From Rhodoplanes sp. (GTDB lineage Bacteria > Pseudomonadota > Alphaproteobacteria > Rhizobiales > Xanthobacteraceae), in NCBI RefSeq assembly GCF_013377085.1, contig NZ_JACAAX010000043.1, forward strand, positions 1-58,139: DNA of 58,139 nt, given 5' to 3'. Within the stretch, counting starts at the first letter, position 1; every line of letters begins with the position of its first letter. Below, piece by piece: positions 1-58,139 of the stretch. The position numbers and the translations under genes were made by a program. Under the pieces are notes generated by a model that did not search any database, had not been told where the DNA came from, and worked only from the letters and a program-made list of their open reading frames with translations.

Positions 1-57
1 CCCACCCCGGTCGCGAGCTGCGCTCGCGCCCGACCCTCCCCCTCCAGGGGAGGGTGA
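1..57. repeat. Intergenic double inverted repeat
   Basis: Two short inverted repeats lie side by side: a GTCGCGAGC/GCTCGCG pair, then ACCCTCCCC paired with GGGGAGGGT around 33-55. They sit just beyond the stop codon of the minus-strand aldehyde dehydrogenase. CCCTCCCC/GGGGAGGG palindromes of this sort are common dispersed intergenic elements in GC-rich alphaproteobacteria and may also help end transcription. No T-tract follows, so a terminator role is uncertain. Confidence 0.45.
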
Positions 58-70
58 AGGGCACGCCGCC

Positions 71-1513
71 TCAAGCCTGCGTGTAGCTGGTCTTCACCGT
101 GGTGTAGAACTCGATGGCGTAGTGGCCCTGCTCGCGCGGGCCGTAGCTCGAGCCCTTCCGGCCGCCGAACGGGACGTGATAGTCGACGCCGGCGGTGGGC
201 AGGTTGACGTTGACCATGCCGGCGTCGGAGTTGCGCTTGAAGTGGGTCGCGTGCTTCAGGCTGGTCGTGCAGATGCCGGACGACAGACCGAACGTCGTGT
301 CGTTGGCGACGCCGAGCGCCTCGTCGTAGTCCTTCACCCGGATGACGGCGGCGACGGGGCCGAAAATCTCCTCGCGGACGATCTGCATGTCGGTCGAGCA
401 CTCGGTGAACAGCGCCGGCTGCAGGTAAAAGCCCTGCTTGTCGCGGTTCAGCCGCTCGCCGCCCCAGGCCAGCTTGGCGCCCTCCTTCTGGCCGATGGCG
501 ATATAGCGCAGATCCTGGTCGAGCTGGTTCTGGTCGACGACCGGGCCGATGCTGGTGCCGGGCTTGAGCGCGTCGTCGACGACGAGCTGCTTCATGCGGG
601 CGACCAGGCCCTCGACGAACCTGTCGTGGATCCCTTGCGTCACGACGAGGCGGGTGCCGGCCGTGCAGCGCTGGCCGGTCTGATAGAAGGCGCCGTTCGA
701 CGCAGCCTCGACCGCCACCGCGAGATCGGCGTCGTCGAGCACGACCAGCGGGCTCTTGCCGCCCATCTCGAGCTGCACCTTCTTCATCACCGGCGCCATG
801 ACGGCGGCCTGCGCGACTTTTCGTCCGGTGGCGACCGAGCCGGTGAACGAGATCGCGGCGACGTCGTCGTGATTGAGCAGCACGTCGCCGATCTCGGAGC
901 CGCGGCCCATCACCAGGTTGAACACGCCCTTGGGCAGGCCGGAGCGCGAGATGATGTCGGCGAGCGCCCAGGCGCAGCCGGGCACCAGATCGGCCGGCTT
1001 GATGACGACGCAGTTGCCGTAGGCCAGCGCCGGCGCGATCTTCCAGGCCGGAATGGCAATCGGAAAGTTCCACGGCGTGATCATGGCGACGACGCCGACC
1101 GGCTCGCGCGTCACGTCGACCTCGATGCCGGTCCGGGTCGAGGCGAATTTTTCGCCCGCCACCCGCACCGCTTCGCCGGCGAAGTAGCCGAACACCTGGC
1201 CGGCCCGCGTCACCTCGCCGATGCCGTCGCCGAGCGTCTTGCCCTCCTCGCGAGCCAGCAGGCGGCCGAGTTCCTCCTTGCGGGCGAGGATCTCGGTCGA
1301 GATCCTCATCAGCGCCTCGTAACGGTCGTGCGGATTGGAGCGCGAAAAAGCCGGGAACGCCGCCTTGGCGGCCGCGATGGCGGCGTTCGCCTCGGCGCGG
1401 CTGGCGCGGGCGTACTCGCCGACAACGTCGGAGACGTCCGACGGGTTGATGTCGGGGGCGGCATTGCCGGCGGGGATCCAGTCGCCGCCGATGAGATTCT
1501 GATGCACGGTCAT
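71..1513 (-). CDS. Aldehyde dehydrogenase, alpha-ketoglutaric semialdehyde type
   Basis: A 480-residue NAD(P)-dependent aldehyde dehydrogenase of full family length. The catalytic Cys is at 283 in GQRCTAGTR, the general base Glu at 249 in LEMGGKSP, the oxyanion Asn at 149 in TPWNFP, and the cofactor Lys at 172 in VIKPAD. The C-terminus FGGRKGSSYGPREQG resembles the alpha-ketoglutaric semialdehyde dehydrogenases used in sugar-acid and hydroxyproline breakdown (B. subtilis YcbD/GucD group), which oxidise the C5 semialdehyde to 2-oxoglutarate in the cytoplasm. No pathway partner is adjacent; an IlvD/Edd sugar-acid dehydratase lies 18 kb away. The family is secure; substrate is inferred from overall similarity only. 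Confidence 0.9.
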   Translation of the reverse strand: MTVHQNLIGGDWIPAGNAAPDINPSDVSDVVGEYARASRAEANAAIAAAKAAFPAFSRSNPHDRYEALMRISTEILARKEELGRLLAREEGKTLGDGIGEVTRAGQVFGYFAGEAVRVAGEKFASTRTGIEVDVTREPVGVVAMITPWNFPIAIPAWKIAPALAYGNCVVIKPADLVPGCAWALADIISRSGLPKGVFNLVMGRGSEIGDVLLNHDDVAAISFTGSVATGRKVAQAAVMAPVMKKVQLEMGGKSPLVVLDDADLAVAVEAASNGAFYQTGQRCTAGTRLVVTQGIHDRFVEGLVARMKQLVVDDALKPGTSIGPVVDQNQLDQDLRYIAIGQKEGAKLAWGGERLNRDKQGFYLQPALFTECSTDMQIVREEIFGPVAAVIRVKDYDEALGVANDTTFGLSSGICTTSLKHATHFKRNSDAGMVNVNLPTAGVDYHVPFGGRKGSSYGPREQGHYAIEFYTTVKTSYTQA

Positions 1514-1721
1514 GGGGATCTTCGTTTCTTCGGGTTGGGGGCGGCGATCATAGAGGCTCGCGGCGCCAGCGCAACGCGGCGCCCCGACACGCCGCAGCGC
1601 TTTTCAGTGGAGATGAATCGGCTCCCATCTCCGCTCGTCCCCGCGAAAGCGCTACGGGATGCACAGATCTCGTTTTGTCGAGACCATCTGGTGGTACGGC
1701 AAAAAGAGCGCCTTCCCCACC

Positions 1722-1818
1722 GTCGTCATCGCCGGGCTTGACCCGGCGATCCATCATCCTGCGAACAAAGCATTTTTGCGAAAATCGATGGATGCGCGGG
1801 TCGAGCCCGCGCATGACG
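1722..1818. repeat. Palindromic intergenic repeat (GCCGGGCTTGACCCGGC type)
   Basis: Two related arms face each other: GTCATCGCCGGGCTTGACCC at the left, and at the right a sequence whose complement begins GTCATGCGCGGGCTCGACCC. Each arm is itself a small hairpin, and an AT-richer spacer separates them. This is the widespread rhizobial intergenic palindrome often mistranslated as 'RGLDPRIH' peptides. Together with the next element it fills most of the gap between the dehydrogenase and cobT (1514-1958), where I see no gene. Confidence 0.7.
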
Positions 1819-1854
1819 CTCTCATGCATGGCAAGCCTTGTGTGCATCCCGTAG

Positions 1855-1920
1855 CGCGAAAGCGGGGACCCAGTGGCCGCTCGACACGTGGCCCTGGATT
1901 CCCGCTTTCGCGGGAATGAA
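1855..1920. repeat. Palindromic intergenic repeat (CCCGCTTTCGCGGG type)
   Basis: Inverted arms GCGAAAGCGGGGACCCAG and CTGGATTCCCGCTTTCGC flank about 25 bases. This is a second dispersed palindrome of the kind that gives spurious 'SFPRKRESR' peptides. It lies directly beyond the 3' end of the preceding repeat, downstream of the cobT stop on the minus strand. Confidence 0.65.
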
Positions 1921-1958
1921 CGGAGTGTGGGTCGAACTCGGCGAAACATGCACCCGGC

Positions 1959-2975
1959 TCAGCAGCTCTTCTCCGCCACGCCGGCTTCCGAAAAGGTCGC
2001 CATGCCGGCGTGGCACGACACCGCGGCGCGGGCGAGCAGCATCGCAGTCGCCGCCCCCGTCGCCTCGCCGAGCCGCATGCCGAGGTCGAGCAGCGGCACG
2101 AGGCCGAGCGCCACCAGCAGCGCCTTGTGACCGGGCTCGGCCGAGACATGGGCGGCGCGGCAATGGGCGAGCGCGTCGGCCGACATCCGCGCCAGCGGCA
2201 GCACGGCGGCGCTCGCCACGTAGCCGTCCAGGAGCATCGGCACGCCGTGGCGGCGCGCCGCCAGCGTCGCCCCCATCATGGCGGCGAGCTCGCGACCGCC
2301 GAGCGCCGCCGCGACGGCGAGCGGATCGCCGACCCGCGACCCGTGGCGCTGGAGGCCCGCCTCGATCGCGTCGCGCTTGCGGGCGAGGCCCTGGTCGTCG
2401 ACCCCGGTGCCGCGGCCGACCCAACGGGCGGCGCCGCCGCCGAGCAGGGCCGCGCAGAGCGCGGCCGCCGCCGTGGTGTTGCCGATGCCCATTTCGCCGA
2501 CCGCCAAAAGGTCGTCCTCGGGCGACACCGCCTCCCAGCCGGCCGAGACGGCGGCCAGGAAGGCGGCCTCGTCCATGGCGGGCCCCTTGGTGAAGTCGCC
2601 GGTCGGCCGGTCGAGCTCGAGCGACACCACCTTCAGGGCCGCCCCGGCCGTCTCGGCGAGACGATTGATCGCAGCGCCGCCGGCCGCATAGTTGGCCACC
2701 ATCTGGGCCGTGACGTCGATCGGGAAGGCCGAGACGCCGCGCGCCGCGACGCCGTGATTGCCGGCGAACACCACGATGGAGATGCGGTCGAGCGTGGGGA
2801 TCGGCCGGCCCTGCCAGCGGGCGAGCCAGACCGCGAGATCCTCCAGCCGGCCGAGGCTGCCCGGCGGCTTGGTGAGCACGGCCTGGCGCGCCAGGGCGGC
2901 CGCGGCGGCGGTCTCGTCGCCGGCCGGCAGGTCGCGACAGGCGGCGCGGAGGTCGTCTAAAGTGGGGAAGATCAA
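1959..2975 (-). CDS. cobT: Nicotinate-nucleotide--dimethylbenzimidazole phosphoribosyltransferase
   Basis: 338 residues, normal for CobT. The enzyme transfers phosphoribose from nicotinate mononucleotide to 5,6-dimethylbenzimidazole, giving alpha-ribazole phosphate for the lower ligand of cobalamin; it is cytoplasmic. Recognisable blocks are KPPGSLGRLEDLA near the N-terminus, VVFAGNHGVAARGVSAFP, and GEMGIGNTTAAAAL in the middle. The start is TTG at 2975, supported by AAAAGGA seven bases upstream on the minus strand. It is divergent from cobS with only 15 bases between the two start codons, and both act in the same nucleotide-loop assembly step. Confidence 0.95.
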   Translation of the reverse strand: MIFPTLDDLRAACRDLPAGDETAAAAALARQAVLTKPPGSLGRLEDLAVWLARWQGRPIPTLDRISIVVFAGNHGVAARGVSAFPIDVTAQMVANYAAGGAAINRLAETAGAALKVVSLELDRPTGDFTKGPAMDEAAFLAAVSAGWEAVSPEDDLLAVGEMGIGNTTAAAALCAALLGGGAARWVGRGTGVDDQGLARKRDAIEAGLQRHGSRVGDPLAVAAALGGRELAAMMGATLAARRHGVPMLLDGYVASAAVLPLARMSADALAHCRAAHVSAEPGHKALLVALGLVPLLDLGMRLGEATGAATAMLLARAAVSCHAGMATFSEAGVAEKSC

Positions 2976-2990
2976 GGTGAGTCCTTTTCA
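2976..2990. promoter_or_regulatory. Back-to-back ribosome binding sites of cobT and cobS
   Basis: The gap between the two divergent starts holds the cobT Shine-Dalgarno (AAAAGGA on the minus strand). The cobS site (AAGGTGAG on the plus strand) overlaps the first codons of cobT. There is no room for a promoter or a cobalamin riboswitch here, so each gene's promoter must lie inside the other gene or the transcripts must overlap. Confidence 0.6.
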
Positions 2991-3773
2991 ATGACCAACA
3001 CGTTCGGGACTGGAAACACGCTCCGCGACTGGCAGGACGACCTCCGTCTGGCGATCGGCCTGCTGACCCGAATCCCGATGCCCCATCCGGACGGGGCGGC
3101 GCCGTCATACCTCGCCCGGGCGCTGCGAGTCTTCCCGCTCGTCGGGGCGCTGATCGGCGGGGTCATCGGGGTTGCTTATTTGGGTATCCTGCTGGCCGGC
3201 GTGCCGTCGCTGCCGGCGGCGGCGCTGGCGCTCGGGATCGGCGCGCTGTTGACGGGCGGCCTGCACGAGGACGGGCTCGCCGATGTCGGCGACGGCTTCG
3301 GCGGCGGCCGCGACAAGGCCCGGAAGCTCGAGATCATGCGCGACAGCCGGCTCGGCACCTACGGGGCGCTCGCGCTGATCGTGGCCTTCGCGGTCAAGCT
3401 GTTCGCGCTCGCCGCCCTGCCCCGGATCGCCGTGCTGCCCGTGCTGGTGACGGCGCATGCGCTCGGCCGCGCCGCCATCCCGGCCCTGTCGGTGAAGCTG
3501 CCGGCGGCCCGCACCGACGGGCTCGGCGCCAAGGTCGGCGCCCCGAGCAAGGCCGTCGCCGTCACGGCCGCCGTCCTCGCCGTGCTGGTCACGCTGATCA
3601 TGCTGCCCGTCAAGGAGGCCCTGCTCGCCATGGCCCTCGCGGCCGCGGCCGCGGCGGCCATCGCGGCGCTGGCGATGCGCCAGATCGGCGGCCAGACCGG
3701 CGACGTGCTCGGCGCCGCCGAGCAGGCCGTCGAGATCGCCGTGCTGGTGATGGCCGCGGCGCGGTTCGGGTGA
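2991..3773 (+). CDS. cobS: Adenosylcobinamide-GDP ribazoletransferase (cobalamin synthase)
   Basis: 260 residues. Joins adenosylcobinamide-GDP and alpha-ribazole or its phosphate to make adenosylcobalamin or its phosphate; an integral inner-membrane enzyme. The hallmark TGGLHEDGLADVGDGFGGG is present near residues 84-102, followed by RDSRLGTYGALAL. Several hydrophobic helices follow, ending with a very Ala-rich one. It starts 15 bases from divergent cobT and is followed after 4 bases by the CobC-like phosphatase, so cobS and the phosphatase probably form an operon. Confidence 0.95.
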   Translation: MTNTFGTGNTLRDWQDDLRLAIGLLTRIPMPHPDGAAPSYLARALRVFPLVGALIGGVIGVAYLGILLAGVPSLPAAALALGIGALLTGGLHEDGLADVGDGFGGGRDKARKLEIMRDSRLGTYGALALIVAFAVKLFALAALPRIAVLPVLVTAHALGRAAIPALSVKLPAARTDGLGAKVGAPSKAVAVTAAVLAVLVTLIMLPVKEALLAMALAAAAAAAIAALAMRQIGGQTGDVLGAAEQAVEIAVLVMAAARFG

Positions 3774-3777
3774 GGCC

Positions 3778-4359
3778 ATGTCGGATCCCGAACTGCGCCT
3801 CTGGCTGATCCGTCACGCGCCCGTCGCCGGCCCGCGCGACATCATCCATCCGCCGGACGCCCCGGCCGACACCAGCGACGCGGCGGCGATCGCGGCCGTG
3901 AAGGAGCAGCTCCCGCCCGGGGCCGCCGTCTATGCGAGCCCGGCGCAGCGCACGCTGGCGACCGCCCAGGCGCTCGGCCTCGAACCGACGCCGGAGCCGG
4001 ATTTTCGCGAGCAGGGTTTCGGCGCCTGGACGGGCCGCCGGCATGCCGAGCTCGAAACCGAGCTGGGCGCCGCCTACGCCACGTTCTGGCGTTCGCCGGC
4101 CCGCCGCCGCCCCCCGGGGGGCGAGAGCTTCGTCGATCAGATCGAGCGGGTCCGGCGCGGCCTCAAGGCCCTTCCCGAAGGCGAGGCCGTGCTGGTGGTG
4201 CACTCCGGCACCATCCGGGCCGTGCTGGCGATCGCGCTGGACGTGCCGCCCGAGAGCGCGCTGCGCTTCGTCATCGCGCCGCTGTCGCTCACCCGCATCG
4301 ACCGTGTCGGCGGCGGCAGCGGCGGCGGCTGGCGCATCCGCTACGTCAACCGCCGCTGA
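3778..4359 (+). CDS. cobC: Histidine phosphatase, probable alpha-ribazole phosphatase
   Basis: 193 residues of the phosphoglycerate-mutase-like histidine phosphatase superfamily. The N-terminal LWLIRHAPV carries the catalytic RH motif (RHA rather than the usual RHG), YASPAQRTLATAQAL supplies the second Arg region, and VLVVHSGTIRAVLA has the second catalytic His. Position four bases after cobS, with a GAGG ribosome site, argues that it removes phosphate from alpha-ribazole phosphate or adenosylcobalamin phosphate. The superfamily is broad, so the substrate rests on context. A Gly/Ser-rich stretch near the C-terminus is low complexity. Confidence 0.85.
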   Translation: MSDPELRLWLIRHAPVAGPRDIIHPPDAPADTSDAAAIAAVKEQLPPGAAVYASPAQRTLATAQALGLEPTPEPDFREQGFGAWTGRRHAELETELGAAYATFWRSPARRRPPGGESFVDQIERVRRGLKALPEGEAVLVVHSGTIRAVLAIALDVPPESALRFVIAPLSLTRIDRVGGGSGGGWRIRYVNRR

Positions 4360-4399
4360 TCAGGACCGGTGCCGCGTCGTGGCTCGGGCCGGCTGTCGC

Positions 4400-6091
4400 T
4401 CACGCCGCCCGCACGGTGGCGAGGAACCTCTCCACCTCGGAGCGGAGCTGATTGCTCTCGACGGCGAGCTGGCCGGCCGCGCTCAGCACCTCACCGGAGG
4501 CCGCACCTGTCTCCTCGGCGCCGCGGCTGACCTCGGTGATGTTCTCGGCCACCTGGGTGGTGCCGGCCGCCGCCTGCTGGATGTTGCGCGAGATCTCCGA
4601 GGTCGCCGCGCCCTGCTCCTCGACCGCCGCCGCGATGGCGGAAGCGATCTCGGCGATCTGGCCGATCGTGCCGCTGATCTCCTTGATGGCGCCGACCGAC
4701 TCCTGCGTCGCCTGTTGCATGCCGGCGATCTGGGCGCCGATCTCGCCCGTCGCCTTGGCGGTCTGCGCCGCCAACGCCTTCACCTCTTGAGCCACCACGG
4801 CGAAGCCGCGCCCCGCCTCGCCGGCGCGCGCCGCCTCGATGGTGGCGTTGAGCGCCAGCAGGTTGGTCTGCTCGGCGATCGCCGTGATCAGCTTGACCAC
4901 GTCGCCGATCTTGTTGGCCGCCACCGACAGCGCGCCGACGCGCGCATCGGTCTTGGCCGCCTGGCTCACCGCCGCGTCGGCGATGCGGCTCGACGCCTGC
5001 ACCTGGCGGCCGATCTCGTGCACCGACGACGTCATCTCGTTGGTCGCCGCCGCGACGGCCTGGACGTTGGTCGAGGCCTCCTCCGATGCGGCGCTGACGG
5101 TCGCCGACATCTGCTGGGTCGTGTCGGCCGTGCGGGTCAGCGTGGTCGCGGTCGCCTCCAGCTCGGTCGCCGCCGACGACACCGTGCCGATGATGCCGCC
5201 GACCGCAGTTTCGAACTGATCGGCCAGCCGAACCATGTCGGCCTTGCGTTGCGCCGCGGCGCGCGCCTCGGCCTCCTTCTGCTCGGCCTCCATGGCCTGG
5301 ACCCGGACGAGATTGTCCTTGAAGACCTGCATGGCGTTCGCCATGCCACCGATCTCGTCCTTGCGGCCAACTCCCTCGATGGCGACCGAGAGGTCACGGT
5401 CGGCGAGCCGCTGCATGGCCGCCGTCATCCGAGCGATCGGACCCGACACGCCGGAGACGATCGCCCAGCCGGCGCCGATGCAGAGCAGCGTCGCGAAGGC
5501 GAGCGCGCCGAGGATCATGGTGCGGGAGGCGACGTACACCTCGGCGCCGCGGCTCGCCTCCGCCTGGCCTTCACGCACCGTGAGGGCCAGCGTGTCGGTG
5601 AGCACCTTTCGCATGCGCACCGAGTTCTCGCGCATGGGGCCGATGTAGAGCGCCGTGCTGGCCGCGACGTCGTTCTTCCGCGACAGCGACAGGAGGGTCC
5701 GGCTCTTCTCCTGATAGTCGCCCCACTCCTTCTTGAACGCCTGCGCGAGAGCCTGCTGCTCGGGCGTCCTCGCCATCGGCTCGTAGGCGCGCCACGCCTC
5801 GTCGATCGCCTTGAGGGCGACCGCCATGGCGGCCTCCTGACGATCCATCGCGTCGTCCGAGCGATCGAGCACATGGGTGCCCTGATTGACCCGATACTGC
5901 TCGGTGGACTTGGCGACGGTCGCGAGCAGGCCGGTGGCCGGGAGCCAGTTGTCGCGGATCTCGGCCGCTGCGGCGTTGACATTGCCGATGCGATCGATCG
6001 CGAACCAGCCGAGCCCTGCGGTCGTCAGCGCCGCGGCGGCGAATGCCGCAATGACCTTCTGGCGGATCGAGAACGAGAGATGTCGCGTCAT
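4400..6091 (-). CDS. Methyl-accepting chemotaxis protein (four-helix sensor)
   Basis: 563 residues. TM1 lies at about 12-33; a periplasmic helical region of about 155 residues of the 4HB_MCP kind follows, then TM2 near 192-213, a HAMP domain ([20 protein letters not shown]), and a signalling domain with the hairpin tip [20 protein letters not shown]. The C-terminus [11 protein letters not shown] is shared with the two neighbouring receptors and is not the CheR-tethering NWETF pentapeptide. It would relay an unknown stimulus to CheW/CheA. No che gene is nearby, so this is an orphan receptor. Its 3' end is almost identical in nucleotides to that of the next receptor, showing recent duplication or gene conversion. 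Confidence 0.93.
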
Positions 6092-6109
6092 GGTCAGGCC
6101 GATCTAAGA

Positions 6110-6290
6110 GTATGGAGAGATGCCTAGCCTGACGGAAACACAGATATATTTAAGTATATTTAATACGATAAACACGATCGACATTCAGTATCCGGCGACC
6201 GAAATCGATAGTCTGTTATTACTATATTCTGTTGCACTTCGTGAAACGACTAAGCTAGTTGCTTTAATGATTGCGACCAGGACTCGGCCC
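6110..6290. other. AT-rich intergenic block between two chemoreceptor genes
   Basis: A stretch of mostly A and T (for example ATATATTTAAGTATATTT near 6144-6161) stands out sharply against GC-rich surroundings. It lies upstream of the 4400-6091 receptor and downstream of the 6340-8031 receptor, so it likely carries the promoter of the former. I could not identify a convincing sigma-28 or sigma-54 site. Confidence 0.5.
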
Positions 6291-6339
6291 GAGGCTCCGC
6301 CGCCGCATCACCGCGGCGGCACGCCGATGCATGTCGTCC

Positions 6340-8031
6340 TCACGCCGCCCGCACGGTGGCGAGGAACCTCTCCACCTCGGAGCGGAGGCGCTTGCTTTCG
6401 TCGGCGAGCTGGCCGGCGGCGCTCAACACCTCTCCGGAGGCCGCGCCGGTCTCGCCGGCGCCGCGGCTCACCTCGACGATGTTCTCGGCGACCTGCGTGG
6501 TTCCGGCCGACGCCTGCTGGATGTTGCGCGAGATCTCGGAGGTCGCCGCACCCTGCTCCTCGACGGCCGCCGCGATCGCCGAGGCGATCTCGGCGATCTG
6601 GCCGATGGTACCGCTGATCTCCTTGATGGCACTGACCGAGTCCTGCGTCGCCGCCTGCATGCCGGAGATCTGCGCCGCGATGTCGCCCGTCGCCTTGGCG
6701 GTCTGGGCGGCGAGCGCCTTCACCTCGGAGGCGACGACCGCGAATCCCTTGCCGGCCTCGCCGGCCCGCGCCGCCTCGATGGTGGCGTTGAGCGCCAGAA
6801 GATTGGTCTGCTCGGCGATCGCCGTGATCATCTTGACCACGTCGCCGATGCGGCTCGCCGCCTGCGACAGATCGCCGACGCGGGCGTCGGTCCTCGCCGC
6901 CTGGCTCACCGCCTCCTCGGCGATGCGGCTCGACGCCTGCACCTGGCGACCGATCTCGCCGATCGACGAGGTCATCTCGTTGGTCGCCGCGGCGACCGCC
7001 TGGACGTTGGTCGATGCCTCCTCCGAGGCGGCACTGACGGTCGCCGACATCTGCTGGGTCATCTCGGCCGTGCGGGTCAGCGTGGTGGCGGTCACCTCCA
7101 GCTCGGTCGCCGCCGACGACACCGTGCCGATGATGCCGCCCACCGCCGCCTCGAACTCGCCGGCGAGCCGATGCATGTCGTCCTTGCGCTGGGCCACGGC
7201 GCGCGCCTCCGCCTCTTTCCGCTCGGCTTCGAGTTGCCCACGCTCGACCGCATTGGACTTGAAGACGGCGACCGCCTCGGCCATCTCGCCGACCTCGTCG
7301 CGCCGGCCGACTCCGGGGATCGCGACGTCGAGCTTGCCGGCCGCGAGCTCCTTCATGGCGCCGGTCATCTGACGCAACGGCCTGGTGATCCGCCGCGCCA
7401 TGACGATCGAGATGGCGAGCGTGATCAGGAGCACCAGCGCGGCGGCGATCAGGGTGCGCTGGGTCGCGGCCCAGGTCTGCGCCTGCAGATCGTCGACATA
7501 GACGCCGCTGCCGACCACCCACTGCCACGGGGCAAAGGCCGCCGCATAGGTGAGCTTCGGCTGCGGCGTCTCGGCGCCCGGCTTCGACCAGATATAGTCG
7601 AGATAGCCGGCACCGTTCTTGCGGACGGTGTCGTTCAGGGCCACCGTGATGAGGACGCCGTTGGCGTCCTTGAGGTTGGAGAGATCCTTGCCGACGATCT
7701 GCGGCGACAGCGGATGCATGAGCATCGTGTTGCTCATGTTCTGGACGAAGAAGTAGTCGTTGTTGCCGTAGCGCATCTTGGAGAGGCGGGCGAGCGCCCG
7801 CGCCTGAGCGTCGGCGACGGTGGCGTCGCCCTTCTCGGCGGCCGCGTGCTCCTCCTTGATGACCCCGACGGCCAGCTCGACGAGATGACGAAGCTCGATC
7901 TGCTTCTGCTCCTTCAGGCTCGAGGCGAGCTCTCGCGAATCGAGAAGGGTGACGCCGAGCAGGCCGAGAAATGCCAGGCCGATGAGGGCGTAGATCTTCC
8001 GGCCGATGGTCATGTCGAGTCGCGAGCGCAT
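6340..8031 (-). CDS. Methyl-accepting chemotaxis protein with Cache-type sensor
   Basis: 563 residues from the ATG at 8031, which has GGAG upstream; a longer frame to 8214 adds 61 residues that do not look like protein. TM1 is near 10-30. The periplasmic part contains a single-Cache type domain ([15 protein letters not shown], then WSKPGAE and [14 protein letters not shown]), a fold that usually binds small organic acids or similar ligands. TM2, HAMP ([20 protein letters not shown]) and a signalling domain with [20 protein letters not shown] follow. It ends in [11 protein letters not shown] like its downstream neighbour. The ligand cannot be told from sequence. Confidence 0.93.
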
Positions 8032-8530
8032 CGCGTCGTCTCCGGTTCGATGGGGCCGTCGACTGTTCGGCCCGATGCGGCAGGCGGTCTTGACGCGATC
8101 TGCCGACGGACAGATGCGTCCGGACGAGGCCAGCGCATAACCAGGCGAGCGAACGACGGGAGGTAACGGACCACGACGTTCAGAGTTGGCGAGAATTCTT
8201 AAAATTGAATGCAACGACGATGCGGCGGAGCCAAATATTGCTTTCGTAACGAGGGCTTAGATCGACCACCAGATCGTACTACATCCGCGAGATCTTTGTA
8301 TGATGATACCTTTCATGCTGGTCAAAGAACTCGCCGGCGCCCCGCGCAGACGAAGCATGACGATGCATGGCCGGCAGATCGGACCGCGCGTCATCGCCTC
8401 GGCTGGAACATGGCCCGGCGACGTGGGAACGGGGCCGCCGTGGACCATGCGTTCATGTCGACAGAGAAGGAGAGCGTTCCGGTTTCAACCGAACGGAACA
8501 CGCTCCAGGCCGATCAGGGACGTGCGGCTG
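8032..8530. other. Non-coding gap between chemoreceptor gene and receptor remnant
   Basis: About 500 bases with no gene I can support. It includes the upstream region of the 6340-8031 receptor, with an AT-richer patch near 8195-8300, and ends in a palindromic element at 8472-8505. Confidence 0.5.
8472..8505. repeat. Palindromic element / possible terminator
   Basis: GAGCGTTCCG and CGGAACACGCTC are opposing arms around an inner GGTT-TC-AACC hairpin. It sits just downstream of the stop codon of the receptor remnant. It resembles the GAGCG-type intergenic element at 19513-19625 and could act as a weak terminator, though no T-tract is seen. Confidence 0.4.
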
Positions 8531-8689
8531 TCAGGCAGCTCGCACGGTCTGCAGGAATTTCTCGACCTCGAGCTCGAGGCGGTTGCTTTCGCTCGCCAGC
8601 GACCGTGCCGAGGACAGCAGCCGCGCCTTACCCGCGCCGGTCTCGCCGGCACCGCGGCTCAGGTCGGAGATGTTGCGGGCGATCTCGCC
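8531..8689 (-). pseudogene. Chemoreceptor 3'-end remnant
   Basis: About 52 codons ending in [11 protein letters not shown] match the C-terminus of the 9184-11196 receptor. The remnant reads [18 protein letters not shown] where the intact gene has [11 protein letters not shown]...VDRGAAETG, so roughly 14 codons are missing inside it. Upstream of GEIARN the frame loses all similarity to receptors and runs through the tRNA gene region, so no start or sensor domain remains. It is best read as the leftover of a fourth receptor in this cluster. The frame stays open to the stop, which suggests the loss is not ancient or that GC bias keeps it open. Confidence 0.75.
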
Positions 8690-8848
8690 CGCCGGCCGGC
8701 CTGCACGAGGCTGCCCTACGCCTTGCGGACGGTTGATGCGCCGCGCCGCCCGATGGGTTATACGGGCTGCCACGCGGCAATCCGCGGCGCGCCAGCGCAA
8801 GCATCGGTTGCGCCGAGGCCTGCCGGGCCCGGTCAACGCCGGGCGCAT

Positions 8849-8925
8849 GGCCCCGTAGCTCAGTCGGATAGAGCAGCAGCCTTCTAAGCTGAAGGTCGGA
8901 GGTTCGAGTCCTCCCGGGGTCGCCA
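8849..8925 (+). tRNA. tRNA-Arg (anticodon TCT)
   Basis: A 77-base cloverleaf with encoded CCA. Acceptor GGCCCCG pairs with CGGGGTC (one G-U); the D arm is GCTC...GAGC; the anticodon loop CTTCTAA at 8881-8887 puts TCT at 8883-8885; the T arm is GGAGG-TTCGAGT-CCTCC; the discriminator is G, then CCA. The top pair of the anticodon stem is a G.A mismatch. It reads AGA/AGG, rare codons in a GC-rich genome. The remnant of a chemoreceptor gene lies about 160 bases to its left. Confidence 0.95.
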
Positions 8926-9125
8926 CTCTCGCGCTGGCCCAATACTCTGAAGATAAAAGAGATTCTGAAATCCCGACGCGGGCCGACCGGCACACGACCG
9001 CATCCGGGTGGGCGGCGAACTCGATGCGTACCCGCTCTCCAGGTCGCGTGGTCTTCCGACTTTTACGCACGGACGCATCGATGGGGGCACGACCCGACGC
9101 AGTCACATCCCCAATAAACAGCAGA

Positions 9126-9147
9126 CGCGGTGCCTCTCGACACCGCG
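9126..9147 (-). terminator. Stem-loop downstream of chemoreceptor gene
   Basis: CGCGGTG and CACCGCG form a seven-base stem with an eight-base loop, about 40 bases past the stop of the 9184-11196 receptor. On the minus strand it is followed by a T-rich stretch (TCTGCTGTTTATT), consistent with a weak intrinsic terminator. The rest of 8926-9183 holds nothing I recognise. Confidence 0.45.
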
Positions 9148-9183
9148 CCTGACCTTGGCTGACAGCGACCGCCGACCGGATGG

Positions 9184-11196
9184 TTACGCGGCGCGGACCG
9201 TCTGCAGGAACTTTCCGACCTCGAGCTTGAGCCGGCTGCTCTCGCTCGACAGCGACTGGGCCGAGGACAGCACCTGCGACGAGGCGGAGCCGGTCTCGGC
9301 GGCGCCGCGATCGACCTGGGTGATGGTGTTCGCCACCTCGCTGGTGCCGGTCGAGGCCTGCTGGACGTTGCGGGCGATCTCGCCGGTCGCCGCGCCCTGC
9401 TCCTCCACGGCCGCGGCGATCGTCGCCGCGATCTCGGCGATGCGCCCGATCGTGCCGCCGATCTCCTTGATGGCCGTGACGGAGTCGTTCGTCGCCGCCT
9501 GCATGCCGGAGATCTGGGCCGCGATGTCGCCCGTCGCCTTCCCGGTCTGGGCGGCGAGCGCCTTCACCTCCTGGGCGACGACCGCGAAGCCCTTGCCGGC
9601 CTCGCCGGCGCGCGCCGCCTCGATGGTGGCGTTGAGGGCCAGGAGGTTGGTCTGCTCGGCGATCGCCGTGATCAGCTTCACCACATCGCCGATGCGGGCG
9701 GCGGCGTGCGACAGCTCGGTGATGCGACCGTCGGTCTTCTCGGCCTGCCTGACCGCCTCGCCGGCGATCCGGCTCGACTCCTGCACCTGGCGGCCGATCT
9801 CCTGCACCGAGGACGACATCTCGTTGGTGGCCGAGGCAACGCTCTGAACGTTCGCCGATGCCTGCTCGGACGCGGCCGCGACCTGGGTCGAGAGCTGGCG
9901 GGTGGTCTCGGCCGTGCGGGTCAGCGTGCCGGCGGCGGCCTCGAGCTCCGTCGAAGCCGACGACACCGTCTCGATGATCTCGCCGACCGCGCCTTCGAAA
10001 TCGTCGGCGATCCGCGCCATCTCCACCTTGCGCCGCTCGCCGGCCCGCTGCTCCATCTGCGCCTGCTCGGCTTCCAGGCGACTCCGCTCCACGGCGTTCT
10101 GCTTGAACACCTCGACGGCGCCGGCCATCTTGCCGATCTCGTCCGAACGCCCGAGCCCCGGAACCGCGGTCGCCAGATCTCCGGCCGCGAGCTTTTCCAT
10201 GGCATGCGTCATCCCGACGACCGGAGTAGCGATCCCCCGCGCGACCACGTAGGCGATCGCGCCTCCGAGCAGCACGGCCAGGAGGCCCATGATCTGCTGC
10301 ACCAGGATCGTGCTGCTGACGAGCGCGTCCTCGCGGTCCTTCGACTCCTGGGACATGGTCACCAGGAACGACTTCGCCTTGTCCAGATCGGCCTGCATGC
10401 TCAGAATCTTCGGAGCGATGTCGTCGATATAGATGCCCCTGCCGGAGACCAGGCTGGCCATGACCACCTCGCTGGCGGCGCCGTAATCGGCGAGGATCTT
10501 CTTGACGGGCTGGATCAGGGTCCGAATGGCTGCAGGAGCGTCCTTCTCCAACGCAGCGATGTCGCCCGACGCGCTTTGCAGCGTCTGCTTCAAGATGGAG
10601 GCGCCTTTCGGATCGCGGGTGGCCTGGCCGCGCCAGTTTGCCACGCGCACGCTCAACAGCGACGAGTCGACCTTCGCGGCGAGGGCCGACAGGGCCGGGT
10701 CGCTCTCGGCTCGAACCGCGGCGACGATCGCGCGCGTGGCTGCCGTCAGCTCGTCGCCGACCTTGTAGAGCTTGTCCTTTCCGGACCTCTCCTGGTCGAC
10801 CGCGGTCGCGATCTGCTGGACCTTGTCGCGAACCTGGGCGATGCCCTGCACGAGGCCACGGTACATGGCACGGCGCGCCTCGCTCGGCGTCTCACGGACC
10901 GCGATCTCGAGCTCTCGGGTCGCGCTCTGCGCGGCTTCGGCGTTCTCCTTGAGCGCTTGCTCCTGATAGTCGAACAGATACCTCAGGGTGCTGCGCCGGA
11001 CGCGTTCGAGGTCACTGTCGATCGCCACGATGCGGACCACGTTCGCGCCGAGCTTGTTGGCTGCGTCGACACCGACGCGGACTTCGGAGAACTTGTAGAT
11101 GGAGACCGCGGCGACGGCCATCGCAACCATCACGAGAGAGCCGAAGCCGAGATAGAGCTTCGCCCTGATCGTGGCGGACCAGATCGACTTTCGCAT
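9184..11196 (-). CDS. Methyl-accepting chemotaxis protein with long helical sensor
   Basis: 670 residues, about 107 longer than its two neighbours because the periplasmic part is larger. TM1 lies near 12-33; a predicted all-helical periplasmic domain of roughly 260 residues follows, of the size of helical bimodular (HBM) sensors; then TM2 ([21 protein letters not shown]), HAMP, and the signalling domain with tip [20 protein letters not shown]. It ends with [14 protein letters not shown] sensors in other bacteria bind organic acids; the assignment here is by size and helicity only. It is separated from the other receptors by tRNA-Arg and the receptor remnant. Confidence 0.92.
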
Positions 11197-11494
11197 GATG
11201 CACCTGAGGGCTGCCGGTTGTTCGAGGCTGTTGTTCGGGGAGACAACCGGATAGAGCCATTGGAAAAATAAAGCGCACGTGGCTGCGCCTGACAGCGTAT
11301 TGCTGATCGGGATTTATTAAAATGCCGTATAATCTTCGGTAGGGCTTAATACCTACACTATCCGTAGCCTGGATTTGGACGATTCTCTCCGGCGCCATGT
11401 CTTACCGGCAGGCGATCTTCGCAGCCACCATGCTCAGCGCTATACTCTGACCAGCGGCAGCGGGACGATCTTGTTGCCGGAACGCGGATCAGCC
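11197..11494. promoter_or_regulatory. Divergent AT-rich promoter region
   Basis: This gap separates the minus-strand chemoreceptor from the plus-strand membrane protein. AT-rich patches around 11260-11350 (GGGATTTATTAAAATGCC, CTTAATACC) are likely promoter sequence for one or both. A TATACT-like hexamer lies near 11450. No operator or RNA element was recognised. Confidence 0.45.
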
Positions 11495-13552
11495 GTGATC
11501 GCAACGACTTTCGAGTCCGTGCTTGCCGCGTCGGTGGCCGCCGTCTTCTGTACGGCAGTGGGTTTTCCGATTGCCCGCCTCGTGCTGCCGCGCGCCGTCG
11601 TTTTGCCGGCCGCGCCGGCACTCGGTTTCGCAGCGCATTCGGCCGCAGCCCTGCCGGTGTTCCTGCTTTTCGGTTTTTCGCGCACGACGGTGGCCGCCGT
11701 GGCGATCGCCGCACTTATGGTCGCCGGACTCGTCGCGATCGGCATGGTCGCGAGCGACCGCCGCGCGGCGTGCCTGCGAGCCGCATCGTCGGATCGCGAG
11801 ACGACCTCCGTCCGGGCCGTGCTCGCACTGGTGCTGGCGGCCGCCCTCCTCGCCGTCGTGCCGGCCGCGGCGGTCGCCCCGAAAATTTCCGACGGCGCCG
11901 TCCTGCTGTCGGCCCCGATCTTCGACCACGCCAAGGTCGCCATCATCGACGGCATCGTCCGGCTCGGCCTGCCGCCGGCAAACCCGTTCTTCGGCGAGCA
12001 GGGCGAGGCCGGACGGCTCGCCTATTACTATCTCTGGCATGTCGCGGCGGCCGAGCTGTCGGCCGGCCTCGGCATCACGGGCTGGGCGGCCGACATCGGC
12101 CTCACCTGGTTCTCGGCCTTCGCCTCGCTCGGCGTGATGATGGGCGTCGCCGCCCGGCTGTCCGGCCGAATGCTTGCGGCGGCCCTGGTGCTGCCACTCG
12201 CGGCGGCGGGATCGATGCGGCCTGTTGTGTCGGCCTTGCTGGGCGGCGATCGGGTCGCGGAAATTCTCGACTGGCCATCGGGATTTTCCGGCTGGATGTT
12301 CCAGAGCGCCTGGGTGCCGCAGCATTTGTCGGCCGCCAGCACGGCGGTCCTCGCCGTGCTGGTGCTGCCGCGGCTCGCCGAACGTCGCGGGATCCGGCGC
12401 GATCTCGCCACCGTGGTGACGCTGGCGCTGCTGATCGCGGCGAGCTTCGCGCTGTCGACCTGGATCGGCGCCGTGGTGCTGCCGCCCGCCCTCGTCGTCG
12501 CGTGCGTCGTCCTGCTGTGGCGCGCCGCGCCGGCCGACCGGCCGCGGCTCCTGGCGCTGGCGGCGGTCGCGGGCGCGGCAGCACTGGTGCTCGCCGCACC
12601 ACTGATCGTCGACCAGCTCGGCACGGTGGGGGCGCGCGGGAACGCGGCGCCTCTGGTTCTGCGCCCCTTCCCGGTGCTGAACGCGGCACTGAACATACCC
12701 GAGACGCTGCACCGCGCCCTCGATCTCGCGGCCTATTGGCTCATCGAACTCCCCATCGAGCTGCCGGCCATCTACCCGGCCGGCCTCGCGGCAATGGCCA
12801 TCGCGCTCTTCGCCCGGCGCAGCGAGCCTGGGCGAAGCCTCACATTCACGCTGGTCGCGCTCGGGGGAGTCGGGCTCCTGGTGCCGTGGCTGATCGCCAG
12901 CACGCTCGGCGACAACAACGATCTCGGCCTGCGTGCCGTGCTGCCGGCGGTGCTGATCCTCACCGGCTTCGCGGCGGCTGGCCTCGCAGAGTGGCTGAGC
13001 CGTGGCCAATACCTCGCCGCGGCAGCCGCCCTGGCCGCGCTGGCGCTCGCCCTGCCCGACACCGTCCACCTCGTGCGGTCCGATCTCGCCGGCACCGAGA
13101 CGGCGTCGAGCCGGGCGCTCGCCGGAACGGCCGAGATGTGGGCGGCGGTGCGCCGGCATGCCGGCCCGGCCGAGCGCATCGCCAACAACCCGCTGTTTCT
13201 CGCCGACCTGACGCCGTGGCCCGTGAATCTCTCCTGGGCGCTGCTCGCAAACCGCAGCTCGTGCTTTCCGGGACGCGAGCTGGCGCTCGCCTACGCGCCG
13301 CTGCCGCCGGCGCGCCGCGACGCCATCGATGCGCAGTTCGTCCGCGTCTTCGCCGGCACCGGCACGGCGGAGGACATTTTCGACTTGGCGGAGCGTTCGG
13401 GCTGCCGGGTGGCGGTCGTCACGCCGCAGGACGGCGCCTGGACGCGCGACCTGTTCGCTGCGAGCCCACTCTATCGGCTGGCCGAGGAGCAGCCCGGCCG
13501 CTGGCGGATCTATCGCCGCAGCGACGTGGCGGCCGACCGTCCGCGGTCCTGA
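11495..13552 (+). CDS. Large polytopic membrane protein, GT-C-like, unknown role
   Basis: About 685 residues from the GTG at 11495. The frame is open to a TTG at 11375, but the extra 40 residues are polar and do not look like a membrane-protein start. About a dozen hydrophobic helices are visible up to residue 540, followed by a soluble C-terminal part of about 140 residues with three Cys. After the first helices comes SAPIFDHAKVAIID and then YYYLWHVAAAEL. An acidic/His loop after early helices, many helices and a soluble tail are the architecture of GT-C glycosyltransferases and DUF2298-type proteins. I do not recognise the family with certainty. It stands alone, convergent with the molybdoenzyme. 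Confidence 0.75.
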   Translation: MIATTFESVLAASVAAVFCTAVGFPIARLVLPRAVVLPAAPALGFAAHSAAALPVFLLFGFSRTTVAAVAIAALMVAGLVAIGMVASDRRAACLRAASSDRETTSVRAVLALVLAAALLAVVPAAAVAPKISDGAVLLSAPIFDHAKVAIIDGIVRLGLPPANPFFGEQGEAGRLAYYYLWHVAAAELSAGLGITGWAADIGLTWFSAFASLGVMMGVAARLSGRMLAAALVLPLAAAGSMRPVVSALLGGDRVAEILDWPSGFSGWMFQSAWVPQHLSAASTAVLAVLVLPRLAERRGIRRDLATVVTLALLIAASFALSTWIGAVVLPPALVVACVVLLWRAAPADRPRLLALAAVAGAAALVLAAPLIVDQLGTVGARGNAAPLVLRPFPVLNAALNIPETLHRALDLAAYWLIELPIELPAIYPAGLAAMAIALFARRSEPGRSLTFTLVALGGVGLLVPWLIASTLGDNNDLGLRAVLPAVLILTGFAAAGLAEWLSRGQYLAAAAALAALALALPDTVHLVRSDLAGTETASSRALAGTAEMWAAVRRHAGPAERIANNPLFLADLTPWPVNLSWALLANRSSCFPGRELALAYAPLPPARRDAIDAQFVRVFAGTGTAEDIFDLAERSGCRVAVVTPQDGAWTRDLFAASPLYRLAEEQPGRWRIYRRSDVAADRPRS

Positions 13553-13565
13553 ACACCGAGCTGCT

Positions 13566-14357
13566 TCAAATCCCGGCGAACCAATTGAAACCCTGCTTGC
13601 TCCAGAACGTCTCGGGGAACGTGTTGGTCACGCTGATGGCCGTGATCCATTTGGCGTTCTTGAAGCCGAGCTTGGTGCCCATGCGCAGCCGCAGCGGATA
13701 GCCGAACGGGTCGGTGATCGGCTCGCGGCCGTAGCGCGTCGCCAGGATGGTCTGCGGATGCAGCGCCGTCGCCATGTCGATGCTTTCGGTGTAGTCGTCG
13801 GCGCAGGTGAAGGCGACGTATTTGGCGGTGAGGTCGGCACCGATCCGCTGGAGGAAGTCCTTGAGCCGCACGCCCGACCACTGGCCGACATAGTCCCAGC
13901 CCTCGACGCAGATGTGGCGGACGATCAGCTCGGTCTCGGGCAGCGCCGCCATCTGCTGCGCCGTCCAGCGCCGCTTGTCGCCGATCAGGCCGGCCAGCTC
14001 GAGCGTCCAGGTGGCGCCGTCGAGCGGCCGGATCTCCTCGACGTCGTAATAGGCGTTGAAGCGCGCCGGCTTCAGCACGGCCGATTCCGGATAGGTCGGC
14101 GCCAGGTGGTCGCCGCGGAAGATCGCCGCCTGCACGCGATCGTTCCACTGCGACACGGCGAGCAGCGCCTTGCGGACCGAACCGTCGTCGGCGACGTCGC
14201 AGCCGGTCAGCATGGTCAAGGCGCCGAGACTGAGCGTGCCGCGAAGAAGCTTGCGGCGGTCGATCTCGGCGAGCAGCCCCTTGTGCTCGCGAAGGATGCT
14301 CTGGTCGATGCCCGCGGCCGGGCGAAACTGCGAGCGGGCGGGCGTGGTCCTGGCCAT
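13566..14357 (-). CDS. Periplasmic molybdopterin-dependent oxidoreductase (sulfite oxidase fold)
   Basis: 263 residues from the ATG at 14357; an open frame runs further upstream but only through the neighbouring gene. The N-terminus carries a twin-arginine signal (DRRKLLRG, Arg 34-35) whose hydrophobic part ends in LTGC at Cys53, a lipobox, so it may be a Tat-exported lipoprotein. The molybdenum ligand is likely Cys150 in RHICVEGW, matching the RxxCVExW pattern of YedY/MsrP and sulfite oxidases. Its cytochrome b partner lies 23 bases upstream, so electrons probably pass between quinone pool, cytochrome b and this enzyme. The substrate is unknown; MsrP-type sulfoxide reduction is one possibility, but the membrane partner is not the MsrQ type. 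Confidence 0.88.
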   Translation of the reverse strand: MARTTPARSQFRPAAGIDQSILREHKGLLAEIDRRKLLRGTLSLGALTMLTGCDVADDGSVRKALLAVSQWNDRVQAAIFRGDHLAPTYPESAVLKPARFNAYYDVEEIRPLDGATWTLELAGLIGDKRRWTAQQMAALPETELIVRHICVEGWDYVGQWSGVRLKDFLQRIGADLTAKYVAFTCADDYTESIDMATALHPQTILATRYGREPITDPFGYPLRLRMGTKLGFKNAKWITAISVTNTFPETFWSKQGFNWFAGI

Positions 14358-14380
14358 GTCTCGTCTCCGTCCCTTTGAGG

Positions 14381-15061
14381 TCATTCGGCCGGCATGGCGG
14401 CGCTGTGCGAGGACGCCGGATCGACGCGCGGGCCGCCGGTCAGCATTGCCAGCAGCGAACGCGGCACCAGCAGCGCGAGCGCGACATGCACCGCCAGGAA
14501 CAGGACGATCGCCGCCATGCACAGGAAGTGCACCAGACGCGCGGTCTGAAAATCGTAGAAGAGCACCAGCAGGCCCGAGAGCTGCACCGGCTTCCAGATC
14601 GCCAGCCCGGACAGCACGACGACGATGCCGACCAGGATGATGCCGACATAGAGCACACGCTGCACCGCGTTGTAATGGGTGAGATCGTCGTGCCTCAGCC
14701 GGAAGGTCAGCGCATCCCGCACGGTCGCCAGCACCTCGTGCGGCCATATCGGAAAGAGCTTGCGGCGGAACCGGCCCGTGACGATGCCGTAGATCAGATA
14801 GGCGAGGCCGTTGAGCGCGATCACCCACATGCCGAAGAAATGCCATTGCAGCGCGTGCTGGGCGTACTTGCCGAGCGTGATCGCGTCGGGAACATGCAGC
14901 CAGCCGAAGATCACCTCGTCGTTGTAGATCTTCCAGCCGCTGGCGATCATGATCAGCATGGCGGCGGCGTTGATCCAGTGCATCAGCCGCAGCGGCAGCG
15001 GATGCAGCCGCGCCGGCGGCGACGGCTCGACCTCTGCGACCTTCATCGTCATGCCGTCCAT
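14381..15061 (-). CDS. Cytochrome b, membrane partner of molybdoenzyme
   Basis: 226 residues with four to five membrane helices. Likely haem-ligand histidines are in RLMHWINAAAM, LQWHFFGMW, RLVHFLCMA and FLAVHVALAL, the pattern of the cytochrome b561 / Ni-Fe-hydrogenase b-subunit family. The start may be the ATG at 15061 or the ATG five codons on (MKVAEVEP). It precedes the molybdopterin oxidoreductase by 23 bases and almost surely forms a complex with it at the inner membrane, exchanging electrons with quinone. Confidence 0.87.
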   Translation of the reverse strand: MDGMTMKVAEVEPSPPARLHPLPLRLMHWINAAAMLIMIASGWKIYNDEVIFGWLHVPDAITLGKYAQHALQWHFFGMWVIALNGLAYLIYGIVTGRFRRKLFPIWPHEVLATVRDALTFRLRHDDLTHYNAVQRVLYVGIILVGIVVVLSGLAIWKPVQLSGLLVLFYDFQTARLVHFLCMAAIVLFLAVHVALALLVPRSLLAMLTGGPRVDPASSHSAAMPAE

Positions 15062-15387
15062 CGGGATGCTCCGTTTGCCGCGCCGCGCGATCGAGAACCG
15101 TCGTCGGCGCGGATGCTAATCGCCGGCATCGCGCGCCGCCAAGCCGACTGCGCAACACAACTTCGTGTCTCCCGTCACCTCGGACCGTGACGGCGGTCTC
15201 GACGTGATACGATCGAAAGCCCCGATGTTAGGTCGGTCCGGTCACGTCGCGCTCCGCCGTGTTGCGTGTTGATCGATCGTGAGCACGACGCCGTGTAACA
15301 ACGATCCGGGCCGCTGCGTATAGACCGTGAGGCGAAGCGTGGCCGCACAGGCGGCGCGATCGTCGCCGGACGACGAGGACGGGCACC
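15062..15387. other. Divergent intergenic region
   Basis: This 326-base gap contains the upstream regions of the cytochrome b operon (minus) and the PRC-barrel gene (plus). I see no recognisable operator, RNA or repeat in it. Confidence 0.4.
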
Positions 15388-15804
15388 ATGGCAACGCCGA
15401 GCGGAGAGACTACACGACAACCGACGCCGCGGCCGGAGGAGATCACGCCCGAGGCCCGGATGGAGCGGCGCTGGCCGCAACCCGTGCAGGTCGGCGCGCT
15501 GATCGGCCTGCCCGTGCTCGACGACGACGACCGCACGCTCGGCGTCGTCCGTCGCGTGATGCGCACGCCGGCCGACAAGATCGTGCTGATCGTCGACCAC
15601 CATGCGTGGTACGGGCTCGGCTGGCTCGGCCTCGGCGTTCGGCCCGTGTCGGTGCCGATCGAGGTGGTGGCGATCTTCGGACGCCAGCTCGCGTCGCTCG
15701 ACATGCCGCCGGCCGACTACGCCGCCGCGCCGACCTGGGCGCAACGGCAGGAGACCGATATTCCGGCCGGCGAGACCATCAGGATCGCACTGACCCGGCG
15801 GTGA
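15388..15804 (+). CDS. PRC-barrel domain protein
   Basis: 138 residues. After a polar N-terminus, residues about 35-90 (VGALIGLPVLDDDDRTLGVVRRVM...KIVLIVDHH) have the strand pattern of a PRC-barrel, the small domain of RimM and the photosynthetic reaction-centre H subunit. GLGWLGLGVRPVSVPIEVV completes the barrel. Stand-alone PRC-barrel proteins are common in rhizobia and their role is mostly unknown. No signal peptide is seen. It is followed by 187 bases before the next operon. Confidence 0.7.
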   Translation: MATPSGETTRQPTPRPEEITPEARMERRWPQPVQVGALIGLPVLDDDDRTLGVVRRVMRTPADKIVLIVDHHAWYGLGWLGLGVRPVSVPIEVVAIFGRQLASLDMPPADYAAAPTWAQRQETDIPAGETIRIALTRR

Positions 15805-15991
15805 CACAGCCTCGAAGCTGGCACGGCGTGCCGCCCGCGCCGCATGCACACATCTGCACCGGCGCAAGCCGTGCGATCACGTGTCTGTGACGCGCGTAAC
15901 GAAACGGCCTCTCGTGCGTAGCTCTCACAGGGGCACGCCGCTAGCTCATATCGGCGCGCCCGACGTCGTCCCGATCCGAGGAGCTCCGTCG

Positions 15992-16876
15992 ATGCAGGCT
16001 GGCGCCACCTCCGCGAACGGTTTCGTCCCCGACGCGACGCGCCGAGACGAGAGTTGCGGTATCGCCGTGATGGCCAAGGCTTCGGCGCCGGGCCGCACCA
16101 AGACGCGGCTGACGCCGCCGCTGACGGCCGACGAGGCGGCACGGTTCAACACGGCTTTCCTGCAGGACATCGCCGCCAATCTCCGGGCCGCTGCGCGGCA
16201 GGCCGCCGCACGACACGCGGCGATCGCCGGCTACATGGCCTATGGGCCGCCCGGGCCGGAGTCCTTGTCGTTCTTCCGTAAGTCGCTGCCGCCCGACATC
16301 GGCCTGTTCGAGATGTGGCGCGGCGATTTCGGCGTCTGTCTCTACGAGACCATCGTGGCCCTGCTCGACCATGGGCATACCAGCGCCGTGGTCCTCAACT
16401 CCGACAGCCCGACGCTGCCGACCGCGCTGCTGGTCGAGACGGCCACGCGGCTCGCCGCGCCCGGCGACCGTGCCGTGCTCGGGCCCTCTACGGACGGCGG
16501 CTACTATCTGCTCGGCCTGAAGGCGGCGCATCGGCACATGTTCGCCGACATCGCCTGGAGCACCGAAAGAGTGGCCGAGCAGACCATCACGCGGGCCCGC
16601 GAGATCGGGCTCGCGCTCCACATCCTGCCGGCCTGGTACGACGTCGACGACGTCGACGCGTTGCGGCGCCTGCACGCCGAGGTGAACGATGCCGAGCGGA
16701 CCGAGCCCGCCCCCGCGCACGGCCTCGTGCCGCATCGCGCCCGTCACAGCGCGGCCCTTCTGACCGACCTTTGTCGACGAGGAGACTTCATGCATCGCCT
16801 GAACCTTCCGGAGCTGGCCGCTGCGCCGGCCGGTCGCCCTGCCCTTGCCGCGACCGAGGTGGCCGCATGGAAGTGA
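15992..16876 (+). CDS. TIGR04282/DUF2064 family transferase (CofC-like)
   Basis: 294 residues from the ATG at 15992, which has GAGGAG eight bases upstream; a GTG at 15881 would add 37 residues without a ribosome site. MAKASAPGRTKTRLTPPL is the nucleotide-binding signature near residues 28-45, with NSDSPTLP and GPSTDGGYYLLGL further on, typical of the GT-A-like fold of DUF2064/TIGR04282. Relatives are CofC-like nucleotidyl or glycosyl transferases associated with radical SAM genes, some linked to arsenosugar formation. About 60 residues after the core are variable. It is the first gene of a four-gene operon; its stop overlaps the start of the radical SAM gene. Confidence 0.85.
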   Translation: MQAGATSANGFVPDATRRDESCGIAVMAKASAPGRTKTRLTPPLTADEAARFNTAFLQDIAANLRAAARQAAARHAAIAGYMAYGPPGPESLSFFRKSLPPDIGLFEMWRGDFGVCLYETIVALLDHGHTSAVVLNSDSPTLPTALLVETATRLAAPGDRAVLGPSTDGGYYLLGLKAAHRHMFADIAWSTERVAEQTITRAREIGLALHILPAWYDVDDVDALRRLHAEVNDAERTEPAPAHGLVPHRARHSAALLTDLCRRGDFMHRLNLPELAAAPAGRPALAATEVAAWK

Positions 16877-17925
16877 TGGTGCCCCGCGTCGATCCGCGTC
16901 GCTATTTCGAAAGCGTCCAGGCGCGCGAGAACCGCACCGAGCGGCCGCCCGTCTGCGTCTATCTGGAGACGACCAACCGCTGCAATCTTCTGTGCACGAC
17001 CTGCCCGCGCACCTACGAGGAACTCGAGCCGCCGGCCGACATGAGCTGGGATCTGTTCGTCCGCATCGTCGACCAGATTCCGGACCTGCAGCGCGCCGTG
17101 CTGCACGGCGTCGGCGAGCCTATGCTGGTCAAGGCCCTGCCCCGCATGGTCCGCTACCTGAAGGACCGCGGCGTCTACGTGCTATTCAACACCAACGGCA
17201 CCGTGCTGAACGATCGCAACGGCCGCGCCCTGATCGCCGCCGGGCTCGACGAGATGCGGGTGTCATTCGACGCCGCCAACGCGACATCGTATCTGGCGAT
17301 CCGCGGCAAGAACTACTTCGACCGCATCCTGAAGAACGTCCGCGCGTTCCGCGACCTGCAGAAGCGCGAGGGCCACGAGCGGCCGCGCGTCTCCGCCTGG
17401 CTCACCGGCCTGCGCGAGACCATCGCCGAGCTGCCCGACTTCGTCCGCGTCGCGGCGGAGACCGGCGTCGAGGAAATCTACCTGCAGCGGCTGGTGTACT
17501 TCGAGGAGAACGCCATCGGCCGGGCGCGGCCCGACCAGGCGCTCTATGAAAAGCTGTCGGCCGACGAAACGGTCCATATCGATCGTGCGACGGAACTGGC
17601 GCGCGCGCTCGGCGTGATGTTCAGCGCCTCCGGCGCGGCCTCCGAGCCCGGCATGAGCCTCAAGCGCAGCGACGACGGCTCGCCGTGGTCGATGTGCCGG
17701 CGGCCCTGGACCGTGATGTATTTCACCGCCAACGGCCGGGCGCTCCCCTGCTGCATCGCGCCGTTCTCGCAGCGCGGCTACGAGAACTACACGCTCGGCG
17801 ACGCCACCCGGGAGTCGCTGCGGGACATTTGGAACGGCGAGTCATATCGGGACTTCCGGTCGGGCCTGATGTCCGACGCGCCGCCGCGCGCCTGCGCGAG
17901 CTGCGGCCTGCGCTGGAGCCTGTGA
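16867..17925 (+). CDS. Radical SAM protein with C-terminal SPASM/twitch-like cysteines
   Basis: 352 residues. The 4Fe-4S site that binds S-adenosylmethionine is Cys39-x3-Cys43-x2-Cys46 in TTNRCNLLCTTCPR; the following HGVGEPML and FNTNGTVL match the GGEP and later strands of the fold. C-terminal Cys at about 277, 295, 296, 343 and 346 fit a shortened SPASM or twitch pattern (C-x12-G-x4-C ... C-x2-C), so at least one auxiliary cluster is likely. Start ATG overlaps the upstream gene by ten bases (a second ATG at 16876 is possible), and its stop overlaps the next start as TGATG. It is not the ArsS/DUF3641 type. The substrate is unknown. Confidence 0.88.
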   Translation: MEVMVPRVDPRRYFESVQARENRTERPPVCVYLETTNRCNLLCTTCPRTYEELEPPADMSWDLFVRIVDQIPDLQRAVLHGVGEPMLVKALPRMVRYLKDRGVYVLFNTNGTVLNDRNGRALIAAGLDEMRVSFDAANATSYLAIRGKNYFDRILKNVRAFRDLQKREGHERPRVSAWLTGLRETIAELPDFVRVAAETGVEEIYLQRLVYFEENAIGRARPDQALYEKLSADETVHIDRATELARALGVMFSASGAASEPGMSLKRSDDGSPWSMCRRPWTVMYFTANGRALPCCIAPFSQRGYENYTLGDATRESLRDIWNGESYRDFRSGLMSDAPPRACASCGLRWSL

Positions 17926-18710
17926 TGGAGGCGTCCCGCTCCACCCGGCCCGCTCCGGGCGTCGCCCTGGTGATCCCGACCTTCAACGAGGTCGAGTCGA
18001 TCGGCGCCGTCGTCCGCGCCGTCTCGCGCGAAACCATCGACGAGATCATCGTCGCCGACGGCGGCAGCACCGACGGCACGACCGAGGCCGCCGTGCAGGC
18101 GGGCGCCCGCGTCGTCGACGCCGGCCGCGGCTACGGCCGCGCCTGCCTGCTCGGCGCCGAGGCGACCAAGGCCGGCATCGTCGCCTACATGGACGGCGAC
18201 GGCGCCGACGATCCGGCCGCGCTGACGAGCCTGCTCGCGCCGATCCGGGCCGGCGCCTGCGACTTCACCATCGCGTCGCGCACCCGCGGCGAACGCGAGC
18301 CGGGCAGCATGGCGGCGCATCAGGTGCTGGCCGGAACGGTGGCGGGCGGATTGATCGGCCTCCTCTACGGCGTCCGCTACACCGACATGTGCGCCCTGCG
18401 GGCGATCCGCCGCGACCGCCTGATGGCGCTCGGCATGCGCGAACTCGGCTACGGCTGGAATCTCGAGATGCAGATGCGGGCCGCCCGGGCGGGACTTCGC
18501 ATCGCCGAGATCCCGGTGTCGTATCGCTGCCGGATCGGCGGCGAATCGAAGGTCGCCGGCAGCCTCTTCGGGACGCTGCGGGCCGGCAGCCGCATCGTCG
18601 CCACCTTCGCCCGAGTGGCGCTGGAGCGCGCGCCCAAGAGCATCGGCACCGGCGCGGCCGGGCCGGCCGCTGCGGGTGTGGCCAGTCCGCAGCGGGGGCC
18701 GCGATCATGA
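17925..18710 (+). CDS. Family 2 glycosyltransferase
   Basis: 261 residues. VALVIPTFNEVESI, IIVADGGSTDGT and YMDGDGADDP are the nucleotide-sugar and metal (DxD-like) motifs of GT2 enzymes close to dolichyl-phosphate mannosyltransferase and TIGR04283 proteins. GYGRACLLGA and a C-terminal GGESKVAGSLFGTLRAGSRI follow. There is one moderately hydrophobic segment (VAGGLIGLLYGV) but no clear membrane anchor. Its ATG shares bases with the radical SAM stop, and its stop overlaps the phosphorylase start, so translation is coupled. It probably transfers a sugar to the product made by the radical SAM protein. Confidence 0.87.
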   Translation: MEASRSTRPAPGVALVIPTFNEVESIGAVVRAVSRETIDEIIVADGGSTDGTTEAAVQAGARVVDAGRGYGRACLLGAEATKAGIVAYMDGDGADDPAALTSLLAPIRAGACDFTIASRTRGEREPGSMAAHQVLAGTVAGGLIGLLYGVRYTDMCALRAIRRDRLMALGMRELGYGWNLEMQMRAARAGLRIAEIPVSYRCRIGGESKVAGSLFGTLRAGSRIVATFARVALERAPKSIGTGAAGPAAAGVASPQRGPRS

Positions 18711-19579
18711 ACGACGGCTCGCTCGCCCGCTTCGCCACGCCGCTGCTCGCCCGACGCGATCATCATCGGCCGTCGGTGTTCCGGCCCGAGAACATGCTGC
18801 GCGAGGCGCGCCGCCAGAAGGGGCTCGGTGCCGGCCGCGTGCCGCGTGTCTGCGTGCTCGATCCCGACGGCGACATCTGCGACCATGTGCGCCGCCACCG
18901 CGACGCGCGTCCCTCCGGCGCCTGGGCCTGCTATCACACGCGCCTGTGGGAGTGGGAGCAGGACGGCGTGCCACACGGCATCGTCGGCTGCGCGGTCGGC
19001 GGCTCGTTCTCGGTGCTGGTCGCCGAGCAGCTCTTCGTCTCGGGCTGCGAGTTCCTGATCAGCATCGCCTCGGCCGGCCAGATCGCCGACACGGTGCCGC
19101 CGCCCTGCTACATCCTGATCGCGCGGGCGTTGCGCGACGAAGGCACCAGCCATCACTACGTGCCGCCGGCCGAGTATGCCCGGCTCGACCCGGCGCTGCA
19201 GACCCTGTCGATCAACGCGTTCCGCGACGCCGGCATCGCCGTGCAGGTCGGTGCGAGCTGGACCACCGACGCGCCGTTCCGCGAGACCGCCGAGATGATC
19301 GCGGCCCGCAAGTCAGCCGGCATCCTCACGGTGGAGATGGAGGCGGCGGCGCTCTATGCCTTTGCCGAGGCGCGCGACGTGCCGGTGGTCTGCCTCGCCC
19401 ATGTCAGCAACCAGCTCGGCTGCGTCGACGGCGACTTCGAGAAAGGCGACGGCAACGGCGTGCTCGGCTCGATGGCGCTGATCTCGACGCTCACCTCGGC
19501 CTGGCGGGCCAGCAGAGCGTTTGCGAGCGAAGCGGGAACCGGTTCGCGTGAAGAAGGCGCTCTGTCTGTAAACTTATAG
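18707..19579 (+). CDS. Nucleoside phosphorylase-family protein
   Basis: 290 residues. The purine/uridine phosphorylase fold is shown by GVPHGIVGCAVGGSFSVLVAEQL, LISIASAGQI and TVEMEAAALYAFAEA; the last holds the Glu-Met-Glu ribose-binding motif. Family members release a base from a nucleoside by phosphorolysis or hydrolysis. It is the last gene of the coupled operon (ATGA overlap). About 25 C-terminal residues (after AWRASRAF) are encoded by an intergenic repeat element that runs on past the stop, so the natural end of the protein was probably shorter. Position beside a radical SAM gene recalls HpnH-HpnG and arsenosugar logic, where an adenosyl adduct loses adenine. Confidence 0.85.
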   Translation: MNDGSLARFATPLLARRDHHRPSVFRPENMLREARRQKGLGAGRVPRVCVLDPDGDICDHVRRHRDARPSGAWACYHTRLWEWEQDGVPHGIVGCAVGGSFSVLVAEQLFVSGCEFLISIASAGQIADTVPPPCYILIARALRDEGTSHHYVPPAEYARLDPALQTLSINAFRDAGIAVQVGASWTTDAPFRETAEMIAARKSAGILTVEMEAAALYAFAEARDVPVVCLAHVSNQLGCVDGDFEKGDGNGVLGSMALISTLTSAWRASRAFASEAGTGSREEGALSVNL

Positions 19580-19625
19580 AGCGCGTTCGGACGCCAAACC
19601 GGACTCCACTTCTGCTGAACGCGCG
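19513..19625. repeat. Rhizobial-type palindromic repeat overlapping a gene end
   Basis: AGAGCG...GGAACCGGTTCGCG...GCGCTCT forms an imperfect palindrome at 19513-19562. TAAACTTATAGAGCGCG links it to a second arm pair (GAGCGCGTTCGG / CTGAACGCGC) ending near 19625. This arrangement (AGAGC, AACCGGTT centre, then TAGAGCGCG) matches the common dispersed element of Bradyrhizobium-like genomes. It covers the last codons of the phosphorylase and most of the 59-base gap to convergent ilvD-like dehydratase. Confidence 0.65.
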
Positions 19626-19638
19626 CCAGCGACGTGGC

Positions 19639-21348
19639 TCACGCCTCGTCCGGCTTGCGGCGCATGAAGTCGAAGTCGCAGCCTTCGTCCGCCTGCAGCA
19701 CCGTGCGGTAATACAGCCGCGCATAGCCGCGTTCGGCCCACTCCGGTTCGACGATGGCGCCTTGCGCCGCGCGCCGGCGCGCGAGCTCGGCGTCGTCGAC
19801 CAGCACGTCGATGCGACGCGCCGCGACATCGAGCCTGATCTGGTCGCCGGTCTGCACCAGCGCCAGCGGCCCGCCGTCGGCCGATTCCGGCGTGATGTGC
19901 AGCACGATGGTGCCGAACGCCGTGCCGCTCATCCGCGCGTCGGAGATGCGCACCATGTCCTTCACGCCCTGGCGGCCGAGCTTCATCGGGATCGGCAGAT
20001 AGCCGGCCTCGGGCATGCCGGGCGCCCCCTTGGGGCCGGTGTTGCGCAACACCAGCACGTCGTCGGGCGCGACGTCGAGATCCGGATCGTCGATGCGCGC
20101 CGCCATGTCGGCGGTCGACTCGAACACCACGGCGCGGCCGGTGTGCTGCAGAAGCGCCGGGGTCGCGGCGCTGTGCTTGATCACGGCACCGCGCGGGGCG
20201 AGGTTGCCGCGCAGCACCGCGACGGCGCCGACCGGCTTGATCGGATCGGCGGCCGAGCGGATCACGGTCTGCCCCGGCACCTCCTCGGCGGCGGCGACCA
20301 CGTCGCGCATCGTGCCGCCCATCACGGTCGGGGCGTCGAGATCGATCAGCGAGCCGAGTTGCTGCATCAGCTTGGGCATGCCGCCGGCATGGTGAAAATG
20401 CTCCATGTAGTGGTCGCCGGACGGCTTGAGGTCGACCAGCACCGGCACGTCGCGGCCGATCGTGTCGAACGTGTCGAGGTCGATCTTGTGCACGGTGCGG
20501 TTGGCGATCGCGGTCAGGTGGACGATGCCGTTGGTCGAGCCGCCGATCGCCTGCAGCACCACCTGGGCGTTGCGGAACGCGGCCGGGGTGAGGATCTCGC
20601 TCGGGCGCGGGCCGCCCGACACCGCCATCTCGGCGGCGCGGCGGCCGCTCGCCTCGGCGAGGCGCACCCGCTCGGCATGCGGGGCCGGGATGGTCGCGCT
20701 CATCGGCAGCGACAGGCCGAGCGCCTCGGTCATGCAGGCGATAGTCGAGGCTGTGCCCATCACCATGCAGGTGCCGACCGAGGGTGCGAGCCGGCCGTTG
20801 ACCTGCTCGATCTCCTCCTCGTCGAGCTTGCCGGCCCGGTGGGCGCTCCACAGGCGCCGGCAGTCCGTGCAGGCGCCCAGAACCTCGCCCTTGTGATGGC
20901 CGACCACCATGGGGCCGACCGGCACCACGACGGTCGGCAGATCGACGCTCGCGGCCGCCATGATCTGGGCCGGCAGCGTCTTGTCGCAGCCGCCGATGAC
21001 GATGACGGCGTCCATCGGCTGCGCCCGGATCATCTCCTCGGTGTCCATCGCCATCAGGTTGCGCAGGAACATCGAGGTCGGATGGGCAAAGCTCTCGTGG
21101 ATCGAGATGGTCGGAAAGACCATCGGCATGGCGCCGGCCAGCATGACGCCGCGCTTGGCCGCCTCGATCAGGGCCGGCATGTTGCCGTGGCAGGGATTGT
21201 AGTCGCTGCCCGTGTTGGTGATGCCGACGATCGGGCGCTCGAGCGCATCGTCCGAATAGCCCATGGCCTTGATGAAGGCCTTGCGCAGGAACAGCGAGAA
21301 ACCGGCGTCACCATAGCTCGTGAGGCCCTTGCGCAAGCCCTTGCTCAT
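19639..21348 (-). CDS. IlvD/Edd family sugar-acid dehydratase
   Basis: 569 residues. Cys53 (NPCHGN), Cys121 (GGCDKTLPA) and Cys194 (VGTCMVMGTAS) are the iron-sulfur ligands, with the spacing of L-arabinonate dehydratase, which holds a 2Fe-2S cluster and Mg. Members remove water from aldonic acids or dihydroxy acids. The substrate is more likely a sugar acid than dihydroxyvalerate, because the gene sits with a GntR regulator and a tricarboxylate-type binding protein rather than with branched-chain amino-acid genes. AAGGAG precedes the ATG at 21348. The 2-keto-3-deoxy product could feed the semialdehyde dehydrogenase at the left end if a second dehydratase exists elsewhere. Confidence 0.9.
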   Translation of the reverse strand: MSKGLRKGLTSYGDAGFSLFLRKAFIKAMGYSDDALERPIVGITNTGSDYNPCHGNMPALIEAAKRGVMLAGAMPMVFPTISIHESFAHPTSMFLRNLMAMDTEEMIRAQPMDAVIVIGGCDKTLPAQIMAAASVDLPTVVVPVGPMVVGHHKGEVLGACTDCRRLWSAHRAGKLDEEEIEQVNGRLAPSVGTCMVMGTASTIACMTEALGLSLPMSATIPAPHAERVRLAEASGRRAAEMAVSGGPRPSEILTPAAFRNAQVVLQAIGGSTNGIVHLTAIANRTVHKIDLDTFDTIGRDVPVLVDLKPSGDHYMEHFHHAGGMPKLMQQLGSLIDLDAPTVMGGTMRDVVAAAEEVPGQTVIRSAADPIKPVGAVAVLRGNLAPRGAVIKHSAATPALLQHTGRAVVFESTADMAARIDDPDLDVAPDDVLVLRNTGPKGAPGMPEAGYLPIPMKLGRQGVKDMVRISDARMSGTAFGTIVLHITPESADGGPLALVQTGDQIRLDVAARRIDVLVDDAELARRRAAQGAIVEPEWAERGYARLYYRTVLQADEGCDFDFMRRKPDEA

Positions 21349-21485
21349 TGTCGTCTCCTTGCGGCCCGCGTCCGTCGGTCGGGCCTCGCCATGTCGGATC
21401 ACTGTACAGGACGCCGGCGCCGGGGCGGCTCCGGTCTTCTCATGCGAGCCCTTCCGGGGAGGCAGGGCTCGCCCGTCGACGGCCG

Positions 21486-22451
21486 TCAGAACGGCTCCAG
21501 CCCGGCCTTGGCGACGATGTCGCGATAGCGAATCCGCTCGGCGGCGGCAAACGCCGTGAACGCGTCGGGCGTGATCGGGGCCGCGACGGCGCCGATCTCC
21601 ATCAGCTTCGCGGCCATCTCGGGCGTACCGTAGATGCGCTTGATGTCGGCGGCGATCTGCTCGACCACGGCGCGCGGCGTGCCGGCCGGCGCGAACAGTC
21701 CGTGCCAGGACGGCGCATCGAAGCCCGGCAGGGTCTCGGCGATGGTCGGCAGGTCCGGCGCCGTCGGGCTGCGCTCCGTGCTGGTGACGGCGATGGCCCG
21801 CACCGTGCCGGACTTCGCCAGCGGCCAGGCGAACGTGATGTTGTCGAAGGCGAGGTCGACATGGCCGCCGGCGAGCGCGGCGGCGACGTCGTTCGAGCTC
21901 TTGTAGGGCACGTGAACCAGCTTGATCCCGGCCATCATCTGGAACAGCTCGGCCGGCAGATGCGTCGCGCTGCCGACGCCCGACGAGCCGTACACCAGCG
22001 GGTCCTTGCGCGACTTCGCATAGGCGATCAGCTCCGGCACGGTCTTGACCGGCAACCTCGGAGTGACGGTCAACAGGTTCGGCACCTTGGCGAACAGGCT
22101 GATGGCGACGAAGTCCTTGTCGGCGTCGTAGCGCGGGTCCTTGTAGACGAAGGGCGCGATGGCGTGGGTGCTGGCGGTGCCGACCAGGAGCGTGTAGCCG
22201 TCGCCCTTGGCGCGCGCCACCCAGGCGGCGCCGAGCGTGCCGCCCGCCCCGGCCTTGTTCTCGACCACGAACGAGGTCTTGTACTTCTCCTGCATGCCCT
22301 GGGCGAACAGGCGGCCGAACATGTCGGTGGTGCCGCCCGCCGAGAACGGGATGACCACCGACACGGGCCGGGTCGGCCAAGTCTCCTGGGCTTGCGCCGC
22401 CGCCCCTGTCGCGAGCAGCACGCCGACCGCCAGGGCCATCAGCTTTCGCAT
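21486..22451 (-). CDS. Bug family (TTT) periplasmic substrate-binding protein
   Basis: 321 residues with a signal peptide (MRKLMALAVGVLLATGAAAQAQ). WPTRPVSVVIPFSAGGTTDMFGRL, then VVENKAGAGGTLGA and VYGSSGVGSATHLPAELF, are the signature blocks of tripartite tricarboxylate transporter receptors, which bind carboxylates in the periplasm. No TctA/TctB membrane genes are in the window, as is common for orphan Bug proteins. It sits between the GntR gene and the dehydratase on the same strand, so its ligand may be the sugar acid handled by the dehydratase. Confidence 0.93.
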   Translation of the reverse strand: MRKLMALAVGVLLATGAAAQAQETWPTRPVSVVIPFSAGGTTDMFGRLFAQGMQEKYKTSFVVENKAGAGGTLGAAWVARAKGDGYTLLVGTASTHAIAPFVYKDPRYDADKDFVAISLFAKVPNLLTVTPRLPVKTVPELIAYAKSRKDPLVYGSSGVGSATHLPAELFQMMAGIKLVHVPYKSSNDVAAALAGGHVDLAFDNITFAWPLAKSGTVRAIAVTSTERSPTAPDLPTIAETLPGFDAPSWHGLFAPAGTPRAVVEQIAADIKRIYGTPEMAAKLMEIGAVAAPITPDAFTAFAAAERIRYRDIVAKAGLEPF

Positions 22452-22501
22452 TCTTCGCTCCCTTGTTTCTTCGTCTTGCTTCGGTGCAGCGGCACCACGT
22501 C

Positions 22502-23212
22502 TCACGAACCGGACACGTCCTCCACGGCGGCGATGCGGGCCCGGCCCGCGCCCGACGCGACTCGCGCCAGATAGTCGGCCTTGCTGATCTGCAGGTGCTC
22601 GACGCAAAGTTGCGCGAGCGCCCAGCGGTCGCGGCCACGCAGCAGATCGATCATGATGTCGTGCTGGCGCACCGACACCTCGCGCCCGGCGCGGTCGGCG
22701 AGGTTCTTGGCGCGCATCGGCAGGGTCAGGCCCATATACTCCTGCAGGGTGCGGACCAGATAGGGATTGCCGCAAGCGGAAAACAGCACGAGGTGAAACG
22801 CGTCGTTCGCCTCGTGGACGCCGCGCAGGTCGTCGTCGCGGATGCAGCCTTTGTAGCGTTCCTGAATGGCGACGAGATCGTCGACGACGTCGTCCGGCGC
22901 CGGCAGCGGGATCGACAGCGCCGCCTGCCGGGTCAGGAACTCGCGCACCTCGTAGATCTTCACGACCTCGTCGGCCGAATAGGAGCGAACCGTCGCGCCG
23001 ATGTTCTTCTCGCGGCGGACCAGGCCGGCCTGCTCGAGCTGCACCAGCGCCTGGCGGATGCAGTGGCGGCTGGCGCCATGGCGGGTCATCAGCCGGTCCT
23101 CGACCAGGCGGGCGCCCGGCGCGAGCCGGCCGAAGATCACGTCCTCCTCGATGCGACGCACGACCTCGCGCAGCGCGAGGTCGTGGGCCGTCGATGGGGA
23201 AACCGCGGTCAT
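22502..23212 (-). CDS. GntR family transcriptional regulator (FadR/FCD type)
   Basis: 236 residues. The winged-helix N-terminal domain spans about 10-80 (LREVVRRIEEDVIFGRLAPGARLVEDRL, then SRHCIRQALVQLEQAGLV). The C-terminal helical FCD ligand domain has conserved metal-type residues (ANDAFHLVLFSACGNPYL, RQHDIMIDLLRGRD). Such regulators usually repress the neighbouring catabolic operon and are released by its substrate or an intermediate. First gene in gntR-bug-ilvD order, 50 bases ahead of the binding protein; the operator has not been located. Confidence 0.92.
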   Translation of the reverse strand: MTAVSPSTAHDLALREVVRRIEEDVIFGRLAPGARLVEDRLMTRHGASRHCIRQALVQLEQAGLVRREKNIGATVRSYSADEVVKIYEVREFLTRQAALSIPLPAPDDVVDDLVAIQERYKGCIRDDDLRGVHEANDAFHLVLFSACGNPYLVRTLQEYMGLTLPMRAKNLADRAGREVSVRQHDIMIDLLRGRDRWALAQLCVEHLQISKADYLARVASGAGRARIAAVEDVSGS

Positions 23213-23477
23213 GGCGGGGCCACTCGGGCCGCTGCGCGGGGCGCAACGAGCGACGGAACCGTCCCCCTTTTGCCGAATATTGTCAATAATCCACCCAGAG
23301 ATCCGCGCAATCGCACTGTACGGATGCCGATTATCGAGAATTGTGGCCGGTTTGGCCGCGGGTGGCCCCAGCACCCCCGGCGCACCCGGCGGACCCGGTG
23401 TGCACCATCGTCGCACGGTGATCCGCGCTCGGCTCCGGCGCGTAGACCAAATCGACACGAGGCCGAAAGGACATGCC

Positions 23478-23645
23478 ATGGATGCCGGAACCGATGCGAA
23501 CGTGCTGATGACGATCGAGCTGACGCTGGTGCTCGCATCCATGCTCGCGTTCGCGGCCCGCGCGTTGATCGGCCTCGACCGCCTCGGGACCGAGATGGTC
23601 CCGGCGCGGGTGAGGCGGCCGTTCGGCATGCGCCCCCGCCCCTGA
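23478..23645 (+). CDS. Small membrane protein, hypothetical
   Basis: A 55-residue frame with an AAAGGA ribosome site six bases before the ATG. One hydrophobic helix (LMTIELTLVLASMLAFAARALIG) is followed by a basic tail RVRRPFGMRPRP. It lies between the divergent GntR gene and the SbmA-like gene, on the plus strand. No family is recognised. The ribosome site and clear membrane segment favour a real gene, but short frames in GC-rich DNA are often chance. Confidence 0.45.
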   Translation: MDAGTDANVLMTIELTLVLASMLAFAARALIGLDRLGTEMVPARVRRPFGMRPRP

Positions 23646-23804
23646 ACGGCGGGCTGCTCCAGGCCCGAGACGGTCGCGCGCCTCGGTCCGCATCCCGGAT
23701 CGACCGCACTTGATCTCCGCCCGCCGCGGTTTATGCCTTGCAGGACGCGTCGCGCGCGCGGCCGGGCTCGGTCCCGCCGGTTGCGGGGCGCGAGCCGGGG
23801 GCGC

Positions 23805-24926
23805 ATGTCCGAGCCTGATCGACCCGACGAGCAACCCAAGCGCCTGTTCGGGCGCTACTGGGAGAGCGCGTCCGGCTTCTGGAAGGGCCAGTCCGCCAAG
23901 GTGAGCTGGCCGCTGACCATCGGCCTGGTCGCCATCGTGCTCGCCCAGCTCACCGTCCAGTACCAGCTCAACTACTGGAACCGCGACTTCTTCAATGCCC
24001 TCGAGCGCCGCGATGCCGCCGGCCTGTGGTCGCAGGTCGTCTGGTTCGTGCCGCTCGCCGTGCTCAGCGTCTCCCTGTCGGTGACCTCGGTGTGGGCCCG
24101 CATGACCACCCAGCGCAAATGGCGCGAGTGGCTTACCACGCACCTGCTCGCCGTGTGGCTGACCGAGGACCGCTACCAGCGGCTCGTCTCGGTCGACGGC
24201 GAGCACACCAACGCCGAGTACCGCATCTCCTTCGATGCCCGCATCGCCACCGACGCCCCGGTCGACATGGCGATCGGCCTGTTGAACGCCGTGATGACGG
24301 CGCTGGTCTTCATCAACGTGCTGTGGACGGTCGGCGGCAACTTTCACGTCGTGCTGGCCGGACGCGCGCTGACCATCCCGGCCTATCTGGTGCTGGCCGT
24401 GGTCGTCTACACGGCGCTGTTCACCACCGCCATGGCGTTCGTCGGGCGCAACCTCACGCCCGTCATCCAGGCCGAGAACCAGGCCGAGGCGGAGCTGCGC
24501 GCTGCGGCGAACGAGATCCGCGAGCTCGGCGAGCGCACTCCACCGGCCGCCGTCGCGCTGGCGGAGCTTCACGATGTCCGCAGCGCCCTCACCCAGGTGC
24601 TGCTGCGCTGGCGGCAGCTCTGCTGGCAGCTCATGGGCACCACCATGGTGTCGCAGACCGACATCCTGCTGGCGCCGGTCTGCGCCTGGATGCTGTGCGC
24701 GCCGAAATTCCTGGCCGGCGAGATGTCGCTCGGCGAGCTCACCCAGGCCTCGGCCGCCTTCGTGTCCGTGCAGGTGGCGTTCAACTGGTTCGTCGACAAC
24801 TATCAGCGGGTGGCCGAATGGCGCTCGTCGGTAAACCGCGTCGCCACGCTGATGCATGGACTCGACGCCGTCGACGGCCTGCCGCGGCCGGCGCCGGTCT
24901 CACCCGAACCCGACCACGTGATCTGA
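23805..24926 (+). CDS. SbmA/BacA-like transporter membrane domain without ATPase
   Basis: 373 residues from the ATG at 23805. The sequence has the ABC_membrane_2 pattern: GRYWESASGFWKGQSAKVSW, LNYWNRDFFNALERRDAAGLW, RMTTQRKWREWLTTHLLAVWL, and VQVAFNWFVDNYQRVAEWRSSVNRV at the end. Five or six membrane helices are visible. The protein ends where related YddA/ABCD-type exporters continue into the nucleotide-binding domain, and no Walker A is present, as in SbmA and BacA, which take up peptides using the proton gradient. No ATPase gene follows. In rhizobia such proteins affect peptide uptake and very-long-chain lipid A; the role here is inferred. Confidence 0.85.
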   Translation: MSEPDRPDEQPKRLFGRYWESASGFWKGQSAKVSWPLTIGLVAIVLAQLTVQYQLNYWNRDFFNALERRDAAGLWSQVVWFVPLAVLSVSLSVTSVWARMTTQRKWREWLTTHLLAVWLTEDRYQRLVSVDGEHTNAEYRISFDARIATDAPVDMAIGLLNAVMTALVFINVLWTVGGNFHVVLAGRALTIPAYLVLAVVVYTALFTTAMAFVGRNLTPVIQAENQAEAELRAAANEIRELGERTPPAAVALAELHDVRSALTQVLLRWRQLCWQLMGTTMVSQTDILLAPVCAWMLCAPKFLAGEMSLGELTQASAAFVSVQVAFNWFVDNYQRVAEWRSSVNRVATLMHGLDAVDGLPRPAPVSPEPDHVI

Positions 24927-24963
24927 CCGCGGGACGCTCGACGAGATGCGCCGACAGGCCGGC

Positions 24964-25929
24964 TCACCCCTGCAGCCGCGCCGCGATCGCCTGCAGGCCG
25001 AGAAACGCCACGTCGGGGTGGACGATCACGGCGGTCGGGATCTCGGCCAGATAGGACGCGAAGCGCCCCTTCGCCTCGAAGCGGGCGCGGAACTCCGACG
25101 CGCCGAAGCGGTCGCCAAGCCGCGGCACGATCCCGCCGGCGACGAAGACGCCGCCGCGGGCCCGGAACGTCAGCGCGAGGTCGCCGGCGACGCTGCCCAG
25201 CATGGCGCAGAAGATGTCGACGGCGGCGCGGCAGACCGGGCAACCGCCCTGCTCGGCCAGCCGGGTGATCTCGGCCGGGCGCCGCGACGGCACCAAGATG
25301 CCGTCGAGCGTGGCGATCGTCGTGTAGAGCGCCTCGATCCCCGGGCCGGACAGCACCCGCTCGGTCGAGACATGGCCGAAGCGCCGGCGCAGCTCGGCGA
25401 TGATCGCGGCCTCGCGATCGGTGGTGGCCGCGAGCGTCGTGTGGCCGGCCTCGGTCGGGACCACCACGAACCCGGACGGTGTGGACACCAGGGCCGACAC
25501 GCCGAGCCCGGTGCCGGGCCCGAGCACCACCATGGGACCGCCCGGCACGGGCGCGCCGCCGCCGACCGGACGGAGATCGTCCGCCATCAGGCGCGGCAGC
25601 GACCAGGCGACCGCCTCGAAGTCGTTGACGAGCCGGACCCGCACCATGCCGAAGGCGGCGCGCAGCTCGGCCGCGTCGACCACCCAGGGGCTGTTGGTGA
25701 AGCGGCAGCGCTCGCCCTCCACGGGCGCCGCGACCGCCAGCACGGCGCCGGCGACCCGCGAGCCGGCCGCGTCCTCGCGCAGGAAGGTCGCGACCGCATC
25801 CTTGGCGGCCGGAAAGTCGACGACCGCGAGATGCCGGATCGCGCCGAGGCGATCCGTCATCAGCGCGAAGCGCGCATTGGTGCCGCCGATGTCGGCGAGC
25901 AGGATGGCATCGACGGTACTGTCACTCAC
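24964..25929 (-). CDS. glk: Glucokinase
   Basis: 321 residues of the bacterial Glk family (not ROK). ADIGGTNARFAL is the phosphate-binding motif, VNDFEAVAWSLP holds the catalytic Asp region, GPGTGLGVSAL binds the adenosine part, and VFVAGGIVPRLGD is near the C-terminus. It phosphorylates glucose in the cytoplasm. It follows the GH1 glucosidase gene by 16 bases on the same strand, so glucose released from beta-glucosides would be phosphorylated at once. Confidence 0.95.
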   Translation of the reverse strand: MSDSTVDAILLADIGGTNARFALMTDRLGAIRHLAVVDFPAAKDAVATFLREDAAGSRVAGAVLAVAAPVEGERCRFTNSPWVVDAAELRAAFGMVRVRLVNDFEAVAWSLPRLMADDLRPVGGGAPVPGGPMVVLGPGTGLGVSALVSTPSGFVVVPTEAGHTTLAATTDREAAIIAELRRRFGHVSTERVLSGPGIEALYTTIATLDGILVPSRRPAEITRLAEQGGCPVCRAAVDIFCAMLGSVAGDLALTFRARGGVFVAGGIVPRLGDRFGASEFRARFEAKGRFASYLAEIPTAVIVHPDVAFLGLQAIAARLQG

Positions 25930-25945
25930 GACGCAGACACCCGGC

Positions 25946-27313
25946 TCAGGAGGCGGCGGCGACGCGCCGCGGCGACGTCGCCTTGATCAGGTTCGCGTAC
26001 CAGCGGAACGACGCCTTGGGGATGCGCTTGCCGGTCGCGTAGTCGACATAGACGATGCCGAAGCGCTGGCTGTAGCCCGAGCCCCACTCGAAATTGTCGA
26101 GCAGCGACCAGATGAAATAGCCGCGCACGTCGGCCCCCTTCGCCCGCGCCTCGGCGAGCGCGTCAGTGTAGGCCTTCAGGAAGTCGATGCGCGGCGTATC
26201 GTTCACCTCGTCCTTGTCGTCGACCACGTCCGGGTTGGCGGTGCCGTTCTCCAGCACGTAGATGGGAAGCTTGTAGCGCTCATGCAGGAGCAGCAGCGTG
26301 TCGCGGAACGCGTCCGCCTCGATCGGCCAGCCCATGCTGGTGCGCTTGATGTTGTCTGGCGCCGGGCCCCAGCCGACCCCGAGCGGGTTGCCGTCCCACG
26401 CCTTCATGTAGTGCGGCGAGTAGTGGTTGAGGCCGAACCAATCGATCGGCCGACAGATTTTTGCGATGTCGCCGGCCTGCACATACGGCTCGATCAGGTC
26501 GGCGAGCAGCGCCGGGTAGGCGCCGAGGATCTGCGGATCCGCGAAGGCGCCGTTCCAATAGGCGTCGAACAGTGCGGCGGCCTTCACGTCCTCGGGCGCC
26601 GGGGTCGCCGGCCGGCATGGCTGCATGTTGTGGACGATGCCGAGCGAGGCGTCGCGCACATGGGCCCGCAGCACGTCGATCGCCTCGCCGTGTCCGAGAT
26701 TCACGTGGTGGATCGCCCGATGCAGCATGGCGCGGTCGGCGATGCCGGGCGCCTGGCCGCCCATCACGAAGCCGAACAGCGTGAACACCGACGACTCGTT
26801 GAAGGTGGCGAAGCGCTTCACCCGGTCGCCGTAGCGCCGCGCGATCAGGGCGGCGTAGTCGGCGAACCAGAAGGCGCAGTCGCGATTGGCCCAGCCGCCG
26901 AGATCGTCGAGCGCCTGCGGCAGATCCCAGTGATAGAGGCACAGCCACGGCTCGATGCCGTCGTCCAGAAGCTTGTCGATCAGCCGGTCGTAGAAGGCGA
27001 GGCCCGGCTCGTTGGCGGCGCCGCGTCCCTTCGGCAGCACCCGCGGCCACGACACCGAGAAACGGTAGGCGCCGACCCCGAGGGTCTTCATCAGCGCGAC
27101 GTCCTCGACATAGCGGTGATAGTGGTCGCAGGCGACGTCGCCGGTGTCGTTGTCGGTGATGCGGCCCGGCTGGCGGCAATAGGTGTCCCAGATGCTCGGG
27201 CCCTTGCCGTCCTCGGCTGCGGCGCCTTCGATCTGATAGCTCGAGGTGGAGACTCCCCAGAGAAACGGGGTGGCGGACGCGGCAGCGGCCGTCGCGGGCT
27301 CGCGCTTGCTCAT
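25946..27313 (-). CDS. GH1 beta-glucosidase
   Basis: 455 residues from the ATG at 27313. [15 protein letters not shown] is the GH1 N-terminal signature, [12 protein letters not shown] carries the acid/base Glu, and [11 protein letters not shown] the nucleophile Glu; the end has [19 protein letters not shown]. It hydrolyses beta-glucosides; without a signal peptide it acts in the cytoplasm on imported disaccharides or aryl-glucosides. It is the promoter-proximal gene of an operon with glucokinase. Confidence 0.95.
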
Positions 27314-27747
27314 GTCTGTTTTTCCTCGCAGTCGCAATGACGGCCTGGAGCGCGTTCAGGCAGCCATTACAATTATGCGCCCGAACCCTCTCCGAGGTAA
27401 CAGGGGAAAATTACGCCCGGCAGATTTCCGAATTGTTGAGAGTGGCCGAGCGCGACGGCCCGGAGCGTGTCCCGGCGAGGTGGTCCCCGGTCCGCCACGC
27501 CGACATGCGACCACGAATGGACAGAGAGCACGCGTTCCGATCGCGCTCGAGCGGCAGCCACGCGGACATGTCCTTACGGGCCATATCGGAGTTTTGCCCG
27601 CCGACCATTCGGCGGAGACTCTCGGCGTGGACCGCCGCTCCGGCGACGCGGACCCGAACGTCGCAGCCGCGCGGAACGATCGTGCCGAGTGGCGTGCGCC
27701 CCGTCGGTGCCCGGCTCCACCGACGGCGGTTCGGCGTCGAGGCATCC
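27314..27747. promoter_or_regulatory. Divergent gap between GH1 and GH4 genes
   Basis: These 434 bases separate two divergent glycosidase genes and should contain both promoters and any shared operator. A small GCCTG...CAGGC hairpin around a GAGCGCGTT core lies near 27340-27358. Open frames run through parts of it in several phases but none has convincing protein character. No regulator gene is nearby. Confidence 0.4.
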
Positions 27748-29037
27748 ATGGCCAACATCACCAAAATCGTCTTCATCGGGGCCGGCAGCATGTCGTTCGG
27801 CCTCAGCATGTTTCGCGACCTCTTCTACGCGGAGAACCTGCGTGGCAGCACTCTCGTGCTGGTCGACACCGACCCCGACGCGCTGGCCCGCTCGGCGGCG
27901 CTGGCGCGCCTGCTCAATGACAAGTCCGGCGCCGGGCTCGTCATCGAGACCGCCACGGAGCGCCGCGCCGCGCTGCCGGGCGCCGGCTTCGTGCTCAACG
28001 CCACCGCCATCGATCGCCTGCATTTGTGGCAGCTCGACTACGAGATCCCCAAGAAGCACGGCATCCGCCAGACGCTCGGCGAGAACGGCGGCCCCGGCGG
28101 CCTGTTCTTCACGCTGCGCACGCTGCCGCTGGTGTTCGACTTCGTCCGCGACATGGAGGCGCTCTGCCCGGACGCCCTGTTCGTCAACTTCTCCAACCCG
28201 GAGAGCCGGATCATCCTGGCGGTCGGCAAGTACAGCCGGATCCGCGCCGTCGGCCTGTGCGAGGGCGTGTTCGGCAGCCGCGGCCATGTCGCCGCCGTGA
28301 TGGGCCTGCCGGCCGAGGCCGTGGACGTGTGGGCGGCCGGGCTCAACCACTTCCAGTGGCTGCTGCAGATCCGCGACCACGCCGGCGGCGCCGACCTCTA
28401 TCCGCGGCTGCGCGCCGCGGAGGCGACCTACGACCCCGGCTTTGCGCCGCTGACCCGCACCCTGTTCCACGCCTTCGGCCTGTGGCCGACCTGCGGCGAC
28501 GGGCACACCGGCGAGTACCTGCCGTTCGGCTGGGAGGCGGACGGCGGCAAAGGGGAGGGCTACGACTTCGCCGGCGACAGGCAGGTCCGCCGGCAGTTCC
28601 ACGCCGAGGTCGAGGCGGTTCTGGCGGGCCGAAGCCCTGTCCCGGGCTGGTGGCTCACCCCATCCGGCGAGCGGGGTGCCGCCGTCGTCACCGGCGTCGT
28701 CAACAACCAGAAGCGCTTTATCGAGTCGGGCATCGTGCTCAACCGCGGCACCATCCCGAACCTGCCGGCCGACCTCGCCGTCGAGGTGCCGATCGTGGTC
28801 GATGCCGCCGGCGTGCACCCGGTCTCGCTCGGGCCGCTGCCCGATCCGGTCGCCAAGCTCCTGGCCGGGCCGGCCGGCGTGCAGCAACTCGCCGTCGAAG
28901 CGGCCATGCGGGGCTCGAAGGATCTCGCCCGCGAGGCCCTGCTGATCGACCCGGTGGTCTCCTCGGCCAAGGCCGCCGAGGCCCTGCTGGAGGAGCTGTG
29001 GGAGATCAACCGGCCCTATATCCGGGCGTGCATCTAG
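27748..29037 (+). CDS. GH4 family glycosidase
   Basis: 429 residues from the ATG at 27748. The Rossmann start [15 protein letters not shown] binds [30 protein letters not shown] and [11 protein letters not shown] are GH4 landmarks. GH4 enzymes cleave alpha- or beta-glycosides by an NAD- and Mn-dependent redox cycle. The usual metal-site GLCH is GLCEGVFG here, so the Cys is kept but the adjacent His is Glu, and the common NPM is NPES. It may be a divergent subgroup with altered specificity. It is divergent from GH1-glk and is likely part of the same sugar-use locus. Confidence 0.88.
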
Positions 29038-29198
29038 GAACCACCGACCCATCCGGAGCGGGACTGCTCGTCGTCTCGTGTTGCGAAAGTCGGGCGGTCC
29101 CGAACTGGTGTCTCGACGGAGGCGGAGGCATTGGATTAGGCTGAGCGCAGCACGACGCCGGCGACGGAGTCGCCCGGGGCCGGGATCGGAGAGGTCCG

Positions 29199-29744
29199 GT
29201 GCGGGTCAAGGATTTCATGACGAGCCCGGTCGTGACGGTCGCGCCTGACAGCCCGATCGCCGACGCCGCTCAGCTCATGCTCGATCACCGCATCAGCGGC
29301 CTGCCGGTCGTCGACCGCGGCGGCCGGCTCGTCGGCATCGTCAGCGAGCGCGATCTTCTCCGGCGGCGCAACGGCGAAGGGCCGCTGCGGCGGCCCCATT
29401 GGCTGCAGCTCCTGAGCGAGCGTAGTGGGCTCGAAGGGGAGCCGGCGCGCTTCCACACCCTCACGGTCGGCGCCGTGATGACCATCAGCCCGCTCACCGT
29501 GACCGAGGCCACCACCATCGAGGACGCCGGCAAGCTCCTGGAGCAGCACCGCATCAAGCGTCTGCCGGTGGTGCGCGGCCAGCAGGTCGTCGGGGTGATC
29601 TCGCGCGCCGACCTGCTGCGCGCCCTGCCCCGCGCCCTCGGCCGGGCCGAGGCGGCCGCCAAGCACGATCCCTCGATGACGGACGAGCGCCTGATCGAGC
29701 TCGAGCGCCAGTACTGGCTGCAGCGGACCCGCTCGCCGAAGTGA
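29199..29744 (+). CDS. CBS-domain pair protein
   Basis: 181 residues beginning with GTG at 29199. Two CBS motifs fill the protein: MRVKDFMTSPVVTVAPDSPIADAA to residue about 52, and VGAVMTISPLTVTEATTIEDA to about 150. The insert between them (RRNGEGPLRRPHWLQLL) and the Trp-containing tail are typical of small stand-alone rhizobial CBS proteins. CBS pairs bind adenine nucleotides and sense energy state. No partner domain is fused. It stands alone before a repeat element. Confidence 0.88.
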   Translation: MRVKDFMTSPVVTVAPDSPIADAAQLMLDHRISGLPVVDRGGRLVGIVSERDLLRRRNGEGPLRRPHWLQLLSERSGLEGEPARFHTLTVGAVMTISPLTVTEATTIEDAGKLLEQHRIKRLPVVRGQQVVGVISRADLLRALPRALGRAEAAAKHDPSMTDERLIELERQYWLQRTRSPK

Positions 29745-29769
29745 GACGAGATTCGAGAGGTCTATTCGC

Positions 29770-29878
29770 CGGTCATTCCGGGACGGCGCGGAGTGCCGGG
29801 CCCGGAATCCAACCGACAGTGCAGAGCTTGCCGCTGGATTCCGGGTTCGCGCCTTTGGCGCGCCCCGGAATGACGGGC
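29770..29878. repeat. GGTCATTCCGGGA palindromic repeat, copy 1
   Basis: GGTCATTCCGGGACGGCGC at the left and GGCGCGCCCCGGAATGACGG at the right are inverted arms enclosing CCCGGAATCCA and TGGATTCCGGG. The same element occurs at 56486-56628. It is a dispersed intergenic repeat that produces spurious 'SFRGAPKARTRNP' peptides when translated. Confidence 0.75.
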
Positions 29879-29913
29879 CATGACGAACGACATACGAGCC
29901 GGCCGTGCAGCCC

Positions 29914-31158
29914 CTACTGGCTGGTCGCCTTGCGGCCGGCGCGGAGCTGCAGGTAGAGGTCGAAGGTCTTCTTCGCCACGCTGTGCCAGCTATAATTCTG
30001 CTCGACTCGGGCGCGCCCGGCCTCGGCCATGCGGCCGCGCAGCTCGGCATCGCCGGCGATGCGGTTGATGCCGTCGGCCAGCCCGCGCTCGAAGCGCGCC
30101 GGCGAGATCGGATCGTGCGGCGGCTCGGGCGACAGGCTCGGATCGACCAGGATGCCGGTGACGCCGTCGACCACCACCTCCTTGATGCCCCCGACCGCGC
30201 TGCCGACCACCGGCGTCCCGCAGGCCATCGCCTCGAGATTGATGATCCCGAACGGCTCGTAGATGGACGGGCAGCAGAACACCGTGGCGTGCGAGTAGAG
30301 CGCGATCGTGTCGGCGCGCGGCAGCATCTTAGACAGCCAGATCACGCCGCTGCGCCGGCTCTGCAGCTCGGCGACGATCTCCTCGGTCTCACGCTGCAGC
30401 GCGATGGTGTCGGCGTCGCCGGCGCACAGCACCACCTGCAGGCTCGGGTCCAGATGCGGGATCGCCTGCAGCAGATAATAGAGGCCCTTCTGGCGCGTGA
30501 TGCGGCCGACGAACAGCACGAAGGGCCGCTCAGGATCGATGCCGAGCCTTGTGAGCACCTCGGGCGCGTGGATCTTGCGGTACTCGTCGGTGTCGATGCC
30601 GTTCGGGATGATGTGGACGCGCTCGGGCGCCACCTCGAACAGCCGCAGGATGTCGTCGCGCGTGCTGCGCGAGACGGCGATCACGGCGTCGGCGGTCTCC
30701 AGCGCGTTCTTCTCGATCCAGCGGGAGAGATCGTAGCCGTGGCCGAGCTGGTCGCGCTTCCACGGCCGCAGCGGCTCCAGCGAATGGACCGTGATGACCA
30801 TCGGGATGTTGTAGAGAATCTTGGCGAGCAGCCCGCTGAAATGCGTGTACCAGGTGTGGCAGTGGATGATCTCGACGCTGCCGTCGAGCTCGTTGCCGAT
30901 GCCCTGCCCCATGAAGGCGAGGCAGGTGGAGAGCGCCTTCAGGGGCGACACGTAAGTCTGCGGGCAGCCGGCGAACAGCGTGGTGTCGACCTTGATGCCG
31001 CGGACATGGAGCTGCCCCTCGTCCAGGGTCTGCTCATGAAAGGTCCGCACCTCGACCGGCGTCAGCTTCGCCAGCTCACGCGACAGATACTCCACATGGA
31101 CGCCGGCGCCGCCGTACACATAGGGCGGATACTCGTTGGTGGTGAGCAGAATACGCAT
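29914..31158 (-). CDS. glgM: GT4 glycogen synthase-type transferase (GlgM-like)
   Basis: 414 residues from the ATG at 31158, preceded by GGAG; an ATG four codons earlier lacks a ribosome site. RILLTTNEYPPYVYGGAGVHVEYLSREL, IPNGIDTDEY, VGRITRQKGLYYLL and YEPFGIINLEAMACGTPVVGS are the donor-binding blocks of GT4. It matches the short actinobacterial GlgA/GlgM type, which makes maltose-1-phosphate from ADP-glucose and glucose-1-phosphate. It follows glgE by 48 bases, and GlgE uses exactly that product, supporting the GlgM reading. Chain elongation as a plain glycogen synthase remains possible. Confidence 0.88.
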   Translation of the reverse strand: MRILLTTNEYPPYVYGGAGVHVEYLSRELAKLTPVEVRTFHEQTLDEGQLHVRGIKVDTTLFAGCPQTYVSPLKALSTCLAFMGQGIGNELDGSVEIIHCHTWYTHFSGLLAKILYNIPMVITVHSLEPLRPWKRDQLGHGYDLSRWIEKNALETADAVIAVSRSTRDDILRLFEVAPERVHIIPNGIDTDEYRKIHAPEVLTRLGIDPERPFVLFVGRITRQKGLYYLLQAIPHLDPSLQVVLCAGDADTIALQRETEEIVAELQSRRSGVIWLSKMLPRADTIALYSHATVFCCPSIYEPFGIINLEAMACGTPVVGSAVGGIKEVVVDGVTGILVDPSLSPEPPHDPISPARFERGLADGINRIAGDAELRGRMAEAGRARVEQNYSWHSVAKKTFDLYLQLRAGRKATSQ

Positions 31159-31206
31159 TTCCAACTCCATGCGCCGCGACGCGCGGCGGTGTCGGCCGGT
31201 GCGACG

Positions 31207-33216
31207 TCAGGCGACGCAACGGAGCATCACGATGGGGTCCTTGTCGGTGTCGATGGCGAGGCGGACGCCACCCCACTCGACCAGCCGCCACTCGCCGGTG
31301 ACGAGGTTCTCCACCGCCCGCACCGGGCGGCGCGCCCCGTCCGGGCCGATCCGCAGATCGCCGAAATGAAACCAGACATCGTGCTGGCCGGGCGCCACCG
31401 CGATCGCGGCGGCGACGACGTTGTCGTGCGCCACCGACTCCTTGACGACGCCCATCACGGCCGGATCGTCGACCTGCGCGAAGGCGAAGTTGGCGGTCTG
31501 TTGCAGGGCCGGATTGGCGCGGCGGATGGCGTTCAGCCGCGCGATGTAGTCCTTGATGTTGCCGGGCGCGTTCCAGTCACGCGGCTTGATCTCGTATTTC
31601 TCGGAATCGAGATACTCCTCCTTGCCGGGCACCGGCGCGTGCTCCAACAGCTCGAAGCCGTTGTAGACGCCGTAGCTGCCCGACAGGATCGCGGCGAGCG
31701 CGACGCGCGACTTGAACATCCACGGCTCGCCGCCCTGCAGATGCACGGGGAGAATATCGGGCGTGTTGACGAAGAAGTTCGGCCGGAAATACTCGCGCTC
31801 GGGATGGCGCGTCAGCTCGGCCATGTAGGAGGAAAGCTCGTCCTTGCCGGTGCGCCAGGTGAAATACGTGTAGGACTGACTGAAGCCGAGCTTGGCCAGC
31901 GCCTTCATCACCTTCGGGCGCGTGAAGGCTTCCGACAGGAAGATCGAGTCCGGGAAGCGCGTCTGTACCTCGCGGATCATCCACTCCCAGAACGGGAACG
32001 GCTTGGTGTGCGGGTTGTCGACCCGGAAAATCCGCACGCCCTGCTCGGCCCAGAACAGCACGACATCGCGCAGGGCCTGCCACAGCGCGACACGGTCGGC
32101 GCAGTAGAAGTCGGGATTGGTGATGTCCTCGTACTTCTTCGGCGGATTCTCGGCATATTTCATCGAGCCGTCGGGCCGCCACCTGAACCAGTCGGCATGC
32201 TCCTTGATCCACGGATGGTCGGGCGAGCATTGGGTGGCGAAGTCGAGCGCGATCTCCAGCCCGTGGCTGCGCGCCGCCGCCACCAGGCGGCGGAAGTCCG
32301 CGATGGTGCCGAGCTGCGGGTGCACGGCATCGTGGCCGCCCTCGGCCGCGCCGATCGCATAAGGACTGCCCGGCTCGCCCGGTTGGGACTTCAGCGAGTT
32401 GTTCTTGCCCTTGCGGTTCTTGACGCCGATCGGGTGGATCGGCGGGAAATACAGCACGTCGAAGCCCATGGCGGAGACATCGGGCAACCGCGCGATGACG
32501 TCGTCGAAGGTGCCGTGGCGCTCGGGGCTGTCCGATTGGCTGCGGGGAAACACCTCGTACCAGGCACCGGCGCGGGCACGCGCCCGTTCGATCATCAGCG
32601 GAAAGGCGTGGCTCCAGGTGAGGTCCGGCCGCGGCTCGACGGTCGCCATGGCGACGGCCAGATCCTCGGCGAGCAGCGGCCGCGCGTCGCCGGCCGTGTC
32701 GAACATGTTGACGGCCGCCTGCAGCCGTCCTGCCGCGTCGCCGGCGCGCGGCAGCACCGCGGCGACCAGCTCGCGGCCCTCCTTCAGGTCGAGCGTGATG
32801 TCGACGCCGGCCTTCTGCTTGGCCAGCGTGTCGCGCCGCCAGGTGGCGAAGCCGGCCGTCCAGGCCTCGACGACGAACACGTGGCGGCCGAGCTCGATCG
32901 GCACGAAGGTGCCGTGCCAGCGGTCGTTTTCGACAGGCACCAGCGGCGCCGTGTGCCAGCCGCGCTCGCCCTCGCGGCGCCAGCGCAGCGCCGCCGACGT
33001 CACCTCGTGGCCGTCGCGGAAGATATCGGCCCACACGTCCACCGGCTCGCTGACGATGCGCTTCACCGCGAAGCGGCCGGCATCGATGCTCGGGAACACG
33101 TCCTCGATGAAGAAGCGCCGCTGAAAGACGTCGGAGTCGAGCGGCGTCGCGTCCGGAGCCGTCGTAAGGTGCGGCTCGTACGTCACGGTCGAGCGTGGGG
33201 CGCGTGGGAAATTCAT
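31207..33216 (-). CDS. glgE: Alpha-1,4-glucan:maltose-1-phosphate maltosyltransferase
   Basis: 669 residues. After an N-terminal domain (GRFAVKRIVSEPVDVWADIFRDGHE) comes a GH13 barrel: LYFPPIHPIG, LEIALDFATQCSPDHPW, the nucleophile Asp in IFRVDNPHTKPFPFWEW and the acid/base Glu in IFLSEAFTRPKVM. These are the GlgE subfamily GH13_3 signatures. The enzyme adds maltosyl units from maltose-1-phosphate to alpha-1,4-glucans in the cytoplasm. It forms an operon with the GlgM-like gene. No trehalose synthase or maltokinase gene is near. Confidence 0.95.
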   Translation of the reverse strand: MNFPRAPRSTVTYEPHLTTAPDATPLDSDVFQRRFFIEDVFPSIDAGRFAVKRIVSEPVDVWADIFRDGHEVTSAALRWRREGERGWHTAPLVPVENDRWHGTFVPIELGRHVFVVEAWTAGFATWRRDTLAKQKAGVDITLDLKEGRELVAAVLPRAGDAAGRLQAAVNMFDTAGDARPLLAEDLAVAMATVEPRPDLTWSHAFPLMIERARARAGAWYEVFPRSQSDSPERHGTFDDVIARLPDVSAMGFDVLYFPPIHPIGVKNRKGKNNSLKSQPGEPGSPYAIGAAEGGHDAVHPQLGTIADFRRLVAAARSHGLEIALDFATQCSPDHPWIKEHADWFRWRPDGSMKYAENPPKKYEDITNPDFYCADRVALWQALRDVVLFWAEQGVRIFRVDNPHTKPFPFWEWMIREVQTRFPDSIFLSEAFTRPKVMKALAKLGFSQSYTYFTWRTGKDELSSYMAELTRHPEREYFRPNFFVNTPDILPVHLQGGEPWMFKSRVALAAILSGSYGVYNGFELLEHAPVPGKEEYLDSEKYEIKPRDWNAPGNIKDYIARLNAIRRANPALQQTANFAFAQVDDPAVMGVVKESVAHDNVVAAAIAVAPGQHDVWFHFGDLRIGPDGARRPVRAVENLVTGEWRLVEWGGVRLAIDTDKDPIVMLRCVA

Positions 33217-33426
33217 CTTCAGCCTTATGAGAAATCAGGGCAGCTTATGGGCGATCGTCGTCCCGCCTGCGTCCGGTGCGCCGCGCAGGATGCACGCAGA
33301 GGCGCGGCAACCCTCGCGGGGGCACGGCGACGGCCTACAATGTTTCTTTTCGGGCCGCACGGCAAGGCCGTATCGCGGTGCGATAAAACCGGCAATCAGC
33401 GACGCTCGGGACGGCCCCCCGCCCCG

Positions 33427-33466
33427 AAAAGCCGACGCCCGCGACGAGGCTCGCCGCGGGCGTCGG
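33427..33466 (-). terminator. Intrinsic terminator of the pta-ackA operon
   Basis: On the minus strand, CCGACGCCCGCG and CGCGGGCGTCGG form a 12-base stem with an 11-base loop, followed by CTTTTC. It lies about 60 bases past the ackA stop. The rest of 33217-33526 carries the glgE upstream region, in which I see no clear motif. Confidence 0.75.
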
Positions 33467-33526
33467 ATCGGATCACAGGATGGTTCCGGCCGAGGCCGGC
33501 GCCAGCGCCTAAAGGCGCGCCGCCGC

Positions 33527-34726
33527 TCAGGCGGTGGCGACCGCCGGCGCGAGCTTCGCCACCCGGATGGTGTGGCGGGCGATCATCGCCTCCTCGTCGG
33601 TCTGCAGGACATAGACCTTGACGGCCGAGCCGGCCGCCGAGATCACCTCGGCGCCCTTCTGGTTGGCGGCGGCATCGAAGACGATGCCGGCCCACTCCAT
33701 GCCGACCAGCACCTGCTCGCGAATGAACTTCGAGTTCGACCCGATGCCGCCGGTGAAGACCAGCGCATCGGCGCCACCCGTCACCGCCATCAGGCCGCCG
33801 AGCTCGCGGCGAATGCGCGCTACGAAATACTCGATCGCCTGCTTGGCCGCCGGCTTTTCGGAGGACTCGAGGTCGCGCATGTCGCTCGACACGCCCGACA
33901 TGCCCTTGAGGCCCGACTTCTTGTAGAGGAGGTCGGAGATCTCGGCCGCCCCCATCTTCTTGCTCTGCATCAGATAGAGCAGAACGCCCGGATCGATCTG
34001 GCCGCAGCGCGTGCCCATCGACAGCCCGTCGAGCGGCGAGAAGCCCATGGTCGAGGACTGGGCCTTGCCGTCCCGAATCGCGCACATCGACGCGCCGTTG
34101 CCGAGATGCAGCACCACGGTGCGGCGCAGCGCCGCCGGGTCGCGGTCTTTCAGCCGGCTGGCGATGTACTCGTAGGAGAGCCCGTGGAAGCCGTAGCGGC
34201 GCACGCCTTCCTCGTAATACTGCGGCGGCAGGCCGAACGTGTCGTTGACGAACGGCTGGGTGCGGTGAAACGCGGTGTCGAAGCAACCGACCTGGGGAAT
34301 GCCCGGGAAGGCCCGCTCGGCCGCCGCGATGCCGGCGAGATTGTGCGGCTGGTGCAACGGCGCCAGCGGCGAGAAGCCCTCCAGCACTTTCAAGGACGCG
34401 GCGTCGATCAGCATGGGCGCCGAGTAGATCGGGCCGCCGTGGACGACACGGTGGCCGATCGCGGCGATCTTGGCGTCCGGGAAGGTTTCCGAGAGCCAGC
34501 CGATGATGATCTTGAGCGCGTCGTCGTGGTTCTTCGGCAGCTCGGCGCCCGTCAGCGCGCGCTTCACCTTGTTGCCGCCGACCTTGGCCTCGAACTCCGG
34601 CGAAACGCCGATGCCTTCGATCTGGCCGATCGTGATCATGCGCGGCCACTCGCCGCCCTCGGCGGCGAACAGCGCGAACTTGATCGAGGAAGACCCCGCG
34701 TTGAGGGTGATGATGTGGTCGCTCAT
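33527..34726 (-). CDS. ackA: Acetate kinase
   Basis: 399 residues. ITLNAGSSSIKFALF, IGHRVVHGG, FDTAFHRTQP, VLHLGNGASMCAIRDG and VFTGGIGSNSKFIRE are the conserved blocks of the acetate/propionate kinase family. It converts acetyl phosphate and ADP to acetate and ATP, or the reverse, in the cytoplasm. It is 18 bases after the phosphotransacetylase fusion gene and shares its terminator, making a complete acetyl-CoA/acetate node. Confidence 0.95.
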   Translation of the reverse strand: MSDHIITLNAGSSSIKFALFAAEGGEWPRMITIGQIEGIGVSPEFEAKVGGNKVKRALTGAELPKNHDDALKIIIGWLSETFPDAKIAAIGHRVVHGGPIYSAPMLIDAASLKVLEGFSPLAPLHQPHNLAGIAAAERAFPGIPQVGCFDTAFHRTQPFVNDTFGLPPQYYEEGVRRYGFHGLSYEYIASRLKDRDPAALRRTVVLHLGNGASMCAIRDGKAQSSTMGFSPLDGLSMGTRCGQIDPGVLLYLMQSKKMGAAEISDLLYKKSGLKGMSGVSSDMRDLESSEKPAAKQAIEYFVARIRRELGGLMAVTGGADALVFTGGIGSNSKFIREQVLVGMEWAGIVFDAAANQKGAEVISAAGSAVKVYVLQTDEEAMIARHTIRVAKLAPAVATA

Positions 34727-34744
34727 GGAAGTCGTCCCCGTTTC

Positions 34745-36166
34745 TTATTCTGCAGCGACCTTGGCGACTTCGCAGTCGACTGCGACGGCGTGGCCGGTGC
34801 GCCGTCGATACTCGTAGAGCTGCGCCAGCGCCGCCGAGACCAACCGCGCCCGATCGTTGTCGGCGCGACTCGTCAACATCACGGGCGCCCTCGCGCCGAC
34901 CACCAAGCCGGCCGCTTCGGCGCGCGCCACGAAGGTGAGCTCCTTCGCCAGCATGTTGCCGGACTCGAGGTTCGGCACGATCAGGATGTCGGCGTGGCCG
35001 GCGACCAGCGACGTGATGCCCTTGGTGCGGGCGGCCGCGACGTCCATGGCGTTGTCCATCGCGAGCGGGCCGTCGACGATGCCGCCCTTGATCTGGCCGC
35101 GCTCGGCCATCTTGGACAGGGCCGCCGCATCGAGCGTCGACGGAATGTTCGGGTTGACGGTCTCGACCGCCGACAGAATGCCGACGCGCGGCTTCTCGAT
35201 GCCGCAGGAGATGGCGAGATCGATGGCGTTCTGCGTGATGTCGACCTTGGTGATGAGATCCGGCGCGATGTTGATGGCCGCGTCCGAGATGAACAGCAGG
35301 TGGTCGAGAGTCGGCACGTCCATCACGAACACATGGCTGATGCGCCGGCCGGCACGCAGGCCGCCGTCCTTCTTCACCACCTGGCCGAGCAGATCGTCGG
35401 TGTGGAGGTTGCCCTTCATGACCGAGGCGGCCTCGCCGCGACGAACCAGCTCGACGGCTTTCGCCGACGCCTCGACGGCGGAGACGGTGTCGATCAGCTT
35501 GTAGGACGAGATGTCGAGACCGCTGACCTCGGCGGCCTTGAGGATCGCCGCCTTGGAGCCGATCAGGATCGGCTCGATCAGGCCTTCGCGCGCGGCCAGC
35601 ACGGCGCCGCCGAGCGAGTTGTGGTCGTCGGGACAGACCACGGCGGTGGCCATCGGGCCGAGGCTGCGGGCGCGCGCGATCAGCGGCGTGAACTGATCGA
35701 GGCTGTCGAGAAAAAAGGTCGGCAGCTCGCGCGCCGCCATGGTCATGCGCTCGACCGGAACGTCGACGGTGGCGGCGCCCTCGGCCACCACGGTGCCGTC
35801 AGCCTTCTCGATCCGCGTTTCGAACACCGCGATGGGCGAATCCTTCTTGGCGACGCAGCGGACGCTCGCCTTCACCTTGTCGCCGACATGCACGCCGTTG
35901 ACGAAGCGCAGATCCTGCGAACGATAGAGCGTTCCGGGGCCGGGCAGCAGATTGCCGAGCACCGCCGAGATCAGCGAGCCCGCCCACATGAAGGGCGCCT
36001 GCACCTTGCGGCTGTCCGGGGATCCGTCCGGCACCACGACCGGGTTGGTGTTTCCCGAGACGTGCGCGAACAGATAGAGGTCTTGGATCGAGCAAGTCCG
36101 CTCGATGCTGGCGTTGTCGCCGATCTTCAGCTCGTTGAACGTCGTGTTCTTGATCACGTCTGCCAT
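34745..36166 (-). CDS. MaoC-like hydratase/phosphate acetyltransferase fusion
   Basis: 473 residues from the ATG at 36166. Residues about 5-145 are a MaoC/hot-dog domain (FNELKIGDNASIERTC, DLYLFAHVSGNTNPVV, FMWAGSLISAVLGNLLPGPGT); residues about 160-470 are a PTA_PTB domain (AVVCPDDHNSLGGAVLAAREGLIEPILIG, VMKGNLHTDD, ISDAAINIAPD). Proteins of this layout are annotated as bifunctional enoyl-CoA hydratase/phosphate acetyltransferase. With AckA it interconverts acetyl-CoA or another acyl-CoA and the acyl phosphate. What the MaoC part does is not settled; an acyl-CoA from polyhydroxyalkanoate or fatty-acid turnover is possible. Confidence 0.93.
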   Translation of the reverse strand: MADVIKNTTFNELKIGDNASIERTCSIQDLYLFAHVSGNTNPVVVPDGSPDSRKVQAPFMWAGSLISAVLGNLLPGPGTLYRSQDLRFVNGVHVGDKVKASVRCVAKKDSPIAVFETRIEKADGTVVAEGAATVDVPVERMTMAARELPTFFLDSLDQFTPLIARARSLGPMATAVVCPDDHNSLGGAVLAAREGLIEPILIGSKAAILKAAEVSGLDISSYKLIDTVSAVEASAKAVELVRRGEAASVMKGNLHTDDLLGQVVKKDGGLRAGRRISHVFVMDVPTLDHLLFISDAAINIAPDLITKVDITQNAIDLAISCGIEKPRVGILSAVETVNPNIPSTLDAAALSKMAERGQIKGGIVDGPLAMDNAMDVAAARTKGITSLVAGHADILIVPNLESGNMLAKELTFVARAEAAGLVVGARAPVMLTSRADNDRARLVSAALAQLYEYRRRTGHAVAVDCEVAKVAAE

Positions 36167-36799
36167 TTGAGTGTCCACCTCCGGTAGTGCGCAGGCGCAC
36201 CGACCGAGTCTTCGATTGGGGGTCCGGAGCAAAATCCGTTCCAGGAAGGGCGCAGGAAAGACATCCGGACCGTGCGAGGGTCAATTGAATTCGGCGTTTG
36301 GCTGGGTGAGCAAACGCGCATGGCCTCCGATAAACGCGTGAGACGTCGTGAGTATCACGCGGACGACTCACAGCGCGAGATACCAGCCGACGGAGTCCGA
36401 AGCTCGAACGAACCGCGAGTCAGTCTACCGACGAACTTATAAGAAACACATAAAGTGTCGAATACACGACAGAAGAACCACCTGGGCGGCGTTTCCGATC
36501 CCCACCGTCACCGTCCTGCCCCCGACTCGGGCGCCGTGATCGCGAGTCGCGACCGATGCCGGGATGCAATGGATCGCGCCCGCCGACGATCCGAAATAGC
36601 CCCATCGGGAAATTCCCGTACGAGCGTACAGGATGATCGTCGCGGCCTCGCGTCGGTGCAATCGTCCGGCGAGCCGCGAGGGCCTTGCCCGCGACGGTCC
36701 GCCGCCACAGTGCAAGCCCTTGCGCAACCGGGTGCGCAAGGGCTTGCACCCCGGCGCGACCCGGGTGACGCCGCGCCAGCCGGCGTGCTATCGAGGCGT
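36167..36799. other. Long intergenic region upstream of copper genes
   Basis: About 630 bases with no supported gene. It includes the upstream region of the pta fusion gene, an AT-richer patch (CTTATAAGAAACACATAAAGTG near 36435-36456) that may be a promoter, and a perfect hairpin at 36710-36749. Open frames crossing it are arginine- and proline-rich and look like chance. Confidence 0.45.
36710..36749. repeat. Perfect 17-bp hairpin
   Basis: Arms GTGCAAGCCCTTGCGCA and TGCGCAAGGGCTTGCAC are exactly complementary around the loop ACCGGG. It lies about 50 bases before the DUF2946 gene. It could be a terminator-like or attenuator structure or a dimeric regulator site. No T-tract follows on the plus strand (CCCCGG) or the minus strand. 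Confidence 0.7.
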
Positions 36800-37234
36800 G
36801 TGACGAGACGACATCCCCACGCCGCGCCACCGTCCGCACCGCCACGCCCGGTGTCGCGGATCATGGGCGCCGTCGCCGTGATGGCGGCCCTGCTCGTCCA
36901 GGTTCTCCTGCCGTCTCTCTCGGCCCCGGGCCGCACCGCCTCCGCCGCCGTCCTCTCGGGCCTCGCGGGCGCCGATGGATTCTGCTTCGGCGTGCCGGGG
37001 ACCGACCCGGCCTCGCCGTCCGACGACGGCGCACCCGCCCCGACACAAGACGGCCGCCGGCACGACTGCTGTGTCCTGTGCGGGACTCCAGGGCTCGCGG
37101 TCGCTGCGGCGCCCGTCCGGCACGGGCCGGCCTGGCCCAGGGTCGTGACGCGGCTTTCGGGCCGCCCGGCCGTCGCCGTGGTGGCGGCGAGCGAGCGCAT
37201 GCCGATCCGACCGCGCGCTCCGCCGGTCGCTTGA
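36800..37234 (+). CDS. DUF2946-like small envelope protein
   Basis: 144 residues if started at the GTG 36800 (basic VTRRHPH... before the helix), or 123 from the ATG at 36863. One hydrophobic helix (IMGAVAVMAALLVQVLLPSL) is followed by a periplasmic part containing HDCCVLCGTPG, the CxxC-like motif of DUF2946. Such proteins are often found next to copper genes in proteobacteria. It precedes the PCuAC copper chaperone by 103 bases. The exact start is unsure. Confidence 0.65.
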   Translation: MTRRHPHAAPPSAPPRPVSRIMGAVAVMAALLVQVLLPSLSAPGRTASAAVLSGLAGADGFCFGVPGTDPASPSDDGAPAPTQDGRRHDCCVLCGTPGLAVAAAPVRHGPAWPRVVTRLSGRPAVAVVAASERMPIRPRAPPVA

Positions 37235-37337
37235 GCGACGGGCCCCCGGCCGACCCGACCACCCGCCTTTCATGCCTCCCTTGCCGTCGAGCGCGCCGCC
37301 GAGCGCGTTGCGGCTGACACTTTTCTGGAGACTGCTC

Positions 37338-37847
37338 ATGACTCGCACCACGCTCGCGTGCACCCTTGCCGTCGCGCTCGGCGTCGCCGCCGCGCCGGCG
37401 ACCGCCGAGGAGTTCAAGGCCGGCTCGCTCCGCATCGAGCAGCCGTGGAGCCGCGCGACGCCGGGCGGCGCCAAGGTCGCCGGCGGCTACATGACCATCA
37501 CCAACACGGGCACCGAGCCCGACCGGCTGGTCGGCGGCGCCCTGCCCCAGGCCGGCCGGTTCGAGGTGCACGAGATGAAGACCGAGAACGGCGTGATGAC
37601 GATGCGGCCGCTGGCGCAGGGCCTGGAGATCAAGCCGGGCGCCACCGTCACGCTCGCGCCCGGCGGCTATCACGTGATGTTCATGGACCTGAAGGAGCCC
37701 CTGAAGCAGGGCGAGACGCTGGCGGGCGAGCTCAAGTTCGAGAAGGCCGGCACGGTCGCGGTCCGCTACACGGTCCAGGCGATCGGCGCGACCACCGGAA
37801 CCGGCACCGGCGGGGCCCCGGCCGCGGGCGGCCATCAGCACCACTGA
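37338..37847 (+). CDS. Periplasmic copper chaperone PCu(A)C
   Basis: 169 residues with a signal peptide (MTRTTLACTLAVALGVAAAPATA). The copper(I) site H(M)x10Mx21HxM is intact: VHEMKTENGVMTM, then GGYHVMFMDLKEPL. The tail GGHQHH adds extra metal ligands. PCuAC proteins deliver copper to the CuA or CuB centre of cytochrome oxidases. TGGAG precedes the ATG. It is next to a DUF2946 gene with a CCxxC motif; no ScoI or oxidase gene is in the window. Confidence 0.93.
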   Translation: MTRTTLACTLAVALGVAAAPATAEEFKAGSLRIEQPWSRATPGGAKVAGGYMTITNTGTEPDRLVGGALPQAGRFEVHEMKTENGVMTMRPLAQGLEIKPGATVTLAPGGYHVMFMDLKEPLKQGETLAGELKFEKAGTVAVRYTVQAIGATTGTGTGGAPAAGGHQHH

Positions 37848-37951
37848 GCAGAAGGACCAACGACCCTGTGGCGGGATCGTACGCGCCGCGGCGTGGCCGA
37901 TCCCGTTCCGCCCATGAGGGGCGGGCGGCTCGGCGCGCGGCACCGCGGGAC

Positions 37952-38001
37952 CTGTCAGGCGCGCCTGACAGACTTGGCCGAGGCCACCGGAGCGGCCTCG
38001 G
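37952..38001. terminator. Perfect palindrome plus hairpin after copper chaperone gene
   Basis: CTGTCAGGCGCGCCTGACAG at 37952-37971 is a perfect 20-base palindrome. Directly after it CCGAGGCC and GGCCTCGG (37978-38001) form an eight-base stem. They could end the chaperone transcript or bind a regulator of the FkbM gene. A T-tract is absent. The rest of the 365-base gap (37848-38212) includes an AT-rich stretch near 38038-38055, perhaps a promoter. Confidence 0.45.
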
Positions 38002-38212
38002 CATCCCGCACATCCCGCATACGGGTGCACCTCTTCAAACTTTACCTAAATTTAAGTCGAGGTCCGGCACCCTGCGCGGACGTGTGCGGCCGCGCTTTCC
38101 TCGGCCGCCCGCTCCGGGTATAGACTAGGCATCGATCTATCGGACCAGCTTTGTCGAACTTCGTTACAGTACAGCAACAAATAAAGCCGGACCAACGAAA
38201 GACCTCGTCTCG

Positions 38213-39187
38213 ATGTCCGCTTCCGATCCCCGGCAAACCCCTCCGCTGACCTTCGACCGCCGCACCGGCCGTCTGGGGGGCGCGAGCCTCACCGAGCGCT
38301 TTGCCGCCTTCGCCATGAAGGCCGGCGCGCGGCTGACCGAGCCGATCTGGCATCGCGGCTTCTCGATCGGCTGCAAGATTCTGTCGATCGCGCTCGACGG
38401 GCGCGAGGCCGTGGTCGACCTCAACGAGGACGCCCGCTTCGCATTTCCGTTCGGCGACGGCTACTGGAGCGTCCTGTTCGACGCGCGCTACGTTTACGAG
38501 GCGGAGCTCGAGCGCTTCCTGATGAACGTCGTCGACGTCGATTACACGTTCGTCGATTGCGGCGCGAATTACGGCCTGTGGTCCGTACTGGTGACCAGCA
38601 AGCCGTTCGGCGCCCACAGGGCGATCGCCATCGAAGCGTCGTCGCGCAACGCCGTCAAGTGCCGCCGCAATGCCGAGATCAATGGCGGGCGCTTCGCCGT
38701 CCGCCACCAGGCGATCGGAGAAGCAGCCGGCGGCGTGGCCCGCCTGAGCGGGCGCAAGCACGAGGCCTTCACGATCGCGGCCGGCGACGACGCCGTGTTC
38801 TGCGAGGAGGTCGGAGTGATCTCGCTCGACAGCCTGATCGACGACGGCACGCTGAAACAGGACGGCCGCTTCGTCGTCAAGCTCGACGTCGAGGGGGTGG
38901 AGATCGAGGCCCTGAAGGGCGGCCGGCGGCTGCTCGATGCCGACAGCATCATCCTGTGCGAGGAGCACGGCGCCGACCGAACCCATGGCGTCACCCGCCA
39001 TGTGCTGGCGCAGCCCGGCTGCCGCGAGTTCGTGCTCGACCCGCGCACCGGCCGGTTCGAGGAGGTCCGCGAGCCGGCCTTCCTCGACCGCATCAAGACC
39101 AACCACGCGGTCGGCTACAACGTGTTCGTCACCAAGAGCCCGTTCTGGACCGAGCGGCTGCGCAGCGCGCCGCCCGTGGTGCGCTGA
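38213..39187 (+). CDS. FkbM family methyltransferase
   Basis: 324 residues. TFVDCGANYGLWSVL is the SAM-binding motif, IAIEASSRNAVKCRRNAE the acidic loop, and FVVKLDVEGVEIEALKGGRRLL the Methyltransf_21 core. About 80 residues precede the SAM domain. FkbM enzymes O-methylate sugars of glycans, lipids or polyketides. No glycan cluster is adjacent, so the acceptor is unknown. Confidence 0.88.
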   Translation: MSASDPRQTPPLTFDRRTGRLGGASLTERFAAFAMKAGARLTEPIWHRGFSIGCKILSIALDGREAVVDLNEDARFAFPFGDGYWSVLFDARYVYEAELERFLMNVVDVDYTFVDCGANYGLWSVLVTSKPFGAHRAIAIEASSRNAVKCRRNAEINGGRFAVRHQAIGEAAGGVARLSGRKHEAFTIAAGDDAVFCEEVGVISLDSLIDDGTLKQDGRFVVKLDVEGVEIEALKGGRRLLDADSIILCEEHGADRTHGVTRHVLAQPGCREFVLDPRTGRFEEVREPAFLDRIKTNHAVGYNVFVTKSPFWTERLRSAPPVVR

Positions 39188-39316
39188 TCCCGTGGTGCGC
39201 CGAGTGAATTCTCTGCATCGGCCGCACGTATGCGGCCCGCACGGTCGTCACGTTGCCATCATCTCTCGCTACCGGCTGGTTCGCACATCTCGTGCCACCA
39301 AACGGGAGATTCGCTC

Positions 39317-39610
39317 GTGAGAACATTCGCTGCCGCTGCCGTTCTCTGCCTGATCGCCGCCACGGCTCAAGCCCAGAGCCCGGCCCCGGCCCCGGCCACA
39401 GCCCCGGCCGCAACCCCGGCCTCGACGACCACATGCAAGGCGCAGGCCGCCGAGAAGAAGCTCCGCGGCGCCGCTCAGACCAGCTTCCTCAAGAAGTGCG
39501 AGACCGACGCCAAGGCGTCCTGCGACACCTCGGCGACCGAGAAGAAGCTCGCCGGTGCCGCCAAGACGAGCTTCACCAAGAAGTGTGTGGTCGACGCGGT
39601 CGGCAAGTGA
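39317..39610 (+). CDS. PsiF repeat protein
   Basis: 97 residues from GTG at 39317, with GGGAG upstream. A signal peptide (MRTFAAAAVLCLIAATAQAQ) and an Ala/Pro-rich spacer are followed by two PsiF repeats, each with the form C-x3-A-x3-KKL-x-GAA-x-TSF-x-KKC. It is periplasmic. The E. coli homologue is induced by phosphate starvation through PhoB; the biochemical role is unknown. No Pho box was identified in the 129 bases upstream. Confidence 0.88.
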   Translation: MRTFAAAAVLCLIAATAQAQSPAPAPATAPAATPASTTTCKAQAAEKKLRGAAQTSFLKKCETDAKASCDTSATEKKLAGAAKTSFTKKCVVDAVGK

Positions 39611-39816
39611 CGCGTCTCCGGCACATCGCGTGCCGAACGCACCTCGGGCGCCGAAATAGCGCCTGATGGTGCTGCAGATGCTGCGGGCGGGCGCCGGCTT
39701 CGGCGGCGCGCCGCCTGCAGGCGCCCCGCCCGGTGTGTCCGACACCCGGCCGGCGGACGACCGAGCCGCCGCCGAGCCGGCTTCGCCCGCCTCTCAATAT
39801 CTGCCGTCATATCCTT

Positions 39817-39844
39817 GGCGATGCTCGCCTTCGCGAGCATCGCC
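39817..39844. terminator. Stem-loop between convergent psiF and yidB-like genes
   Basis: GGCGATGCTCG and CGAGCATCGCC are exact complements around CCTTCG. It lies between two convergent genes and probably serves as a bidirectional barrier. No strong T-tract is present. The remainder of 39611-39893 holds another GC-rich stem near 39690-39745 but no gene. Confidence 0.5.
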
Positions 39845-39893
39845 GGCGCCACCGTGGCGTCTTGCGCGGCGTGACTGTCGGGCGATGGCTCGC

Positions 39894-40364
39894 TCAGCGG
39901 CCGATGTCGTCGAAGCCAGCCTTCTGGGCCAGCGAGCCGCCCCCGATGTCGCCGGGGCCGCCCTGGTCGGCCTCGCGGTCGGCGCCCGGGTTGATCGCCA
40001 TCGGGTCCTCGACGAGATGGCCGTTCGGGCTCATCGTGTCGATGGTCTGCGGCAGGTGCTGGGCCAGGATGGCGAGGAGCTGGTCGAGCGGCAGCCCGGC
40101 CTCCTGCGCCATCCGGGACAGATCGCCATTGCCGAGCGCGCTGCGGAGCTGGTCCGGCGACACCGGCGCGTTGGCGCCTTGGCCGAGCCACGAGCCGACC
40201 TGCTGGTCGAGCCCGCCGCGGCGCAGCGCATCGAGCAGGCCGCCGACGCCGCCGAGATCGGTGCGGCCGAGAATCTGCGAGAGGATCGACGGCAGGGCCG
40301 AGGTGTCGAGCTGCTGTAAGGCGCTCTTCATGGCACCGGCGATCAGGCTGTCGAGAAGGCCCAT
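39894..40364 (-). CDS. YidB/DUF937 family protein
   Basis: 156 residues from the ATG at 40364. MGLLDSLIAGAMKSALQQ and then GLLDALRRGGLDQQVGSWLGQGANAPVSPDQLRSALG and LDQLLAILAQHLPQTIDTMSPNGHL are the DUF937 signature. Small, cytoplasmic, helical; function unknown. A TCCAGGAGAA ribosome site precedes the ATG. Confidence 0.85.
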   Translation of the reverse strand: MGLLDSLIAGAMKSALQQLDTSALPSILSQILGRTDLGGVGGLLDALRRGGLDQQVGSWLGQGANAPVSPDQLRSALGNGDLSRMAQEAGLPLDQLLAILAQHLPQTIDTMSPNGHLVEDPMAINPGADREADQGGPGDIGGGSLAQKAGFDDIGR

Positions 40365-40539
40365 GAGGTTCTCCTGGAGGGTCGCACCGAAAGACGCGGA
40401 CGGCGGCTGGCGGGTCGGTCGGCGCCGACCACCCGCTCCCGCCGTACCCGCATACGGCCTCAACTTCATGACGTTCGTGGGGCGGCTCGCCGAGCCGGCG
40501 CGTTGGAGGGGGGACCGGCCGCCCGGGCGGCCACCCGCG

Positions 40540-41547
40540 TCACAGCGGCTCCGGCGTCCCGCGGGAGTTCCTCAGCACCATGCAGGCGCCGCCCTGCTTC
40601 GACAGCGTGCCGCACAGCTTCACGGCGTCCGCCCGGGTCTCGACGCCGACCCGCATCTGGTAGAAGGCGCTCGGGCCGCGGCTGCGCAGCACGGTGCGGA
40701 CGATCATCGGATCGCGGCCGTCGAGCTCGGTCCGGAAGCGTTTCTCGATCCGGGCATAGGCCGCCAGCACCTTGTCGCGCGAGAATCCGGCGGAAAGCTG
40801 CACGCCCCAGGGCCGCGCCGCGCCCTCGCGCACCCGCCGCTCCAGCTCGCCGACGAACATGCTGGGCTGCTCCTTCAGGAGCGCCGCGAGCGTCGCGCAG
40901 GAGGTCGGCTCCGCGAGCCCGTCCTGGCCGGAGCGGCCGAGCGCCGCCCACTCCTCGGCGGTGCGGCCCGTGATGGCACGGACATAGCGCTGGGTCTCGC
41001 CCGGCAGGGTGCCGCGCCCGTCGAGCCAATCGCGCAGGCGCCGCGGCCCGGCATTGTAGGCCGCCGCCGCCAGCCCGAGATTGCCGAAGGTTTCCCGCAA
41101 CTCCTTGAGGAACTCGGCCGACTTGGGCAACGCCGCCACCGGGTCGAACGGGTCGAGCAGGCCGCGCTCCTCGGCCGTGTACGGCATGAACTGGGCGATG
41201 CCCTGGGCGCGATGGCCGCGCCGCGTCATCGGGCCGACCACGTTCGGCCGGAACCGACTCTCCTGCCAGATCAGCCGGGCGAAGAAGGACAGCGGCAGCC
41301 CGTTGGCGTCCGCCGCCGATTCGAGGATCAGACAGATCGAGTCCATGGCGCTGCCCGGCTGCGCCGGGGGACGCGTCCCCGGCGGCGGCACGGCGGTCGG
41401 CGCGGGCGCTTCGGGCGCCGATGCTTCGGGCATGGATGCCGGCGCGGCTTCGGCGGCAGGCGGCGGGGCCGGCACGGGATCTGGCTCGGCCCGGACCGCA
41501 CCCAGGCCGGCCAACACCGCGATCAGCACGATCGGCAGAACCCGCAT
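40540..41547 (-). CDS. Lytic murein transglycosylase (SLT domain)
   Basis: 335 residues from the ATG at 41547. Signal peptide MRVLPIVLIAVLAGLGAVRA and an Ala/Pro-rich linker to about residue 65 precede an SLT domain: the catalytic Glu in IWQESRFRPN, GIAQFMPYTAEERGL and AAAYNAGPRRL. The remaining 150 residues include a region with a Cys pair (KLCGTLSKQGGACMVL) that may form a disulfide and resembles SPOR-like ends. It cleaves peptidoglycan in the periplasm. It follows azlCD by 80 bases. Confidence 0.92.
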   Translation of the reverse strand: MRVLPIVLIAVLAGLGAVRAEPDPVPAPPPAAEAAPASMPEASAPEAPAPTAVPPPGTRPPAQPGSAMDSICLILESAADANGLPLSFFARLIWQESRFRPNVVGPMTRRGHRAQGIAQFMPYTAEERGLLDPFDPVAALPKSAEFLKELRETFGNLGLAAAAYNAGPRRLRDWLDGRGTLPGETQRYVRAITGRTAEEWAALGRSGQDGLAEPTSCATLAALLKEQPSMFVGELERRVREGAARPWGVQLSAGFSRDKVLAAYARIEKRFRTELDGRDPMIVRTVLRSRGPSAFYQMRVGVETRADAVKLCGTLSKQGGACMVLRNSRGTPEPL

Positions 41548-41627
41548 GCGCCCTCGCTGGTGGTGTCCCCGATCGGTACGCCTCGTCCCCTCTGCCCGCC
41601 AAAGTCGACCGGATTGCGGAGACGCCG

Positions 41628-41966
41628 TCAGCGCCCGATCACCAGGTCGGCGGCGATCAGCGCAGCCGTGCCGGCGACGACGCCGGCGAACACCGATTGG
41701 CGGAACAGCGCGAAAGCCGCCATGCCGACCGCCGCCGACCCCAGCCTTATCCACAATGGCACCCCGGCGAGCGCCCCCGGCGCGAACACGATGATCTTGG
41801 CGACCACGCCGGTGAGAATCGCGGTCGCCACCGCCCTCACCCAGAGCAGCGCCTCGGAGGTCTCGTCGAGCCCGCGCGAGAAAAAGACGCCGAGCCAGCG
41901 CCACACCTCGTTGGGCAGGAAGCCGACCACCACCAGGATCAGATAGGGCCAGAGATCCGCCGTCAT
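41628..41966 (-). CDS. azlD: AzlD family transporter subunit
   Basis: 112 residues, nearly all membrane: LWPYLILVVVGFLPNEVWRWLGV, VRAVATAILTGVVAKIIVF, LGSAAVGMAAFALF and VAGTAALIAADLVIG. It is the small subunit of AzlCD exporters for branched-chain amino acids. It overlaps azlC by four bases (ATGA). Confidence 0.88.
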   Translation of the reverse strand: MTADLWPYLILVVVGFLPNEVWRWLGVFFSRGLDETSEALLWVRAVATAILTGVVAKIIVFAPGALAGVPLWIRLGSAAVGMAAFALFRQSVFAGVVAGTAALIAADLVIGR

Positions 41967-42715
41967 CGCCGCGCCCTCGCGACGCGGTGCACCAGATAGG
42001 CCGCGGTGCCGCCGACCAAGCCGGTCCACATCAGGTCGAGCCCGACGCCGAGCAGCGCCAGCAGCGGGCTGAGCACCAGGCCCGCCACCGCGGCGATCCG
42101 ATCCGAGATCATCCGGCTCGAGCGGACGACCGACACCAGGAACGACATCGGGGTGAGGAACAGGAGACCGCCGACCAGCGGCTCGGGCAGCACCCGGGCG
42201 AAATAGAAGCCCGCGACGCTGGCCAGCGAGGCGCTGGCGATCAGCATGGTGCCGATCCCGTTGGCGAAAGCGATGCGCTGCTCGGGCGGCCGGCGATGGG
42301 CGAGCCGCAGCGCCTCCATCCACATGCTCACGGCGGTGAAATGCGCGGCCAGCACGACACCCGGCAGGCGCGACGACGGCGTGCGCAGGATCGGCAGCAG
42401 CGCCACCACCATGGGCAGCAGCCGCACGCCGCTGAGGCTGACCGCGACGGCGACCTCGATCGGCGCCGCCCCGGCGGCCAGTGCCGTGATCATGATGACC
42501 TGCGCGGGCGCCGCCCAGACCACCAAGGTCGACAGCACCACCCAGACGACCGAGTAGCCGAGATCGTGGGCCAGCGCCCCGATGCTGATGTAGGTGCCGA
42601 TCAGGACGATCTGGAACACCGACACGGCGCCGGCCTTGCAGCCCGCGAGATAGCCCTCCCACACCGGAGAGCCGCCGGAAGCCGTACCGTCCTGCGCCAT
42701 GCCGTTCTGTCCCAT
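41963..42715 (-). CDS. azlC: AzlC family branched-chain amino acid permease
   Basis: 250 residues from the ATG at 42715; an ATG five codons later has the better ribosome site (GGGAC). GYLAGCKAGAVSVFQIVLIGTYISIGALAHDLG, WAAPAQVIMITAL and VSLSGVRLLPMVVALLP are AzlC blocks. Seven or eight helices. With AzlD it probably exports branched-chain amino acids or analogues. Confidence 0.9.
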   Translation of the reverse strand: MGQNGMAQDGTASGGSPVWEGYLAGCKAGAVSVFQIVLIGTYISIGALAHDLGYSVVWVVLSTLVVWAAPAQVIMITALAAGAAPIEVAVAVSLSGVRLLPMVVALLPILRTPSSRLPGVVLAAHFTAVSMWMEALRLAHRRPPEQRIAFANGIGTMLIASASLASVAGFYFARVLPEPLVGGLLFLTPMSFLVSVVRSSRMISDRIAAVAGLVLSPLLALLGVGLDLMWTGLVGGTAAYLVHRVARARR

Positions 42716-42827
42716 AGGCTGCCGCAGGGCGCAATCGGGTTCGCGCCGCACGAGGCATGCGGAGATGGCGGGACGTTCGGCGGCGTCGACAATGCGGAGG
42801 TCGACCACGCGCGAGGCGGACAAATAG

Positions 42828-42876
42828 GAAAGGCCCCGGCCGAACCGGCGTGGGATCGGTTCGGCCGAGGCCTTTC
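42828..42876 (-). terminator. Strong stem-loop between small membrane gene and azlC
   Basis: GAAAGGCC-CCGGCCGAACC pairs with GGTTCGGCCGAGGCCTTTC, a 19-base stem with one mismatch and an 11-base loop. It lies about 50 bases downstream of the small gene at 42925-43095 and upstream of azlC, so it would isolate the two. CCTTTCC follows on the minus strand. Confidence 0.65.
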
Positions 42877-42924
42877 GACCGGGCGCTCAGACGTCAGCCC
42901 GGTAGATCTGGCGGCGAGGCGGGA

Positions 42925-43095
42925 TCAGAACCCGCCGGCGCCGGGAAAGCAGAACCCGATGCGAGCGAGCCAGGTGCCGAGAACGGCCGCGCCGGTCGCG
43001 ACCGCCGGCATGGTGGCGACCAGCACGATGGCGATCATCAGGACGACGCTGGCCGGCGTCGTGGCGGGGGCGGTATCGTTGGCGGCGGAGGTCAT
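42925..43095 (-). CDS. Small membrane protein, hypothetical
   Basis: 56 residues from the ATG at 43095. A polar N-terminus (MTSAANDTAPATTPA) precedes a long hydrophobic helix (SVVLMIAIVLVATMPAVATGAAVLGTWLARIG) and a short tail ending FCFPGAGGF. A strong stem-loop lies immediately downstream, which supports a real transcription unit. The ribosome site (GTGAG) is weak. No family is recognised. Confidence 0.5.
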   Translation of the reverse strand: MTSAANDTAPATTPASVVLMIAIVLVATMPAVATGAAVLGTWLARIGFCFPGAGGF

Positions 43096-43307
43096 GGCAC
43101 TCACGCGGGTTCGGGGGCGGTGTCGCGGATCACCTCGCAACCACCGTGCCAGACGCCACCCCGAGGCCGTCCAGGGACTTGGTTGGTCAACAAATCGTTG
43201 CTGCCGCAAGACCTTGGAACATTCTACCGGGCAAAGGGCAGAGTCTGCCGGTTGGGGGCCGCGTGCGCGCCCTCCGAGCCACGCTGTCCGAAGCCGCCCC
43301 GAACGCA

Positions 43308-43332
43308 GCGCGCCCCGGCGAACCGGGGCGCG
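43308..43332 (-). terminator. Stem-loop downstream of clpA
   Basis: CGCGCCCCGG and CCGGGGCGCG form a ten-base stem with a TTCG loop on the minus strand, about 50 bases past the clpA stop. It is very stable but lacks a T-tract. Confidence 0.55.
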
Positions 43333-43380
43333 TGACGACGAGATGAGTTCGATGACCTGCGGCGAAGGCCCGAGCGGACC

Positions 43381-45864
43381 TTAGGCCTTGACCAGCGGCA
43401 CCTTCGGCACCGAGCCCTTTCCGCCGGGACCCGACCCGTTGCCGCCGGAGGGCGGGCCACCCTCGCCCTTCGGGCCGGGCGGCTTCGCCCGACGGGTACC
43501 GCCACGGCCGCCGCTGCCGCCCCGCCGCCGCTTCGCCTTGGGGGCGGAGGGCAGCTTCTCGGGCTTCGGCGTGATCGGGCCTTCCAGGAACTCGAAGCCG
43601 AGCTTGTCGCCGTCGATCTCGTCCTTGACGACGATGACCCGGACGTGGCCGCCGTTCTTGAGCTTGCCGAACAGCACCTCGTCGGCGAGCGGCTTCTTGA
43701 TGTACTCCTGGATGACCCGCGACATCGGCCGCGCACCCATCTGCTGATCGTAGCCGCGGACCACCAGCCACTTGGAGGCCTCGTCCGACAGCTCGATGGT
43801 GACGTCGCGGTCGGCGAGCTGGGCCTCGAGCTGGAGGACGAACTTCTCCACCACCTTGGCGATGATCGACTCGTCGAGATGGTTGAAGCCGATGATGGCG
43901 TCGAGCCGGTTGCGGAACTCGGGCGCGAACAGCCGGTTGATCGCCTCGGAGTCGTCTCCCTCGCGCTTCGCGCGATGGAACCCGAACGCGGCCTTGGCCA
44001 TGTCGGCGGCGCCCGCGTTCGTCGTCATGATCAGGATGATGTTGCGGAAGTCGACCTGCTTGCCGTTGTGGTCGGTCAGCTTGCCGTGATCCATGATCTG
44101 CAGGAGCACGTTGTAGAGGTCGGGATGCGCCTTCTCGACCTCGTCGAGCAGCAGCACGCTGTGCGGATGCTGATCGACGCTGTCGGTCAGCAGGCCGCCC
44201 TGGTCGAAGCCGACATAGCCGGGCGGCGCGCCGATCAGGCGCGACACCGTGTGGCGCTCCATGTATTCGGACATGTCGAAGCGGATCAGCTCGACGCCGA
44301 GCGTCAAGGCGAGCTGCTTGGCCACCTCGGTCTTGCCGACGCCGGTCGGGCCGGAGAACAGGTAGCAGCCGATCGGCTTCTCCGGCTCGCGCAGGCCGGC
44401 GCGGGCGAGCTTGATCGACGCTGCCAGGGCCTCGATCGGCTTGTCCTGGCCATAGACGACGCGCTTGAGGTTCTCCTCGAGATTGGCGAGCACCACGGCG
44501 TCGTCCTTCGACACGGTCTTCGGCGGAATCCGCGCCATGGTCGCGATGGTGGTCTCGATCTCCTTGAGGCCGATCGTCTTCTTGCGCCGGTGCTCGGGCA
44601 GCAGCATCTGGGCCGCACCCGACTCGTCGATCACGTCGATCGCCTTGTCGGGCAGCTTGCGGTCGTGGATATAGCGGGCCGAGAGCTCGACGGCCGCCTT
44701 GATCGCCTCGTTGGTGTATTTGAGCTTGTGGTAGTCCTCGAAATACGGCTTGAGGCCTTTCAGGATCTCGATCGAGTCGGCGACGGTCGGCTCGTTGACG
44801 TCGATCTTCTGGAAGCGGCGGACCAGCGCCCGGTCCTTCTCGAAGTACTGGCGGTACTCCTTGTAGGTGGTCGAGCCGATGCAGCGCACCGTGCCGGAGG
44901 CGAGCGCCGGCTTCAGCAGGTTCGACGCATCCATGGCGCCGCCCGAGGTGGCGCCGGCGCCGATCACCGTGTGGATCTCGTCGATGAACATGATCGCGCC
45001 CGGATAGGCCTCGATCTCCTTGATCACCTGCTTGAGGCGCTCCTCGAAGTCGCCGCGATAGCGGGTGCCGGCCAGGAGCGTGCCCATGTCGAGCGCGAAC
45101 ACGGTTGCGCCCTTGAGCACGTCCGGCACCTCGCCGTGGACGATCCGACGGGCCAGGCCCTCGGCGATCGCCGTCTTGCCGACGCCGGGGTCGCCGACGA
45201 ACAGCGGGTTGTTCTTCTGGCGCCGGCAGAGGACCTGGATGGTGCGGCTGATCTCACTGTCGCGGCCGATCAACGGGTCGATCTTGCCCTCGCGCGCCTT
45301 CTTGTTGAGATTGACGCAATAAGCCTCCAAGGCGTCACCTTTCTTCTTGGTGTCCTCGTTCGGCTTGGCGCCGTCCGAATCCTCCTCCGACGCGCCCCGG
45401 GCGGGCCGCGCCTCGGTGAGCCCCGGTCGCTTGGCGATCCCGTGGCTGATGTAGTTCACCGCGTCGTAGCGCGTCATCTCCTGCTCTTGCAGGAAATAGG
45501 CCGCATGGCTCTCGCGCTCGGCGAAGATCGCGACGAGGACATTCGCCCCCGTCACCTCCTCGCGGCCGGAGGACTGGACGTGAATCACGGCGCGCTGGAT
45601 CACCCGCTGGAAGCCGGCCGTGGGCTTGGAATCCTCGGTGCCGTCCGTCACCAGGTTCTCCAGCTCGGACTCGATATAGGCGACGAGATTGCGCCGGAGC
45701 TTCTCGAGGTCGACATTGCAGGCCCGCATGACGGCGGCGGCATCCTGGTCGTCGACCAGGGCGAGCAGGAGATGCTCGAGCGTCGCGTATTCGTGGCGGT
45801 GCTCGTTGGCCAGCGCGAGCGCCCGGTGAAGCGATTGTTCGAGGCTCCGCGAGAAGGTCGGCAT
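43381..45864 (-). CDS. clpA: ATP-dependent Clp protease ATP-binding subunit ClpA
   Basis: 827 residues. The Clp_N domain ([30 protein letters not shown]) is followed by two AAA+ modules with Walker [16 protein letters not shown] and [15 protein letters not shown], and a D2-small domain. It unfolds substrates for ClpP. About 65 C-terminal residues after [12 protein letters not shown] are a Gly/Pro/Lys/Arg-rich tail ([19 protein letters not shown]...) beyond the E. coli length of 758. It follows clpS by 37 bases. Confidence 0.96.
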
Positions 45865-45901
45865 CAGCGTATGGTCCTGTCCTGAAGGGAGTCGCCGCTC
45901 G

Positions 45902-46303
45902 TCACTTCTTCTCCATGACGCATTGGAGAGGATGCTGGTGTTTGCGGGCGAAGTCCATCACCTGGGTCACCTTGGTCTCCGCCACCTCGTAGGTGAAGAT
46001 GCCGCACTCCCCGATCCCGTGATGGTGGACGTGCAGCATGATGCGGGTCGCCGCCTCGCGGTCCTTGTTGAAGAAGCGCTCCAGCACATGCACCACGAAC
46101 TCCATCGGCGTGTAGTCGTCGTTGAGCAGCAACACCCGGTAAAGGTTCGGTCTTTTGGTTTGCGTCTTGGTCTTTGTGATGACCGCCGTGCCGGGGCCGG
46201 CGGGATCCTGGCGGCGTTTGCGATCGCCGTTGGCGGCGGTCGGCGGCGAAGCGTCGCGCCGGGCCACGGGGTCGATGAGTGGGTCAGTCGAGCAGGCCGT
46301 CAT
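45902..46303 (-). CDS. clpS: ATP-dependent Clp protease adapter ClpS
   Basis: 133 residues from the ATG at 46303. The C-terminal 85 residues are the adapter domain: [25 protein letters not shown] with the N-degron-contacting NDD, and [23 protein letters not shown] with the His of the pocket. An extended disordered N-terminal part of about 45 residues ([14 protein letters not shown]) is typical of alphaproteobacterial ClpS1. It delivers N-end-rule substrates to ClpAP, and is the first gene of the clpS-clpA operon. Confidence 0.95.
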
Positions 46304-46731
46304 GATCTCGTTTCGGTACGGAAGGGACCGGCCCCGTCCGGGACGGGCACCAGGAAGCATGCCGCAGCCCAGCGCGGCCCCGGAGCATAAATAATAAGCA
46401 ACGCCCCGCTTCGCCACCAGCCGAACATGGCGCCGGCCCGCCGCAGGCCGCGCGGGCGATTCCCGGCGGTCCGAAAAGCCCTCCAGGGCCTCGCCGAGGC
46501 CCCACCGACGCACCGGAGCCGGCGGCCGAGCCCCGGCCGGGACACGCCGGGCGAGTCGTTCGGCACCACCGGCCGGCCCGGTATTGCGCCACCCGCCTAC
46601 CGTAACACGCCGGAACGCGCCTTGGTTAACAGGACACTGAGGGAACCCGGCGAAAGTTCGGCGGCTCTTGAACCGAACGGGAACGACTGCGCGGCACTAT
46701 GGCCGGGGCCCTTCCAACCTGGTGGTGCGCG
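46304..46731. other. Divergent gap between clpS and TadG-like gene
   Basis: About 430 bases. An AT-rich patch GCATAAATAATAAGCAACG near 46384-46402 is a probable clpS promoter. GCGCCTTGGTTAACAGGACAC near 46616-46638 may belong to the TadG-like promoter. No gene is supported; proline- and arginine-rich frames here are chance. Confidence 0.45.
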
Positions 46732-48012
46732 ATGGCTTTCCAGCGGTTCATCCGTGACCGGCGCGCGAGCGTCGTACCGCTCTTCGCCCTTTCGATCATA
46801 CCGTTGACCGGGCTGGTGGGGGCGGCCGTCGACTATTCGCGGGCCGCAGCGGCCCGCAGCTCCATGCAGGCCGCGCTCGATTCGACCGTGCTGGCGGTGT
46901 CCAAGGACGCCTCGACGCTCGCCTCCGGCGCCATCCAGACCCAGGCCCAGACGATCTTCAACGCGGTGTTCAACCGAGCCGACGTGCAGAGCGTCGCGAT
47001 CACCACCGCCTACACGACCGGAAACGGCTCGCAGCTCGTCATCACCGGCACCGGGTCGGTCAAGACCAATTTCATGGGCCTGATGGGGTTCTCCGAGCTC
47101 ACCGTCGCGGCGAGCTCGACCGCCGTGTGGGGCAACACCCGCCTGCGGGTGGCCCTGGTGCTCGACAACACCGGCTCGATGGCGCAGAGCGGCAAGATCG
47201 ACGCGCTCAAGACCGCGTCACACAATTTGATCGCCCAGCTCAAAAATGCGGCGCGGGTGCCGGAGGACGTCTACGTCGCCATCGTCCCCTACAGCAAGGA
47301 CGTCGACGTCAAGACCGGCGACACCGTGCCGGACTGGGTCGACTTCACCATCTGGGACACCCTCAACGGCACCTGCAGCAAGCCCAGCTACACGAAGCAG
47401 TCGACCTGCACGGCCAACAGCGGCACCTGGACGCCGAAGGCGCACTCGACCTGGAACGGCTGCGTCATGGACCGCGACCAGAACTGGGACGTGATGAACA
47501 CGGCGCCGGACAGCAGCACGAAGTTCCCGGCCGAGCAGTACGGCTACTGCGCGTCGTCCATGCTGCCGCTCACCAACGACTGGACCAAGCTCGACGCCAA
47601 GATCGACGCGATGACGCCGACCGGCAGCACCAACAACACCATCGGCCTGGTGTGGGGCTGGCAGGCCCTGAGCACGACGGCGCCGCTCAGCGCCCCGGCC
47701 AAGGACCCGAACTACCAGTACCAGGACGTCATCGTGCTCTTGACCGACGGCCTCAACACCCAGAACCGCTGGAGCGGCGACGGCAGCAACCACTCGACCG
47801 CGGTCGACACCCGCACCGAGAAGGCCTGCACCAACGTCAAGGCGGCGAAAATCACCATCTACACGGTGCTGGTGATGGAGGGGAACGCCTCGCTGCTGCA
47901 GACCTGCGCGACCGACACCAACCACTATTTCTATCTGACGGCGTCGAACCAGATCGTCACCACGTTCGACACCATCGGCACCCAGCTCTCCAAGCTGCGC
48001 CTGGCGAAGTGA
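46732..48012 (+). CDS. TadG-like pilus-associated protein with VWA domain, copy 1
   Basis: 426 residues from the ATG at 46732 (an upstream ATG at 46699 adds eleven residues). The N-terminal RRASVVPLFALSIIPLTGLVGAAVDYSRA is the TadE/TadG membrane anchor with the Phe/Glu-like processing region. A VWA domain follows with LVLDNTGSM (MIDAS) and DVIVLLTDGLNTQNRW. A Cys-rich insert (CSKPSYTKQSTCTANSGTW ... NGCVMD) is shared with the second copy. It would be secreted or surface-exposed and help Flp/Tad pilus assembly. No other tad gene is in the window. Confidence 0.88.
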   Translation: MAFQRFIRDRRASVVPLFALSIIPLTGLVGAAVDYSRAAAARSSMQAALDSTVLAVSKDASTLASGAIQTQAQTIFNAVFNRADVQSVAITTAYTTGNGSQLVITGTGSVKTNFMGLMGFSELTVAASSTAVWGNTRLRVALVLDNTGSMAQSGKIDALKTASHNLIAQLKNAARVPEDVYVAIVPYSKDVDVKTGDTVPDWVDFTIWDTLNGTCSKPSYTKQSTCTANSGTWTPKAHSTWNGCVMDRDQNWDVMNTAPDSSTKFPAEQYGYCASSMLPLTNDWTKLDAKIDAMTPTGSTNNTIGLVWGWQALSTTAPLSAPAKDPNYQYQDVIVLLTDGLNTQNRWSGDGSNHSTAVDTRTEKACTNVKAAKITIYTVLVMEGNASLLQTCATDTNHYFYLTASNQIVTTFDTIGTQLSKLRLAK

Positions 48013-48430
48013 CGCGGCCGAACGTGATCGCGGCGCCCTGGTGACGGCGGCGCTCGCCCGCGGAGAGCGGCGCGCGCCCCGCACGGTGCCGCACCGGACG
48101 GTCGGCCGAGACCCCCTTCGACACTGAACCGACACTGCGACCGACCCCGCGACGACCGCCCCCGCGACGGCCGACCTCGGCGACCGTGATCGCAGCCGTG
48201 CCCACGACGCCCGCCGCGGCCGGTGCCCGTCACTCGGCCCTTCCCGGGCGTGTCAAGGCCGAATCCCGACCATCGCGGTGACGAAGCATTCACCCTGATT
48301 CGCGCTGTCGGCCCCAAATGCGTCCCCGGGGCTCGATCGGGCCGGTTTTCTTGTTTCAAATTAGGCATTGGTTTGATCTCGCCCGGTAACGATGGCGGAT
48401 CGTCAAAACGGATGATCCGGCAGGGGTCCG
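48013..48430. other. Gap between tandem TadG-like genes
   Basis: About 420 bases. The right half turns AT-richer near 48340-48375 (TTTTCTTGTTTCAAATTAGG), consistent with a separate promoter for the second copy. No gene is supported. Confidence 0.45.
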
Positions 48431-49828
48431 ATGAGCACCAACACGCTTCTCCCGAGAGCCTCGTCGCAGTGCCGCGCGTTCCGACGCGCGGAGGGCGGCA
48501 ACGTCGCCGTCATGTTCGCGCTGACGTTGATCCCGGTCGTCGGCCTGGTCGGCGCGGCGATCGACTACAGCCGCGCCAACGCCATCCGCGCCAACATGCA
48601 GGCGGCCGCCGACTCGGCCGCGCTCGCGGTCTCCAAGATCGCATCCAGCCAGACCTCCGACCAGATCCAGGCCGCCGCCGACGCGAATTTCCGCGCGCTG
48701 ATCACACAGCAGGACGCCACCATCACGGGCGTGTCCGCGGCCTATACCAAGAGCGCGGTGTCGAACGTCGTGGTCGACGCGACCGGTACCATGAAGACAC
48801 GCTTCATGGGGCTGCTCGGCTTTTCGCAGATGAACATCAAGGTGACGTCGACCACGGCCTGGGGCAACACCAGGCTGCGGGTCGCGCTCGCGCTCGACAA
48901 CACCGGGTCGATGGCGAGCTCCAACAAGATCGGCGCGCTGCAGACCGCGACCAAGAACCTGCTCACCCAGCTCCAGGCCGCCGCCACCAATGACGGCGAC
49001 GTCTATGTCTCGATCATTCCGTTCAGCCGCGACGTCAATGTCGGCACCGGCTACTCGAGTGCGACCTGGATCGACTGGACGTCCTGGGATGCCGACGACG
49101 GCAACGGTAGCTGCAGCAAATCCCAGTACTCGACCAAGTCGAGCTGCACCAGTCACAGCGGCACCTGGACCGTAGACGCCCACAGCACCTGGAACGGCTG
49201 CATCACGGATCGCGGGACGTCGAGCGGGCCCAGCCCGAGCGCCGCCGGAACCGGTTACGACCAGAGGATCGACGCACCTGTGGTCGGAACGACGGCCACG
49301 TTGTTCCCGGCCGACCAGTACGGCTATTGCCCGCTCGCCATGAAGGGGCTGAGCTACGAATGGACCAACATGAAGACGTTGGTCGACAACATGTATCCGA
49401 ACGGCAGCACCAACCAGCCGATCGGCCTCGTGTGGGGCTGGCAGTCGCTGGTCGGCGGCGGCCCGCTCACGGCCCCCGCGAAGGACGCCAATTACCAGTA
49501 CCAGCAGGTCATCATCCTGCTCAGCGACGGCCTCAATACGCAGGACCGCTGGTACGGCAACGGGTCGAGCACCTCCACCGCGGTCGACGCCCGCATGTGC
49601 GTCGAGGGCACGTCGAGCTGCACGTCCGGCACCTGCAACAACATCAAGGCCGCCGGCATCACCATCTACACCATCCAGGTCAACACCGGCGGCGACCCGA
49701 CCTCGACGCTGCTGCAGAAATGCGCCACGGACTCGAGCAAGTTCTACCTGTTGACCTCGTCGTCCCAGATCATCACGGCGTTCGACCAGATCGGTACCCA
49801 GCTCACGCGCCTGCGCGTCGCCAAGTAG
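48431..49828 (+). CDS. TadG-like pilus-associated protein with VWA domain, copy 2
   Basis: 465 residues; AGGGG lies before the ATG. The same layout as copy 1: anchor EGGNVAVMFALTLIPVVGLVGAAIDYSRA, MIDAS LALDNTGSM, and VIILLSDGLNTQDRW. The Cys insert (CSKSQYSTKSSCTSHSGTW ... NGCITD) matches copy 1 in spacing. About 25 extra residues after the insert (SSGPSPSAAGTGYDQRIDAP) and a Cys-x-Cys region near the C-terminus (GTSSCTSGTCNNIK) are new. The pair arose by tandem duplication and has since diverged. Confidence 0.88.
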   Translation: MSTNTLLPRASSQCRAFRRAEGGNVAVMFALTLIPVVGLVGAAIDYSRANAIRANMQAAADSAALAVSKIASSQTSDQIQAAADANFRALITQQDATITGVSAAYTKSAVSNVVVDATGTMKTRFMGLLGFSQMNIKVTSTTAWGNTRLRVALALDNTGSMASSNKIGALQTATKNLLTQLQAAATNDGDVYVSIIPFSRDVNVGTGYSSATWIDWTSWDADDGNGSCSKSQYSTKSSCTSHSGTWTVDAHSTWNGCITDRGTSSGPSPSAAGTGYDQRIDAPVVGTTATLFPADQYGYCPLAMKGLSYEWTNMKTLVDNMYPNGSTNQPIGLVWGWQSLVGGGPLTAPAKDANYQYQQVIILLSDGLNTQDRWYGNGSSTSTAVDARMCVEGTSSCTSGTCNNIKAAGITIYTIQVNTGGDPTSTLLQKCATDSSKFYLLTSSSQIITAFDQIGTQLTRLRVAK

Positions 49829-49910
49829 CGCGTCCGGGCGCGTCGGGGTTGTGGACCCGCCAGGGCCCGCCTCGGGCGCCCGGCCCCTCGAGACATCGTC
49901 GCACAACGAG

Positions 49911-49936
49911 AAAAGCCCGGCCGCAAGGACCGGGCT
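49911..49936 (-). terminator. Intrinsic terminator of the phasin gene
   Basis: AGCCCGG and CCGGGCT form a seven-base stem around a nine-base loop. On the minus strand it runs into TTTTCTCG. It lies about 100 bases past the phasin stop and just beyond the convergent TadG-like gene, so it may serve both. Confidence 0.65.
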
Positions 49937-50033
49937 CTCCCTCTGGGCCGGGCGTCAGGCGCCGTTGGTCGGCGCGCGTCCCGGCTGTCTCGTGTGTGGT
50001 TCGCGCGGATGCGTCGGCGCGCGGAAAATGTCG

Positions 50034-50393
50034 TCAGTTGCCCGCCTGGCTGGTGAACGGCGCGGCCGGGAACTTGCCGGCGAAGCCTTCGAGCGGCTTG
50101 AAGACCTGCTTGGCGAGGTCGGCATAGAGCTCGCTCAGGCGCTGCGACTGGGCGACGAAGGACTCGTAGCTCGACTTCAGGTAGTCGGACTGCAGCTCGA
50201 CGGCCTTGTCGAGCGACTTGGCCCCGAGGATCTTCTCGAGCGTCTCGGCGCCGTGCTCGAACGACTTCTTCGAGAAATCGGCGGTCTCGGCCACGATCAC
50301 CTGAACGCTCTGCGACACGGCGCCGAACGACTTCATGGCCGCGTCCATGCTGTCCTTGCCGAAGCCCGGCAGGGAATCGAGGGGAAGGTTCAT
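50034..50393 (-). CDS. Phasin family protein
   Basis: 119 residues from the ATG at 50393, with GGGAG upstream. The whole protein is helical and amphipathic: SMDAAMKSFGAVSQSVQVIVAETADFSKKSFEHGAETLEKILGAKSLDKAVELQSDYLKSSYESFVAQ is the Phasin_2 core, broken here for length only by being one domain. Phasins coat polyhydroxyalkanoate granules. It is monocistronic, with PhaR-like sites in its promoter. Confidence 0.93.
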   Translation of the reverse strand: MNLPLDSLPGFGKDSMDAAMKSFGAVSQSVQVIVAETADFSKKSFEHGAETLEKILGAKSLDKAVELQSDYLKSSYESFVAQSQRLSELYADLAKQVFKPLEGFAGKFPAAPFTSQAGN

Positions 50394-50485
50394 CGGACGT
50401 CTCCCGGTTGAATTCTCTGGCGCCAACCCGCACGGCCGCGTGATCGAGTCGTGATCACCTACCGGGCGTTGCGACCTTGAAAAAT

Positions 50486-50534
50486 CTTATACCGCACTGC
50501 ACAAAAACGCAAGAATTTATTTTGCACTGCACCA
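50486..50534 (-). promoter_or_regulatory. Phasin promoter with PhaR-like operators
   Basis: On the minus strand TATAAG (50486-50491) is a -10 candidate and CTTGCG (50508-50513) a -35 candidate with a 16-base spacer. CGCACTGCACAA (50493-50504, plus-strand reading) lies in that spacer, and TGCACTGCACCA (50523-50534) lies 30 bases away. The second fits the TGC-rich consensus TGCRNYGCASMA that I recall for Bradyrhizobium PhaR; the first differs at one base. Their placement would let a repressor block polymerase until polymer sequesters it. Confidence 0.6.
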
Positions 50535-50747
50535 TAAACGGTGAATTCCGTAGATCGATCAAAGGATTCGTTAACCTTTTCGCAACCCCCCCTGCCTACG
50601 GTAGCAAAGCGCGTCGTCTCGGTGACGCCCGAATTCACCGGTAACGGTCTCGTGAGCCGCCGCAGGTTTGGCAAACGGCCGGCGGCCAAGGACGTCACGG
50701 GGACACATCGGGCGCTGGCCAAAGCGACCGGTGGATGAGGGGAAACA

Positions 50748-52634
50748 ATGCTCCTGACATTCGGGAACACGCGTGGATTCCGCACGATCGCGGTCGCCCT
50801 GCTCACCGGCGTCGCCGCGCTCGCCCTGGTCGTGGACACGGCAGACGCGCGCGGGCGCCGGCGCCACGCCGTCGCCAAGGGCGGCGGCTACAGCCCGCCC
50901 TATGCCGCCATCGTGGTCGACGCCAATTCCGGCCAGGTGCTGCACGCCGCCGAGCCAGACGGCATCCGCCACCCGGCCTCGCTGACCAAGATCATGACGC
51001 TCTATCTGCTGTTCGAGCGGATGGAGGCCGGCAAGATCAAAGCCGACACGCCCCTCAAGGTCTCGGCCCATGCGGCCTCGCAGGCGCCCACCAAGCTCGG
51101 CCTGAAGCCGGGCCAGACCATCACGGCCGACGAGGCGATCCGCGGCCTGGTCACCCGCTCGGCCAACGACGCCGCCGCCGTGATCGCCGAGGCGATCGCC
51201 GGCGACGAGGACGACTTCGCCAAGATGATGACCCGCAAGGCGCGTGCGCTCGGCATGAGCCGCACCGTCTACAACAACGCTTCGGGCCTGCCCGACAGCG
51301 GCCAGGTCACCACGGCGCGCGACCAGGCGATCCTCGGCCGCGCCATCCAGGACCATTTCCCGACCCAGTACCGCTACTTCTCGATCTCGTCCTTCGCGTT
51401 CCGCGGCCAGACGATCCGCAACCACAACCGGCTGCTCGGCTCGGTGCAGGGCGTCGACGGCATCAAGACCGGCTATGTCCACGCCTCCGGCTTCAACCTC
51501 GTCTCCTCGATCAAGCGCAACAACCGCCATCTGGTGGCGGTGGTGCTGGGCGGCTCGTCGGCCGGCGCCCGTGACGCCAAGATGCGTAGTCTGCTCGAGA
51601 AATACATCTCCGAGGCCTCGGCCAAGCGGACCGCCCCGATGATCGCCGAGGCGCGCGACACCGACGTCCAGGCCCCGGCCGCCGCGGCCGGCCAGATGAT
51701 GCTCGCCTCCGCCGGCAGCGTGCCCTACGCGCCGCCGACCGCCGCGGCTGCCGCCACGGCGATGCCGGGCACGCGCTTCCCGGTCGCCGCCGCCAAGATC
51801 GAGCGGCCCGCCCCCGGCAAGATCGAGCCCGCCAAGGCGCAGGCCCAGGCCCAGACCACGGCCGACCCGATCAAGCCGATCCTGGTCAAGACCATCAAGG
51901 TGAAGCTCAGCGGCGTGCAGACGGCCGCCCTGACCCCGTCGCTCGCCCATCTGCCGGTCGTCCCGGCGCACGAGGACATCTCGCGCACCGCCACCCGCAG
52001 CCTGCAGCCGGCCGCGGCGCCGCAGCCGGCGCCCGTGCGGGCGGCCGCCGTGGCCGCCATCCCGGCCCAGCCGGCCGCCGCGCCGGCAGCTCCCGTTCAG
52101 GTCGCCGTCGCGACCCCGTCGGCCGCCGCCCAGGCGGCCCTGGCCCGTCCGGTCGCGGTCGCCCAGGCGGCCCACGGTGCGATCGCCCCGGCTGCCCCGA
52201 CCCCGGTGGCCGCCGCAGCGGCCCCGGCGCCTGCGCCGATCGCCGTGGCGGCTGCTCCGGCCCCAGCGCCTGCCCCGGCCCCGGCCGTCGTTCGCGAGGT
52301 CGCGGTGTCCAGCGCCGATGCCGAGACCACCTTCGCGCTCGCCAGCGCGGCGAGCCGGCCGGCCGAGCCCACCCGCAAGCCGGTGGCGCGCAGCGGCTGG
52401 ATCATCCAGATCGGCGCCTTCGAGGGCGAGCGCGAGGCGAAGGACCGCCTGAGCTCCGCCCAGGCCAAGGCCAAGTCGTTGCTCGGCCATGCCGACCCCT
52501 TCACCGAGGCGGTGGTGCGCGACAACAAGACGTTCTACCGGGCGCGGTTCGCCGGGTTCGAGAAGGACTCCGCCGAAGCCGCCTGCAAGTATCTCAAGCG
52601 GAACGACTTCGCCTGTCTGACCATCAAGAACTGA
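50748..52634 (+). CDS. D-alanyl-D-alanine carboxypeptidase with SPOR domain
   Basis: 628 residues. After a signal peptide comes a penicillin-binding domain: Ser78-x2-Lys81 in PASLTKIMTL, SAN in TRSANDAAAV, and KTG in GIKTGYVHASG. A linker of about 240 residues (roughly 305-545) is very Ala/Pro-rich. The last 80 residues (SGWIIQIGAFEGEREAKDRL ... CKYLKRNDFACLTI) are a SPOR domain, which binds denuded glycan at the division septum. It trims pentapeptides in the periplasm. The gene is convergent with nothing and divergent from the phasin. Confidence 0.94.
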   Translation: MLLTFGNTRGFRTIAVALLTGVAALALVVDTADARGRRRHAVAKGGGYSPPYAAIVVDANSGQVLHAAEPDGIRHPASLTKIMTLYLLFERMEAGKIKADTPLKVSAHAASQAPTKLGLKPGQTITADEAIRGLVTRSANDAAAVIAEAIAGDEDDFAKMMTRKARALGMSRTVYNNASGLPDSGQVTTARDQAILGRAIQDHFPTQYRYFSISSFAFRGQTIRNHNRLLGSVQGVDGIKTGYVHASGFNLVSSIKRNNRHLVAVVLGGSSAGARDAKMRSLLEKYISEASAKRTAPMIAEARDTDVQAPAAAAGQMMLASAGSVPYAPPTAAAAATAMPGTRFPVAAAKIERPAPGKIEPAKAQAQAQTTADPIKPILVKTIKVKLSGVQTAALTPSLAHLPVVPAHEDISRTATRSLQPAAAPQPAPVRAAAVAAIPAQPAAAPAAPVQVAVATPSAAAQAALARPVAVAQAAHGAIAPAAPTPVAAAAAPAPAPIAVAAAPAPAPAPAPAVVREVAVSSADAETTFALASAASRPAEPTRKPVARSGWIIQIGAFEGEREAKDRLSSAQAKAKSLLGHADPFTEAVVRDNKTFYRARFAGFEKDSAEAACKYLKRNDFACLTIKN

Positions 52635-52853
52635 GGACCCGCTCGATCACGAGGTAAAGCGGACCGAGGGGCGTGAGCAGGAAACGCTCCGACTTTTCTA
52701 AACGCCTGGAGCGGGTCGTGTGCTTTACGCGCTCCAGACGACGACCAACGAGAACCACCCGAAACGGGGGATCACTGGAGGCCTGGCTCCGCGGCTAGAA
52801 CGGCCGAGAGCGCGTGTACGTCGAGAGTTTATGTTGCGTAGCGTTCGGAGTTG

Positions 52854-53555
52854 TTATCGATGTCCGCGAAGCAGGACCTCCTTGGCCTCGTTCACACGGG
52901 CCGCGAGGTACGTCGTCCCCCCCTGGTCGGGATGCAGTTTCTTCATGAGCAGGCGGTGCGCCCGGCCGATGTCCTCGGCGCTCGCCCCCGGCTCAAGGCC
53001 AAGGATCTGATAGGCCTCCTGTTCCGTCATTTTGCCGGAACTCGCCGCTCCGACTTGCCCCGCTGCCGAACCACGCTGCGCGTCTTCACGCCAGCCGGGA
53101 CGTCGGCGGTCAAGGTAAGCTGCAAGTAGAGTGCGGCTCTCCTCGTCGATCTCGGCGAGGAGGCTCTCCAGATCCGGCACGGCGAGCGCGTCGAGCGCCG
53201 TCCCCGCATAGCGTCCGGCCAGCACGGTGCCCCGCATCGCGCCACTGTCGTGATCGAGCTCCATCTCCACGAAGGCCGACCTCACCCGGGACACCTGCCC
53301 CGGGCTCTTGCGGGTGCGCTGCCCGAAGGTGGCGCCGCCGAAGGGCAGCCAGCCCAGCAGGCCGAGCCCGGTGAGGCCGAGCGGCAGCCCGATCGAGATC
53401 TGCCCGCGCGCCATCAGGAAGGCGGCACCGCCGAGCGCCGCGACCCCGCCCGCAATCCTCGCCCCCTTCACCATTCCCTTCGGATTGGCGCGCGCGAAGA
53501 CCTTCGCGCCCCCCAACAGAATCACGAGCAGGGCCAGTCCAATCAGAAACGTCAT
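52854..53555 (-). CDS. Membrane-anchored J-domain protein
   Basis: 233 residues from the ATG at 53555. Three hydrophobic segments (TFLIGLALLVILLGGAKVF, IAGGVAALGGAAFLMA, ISIGLPLGLTGLGLLGWL) start the protein. The last 60 residues are a J domain: AYQILGLEPGASAEDIGRAHRLLMKKLHPDQGG with the HPD motif that stimulates DnaK ATPase. The J domain is at the C-terminus, unlike classical DnaJ. Its start overlaps the VWA gene by four bases, so the two are co-translated. Confidence 0.9.
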   Translation of the reverse strand: MTFLIGLALLVILLGGAKVFARANPKGMVKGARIAGGVAALGGAAFLMARGQISIGLPLGLTGLGLLGWLPFGGATFGQRTRKSPGQVSRVRSAFVEMELDHDSGAMRGTVLAGRYAGTALDALAVPDLESLLAEIDEESRTLLAAYLDRRRPGWREDAQRGSAAGQVGAASSGKMTEQEAYQILGLEPGASAEDIGRAHRLLMKKLHPDQGGTTYLAARVNEAKEVLLRGHR

Positions 53556-54301
53556 GGCGATCTCAACTGCTCGAGCAGGCGCACCGCCGAGCGGCTTGTC
53601 CCGCTGAGGCGCTGCAGCGCCTGCCGGCCACCGCTCGCATAGGCGGCGACGGCGCGCAACAGCTCGCCGAGCTCGTGGGCCGAGCCGGCGCTGAACCGGC
53701 ACCACGCGCCGCCCGAGAGGCGGGCGATCTCGCGGAACGCCTGCTCGGCGACCGGATCGCCGCCCTCCTGGAACATGAAGACCGGAACGCCCGCGAGTCC
53801 GAGCTCGCCGGCCCGCGCACACAGCTCGTCGACCGACTCCTCCATGGCGTCGCCCACGTAGACCAGCGCCTGGACCCTGGCAGCCTCGGATTCGCGGCGC
53901 ACATGGGCCAAGACCTTGCGGATCTGGGTGTGGCCGCCGCGGCAGTCGATCTTCTCCATCAGGCCGGCGAGCGCGCGCGGATCGGAGACGAAACGCGACG
54001 AGCGGCATTCCGAGAGACCGCGGAAATAGACGAGCTGGACGTCGAGCCCGCCGACCGCGGCGGCTTCCGCGAACATGTCGGCCTGCAGCCGGCAGGCGGT
54101 GTCCCAGGTCGGCTGGCGGCTCATGGTGGCGTCGAGCGCGAAGACCAGGCGACCGCGCGCTCCCGACGCGCGCGCAGCGCCCAGCGCACGCACCTCGGCC
54201 ACGAACGCATCGATCTCCGGCCGCGACGAGGTCGTGGCCGGCGCGTGGGGGTCGGGGCTAGCCCCTTCGGGGGAGGACGCGCGATCAGGCGGCTTCGCCA
54301 T
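53552..54301 (-). CDS. VWA domain protein
   Basis: 249 residues. LVFALDATMSRQPTWD holds a DxTxS metal site of a von Willebrand A domain, with LDVQLVYFRGL and VQALVYVGDAMEESVDELC later in the fold. No signal peptide or membrane helix is seen, so it is likely cytoplasmic. It is linked to the downstream J-domain membrane protein by ATGA overlap. Function unknown; such pairs may form a membrane chaperone module. Confidence 0.85.
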   Translation of the reverse strand: MAKPPDRASSPEGASPDPHAPATTSSRPEIDAFVAEVRALGAARASGARGRLVFALDATMSRQPTWDTACRLQADMFAEAAAVGGLDVQLVYFRGLSECRSSRFVSDPRALAGLMEKIDCRGGHTQIRKVLAHVRRESEAARVQALVYVGDAMEESVDELCARAGELGLAGVPVFMFQEGGDPVAEQAFREIARLSGGAWCRFSAGSAHELGELLRAVAAYASGGRQALQRLSGTSRSAVRLLEQLRSP

Positions 54302-54442
54302 CGCGGCACCTGCGGATGTTGGAGACGAGAATCCCTCGGCGAACCATGCCTATCAATTGGCCGCGAACACCCCCCGGCGCAATGGCGTCGGTCCATCGGC
54401 ACGGGGCGACACGGAGCCGCGCCGACAAGGACGCCCCTGCCC

Positions 54443-55465
54443 TCAGCCGGACACCGGGGAAACGGGCGGCAGCATCGGCGGCAGGGTGGCCGGGCCGTCG
54501 CCGCCATCGCCGTCGCCACCGCCATCGCCGCCGTCGAGCAGGTCGTCGACCTCGAGCGGCCGATAGGCGCTCATGAACCACTCGGCCCGCGCCTCCGCCC
54601 GCTTGCGGCCGCGATCGTCGAGCGGCAGCCGCAGGTTCGACAACAGCCCCTGCACCTCGAGCCGTGCCGTCACGTGCGACAGGCTCGGCCGCATCCCGAG
54701 CGCCTGCTCGCCGATCTCGTCGACCGCGGTGAGGCCGCGCGGAAAGAACTCGCGATAGATCACCCGCTCGGCAAAGCCCTCGACGAAACGGAAGCCGAGC
54801 CGGCCACTCAATTCGTTGAGCCCCTCGCCGACGAGCTTGCGGTTGCGCGAGCCGAGCGTCGAGAGCCGGTTTCGCACCACCACCCAGTCGGTCATCTTGC
54901 CGTCGACGATGCGGCGCTGGCGCCGCGCCTCGCGCACCAGCTCGGCATAATGGCTGTTTCCGGTGAGCTCGAAGGTCTGCGGGTCGACGGCGGCGAGCAC
55001 GTCGAAGTCGAGGAAGCTGTCGTTGAGCGGCGTCACCAGCGTGTCGGCCATCGAATGCGCCAGCCGCGACAGGAACGTGTCGGCGCCGGGCGTGTCGATC
55101 ACCAGGAAGTCGTGGCGATGCTCGATCTCCGTGATGGCGTCGGCGAAGCGACCGAACTCGGCGGTCTCGTTGTCGTCGACACGGACGCCCTCGGCGCGGG
55201 CGATGCAGAAATGCAGCGGGATCTCGAGCGGCTGGTTGATCTTCCGGCCCCACAGGCGGCGCCGGTCGATGTAATGCGTCAGCGTGCTCTGGCGCGAATC
55301 GAGATCGATGGTGGCGACCCGCTGGCCGGCCTTCATCAGGGCGACCGCGAGATGCATGGCCGTGGTCGACTTGCCGGACCCGCCCTTCTCGTTGCCGAGA
55401 ACGATCACATGCGCCGAGATCGGCCCCCGACGCACGTTGTTCCGACGCTCTACATCCGACCACAT
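54443..55465 (-). CDS. mipZ: Division-plane positioning ATPase MipZ
   Basis: 340 residues from the ATG at 55465, with GGAGG upstream. The deviant Walker A NEKGGSGKSTTAMHLAVAL and DFLVIDTPGADTFLSRLAHSMADTLVTPLNDSFLDFDVL are MipZ-specific. MipZ forms a gradient from the ParB-bound poles and inhibits FtsZ, so the ring forms at midcell. A Gly/Asp-rich stretch (DGGDGGGDGDGGDG) precedes the C-terminus. The VWA gene begins 141 bases downstream. Confidence 0.95.
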   Translation of the reverse strand: MWSDVERRNNVRRGPISAHVIVLGNEKGGSGKSTTAMHLAVALMKAGQRVATIDLDSRQSTLTHYIDRRRLWGRKINQPLEIPLHFCIARAEGVRVDDNETAEFGRFADAITEIEHRHDFLVIDTPGADTFLSRLAHSMADTLVTPLNDSFLDFDVLAAVDPQTFELTGNSHYAELVREARRQRRIVDGKMTDWVVVRNRLSTLGSRNRKLVGEGLNELSGRLGFRFVEGFAERVIYREFFPRGLTAVDEIGEQALGMRPSLSHVTARLEVQGLLSNLRLPLDDRGRKRAEARAEWFMSAYRPLEVDDLLDGGDGGGDGDGGDGPATLPPMLPPVSPVSG

Positions 55466-55607
55466 GAACGCCTCCACGCAGGGTCGATTTTTGTTTTGAT
55501 CGCCTGTCGGGGTCAAGCTATCCCTTCGACCCGCATGGAGTCGTGAACGTCACGACGGCCGCGCGCCTCGCGCCGCCTTGTCGCCGTGCAAACCCTGATC
55601 GAACAAC

Positions 55608-56459
55608 ATGAAAGCCATCCTGCCCGTCACCCGTACGCTCAAGGCCCTGGATGGCGCTGTCGCGCGCTTCCGCGCCAAGCGCGAGACCGTCGCCCTCGTC
55701 CCCACCATGGGGGCGCTCCATGCCGGCCATCTGGCGCTGGTGCGTCTCGCCCGCAAGAAGGCCGACCGCGTCGTCGTCTCGATCTTCGTCAACCCGGCTC
55801 AGTTCGCCCCGCACGAGGACTTTGCGAGCTATCCCCGGCGCCTGTCCGCCGACGTCGGGGTGCTGGGCCGCGAAGGCGTCGATCTGGTCTGGGCGCCCGA
55901 TACGGCCGTGATGTACCCGCAGGGGTTTTCCACCAGGATCGCACCCGAGGGCCCAGCGCTGGCCGGGCTCGAGGACGCCTTCCGGCCGCACTTCTTCGGC
56001 GGCGTCGCCACCGTGGTGGCCAAGCTGTTCGGTCAGGTGCGGCCCGACATCGCCGTGTTCGGCCAGAAGGACTATCAGCAGCTCAAGGTGGTGACGCGGC
56101 TCGCCGCAGACTTGGATCTGCGCGTAAAAGTCATCGGTCTGCCGACCGTGCGTGAGAAGGACGGCCTCGCGCTGTCGTCGCGCAATCTCTATCTCTCGGC
56201 CGAGGAGCGTGTCCGCGCGCCGGCGCTGCATCGCGTGCTCGAGACGTGCGCCGAGCGGATCGCCGCTGGACGCCCGATCAAGGGCGTGATGGCGAGCGGC
56301 CTCACGGCGCTCACCCGCGACGGCTTCGCGGTCGACTATCTCGAGGCGCGTCACGCCGAGACGCTGGCGCCGGTGAAGTCCGCAAAGGACGGGCCGATCC
56401 GCCTGCTCGTCGCGGCGCGACTCGGCGCCACGCGGCTGATCGACAATCTCGCGGTGTGA
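55608..56459 (+). CDS. panC: Pantothenate synthetase
   Basis: 283 residues. [18 protein letters not shown] carries the HxGH nucleotide motif, [18 protein letters not shown] and [12 protein letters not shown] bind substrate, and [16 protein letters not shown] is the KMSKS-like end. It joins pantoate and beta-alanine with ATP to give pantothenate for CoA. panB and panD are not in the window. It is divergent from mipZ. Confidence 0.96.
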
Positions 56460-56485
56460 TACCGGATCCGGAGGATCCCTTCGGT

Positions 56486-56628
56486 GGTCATTCCGGGACG
56501 GCGCCCCCGGGTCCGGCCTTCGGCCGGCCCGAGGACAGGCTCCGCGCCGGACCCGGAATCCAGCCACGTTCTCGGCATTCGTCGCTGGATTCCGGGTTCG
56601 CACCTTCGGTGCGCCCCGGAATGACGGT
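56486..56628. repeat. GGTCATTCCGGGA palindromic repeat, copy 2
   Basis: Inverted outer arms GGTCATTCCGGGACGGCGC and GTGCGCCCCGGAATGACGG, with CCGGAATCCAGC / GCTGGATTCCGG inside. It is the same element as 29770-29878 but with an extra GC-rich stem (GGTCCGGCCTTCGGCCGG near 56512-56530). It fills the gap between convergent panC and the PilZ gene and may act as a transcription barrier. Confidence 0.75.
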
Positions 56629-56687
56629 GAGCTGATCACCCGGATTCTGTGTGAGACGCTGATTCCGTCGCGCTCGAGCCCGCGGCC

Positions 56688-57386
56688 CTAACAGTCGATC
56701 ACCACGATCTCGCTCAAGGGATCGGCCGCCGGGACATGGCGCGGCCGTGCCGGCGGCCTGATCAGAACGTGCTCGAGCAGGCGCGGATCCTGCGCCTCGA
56801 CGAAGTGCACCGCAAAGCCCTCGGCGAAGCGGCGCACCACCCGCCCGACCACCGAACCGACTGCGAGCGGCATGCCGATCGGCGGCCTGACCTCGGCCGA
56901 GACGGCGACGCCGGACGCCGACATGTCGATGACGAAGCACGGCACCGTCTTGCCGTCCGCCATGATCAGGGTCGAATGCGGGCTGGTCGGGACGATCCGC
57001 CGGTGCTGGCGCGTGTTGGGAATATCGTCGCGCTGGTGCTTGTCGAGCCAGTCGAGCTTCGACTCGAGCTTGGCGAGCTGATCGTCGTCGGCCTCGAGGC
57101 TCATGGCGAAGCCGCCATAGAGCCTGCGGAGGACCTTGCCCTCCAGCTTGCCGAACTCGTCGAAATAGCCGACCACCGGCTCGCCGATCGTCCCGATCAC
57201 GGGGCCGGCCAGCACCATGCCGTGCGGCGAGATGTTGACCAGCCGGCAGGCGAATTCGGGGGGCTTGCCGTGCGTGGCCCGGCGCCGCACCAGCACATAG
57301 CGGCCGGGCAGGCTCACCACGACACGGATGTCGCGGCGCCGCTCCGCCGAGGTCTGGCAGTCAACCAGCGTCTTGCCTTGCGACAT
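56688..57386 (-). CDS. Double PilZ-domain protein
   Basis: 232 residues with two PilZ-like units. The first has ERRRDIRV and NISPHGMVLAG; the second has RQHRRIVPT and DMSASGVAVSA, each giving the Arg-x3-Arg and (D/N)xSxxG parts of the cyclic-di-GMP site. A linker of about 30 residues is charged and helical (LAKLESKLDWLDKHQRDD). It probably senses cyclic-di-GMP and affects motility or surface polymers; the target is unknown. Confidence 0.88.
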   Translation of the reverse strand: MSQGKTLVDCQTSAERRRDIRVVVSLPGRYVLVRRRATHGKPPEFACRLVNISPHGMVLAGPVIGTIGEPVVGYFDEFGKLEGKVLRRLYGGFAMSLEADDDQLAKLESKLDWLDKHQRDDIPNTRQHRRIVPTSPHSTLIMADGKTVPCFVIDMSASGVAVSAEVRPPIGMPLAVGSVVGRVVRRFAEGFAVHFVEAQDPRLLEHVLIRPPARPRHVPAADPLSEIVVIDC

Positions 57387-57576
57387 CGTGGGGCCCTAGA
57401 CCGACTACTTAGCTCTTTTAAACTATAGCACCCCAAGGGCTAAGCCAAGCAGCGGTTCCAAGGCATGACCAGACAAAGGAAAGAGTAATCGTCGCTCGCG
57501 AGCTAATTTCGCCGCGTATTCGCAGCCAAATTTAGTCAATTGGCGGCGGCTCTACTCCAAGACCTTGATGGGGCAC

Positions 57577-58011
57577 CTAAAGCAGGCCGAGCGACCGCAG
57601 CTCGCGGCGCATCTCCTCCGGCATCGCCGTCACGTCCTTGCCGGAGCGCGCGAGATCGGACGGAGCGTCCTTGGGGGCGAGATAGCGCCAGCCCTGGAAC
57701 GCCCGGTAGGGCCGCGGCTCGACCGGGACGACCGTCGGTTCGAGCAGCAGTCGGCAACGACCGACCCCCTCGCCGTCGACGAAGGGCTCGATGCCGACCA
57801 GCGTCTGGCGGCAGGCGATCTCGCCGCGGATGACCCAGTAGAGCGAGCCGCCGTCGAGGAGCTCCTCGCCCCGCTTCGGGGTCATGCGGGTGACGTGGAC
57901 GTGCTGGCGCGGGCTGCCCTTCGGGCGCTTGGCGAGCCGCTCGCGGATCCAGTCCTCGAGATCGGCAATGCCGTCGCAGCCGACGCACAGCTTCAGGAGA
58001 TGCAGGGGCAT
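57577..58011 (-). CDS. DUF1489 family protein
   Basis: 144 residues. MPLHLLKLCVGCDGIADLEDW, HVTRMTPKRGEELLDGGSLYWVIRGEIACRQTLVGIEPF and PRPYRAFQGWRYL are the DUF1489 signature found almost only in alphaproteobacteria. Function unknown. Cytoplasmic, no membrane segment. Confidence 0.9.
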   Translation of the reverse strand: MPLHLLKLCVGCDGIADLEDWIRERLAKRPKGSPRQHVHVTRMTPKRGEELLDGGSLYWVIRGEIACRQTLVGIEPFVDGEGVGRCRLLLEPTVVPVEPRPYRAFQGWRYLAPKDAPSDLARSGKDVTAMPEEMRRELRSLGLL

Positions 58012-58078
58012 CCGATCGTCCTAGCCGATCAGCGTTCGAGCGGCCAGCGGTCGGCCGGGGTCTGTGGACAGAGGCCCT

Positions 58079-58139
58079 TCAGTCGTCGCTGCCGTCGGCG
58101 GCGGCCGGGGCCGGCGGGGCGGCGGGCGCCGGCTTGGGC
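58079..58139 (-). CDS. 3' end of a further gene (partial)
   Basis: The minus strand reads PKPAPAAPPAPAAADGSDD and then TGA at 58079-58081. The Ala/Pro-rich acidic tail looks like a real protein C-terminus, but only 19 codons are inside the window and the family cannot be told. It lies 67 bases upstream of the DUF1489 gene on the same strand. Confidence 0.4.
   Translation of the reverse strand, partial: PKPAPAAPPAPAAADGSDD

Follow-up and report, generated by a model that had tools for sequence, protein, structure and literature searches.

What product would be made by an operon in which a radical SAM enzyme is encoded together with two transferases and a nucleoside phosphorylase-like protein? 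Such an operon lies in the window, the 58,139-nucleotide stretch of Rhodoplanes sp. DNA that we analyzed (Table 1). We propose that its products probably make an unusual sugar and load it onto a carrier lipid for attachment beyond the cell membrane, and that the source of the sugar is perhaps a by-product of SAM. The specific reading that we prefer, tentatively and at somewhat less than an even chance, is that the operon encodes a methylthioxylose-type pathway in a radical SAM variant, which leads from 5′-methylthioadenosine (MTA) to a pentofuranose used in lipid-carrier glycosylation. Of the two halves of this reading, glycosylation outside the cytoplasm has the better support; that the sugar carries sulfur is the half that we infer.

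Table 1. Genes of the operon and of its likely upstream partners in the window
Feature	Position	Strand	Basis
GT-C fold membrane protein, alternative to GT87	11375..13552	+	Structure model, Foldseek; true start probably downstream of 11375
YedY/MsrP-like molybdopterin oxidoreductase	13566..14375 (start approximate)	-	PF00174, 99.3 bits
Cytochrome b561-type membrane partner	14381..15061	-	Our own reading and weak matches to b-type cytochromes
PRC-barrel-like protein	15388..15804	+	Our own reading; NCBIfam search without a match
DUF2064/TIGR04282 protein, putative nucleotidyltransferase	15992..16876	+	Open frame
Radical SAM enzyme	16867..17925	+	Open frame; cysteine motifs, domain match, fold
GT2, putative polyprenyl-phosphate sugar synthase	17925..18710	+	Open frame; family and structure matches
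PNP_UDP_1 family protein (PNP), putative nucleosidase or phosphorylase	18707..19579	+	Open frame; family match

As the first-pass annotation of this DNA had described, the four genes of the operon are open on the plus strand and overlap at each junction. The ATG of the radical SAM gene at 16867 lies inside the DUF2064 gene (an in-frame alternative ATG is at 16876), the radical SAM and GT2 genes meet in TGATG (17923-17927), and the GT2 and PNP genes meet in ATGA (18707-18710). The limits drawn in that annotation, 15992-19579, hold for these four genes and leave out the likely partners upstream, at 11375-15804.

The core of the operon is conserved. In 73 of 81 loci, the radical SAM gene has DUF2064 ahead of it and GT2 immediately after it on the same strand, and the arrangement is therefore beyond chance. 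Loci with the colinear core belong mostly to Alphaproteobacteria, with one looser set in Actinomycetota. Among the eight exceptions, four are at a contig edge (L103, L107, L111, and L115), two have GT2 shifted upstream (L101 and L102), and in two no DUF2064 match was found despite the presence of upstream sequence (L099 and L116). For 72 of the 74 loci measured, the spacing of the radical SAM and GT2 genes falls within −23 to +8 nt, according to a script that chose the start nearest to the stop and so favored tight values. The 81 loci are not independent, because several come from different strains of a single genus and two (L093 and L099) share a genome. The genome collection was scanned with two exact peptide patterns, the best 80 of 128 loci being taken; whole-genome tests took in 50 of these 80, and whole-genome searches covered 80 of 86 genomes, with 6 left out. 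The contigs of L038, L054, and L056 are apparently identical to those of G007, G009, and G024, and three loci whose coordinates crossed stops (L124, L036, and L057) were excluded from the alignments. Gene absences rest on six-frame searches, and some of the assemblies are incomplete.

A PNP-like gene is present in 37 of 55 carrier genomes versus 5 of 25 non-carrier genomes. In the remaining 18 carriers no PNP was found at an E-value of 1e-20, so the PNP, in its present form, is not obligate. The expected co-occurrence of all four genes beyond close relatives thus extends to DUF2064, the radical SAM gene, and GT2, with the PNP as an accessory.

DUF2064 barely exceeds the cut-off of TIGR04282 (136.9 versus 134 bits) and matches a “putative nucleotide-diphospho-sugar transferase” (PDB 3cgx, E-value of 1.2e-15). 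The radical SAM enzyme carries the CxxxCxxC motif (C39, C43, and C46) and twitch cysteines (C277, C295, C296, C343, and C346), which are all invariant in a 46-row alignment. Cysteines of a second auxiliary cluster were not found in the protein, whose C terminus reads CASCGLRWSL, under the twitch and SPASM motif definitions that we presume to apply. The proposed SPASM/twitch-like cysteine set is therefore narrowed to a one-cluster twitch. In its structure model (pLDDT of 82.4), the enzyme has a fold like those of DesII, SkfB, SuiB, and BlsE. The HpnH (TIGR03470) and ArsS (TIGR04167) models are not among the 25 of 46 radical SAM matches listed. The VIA-align list for this protein also has neither HpnH nor ArsS, an observation to which we give no weight.

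The GT2 protein scores 44.6 bits against TIGR04283, far below the cut-off of 182, and of the TIGR04282/TIGR04283-type transferase pair proposed earlier only the first member stands. GT2 residues 13-222 align with the archaeal dolichol-phosphate mannose synthase 5mlz, and residues 8-209 align with ArnC, which suggests that GT2 may use polyprenyl phosphate. Against our preferred reading, the lowest E-value among solved structures belongs to a soluble glucosyl-3-phosphoglycerate synthase (residues 11-110).

GT2 occurs together with a GT-C-class transferase in the window and in 70 of the 81 loci. A GT87-like gene is present in 54 loci, a gene for the window-type GT-C protein in 16, both in 0, and neither in 11. 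Single-linkage clustering placed a spurious radical SAM paralog in the gap between the radical SAM gene and DUF2064; the gene located there is in fact GT87-like. The window GT-C protein ends 2.4 kb upstream of the operon. Pfam and NCBIfam searches gave no match to it, and a simple script predicted 12 hydrophobic segments. In a Foldseek search with its model (pLDDT of 82.4), nine matches reached E ≤ 1e-3, each of them to a GT-C enzyme or to a chain of an OST-containing assembly (query TM-scores of 0.36-0.47). The glycosylation step suggested in the first-pass annotation is supported.

Some related gene sets have no radical SAM gene. Five sister loci (L167, L168, L169, L170, and L193) encode instead a GalE-like epimerase (SDR); of their genomes, G016, G021, G022, and G031 yielded no radical SAM ortholog, and G645 was not among the matches. 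Conversely, neither an SDR nor an MTA phosphorylase (MTAP) gene was found at any of the 81 radical SAM loci. The radical SAM enzyme thus probably occupies the place of an ordinary epimerase. The alphaproteobacterial SDRs are 52-59% identical to that of an Arthrobacter cluster (L215), in which the SDR gene overlaps an MTAP gene and lies beside genes for GT2, DUF2064, GT87, and a molybdopterin oxidoreductase. In Kitasatospora (L214), the same genes are spread over both strands. Eight plasmid records had a GT2 match, and MTAP is found in two of the seven plasmid loci examined. Of the others, the Streptomyces locus (L217) has SDR, GT2, DUF2064, and YedY-like matches and no MTAP or GT87 match within the stretch, the Pseudoalteromonas locus (L216) has GT87, GT2, and DUF2064 without MTAP, and the Nonomuraea locus (L219) has GT2 alone. 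MTAP adjoins only actinobacterial clusters and none of the alphaproteobacterial sister loci, which weighs against our preferred reading.

A link to MTA is also suggested by methylthioribose kinase (MTRK). Among 59 genomes searched for both MTAP and MTRK (G109 was left out of the search and the count), MTAP was not found in 9; an MTRK gene adjoins the cluster in 7 of the 9 and in 0 of the 50 others. The seven, six Xanthobacter and one member of the window's family, amount to one or two events, and the P value for this association takes no account of kinship. In the genome that the window comes from, MTAP is present and MTRK was not found, which counts against our reading. A nucleosidase search covering TIGR01704 found MTAN in 0 of 24 genomes (control positive in 9 of 14). 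The PNP residue Asn235 is present in 47 of 47 aligned orthologs, and Ser119 in 46 of 47, in an alignment that excludes matches spanning <220 residues. At the position of Asn235, three of five aligned solved purine phosphorylases have Asp and the other two Asn; at that of Ser119, they have Arg. Because Asn replaces the Asp that we take to be expected in adenine-type enzymes, MTA is disfavored as the PNP substrate. Release of adenine by the PNP is opposed by the motif and favored by the MTRK neighborhood.

The genes upstream of the operon recur as well. Orthologs of the YedY-like protein, which scores 82 bits against the MsrP model (cut-off of 207), are found in 30 of the 81 loci, those of the b561-type protein in 31, and those of the PRC-barrel-like protein in 25. 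One and the same block of MTRK, PRC, b561, YedY, and GT-C genes adjoins the radical SAM core in each of three Xanthobacter loci that we inspected, and in G022 it adjoins the SDR core.

From the observed gene sets, gene order, mutual exclusions, and fold and family matches, we infer the following steps. MTA would be depurinated to 5-methylthioribose-1-phosphate by the genome's MTAP, or by the PNP of the operon and MTRK, and DUF2064 would activate this product by attaching a nucleotide. The radical SAM enzyme would change the stereochemistry or oxidation of the sugar, which would be the role of the GalE-like epimerase in some sister clusters. GT2 would transfer the sugar to polyprenyl phosphate, and a GT-C enzyme (GT87 or the window protein) would pass it to an acceptor outside the cytoplasm. 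The thioether or its sulfoxide may be the target of the YedY-like/b561 pair. A flippase gene is not among the genes that we recognized, which counts against this scheme. We favor this methylthioxylose-type reading because the core order is conserved, GT87 and the window-type protein with its GT-C fold never occur together, GT2 matches polyprenyl-phosphate sugar synthases over most of its length, the SDR replaces the radical SAM enzyme in five sister loci and adjoins MTAP in Arthrobacter, and MTRK adjoins the cluster in most of the genomes in which MTAP was not found.

We take the Mycobacterium methylthioxylose genes to be Rv0535-Rv0541c, presumably including a DUF2064-type gene, and we assume that the Arthrobacter and Kitasatospora genes correspond to this capping set. 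The likeness is one of gene names and gene content. According to a 2024 paper, methylthioxylose is made from MTA, has a decaprenyl-phosphate donor, and is added outside the membrane by a GT-C enzyme, and its occurrence beyond lipoarabinomannan assembly is called unclear (PMC11127046). The proposed pathway resembles the capping of mycobacterial lipoarabinomannan in its lipid-phosphate sugar donor, its GT-C transferase, and a proposed MTA-derived input. It differs in having a radical SAM enzyme in place of an epimerase, another class of PNP with no adjacent MTAP, and YedY, b561, and PRC neighbors. With the L215 and L214 clusters the operon shares GT2, DUF2064, GT-C-class, and YedY-like genes, whereas those clusters have an epimerase, MTAP, and a methyltransferase and the operon has a radical SAM gene. 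The proposed SAM-derived ribose is supported in spirit by two actinobacterial plasmid clusters in which MTAP accompanies the shared glycosylation genes; as a donor, it may be right.

Less likely, yet a serious competitor, is lipid-carrier glycosylation with an ordinary hexose or a sulfur-free modified sugar, in which the radical SAM enzyme would be DesII- or BlsE-like and PNP and MTRK would only recycle 5′-deoxyadenosine and MTA. GT87-GT2 pairs are widespread without a nearby radical SAM, SDR, or MTAP gene: a close SDR is found in only one (L193) of 19 order-sample sister loci (L193-L211), and most of these pairs therefore lack both the epimerase and the radical SAM enzyme. The absence of a PNP match from 18 carriers also fits such a sugar, as do DesII and BlsE, sugar-nucleotide enzymes that are among the best structural matches of the radical SAM model. 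Peptide maturases match the model equally, and the likeness to DesII and BlsE is one of predicted fold at about 20% identity. A sulfur-free sugar would leave unexplained both the YedY-like neighbors and the two actinobacterial plasmids in which MTAP and epimerase genes accompany these glycosylation genes.

It is improbable that the radical SAM enzyme adds a 5′-deoxyadenosyl group to an acceptor, after which the PNP would release the base and the transferases would glycosylate the ribose, as in an ArsS/HpnH-like scheme. In the HpnH/HpnG and ArsS pathways, too, a radical SAM enzyme has a phosphorylase or TIGR04282 neighbor, and both the TIGR04282 score and the enrichment of PNP in carriers agree with this scheme. 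However, the PNP reaches 21.5 bits against the HpnG model TIGR03468 (cut-off of 187.1), GT2 falls outside TIGR04283, the neighbors differ, and the twitch cluster and the sister-locus epimerase suggest sugar chemistry. Together with the 18 carriers without a PNP match and the Asn/Ser motif, these results argue against the obligate addition of 5′-deoxyadenosyl and release of adenine proposed earlier, and the two failed models uphold the view that the conserved gene set is distinct.

Maturation of a peptide (RiPP) whose precursor is encoded at a distance is very doubtful, although SkfB and SuiB equal DesII by VIA-align Z and the tungsten oxidoreductase maturase model TIGR04317 is the top NCBIfam match of the radical SAM enzyme among the matches listed. 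That match reaches 144.4 bits (cut-off of 380), and the radical SAM domain match begins at residue 34, preceded by one short helix, so that little room is left for a leader-binding domain. No conserved small ORF of 22-95 aa was found within 6 kb across the 81 loci, at most two other loci sharing one; the first-pass annotation had named membership in a peptide-maturase family as a ground for abandoning its proposal, and such maturation looks unlikely. A selenium pathway, in which the operon would use selenophosphate, has about as slim a chance: SelD matches occur in 16 of the 81 loci, and in 14 a third radical SAM gene accompanies the gene for a putative selenate-transport binding protein, but the genomes in which SelD exceeds its cut-off number 29 among 55 carriers and 14 among 25 non-carriers (P = 0.81), and we rejected selenium as a general link because SelD is equally common in both. 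Separately, Rv1679-81-like genes adjoin the core in 18 of the 81 loci; our preferred reading accounts for neither these nor the selenium genes.

We recognized no account of this gene set in the open-licence literature that we searched, and an earlier description may exist. As a broader and rather unlikely extension of the methylthioxylose-type reading, a radical SAM epimerase would replace an NAD-dependent epimerase in a widespread pathway from MTA to a sulfur-bearing pentofuranose glycan beyond mycobacteria, possibly with a selenium analogue at the loci with SelD and selenate-transport genes. If so, methylthio-pentose glycosylation would characterize many soil bacteria, a radical enzyme would stand in for an ordinary epimerase, and DUF2064, an unnamed GT-C family, and the YedY-like neighbors would acquire a possible function.

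The four overlapping genes of the operon (DUF2064, radical SAM, GT2 and PNP) are all open in a check of the sequence, with junctions as the first-pass annotation described, and the operon is real and conserved. The DUF2064 protein passes the TIGR04282 model (136.9 bits, cut-off 134), the radical SAM protein has a Pfam SPASM match, and the fourth gene belongs to the PNP_UDP_1 family by domain match. The assignment of GT2 to the TIGR04283-type transferases did not hold (44.6 bits against a cut-off of 182); its top NCBIfam match is AglJ (120.6 bits, cut-off 325).

Coordinates of the features discussed in the window
Feature	Positions	Strand	Content
Operon	15992-19579	+	DUF2064, radical SAM, GT2, PNP
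GT-C-class protein	11375-13552		
Genes on the strand opposite the operon	19639-23246	-	Putative IlvD/Edd-type dehydratase, tricarboxylate-type binding protein, GntR regulator (ORF reading)

We counted gene neighbours in 81 radical SAM loci, comprising the best 80 of the 128 relatives that a pattern scan drew from the genome collection and one contig from a viral collection. DUF2064 lies upstream and GT2 downstream of the radical SAM gene, on the same strand, in 73 loci, and the radical SAM/GT2 junction measures −23 to +8 nt in 72 of 74 loci, with the nearest start chosen, which favours this result. The PNP gene is directly 3′ of GT2 in 12 of the 81 loci and anywhere in the fetched stretch in 33. 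Across whole genomes, GT2 is present in 55/55 genomes with a radical SAM ortholog (carriers) and in 7/25 non-carriers, while PNP is present in 37/55 carrier and 5/25 non-carrier genomes of the family (Fisher test, P = 1e−4, kinship ignored). Because of this locus order and these whole-genome counts, the proposed four-gene co-occurrence stands for DUF2064, radical SAM and GT2, which form a tight unit, and not for PNP, which is accessory. Away from the core, the PNP family (loci L155-L165 and L171) lies beside a methyltransferase-like gene in 4 of 12 loci and beside a putative ArsR-rhodanese-like gene in 4 of 12. In two Methylobacterium loci (L218 and L102), an aminotransferase-like (Aminotran_1_2) gene is directly 3′ of GT2 or the radical SAM gene.

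The gene set is sporadic but wide in its distribution. Among 60 relatives' genomes, the window's own included, a true radical SAM ortholog (64-82% identity) occurs in four other genomes, and none was found in five genomes of the same genus. Even sampling, with the window's genome counted, gives the ortholog in 4 of 249 genomes across the order and, at >70% identity, in 3 of 398 across the phylum. The relatives kept from the scan belong to Xanthobacter, Bradyrhizobium, Methylobacterium, Beijerinckia, Bosea, Roseomonas, Sphingomonas and other genera. On a plasmid of the actinobacterial Miltoncostaea, a radical SAM relative (45% identical) has GT87, GT2 and DUF2064 genes on its own strand some 4 kb away.

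A GT87-like membrane glycosyltransferase is encoded in 54/81 loci (the copy in L062 exceeds the Pfam cut-off, 28.7 versus 25 bits), and a relative of the window's GT-C-class protein replaces it in 16. No locus has both, and the 11 with neither are mostly short contigs (exceptions, L044, L099 and L104). The window's protein has no Pfam or NCBIfam match, and its predicted structure (pLDDT 82.4, pTM 0.87) has nine PDB matches (E up to 1e−3), all GT-C enzymes or chains from assemblies that contain OST, including DPY19, ArnT, OST and PglB (TM-score by query, 0.36-0.47). Given this mutual exclusion and the GT-C-class structural matches, the two GT-C-class proteins, which show no match to one another, appear to be alternatives for a single slot. 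Among proteins of solved structure, ArnC and an archaeal dolichol-phosphate mannose synthase each align with most of GT2; the lowest E-value was for glucosyl-3-phosphoglycerate synthase, over residues 11-110 only. The GT-C partner and the GT2 alignments therefore make extracytoplasmic glycosylation from a lipid-phosphate sugar the most likely role of the module.

C39/C43/C46 and C277/C295/C296/C343/C346 are invariant in an alignment of 46 radical SAM proteins, five of which are only 26-32% identical. The SPASM/twitch-like cysteine set proposed earlier is retained as a one-cluster twitch and not as a full SPASM set, because the protein stops at CASCGLRWSL; here we rely on motif definitions that we take to be standard. 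With the predicted structure (pLDDT 82.4, pTM 0.86), Foldseek placed DesII on top (8.3e−15), followed by SkfB, SuiB and BlsE, and VIA-align scores were close together (SkfB, 23.9; DesII, 23.5; SuiB, 23.1; BlsE, 22.7). The modeled fold by itself is thus undecided between a sugar and a peptide substrate. Gene context favours a sugar, since no precursor peptide was seen near the radical SAM gene in a search of the 81 loci, glycosylation partners occur throughout, and an epimerase gene is found in five sister loci.

These five loci (L167, L168, L169, L170 and L193) are without a radical SAM ortholog, and the epimerase is absent from all 81 radical SAM loci. The one epimerase tested, from L193, is GalE-like (139 bits, model cut-off 262). 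In all but L167 its neighbours are DUF2064, GT2 and a cystathionine-lyase-like gene, and in all but L168 it is near genes for YedY (an MsrP-like molybdopterin oxidoreductase), b561 (putatively cytochrome b561-type) and PRC (putatively PRC-barrel-like). Of 19 order-sample loci (L193-L211), L193 alone carries the close epimerase, which counts against a strict slot. The even sample of the order has GT2 relatives in 39 of its 249 genomes, including all 4 radical SAM genomes, and 16 of 24 loci compared have a GT87-type gene in one cluster. Rhodanese-like genes adjoin GT87-GT2 pairs in 8 of the 24 (L195, L198, L199, L200, L206, L208, L209 and L211); the L199 gene, the only one compared with models, scores under the cut-off of its NCBIfam match 'rhoda_near_glyco'.

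In Arthrobacter, the gene for a 52-59% identical epimerase relative overlaps a 5′-methylthioadenosine (MTA) phosphorylase (MTAP) gene, in a plasmid cluster with GT2, DUF2064, methyltransferase, GT87 and molybdopterin oxidoreductase genes; Kitasatospora has the same genes spread over both strands. Against the MTAP model (cut-off 275), the Kitasatospora protein scores 298 bits and the Arthrobacter protein 265, just under. Of seven plasmid loci opened, two had MTAP; the alphaproteobacterial sister loci gave no match, which also counts against a strict slot. We take this gene set to be that for methylthioxylose capping in Mycobacterium. According to PMC11127046, methylthioxylose has MTA as its starting point, a GT-C enzyme attaches it on the outer side of the membrane from a decaprenyl-phosphate donor, and it is not known beyond lipoarabinomannan assembly. 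The suggestion of a SAM-derived ribose is thereby partly right, with the MTA-linked gene sets of the two actinobacterial plasmid clusters indicating a different route from the HpnH/HpnG-like one first envisaged.

MTAP was not found in 9 of 60 genomes searched (six Xanthobacter, G022, G077 and G099). Among 59 genomes searched for both MTAP and methylthioribose kinase (MTRK), the kinase gene adjoins the cluster in exactly these six Xanthobacter and G022, which is one or two evolutionary events and not seven, and lies elsewhere in eight genomes that have MTAP. In the genome of the window itself, MTAP is present and MTRK absent. Because MTAN, the nucleosidase family covered, was found in none of 24 genomes searched, the Xanthobacter PNP adjoining MTRK is a natural candidate for the cleavage of MTA. 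G022 has MTRK, and the operon-type PNP was not found in it. Its block MTRK-PRC-b561-YedY-GT-C, whose gene order matches that of Xanthobacter L048, L051 and L059, adjoins an epimerase core where theirs adjoins a radical SAM core, so the two cores appear interchangeable.

Two PNP residues bear on this chemistry. Asn235 (47/47 aligned orthologs) corresponds to Asp in three and Asn in two of five aligned solved purine phosphorylases, and Ser119 (46/47) to Arg in all five. Asn235 may point to a preference for 6-oxopurines over adenine, which counts against MTA and 5′-deoxyadenosine as substrates. Ser119 may make for a weak phosphate site, and PNP would therefore be a nucleosidase, which would suit a partnering kinase.

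Neighbours of the core fall into three types. Type A, that of the window, has YedY (30/81 loci), b561 (31/81) and PRC (25/81). Type B has SelD (16/81), alone or fused to an oxidoreductase beside the core (L062, L098, L110, L112 and similar loci), and, in 14/81, a putative binding protein for selenate transport (TIGR04553-type) accompanied by a third radical SAM gene; SelD is not enriched in carriers (29/55 versus 14/25 non-carriers). Type C has Rv1679- (acyl-CoA dehydrogenase-like), Rv1680- (SBP-like) and Rv1681-like (radical SAM-like) genes in 18/81 loci (among L072-L097, mostly Bradyrhizobium) and Miltoncostaea L213, with Rv1679 and Rv1680 model matches below cut-offs; that two phyla have these genes adjoining the core is a hint that they act in one pathway with it. 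None of these types occurs in 18/81 loci, many of them short contigs.

Types B and C are unaccounted for by a methylthio-pentose as the transferred sugar, and we propose that specific version of lipid-carrier glycosylation only tentatively. That the gene set serves glycosylation from a lipid carrier with a sugar-acting radical SAM enzyme is, in our judgment, probable.
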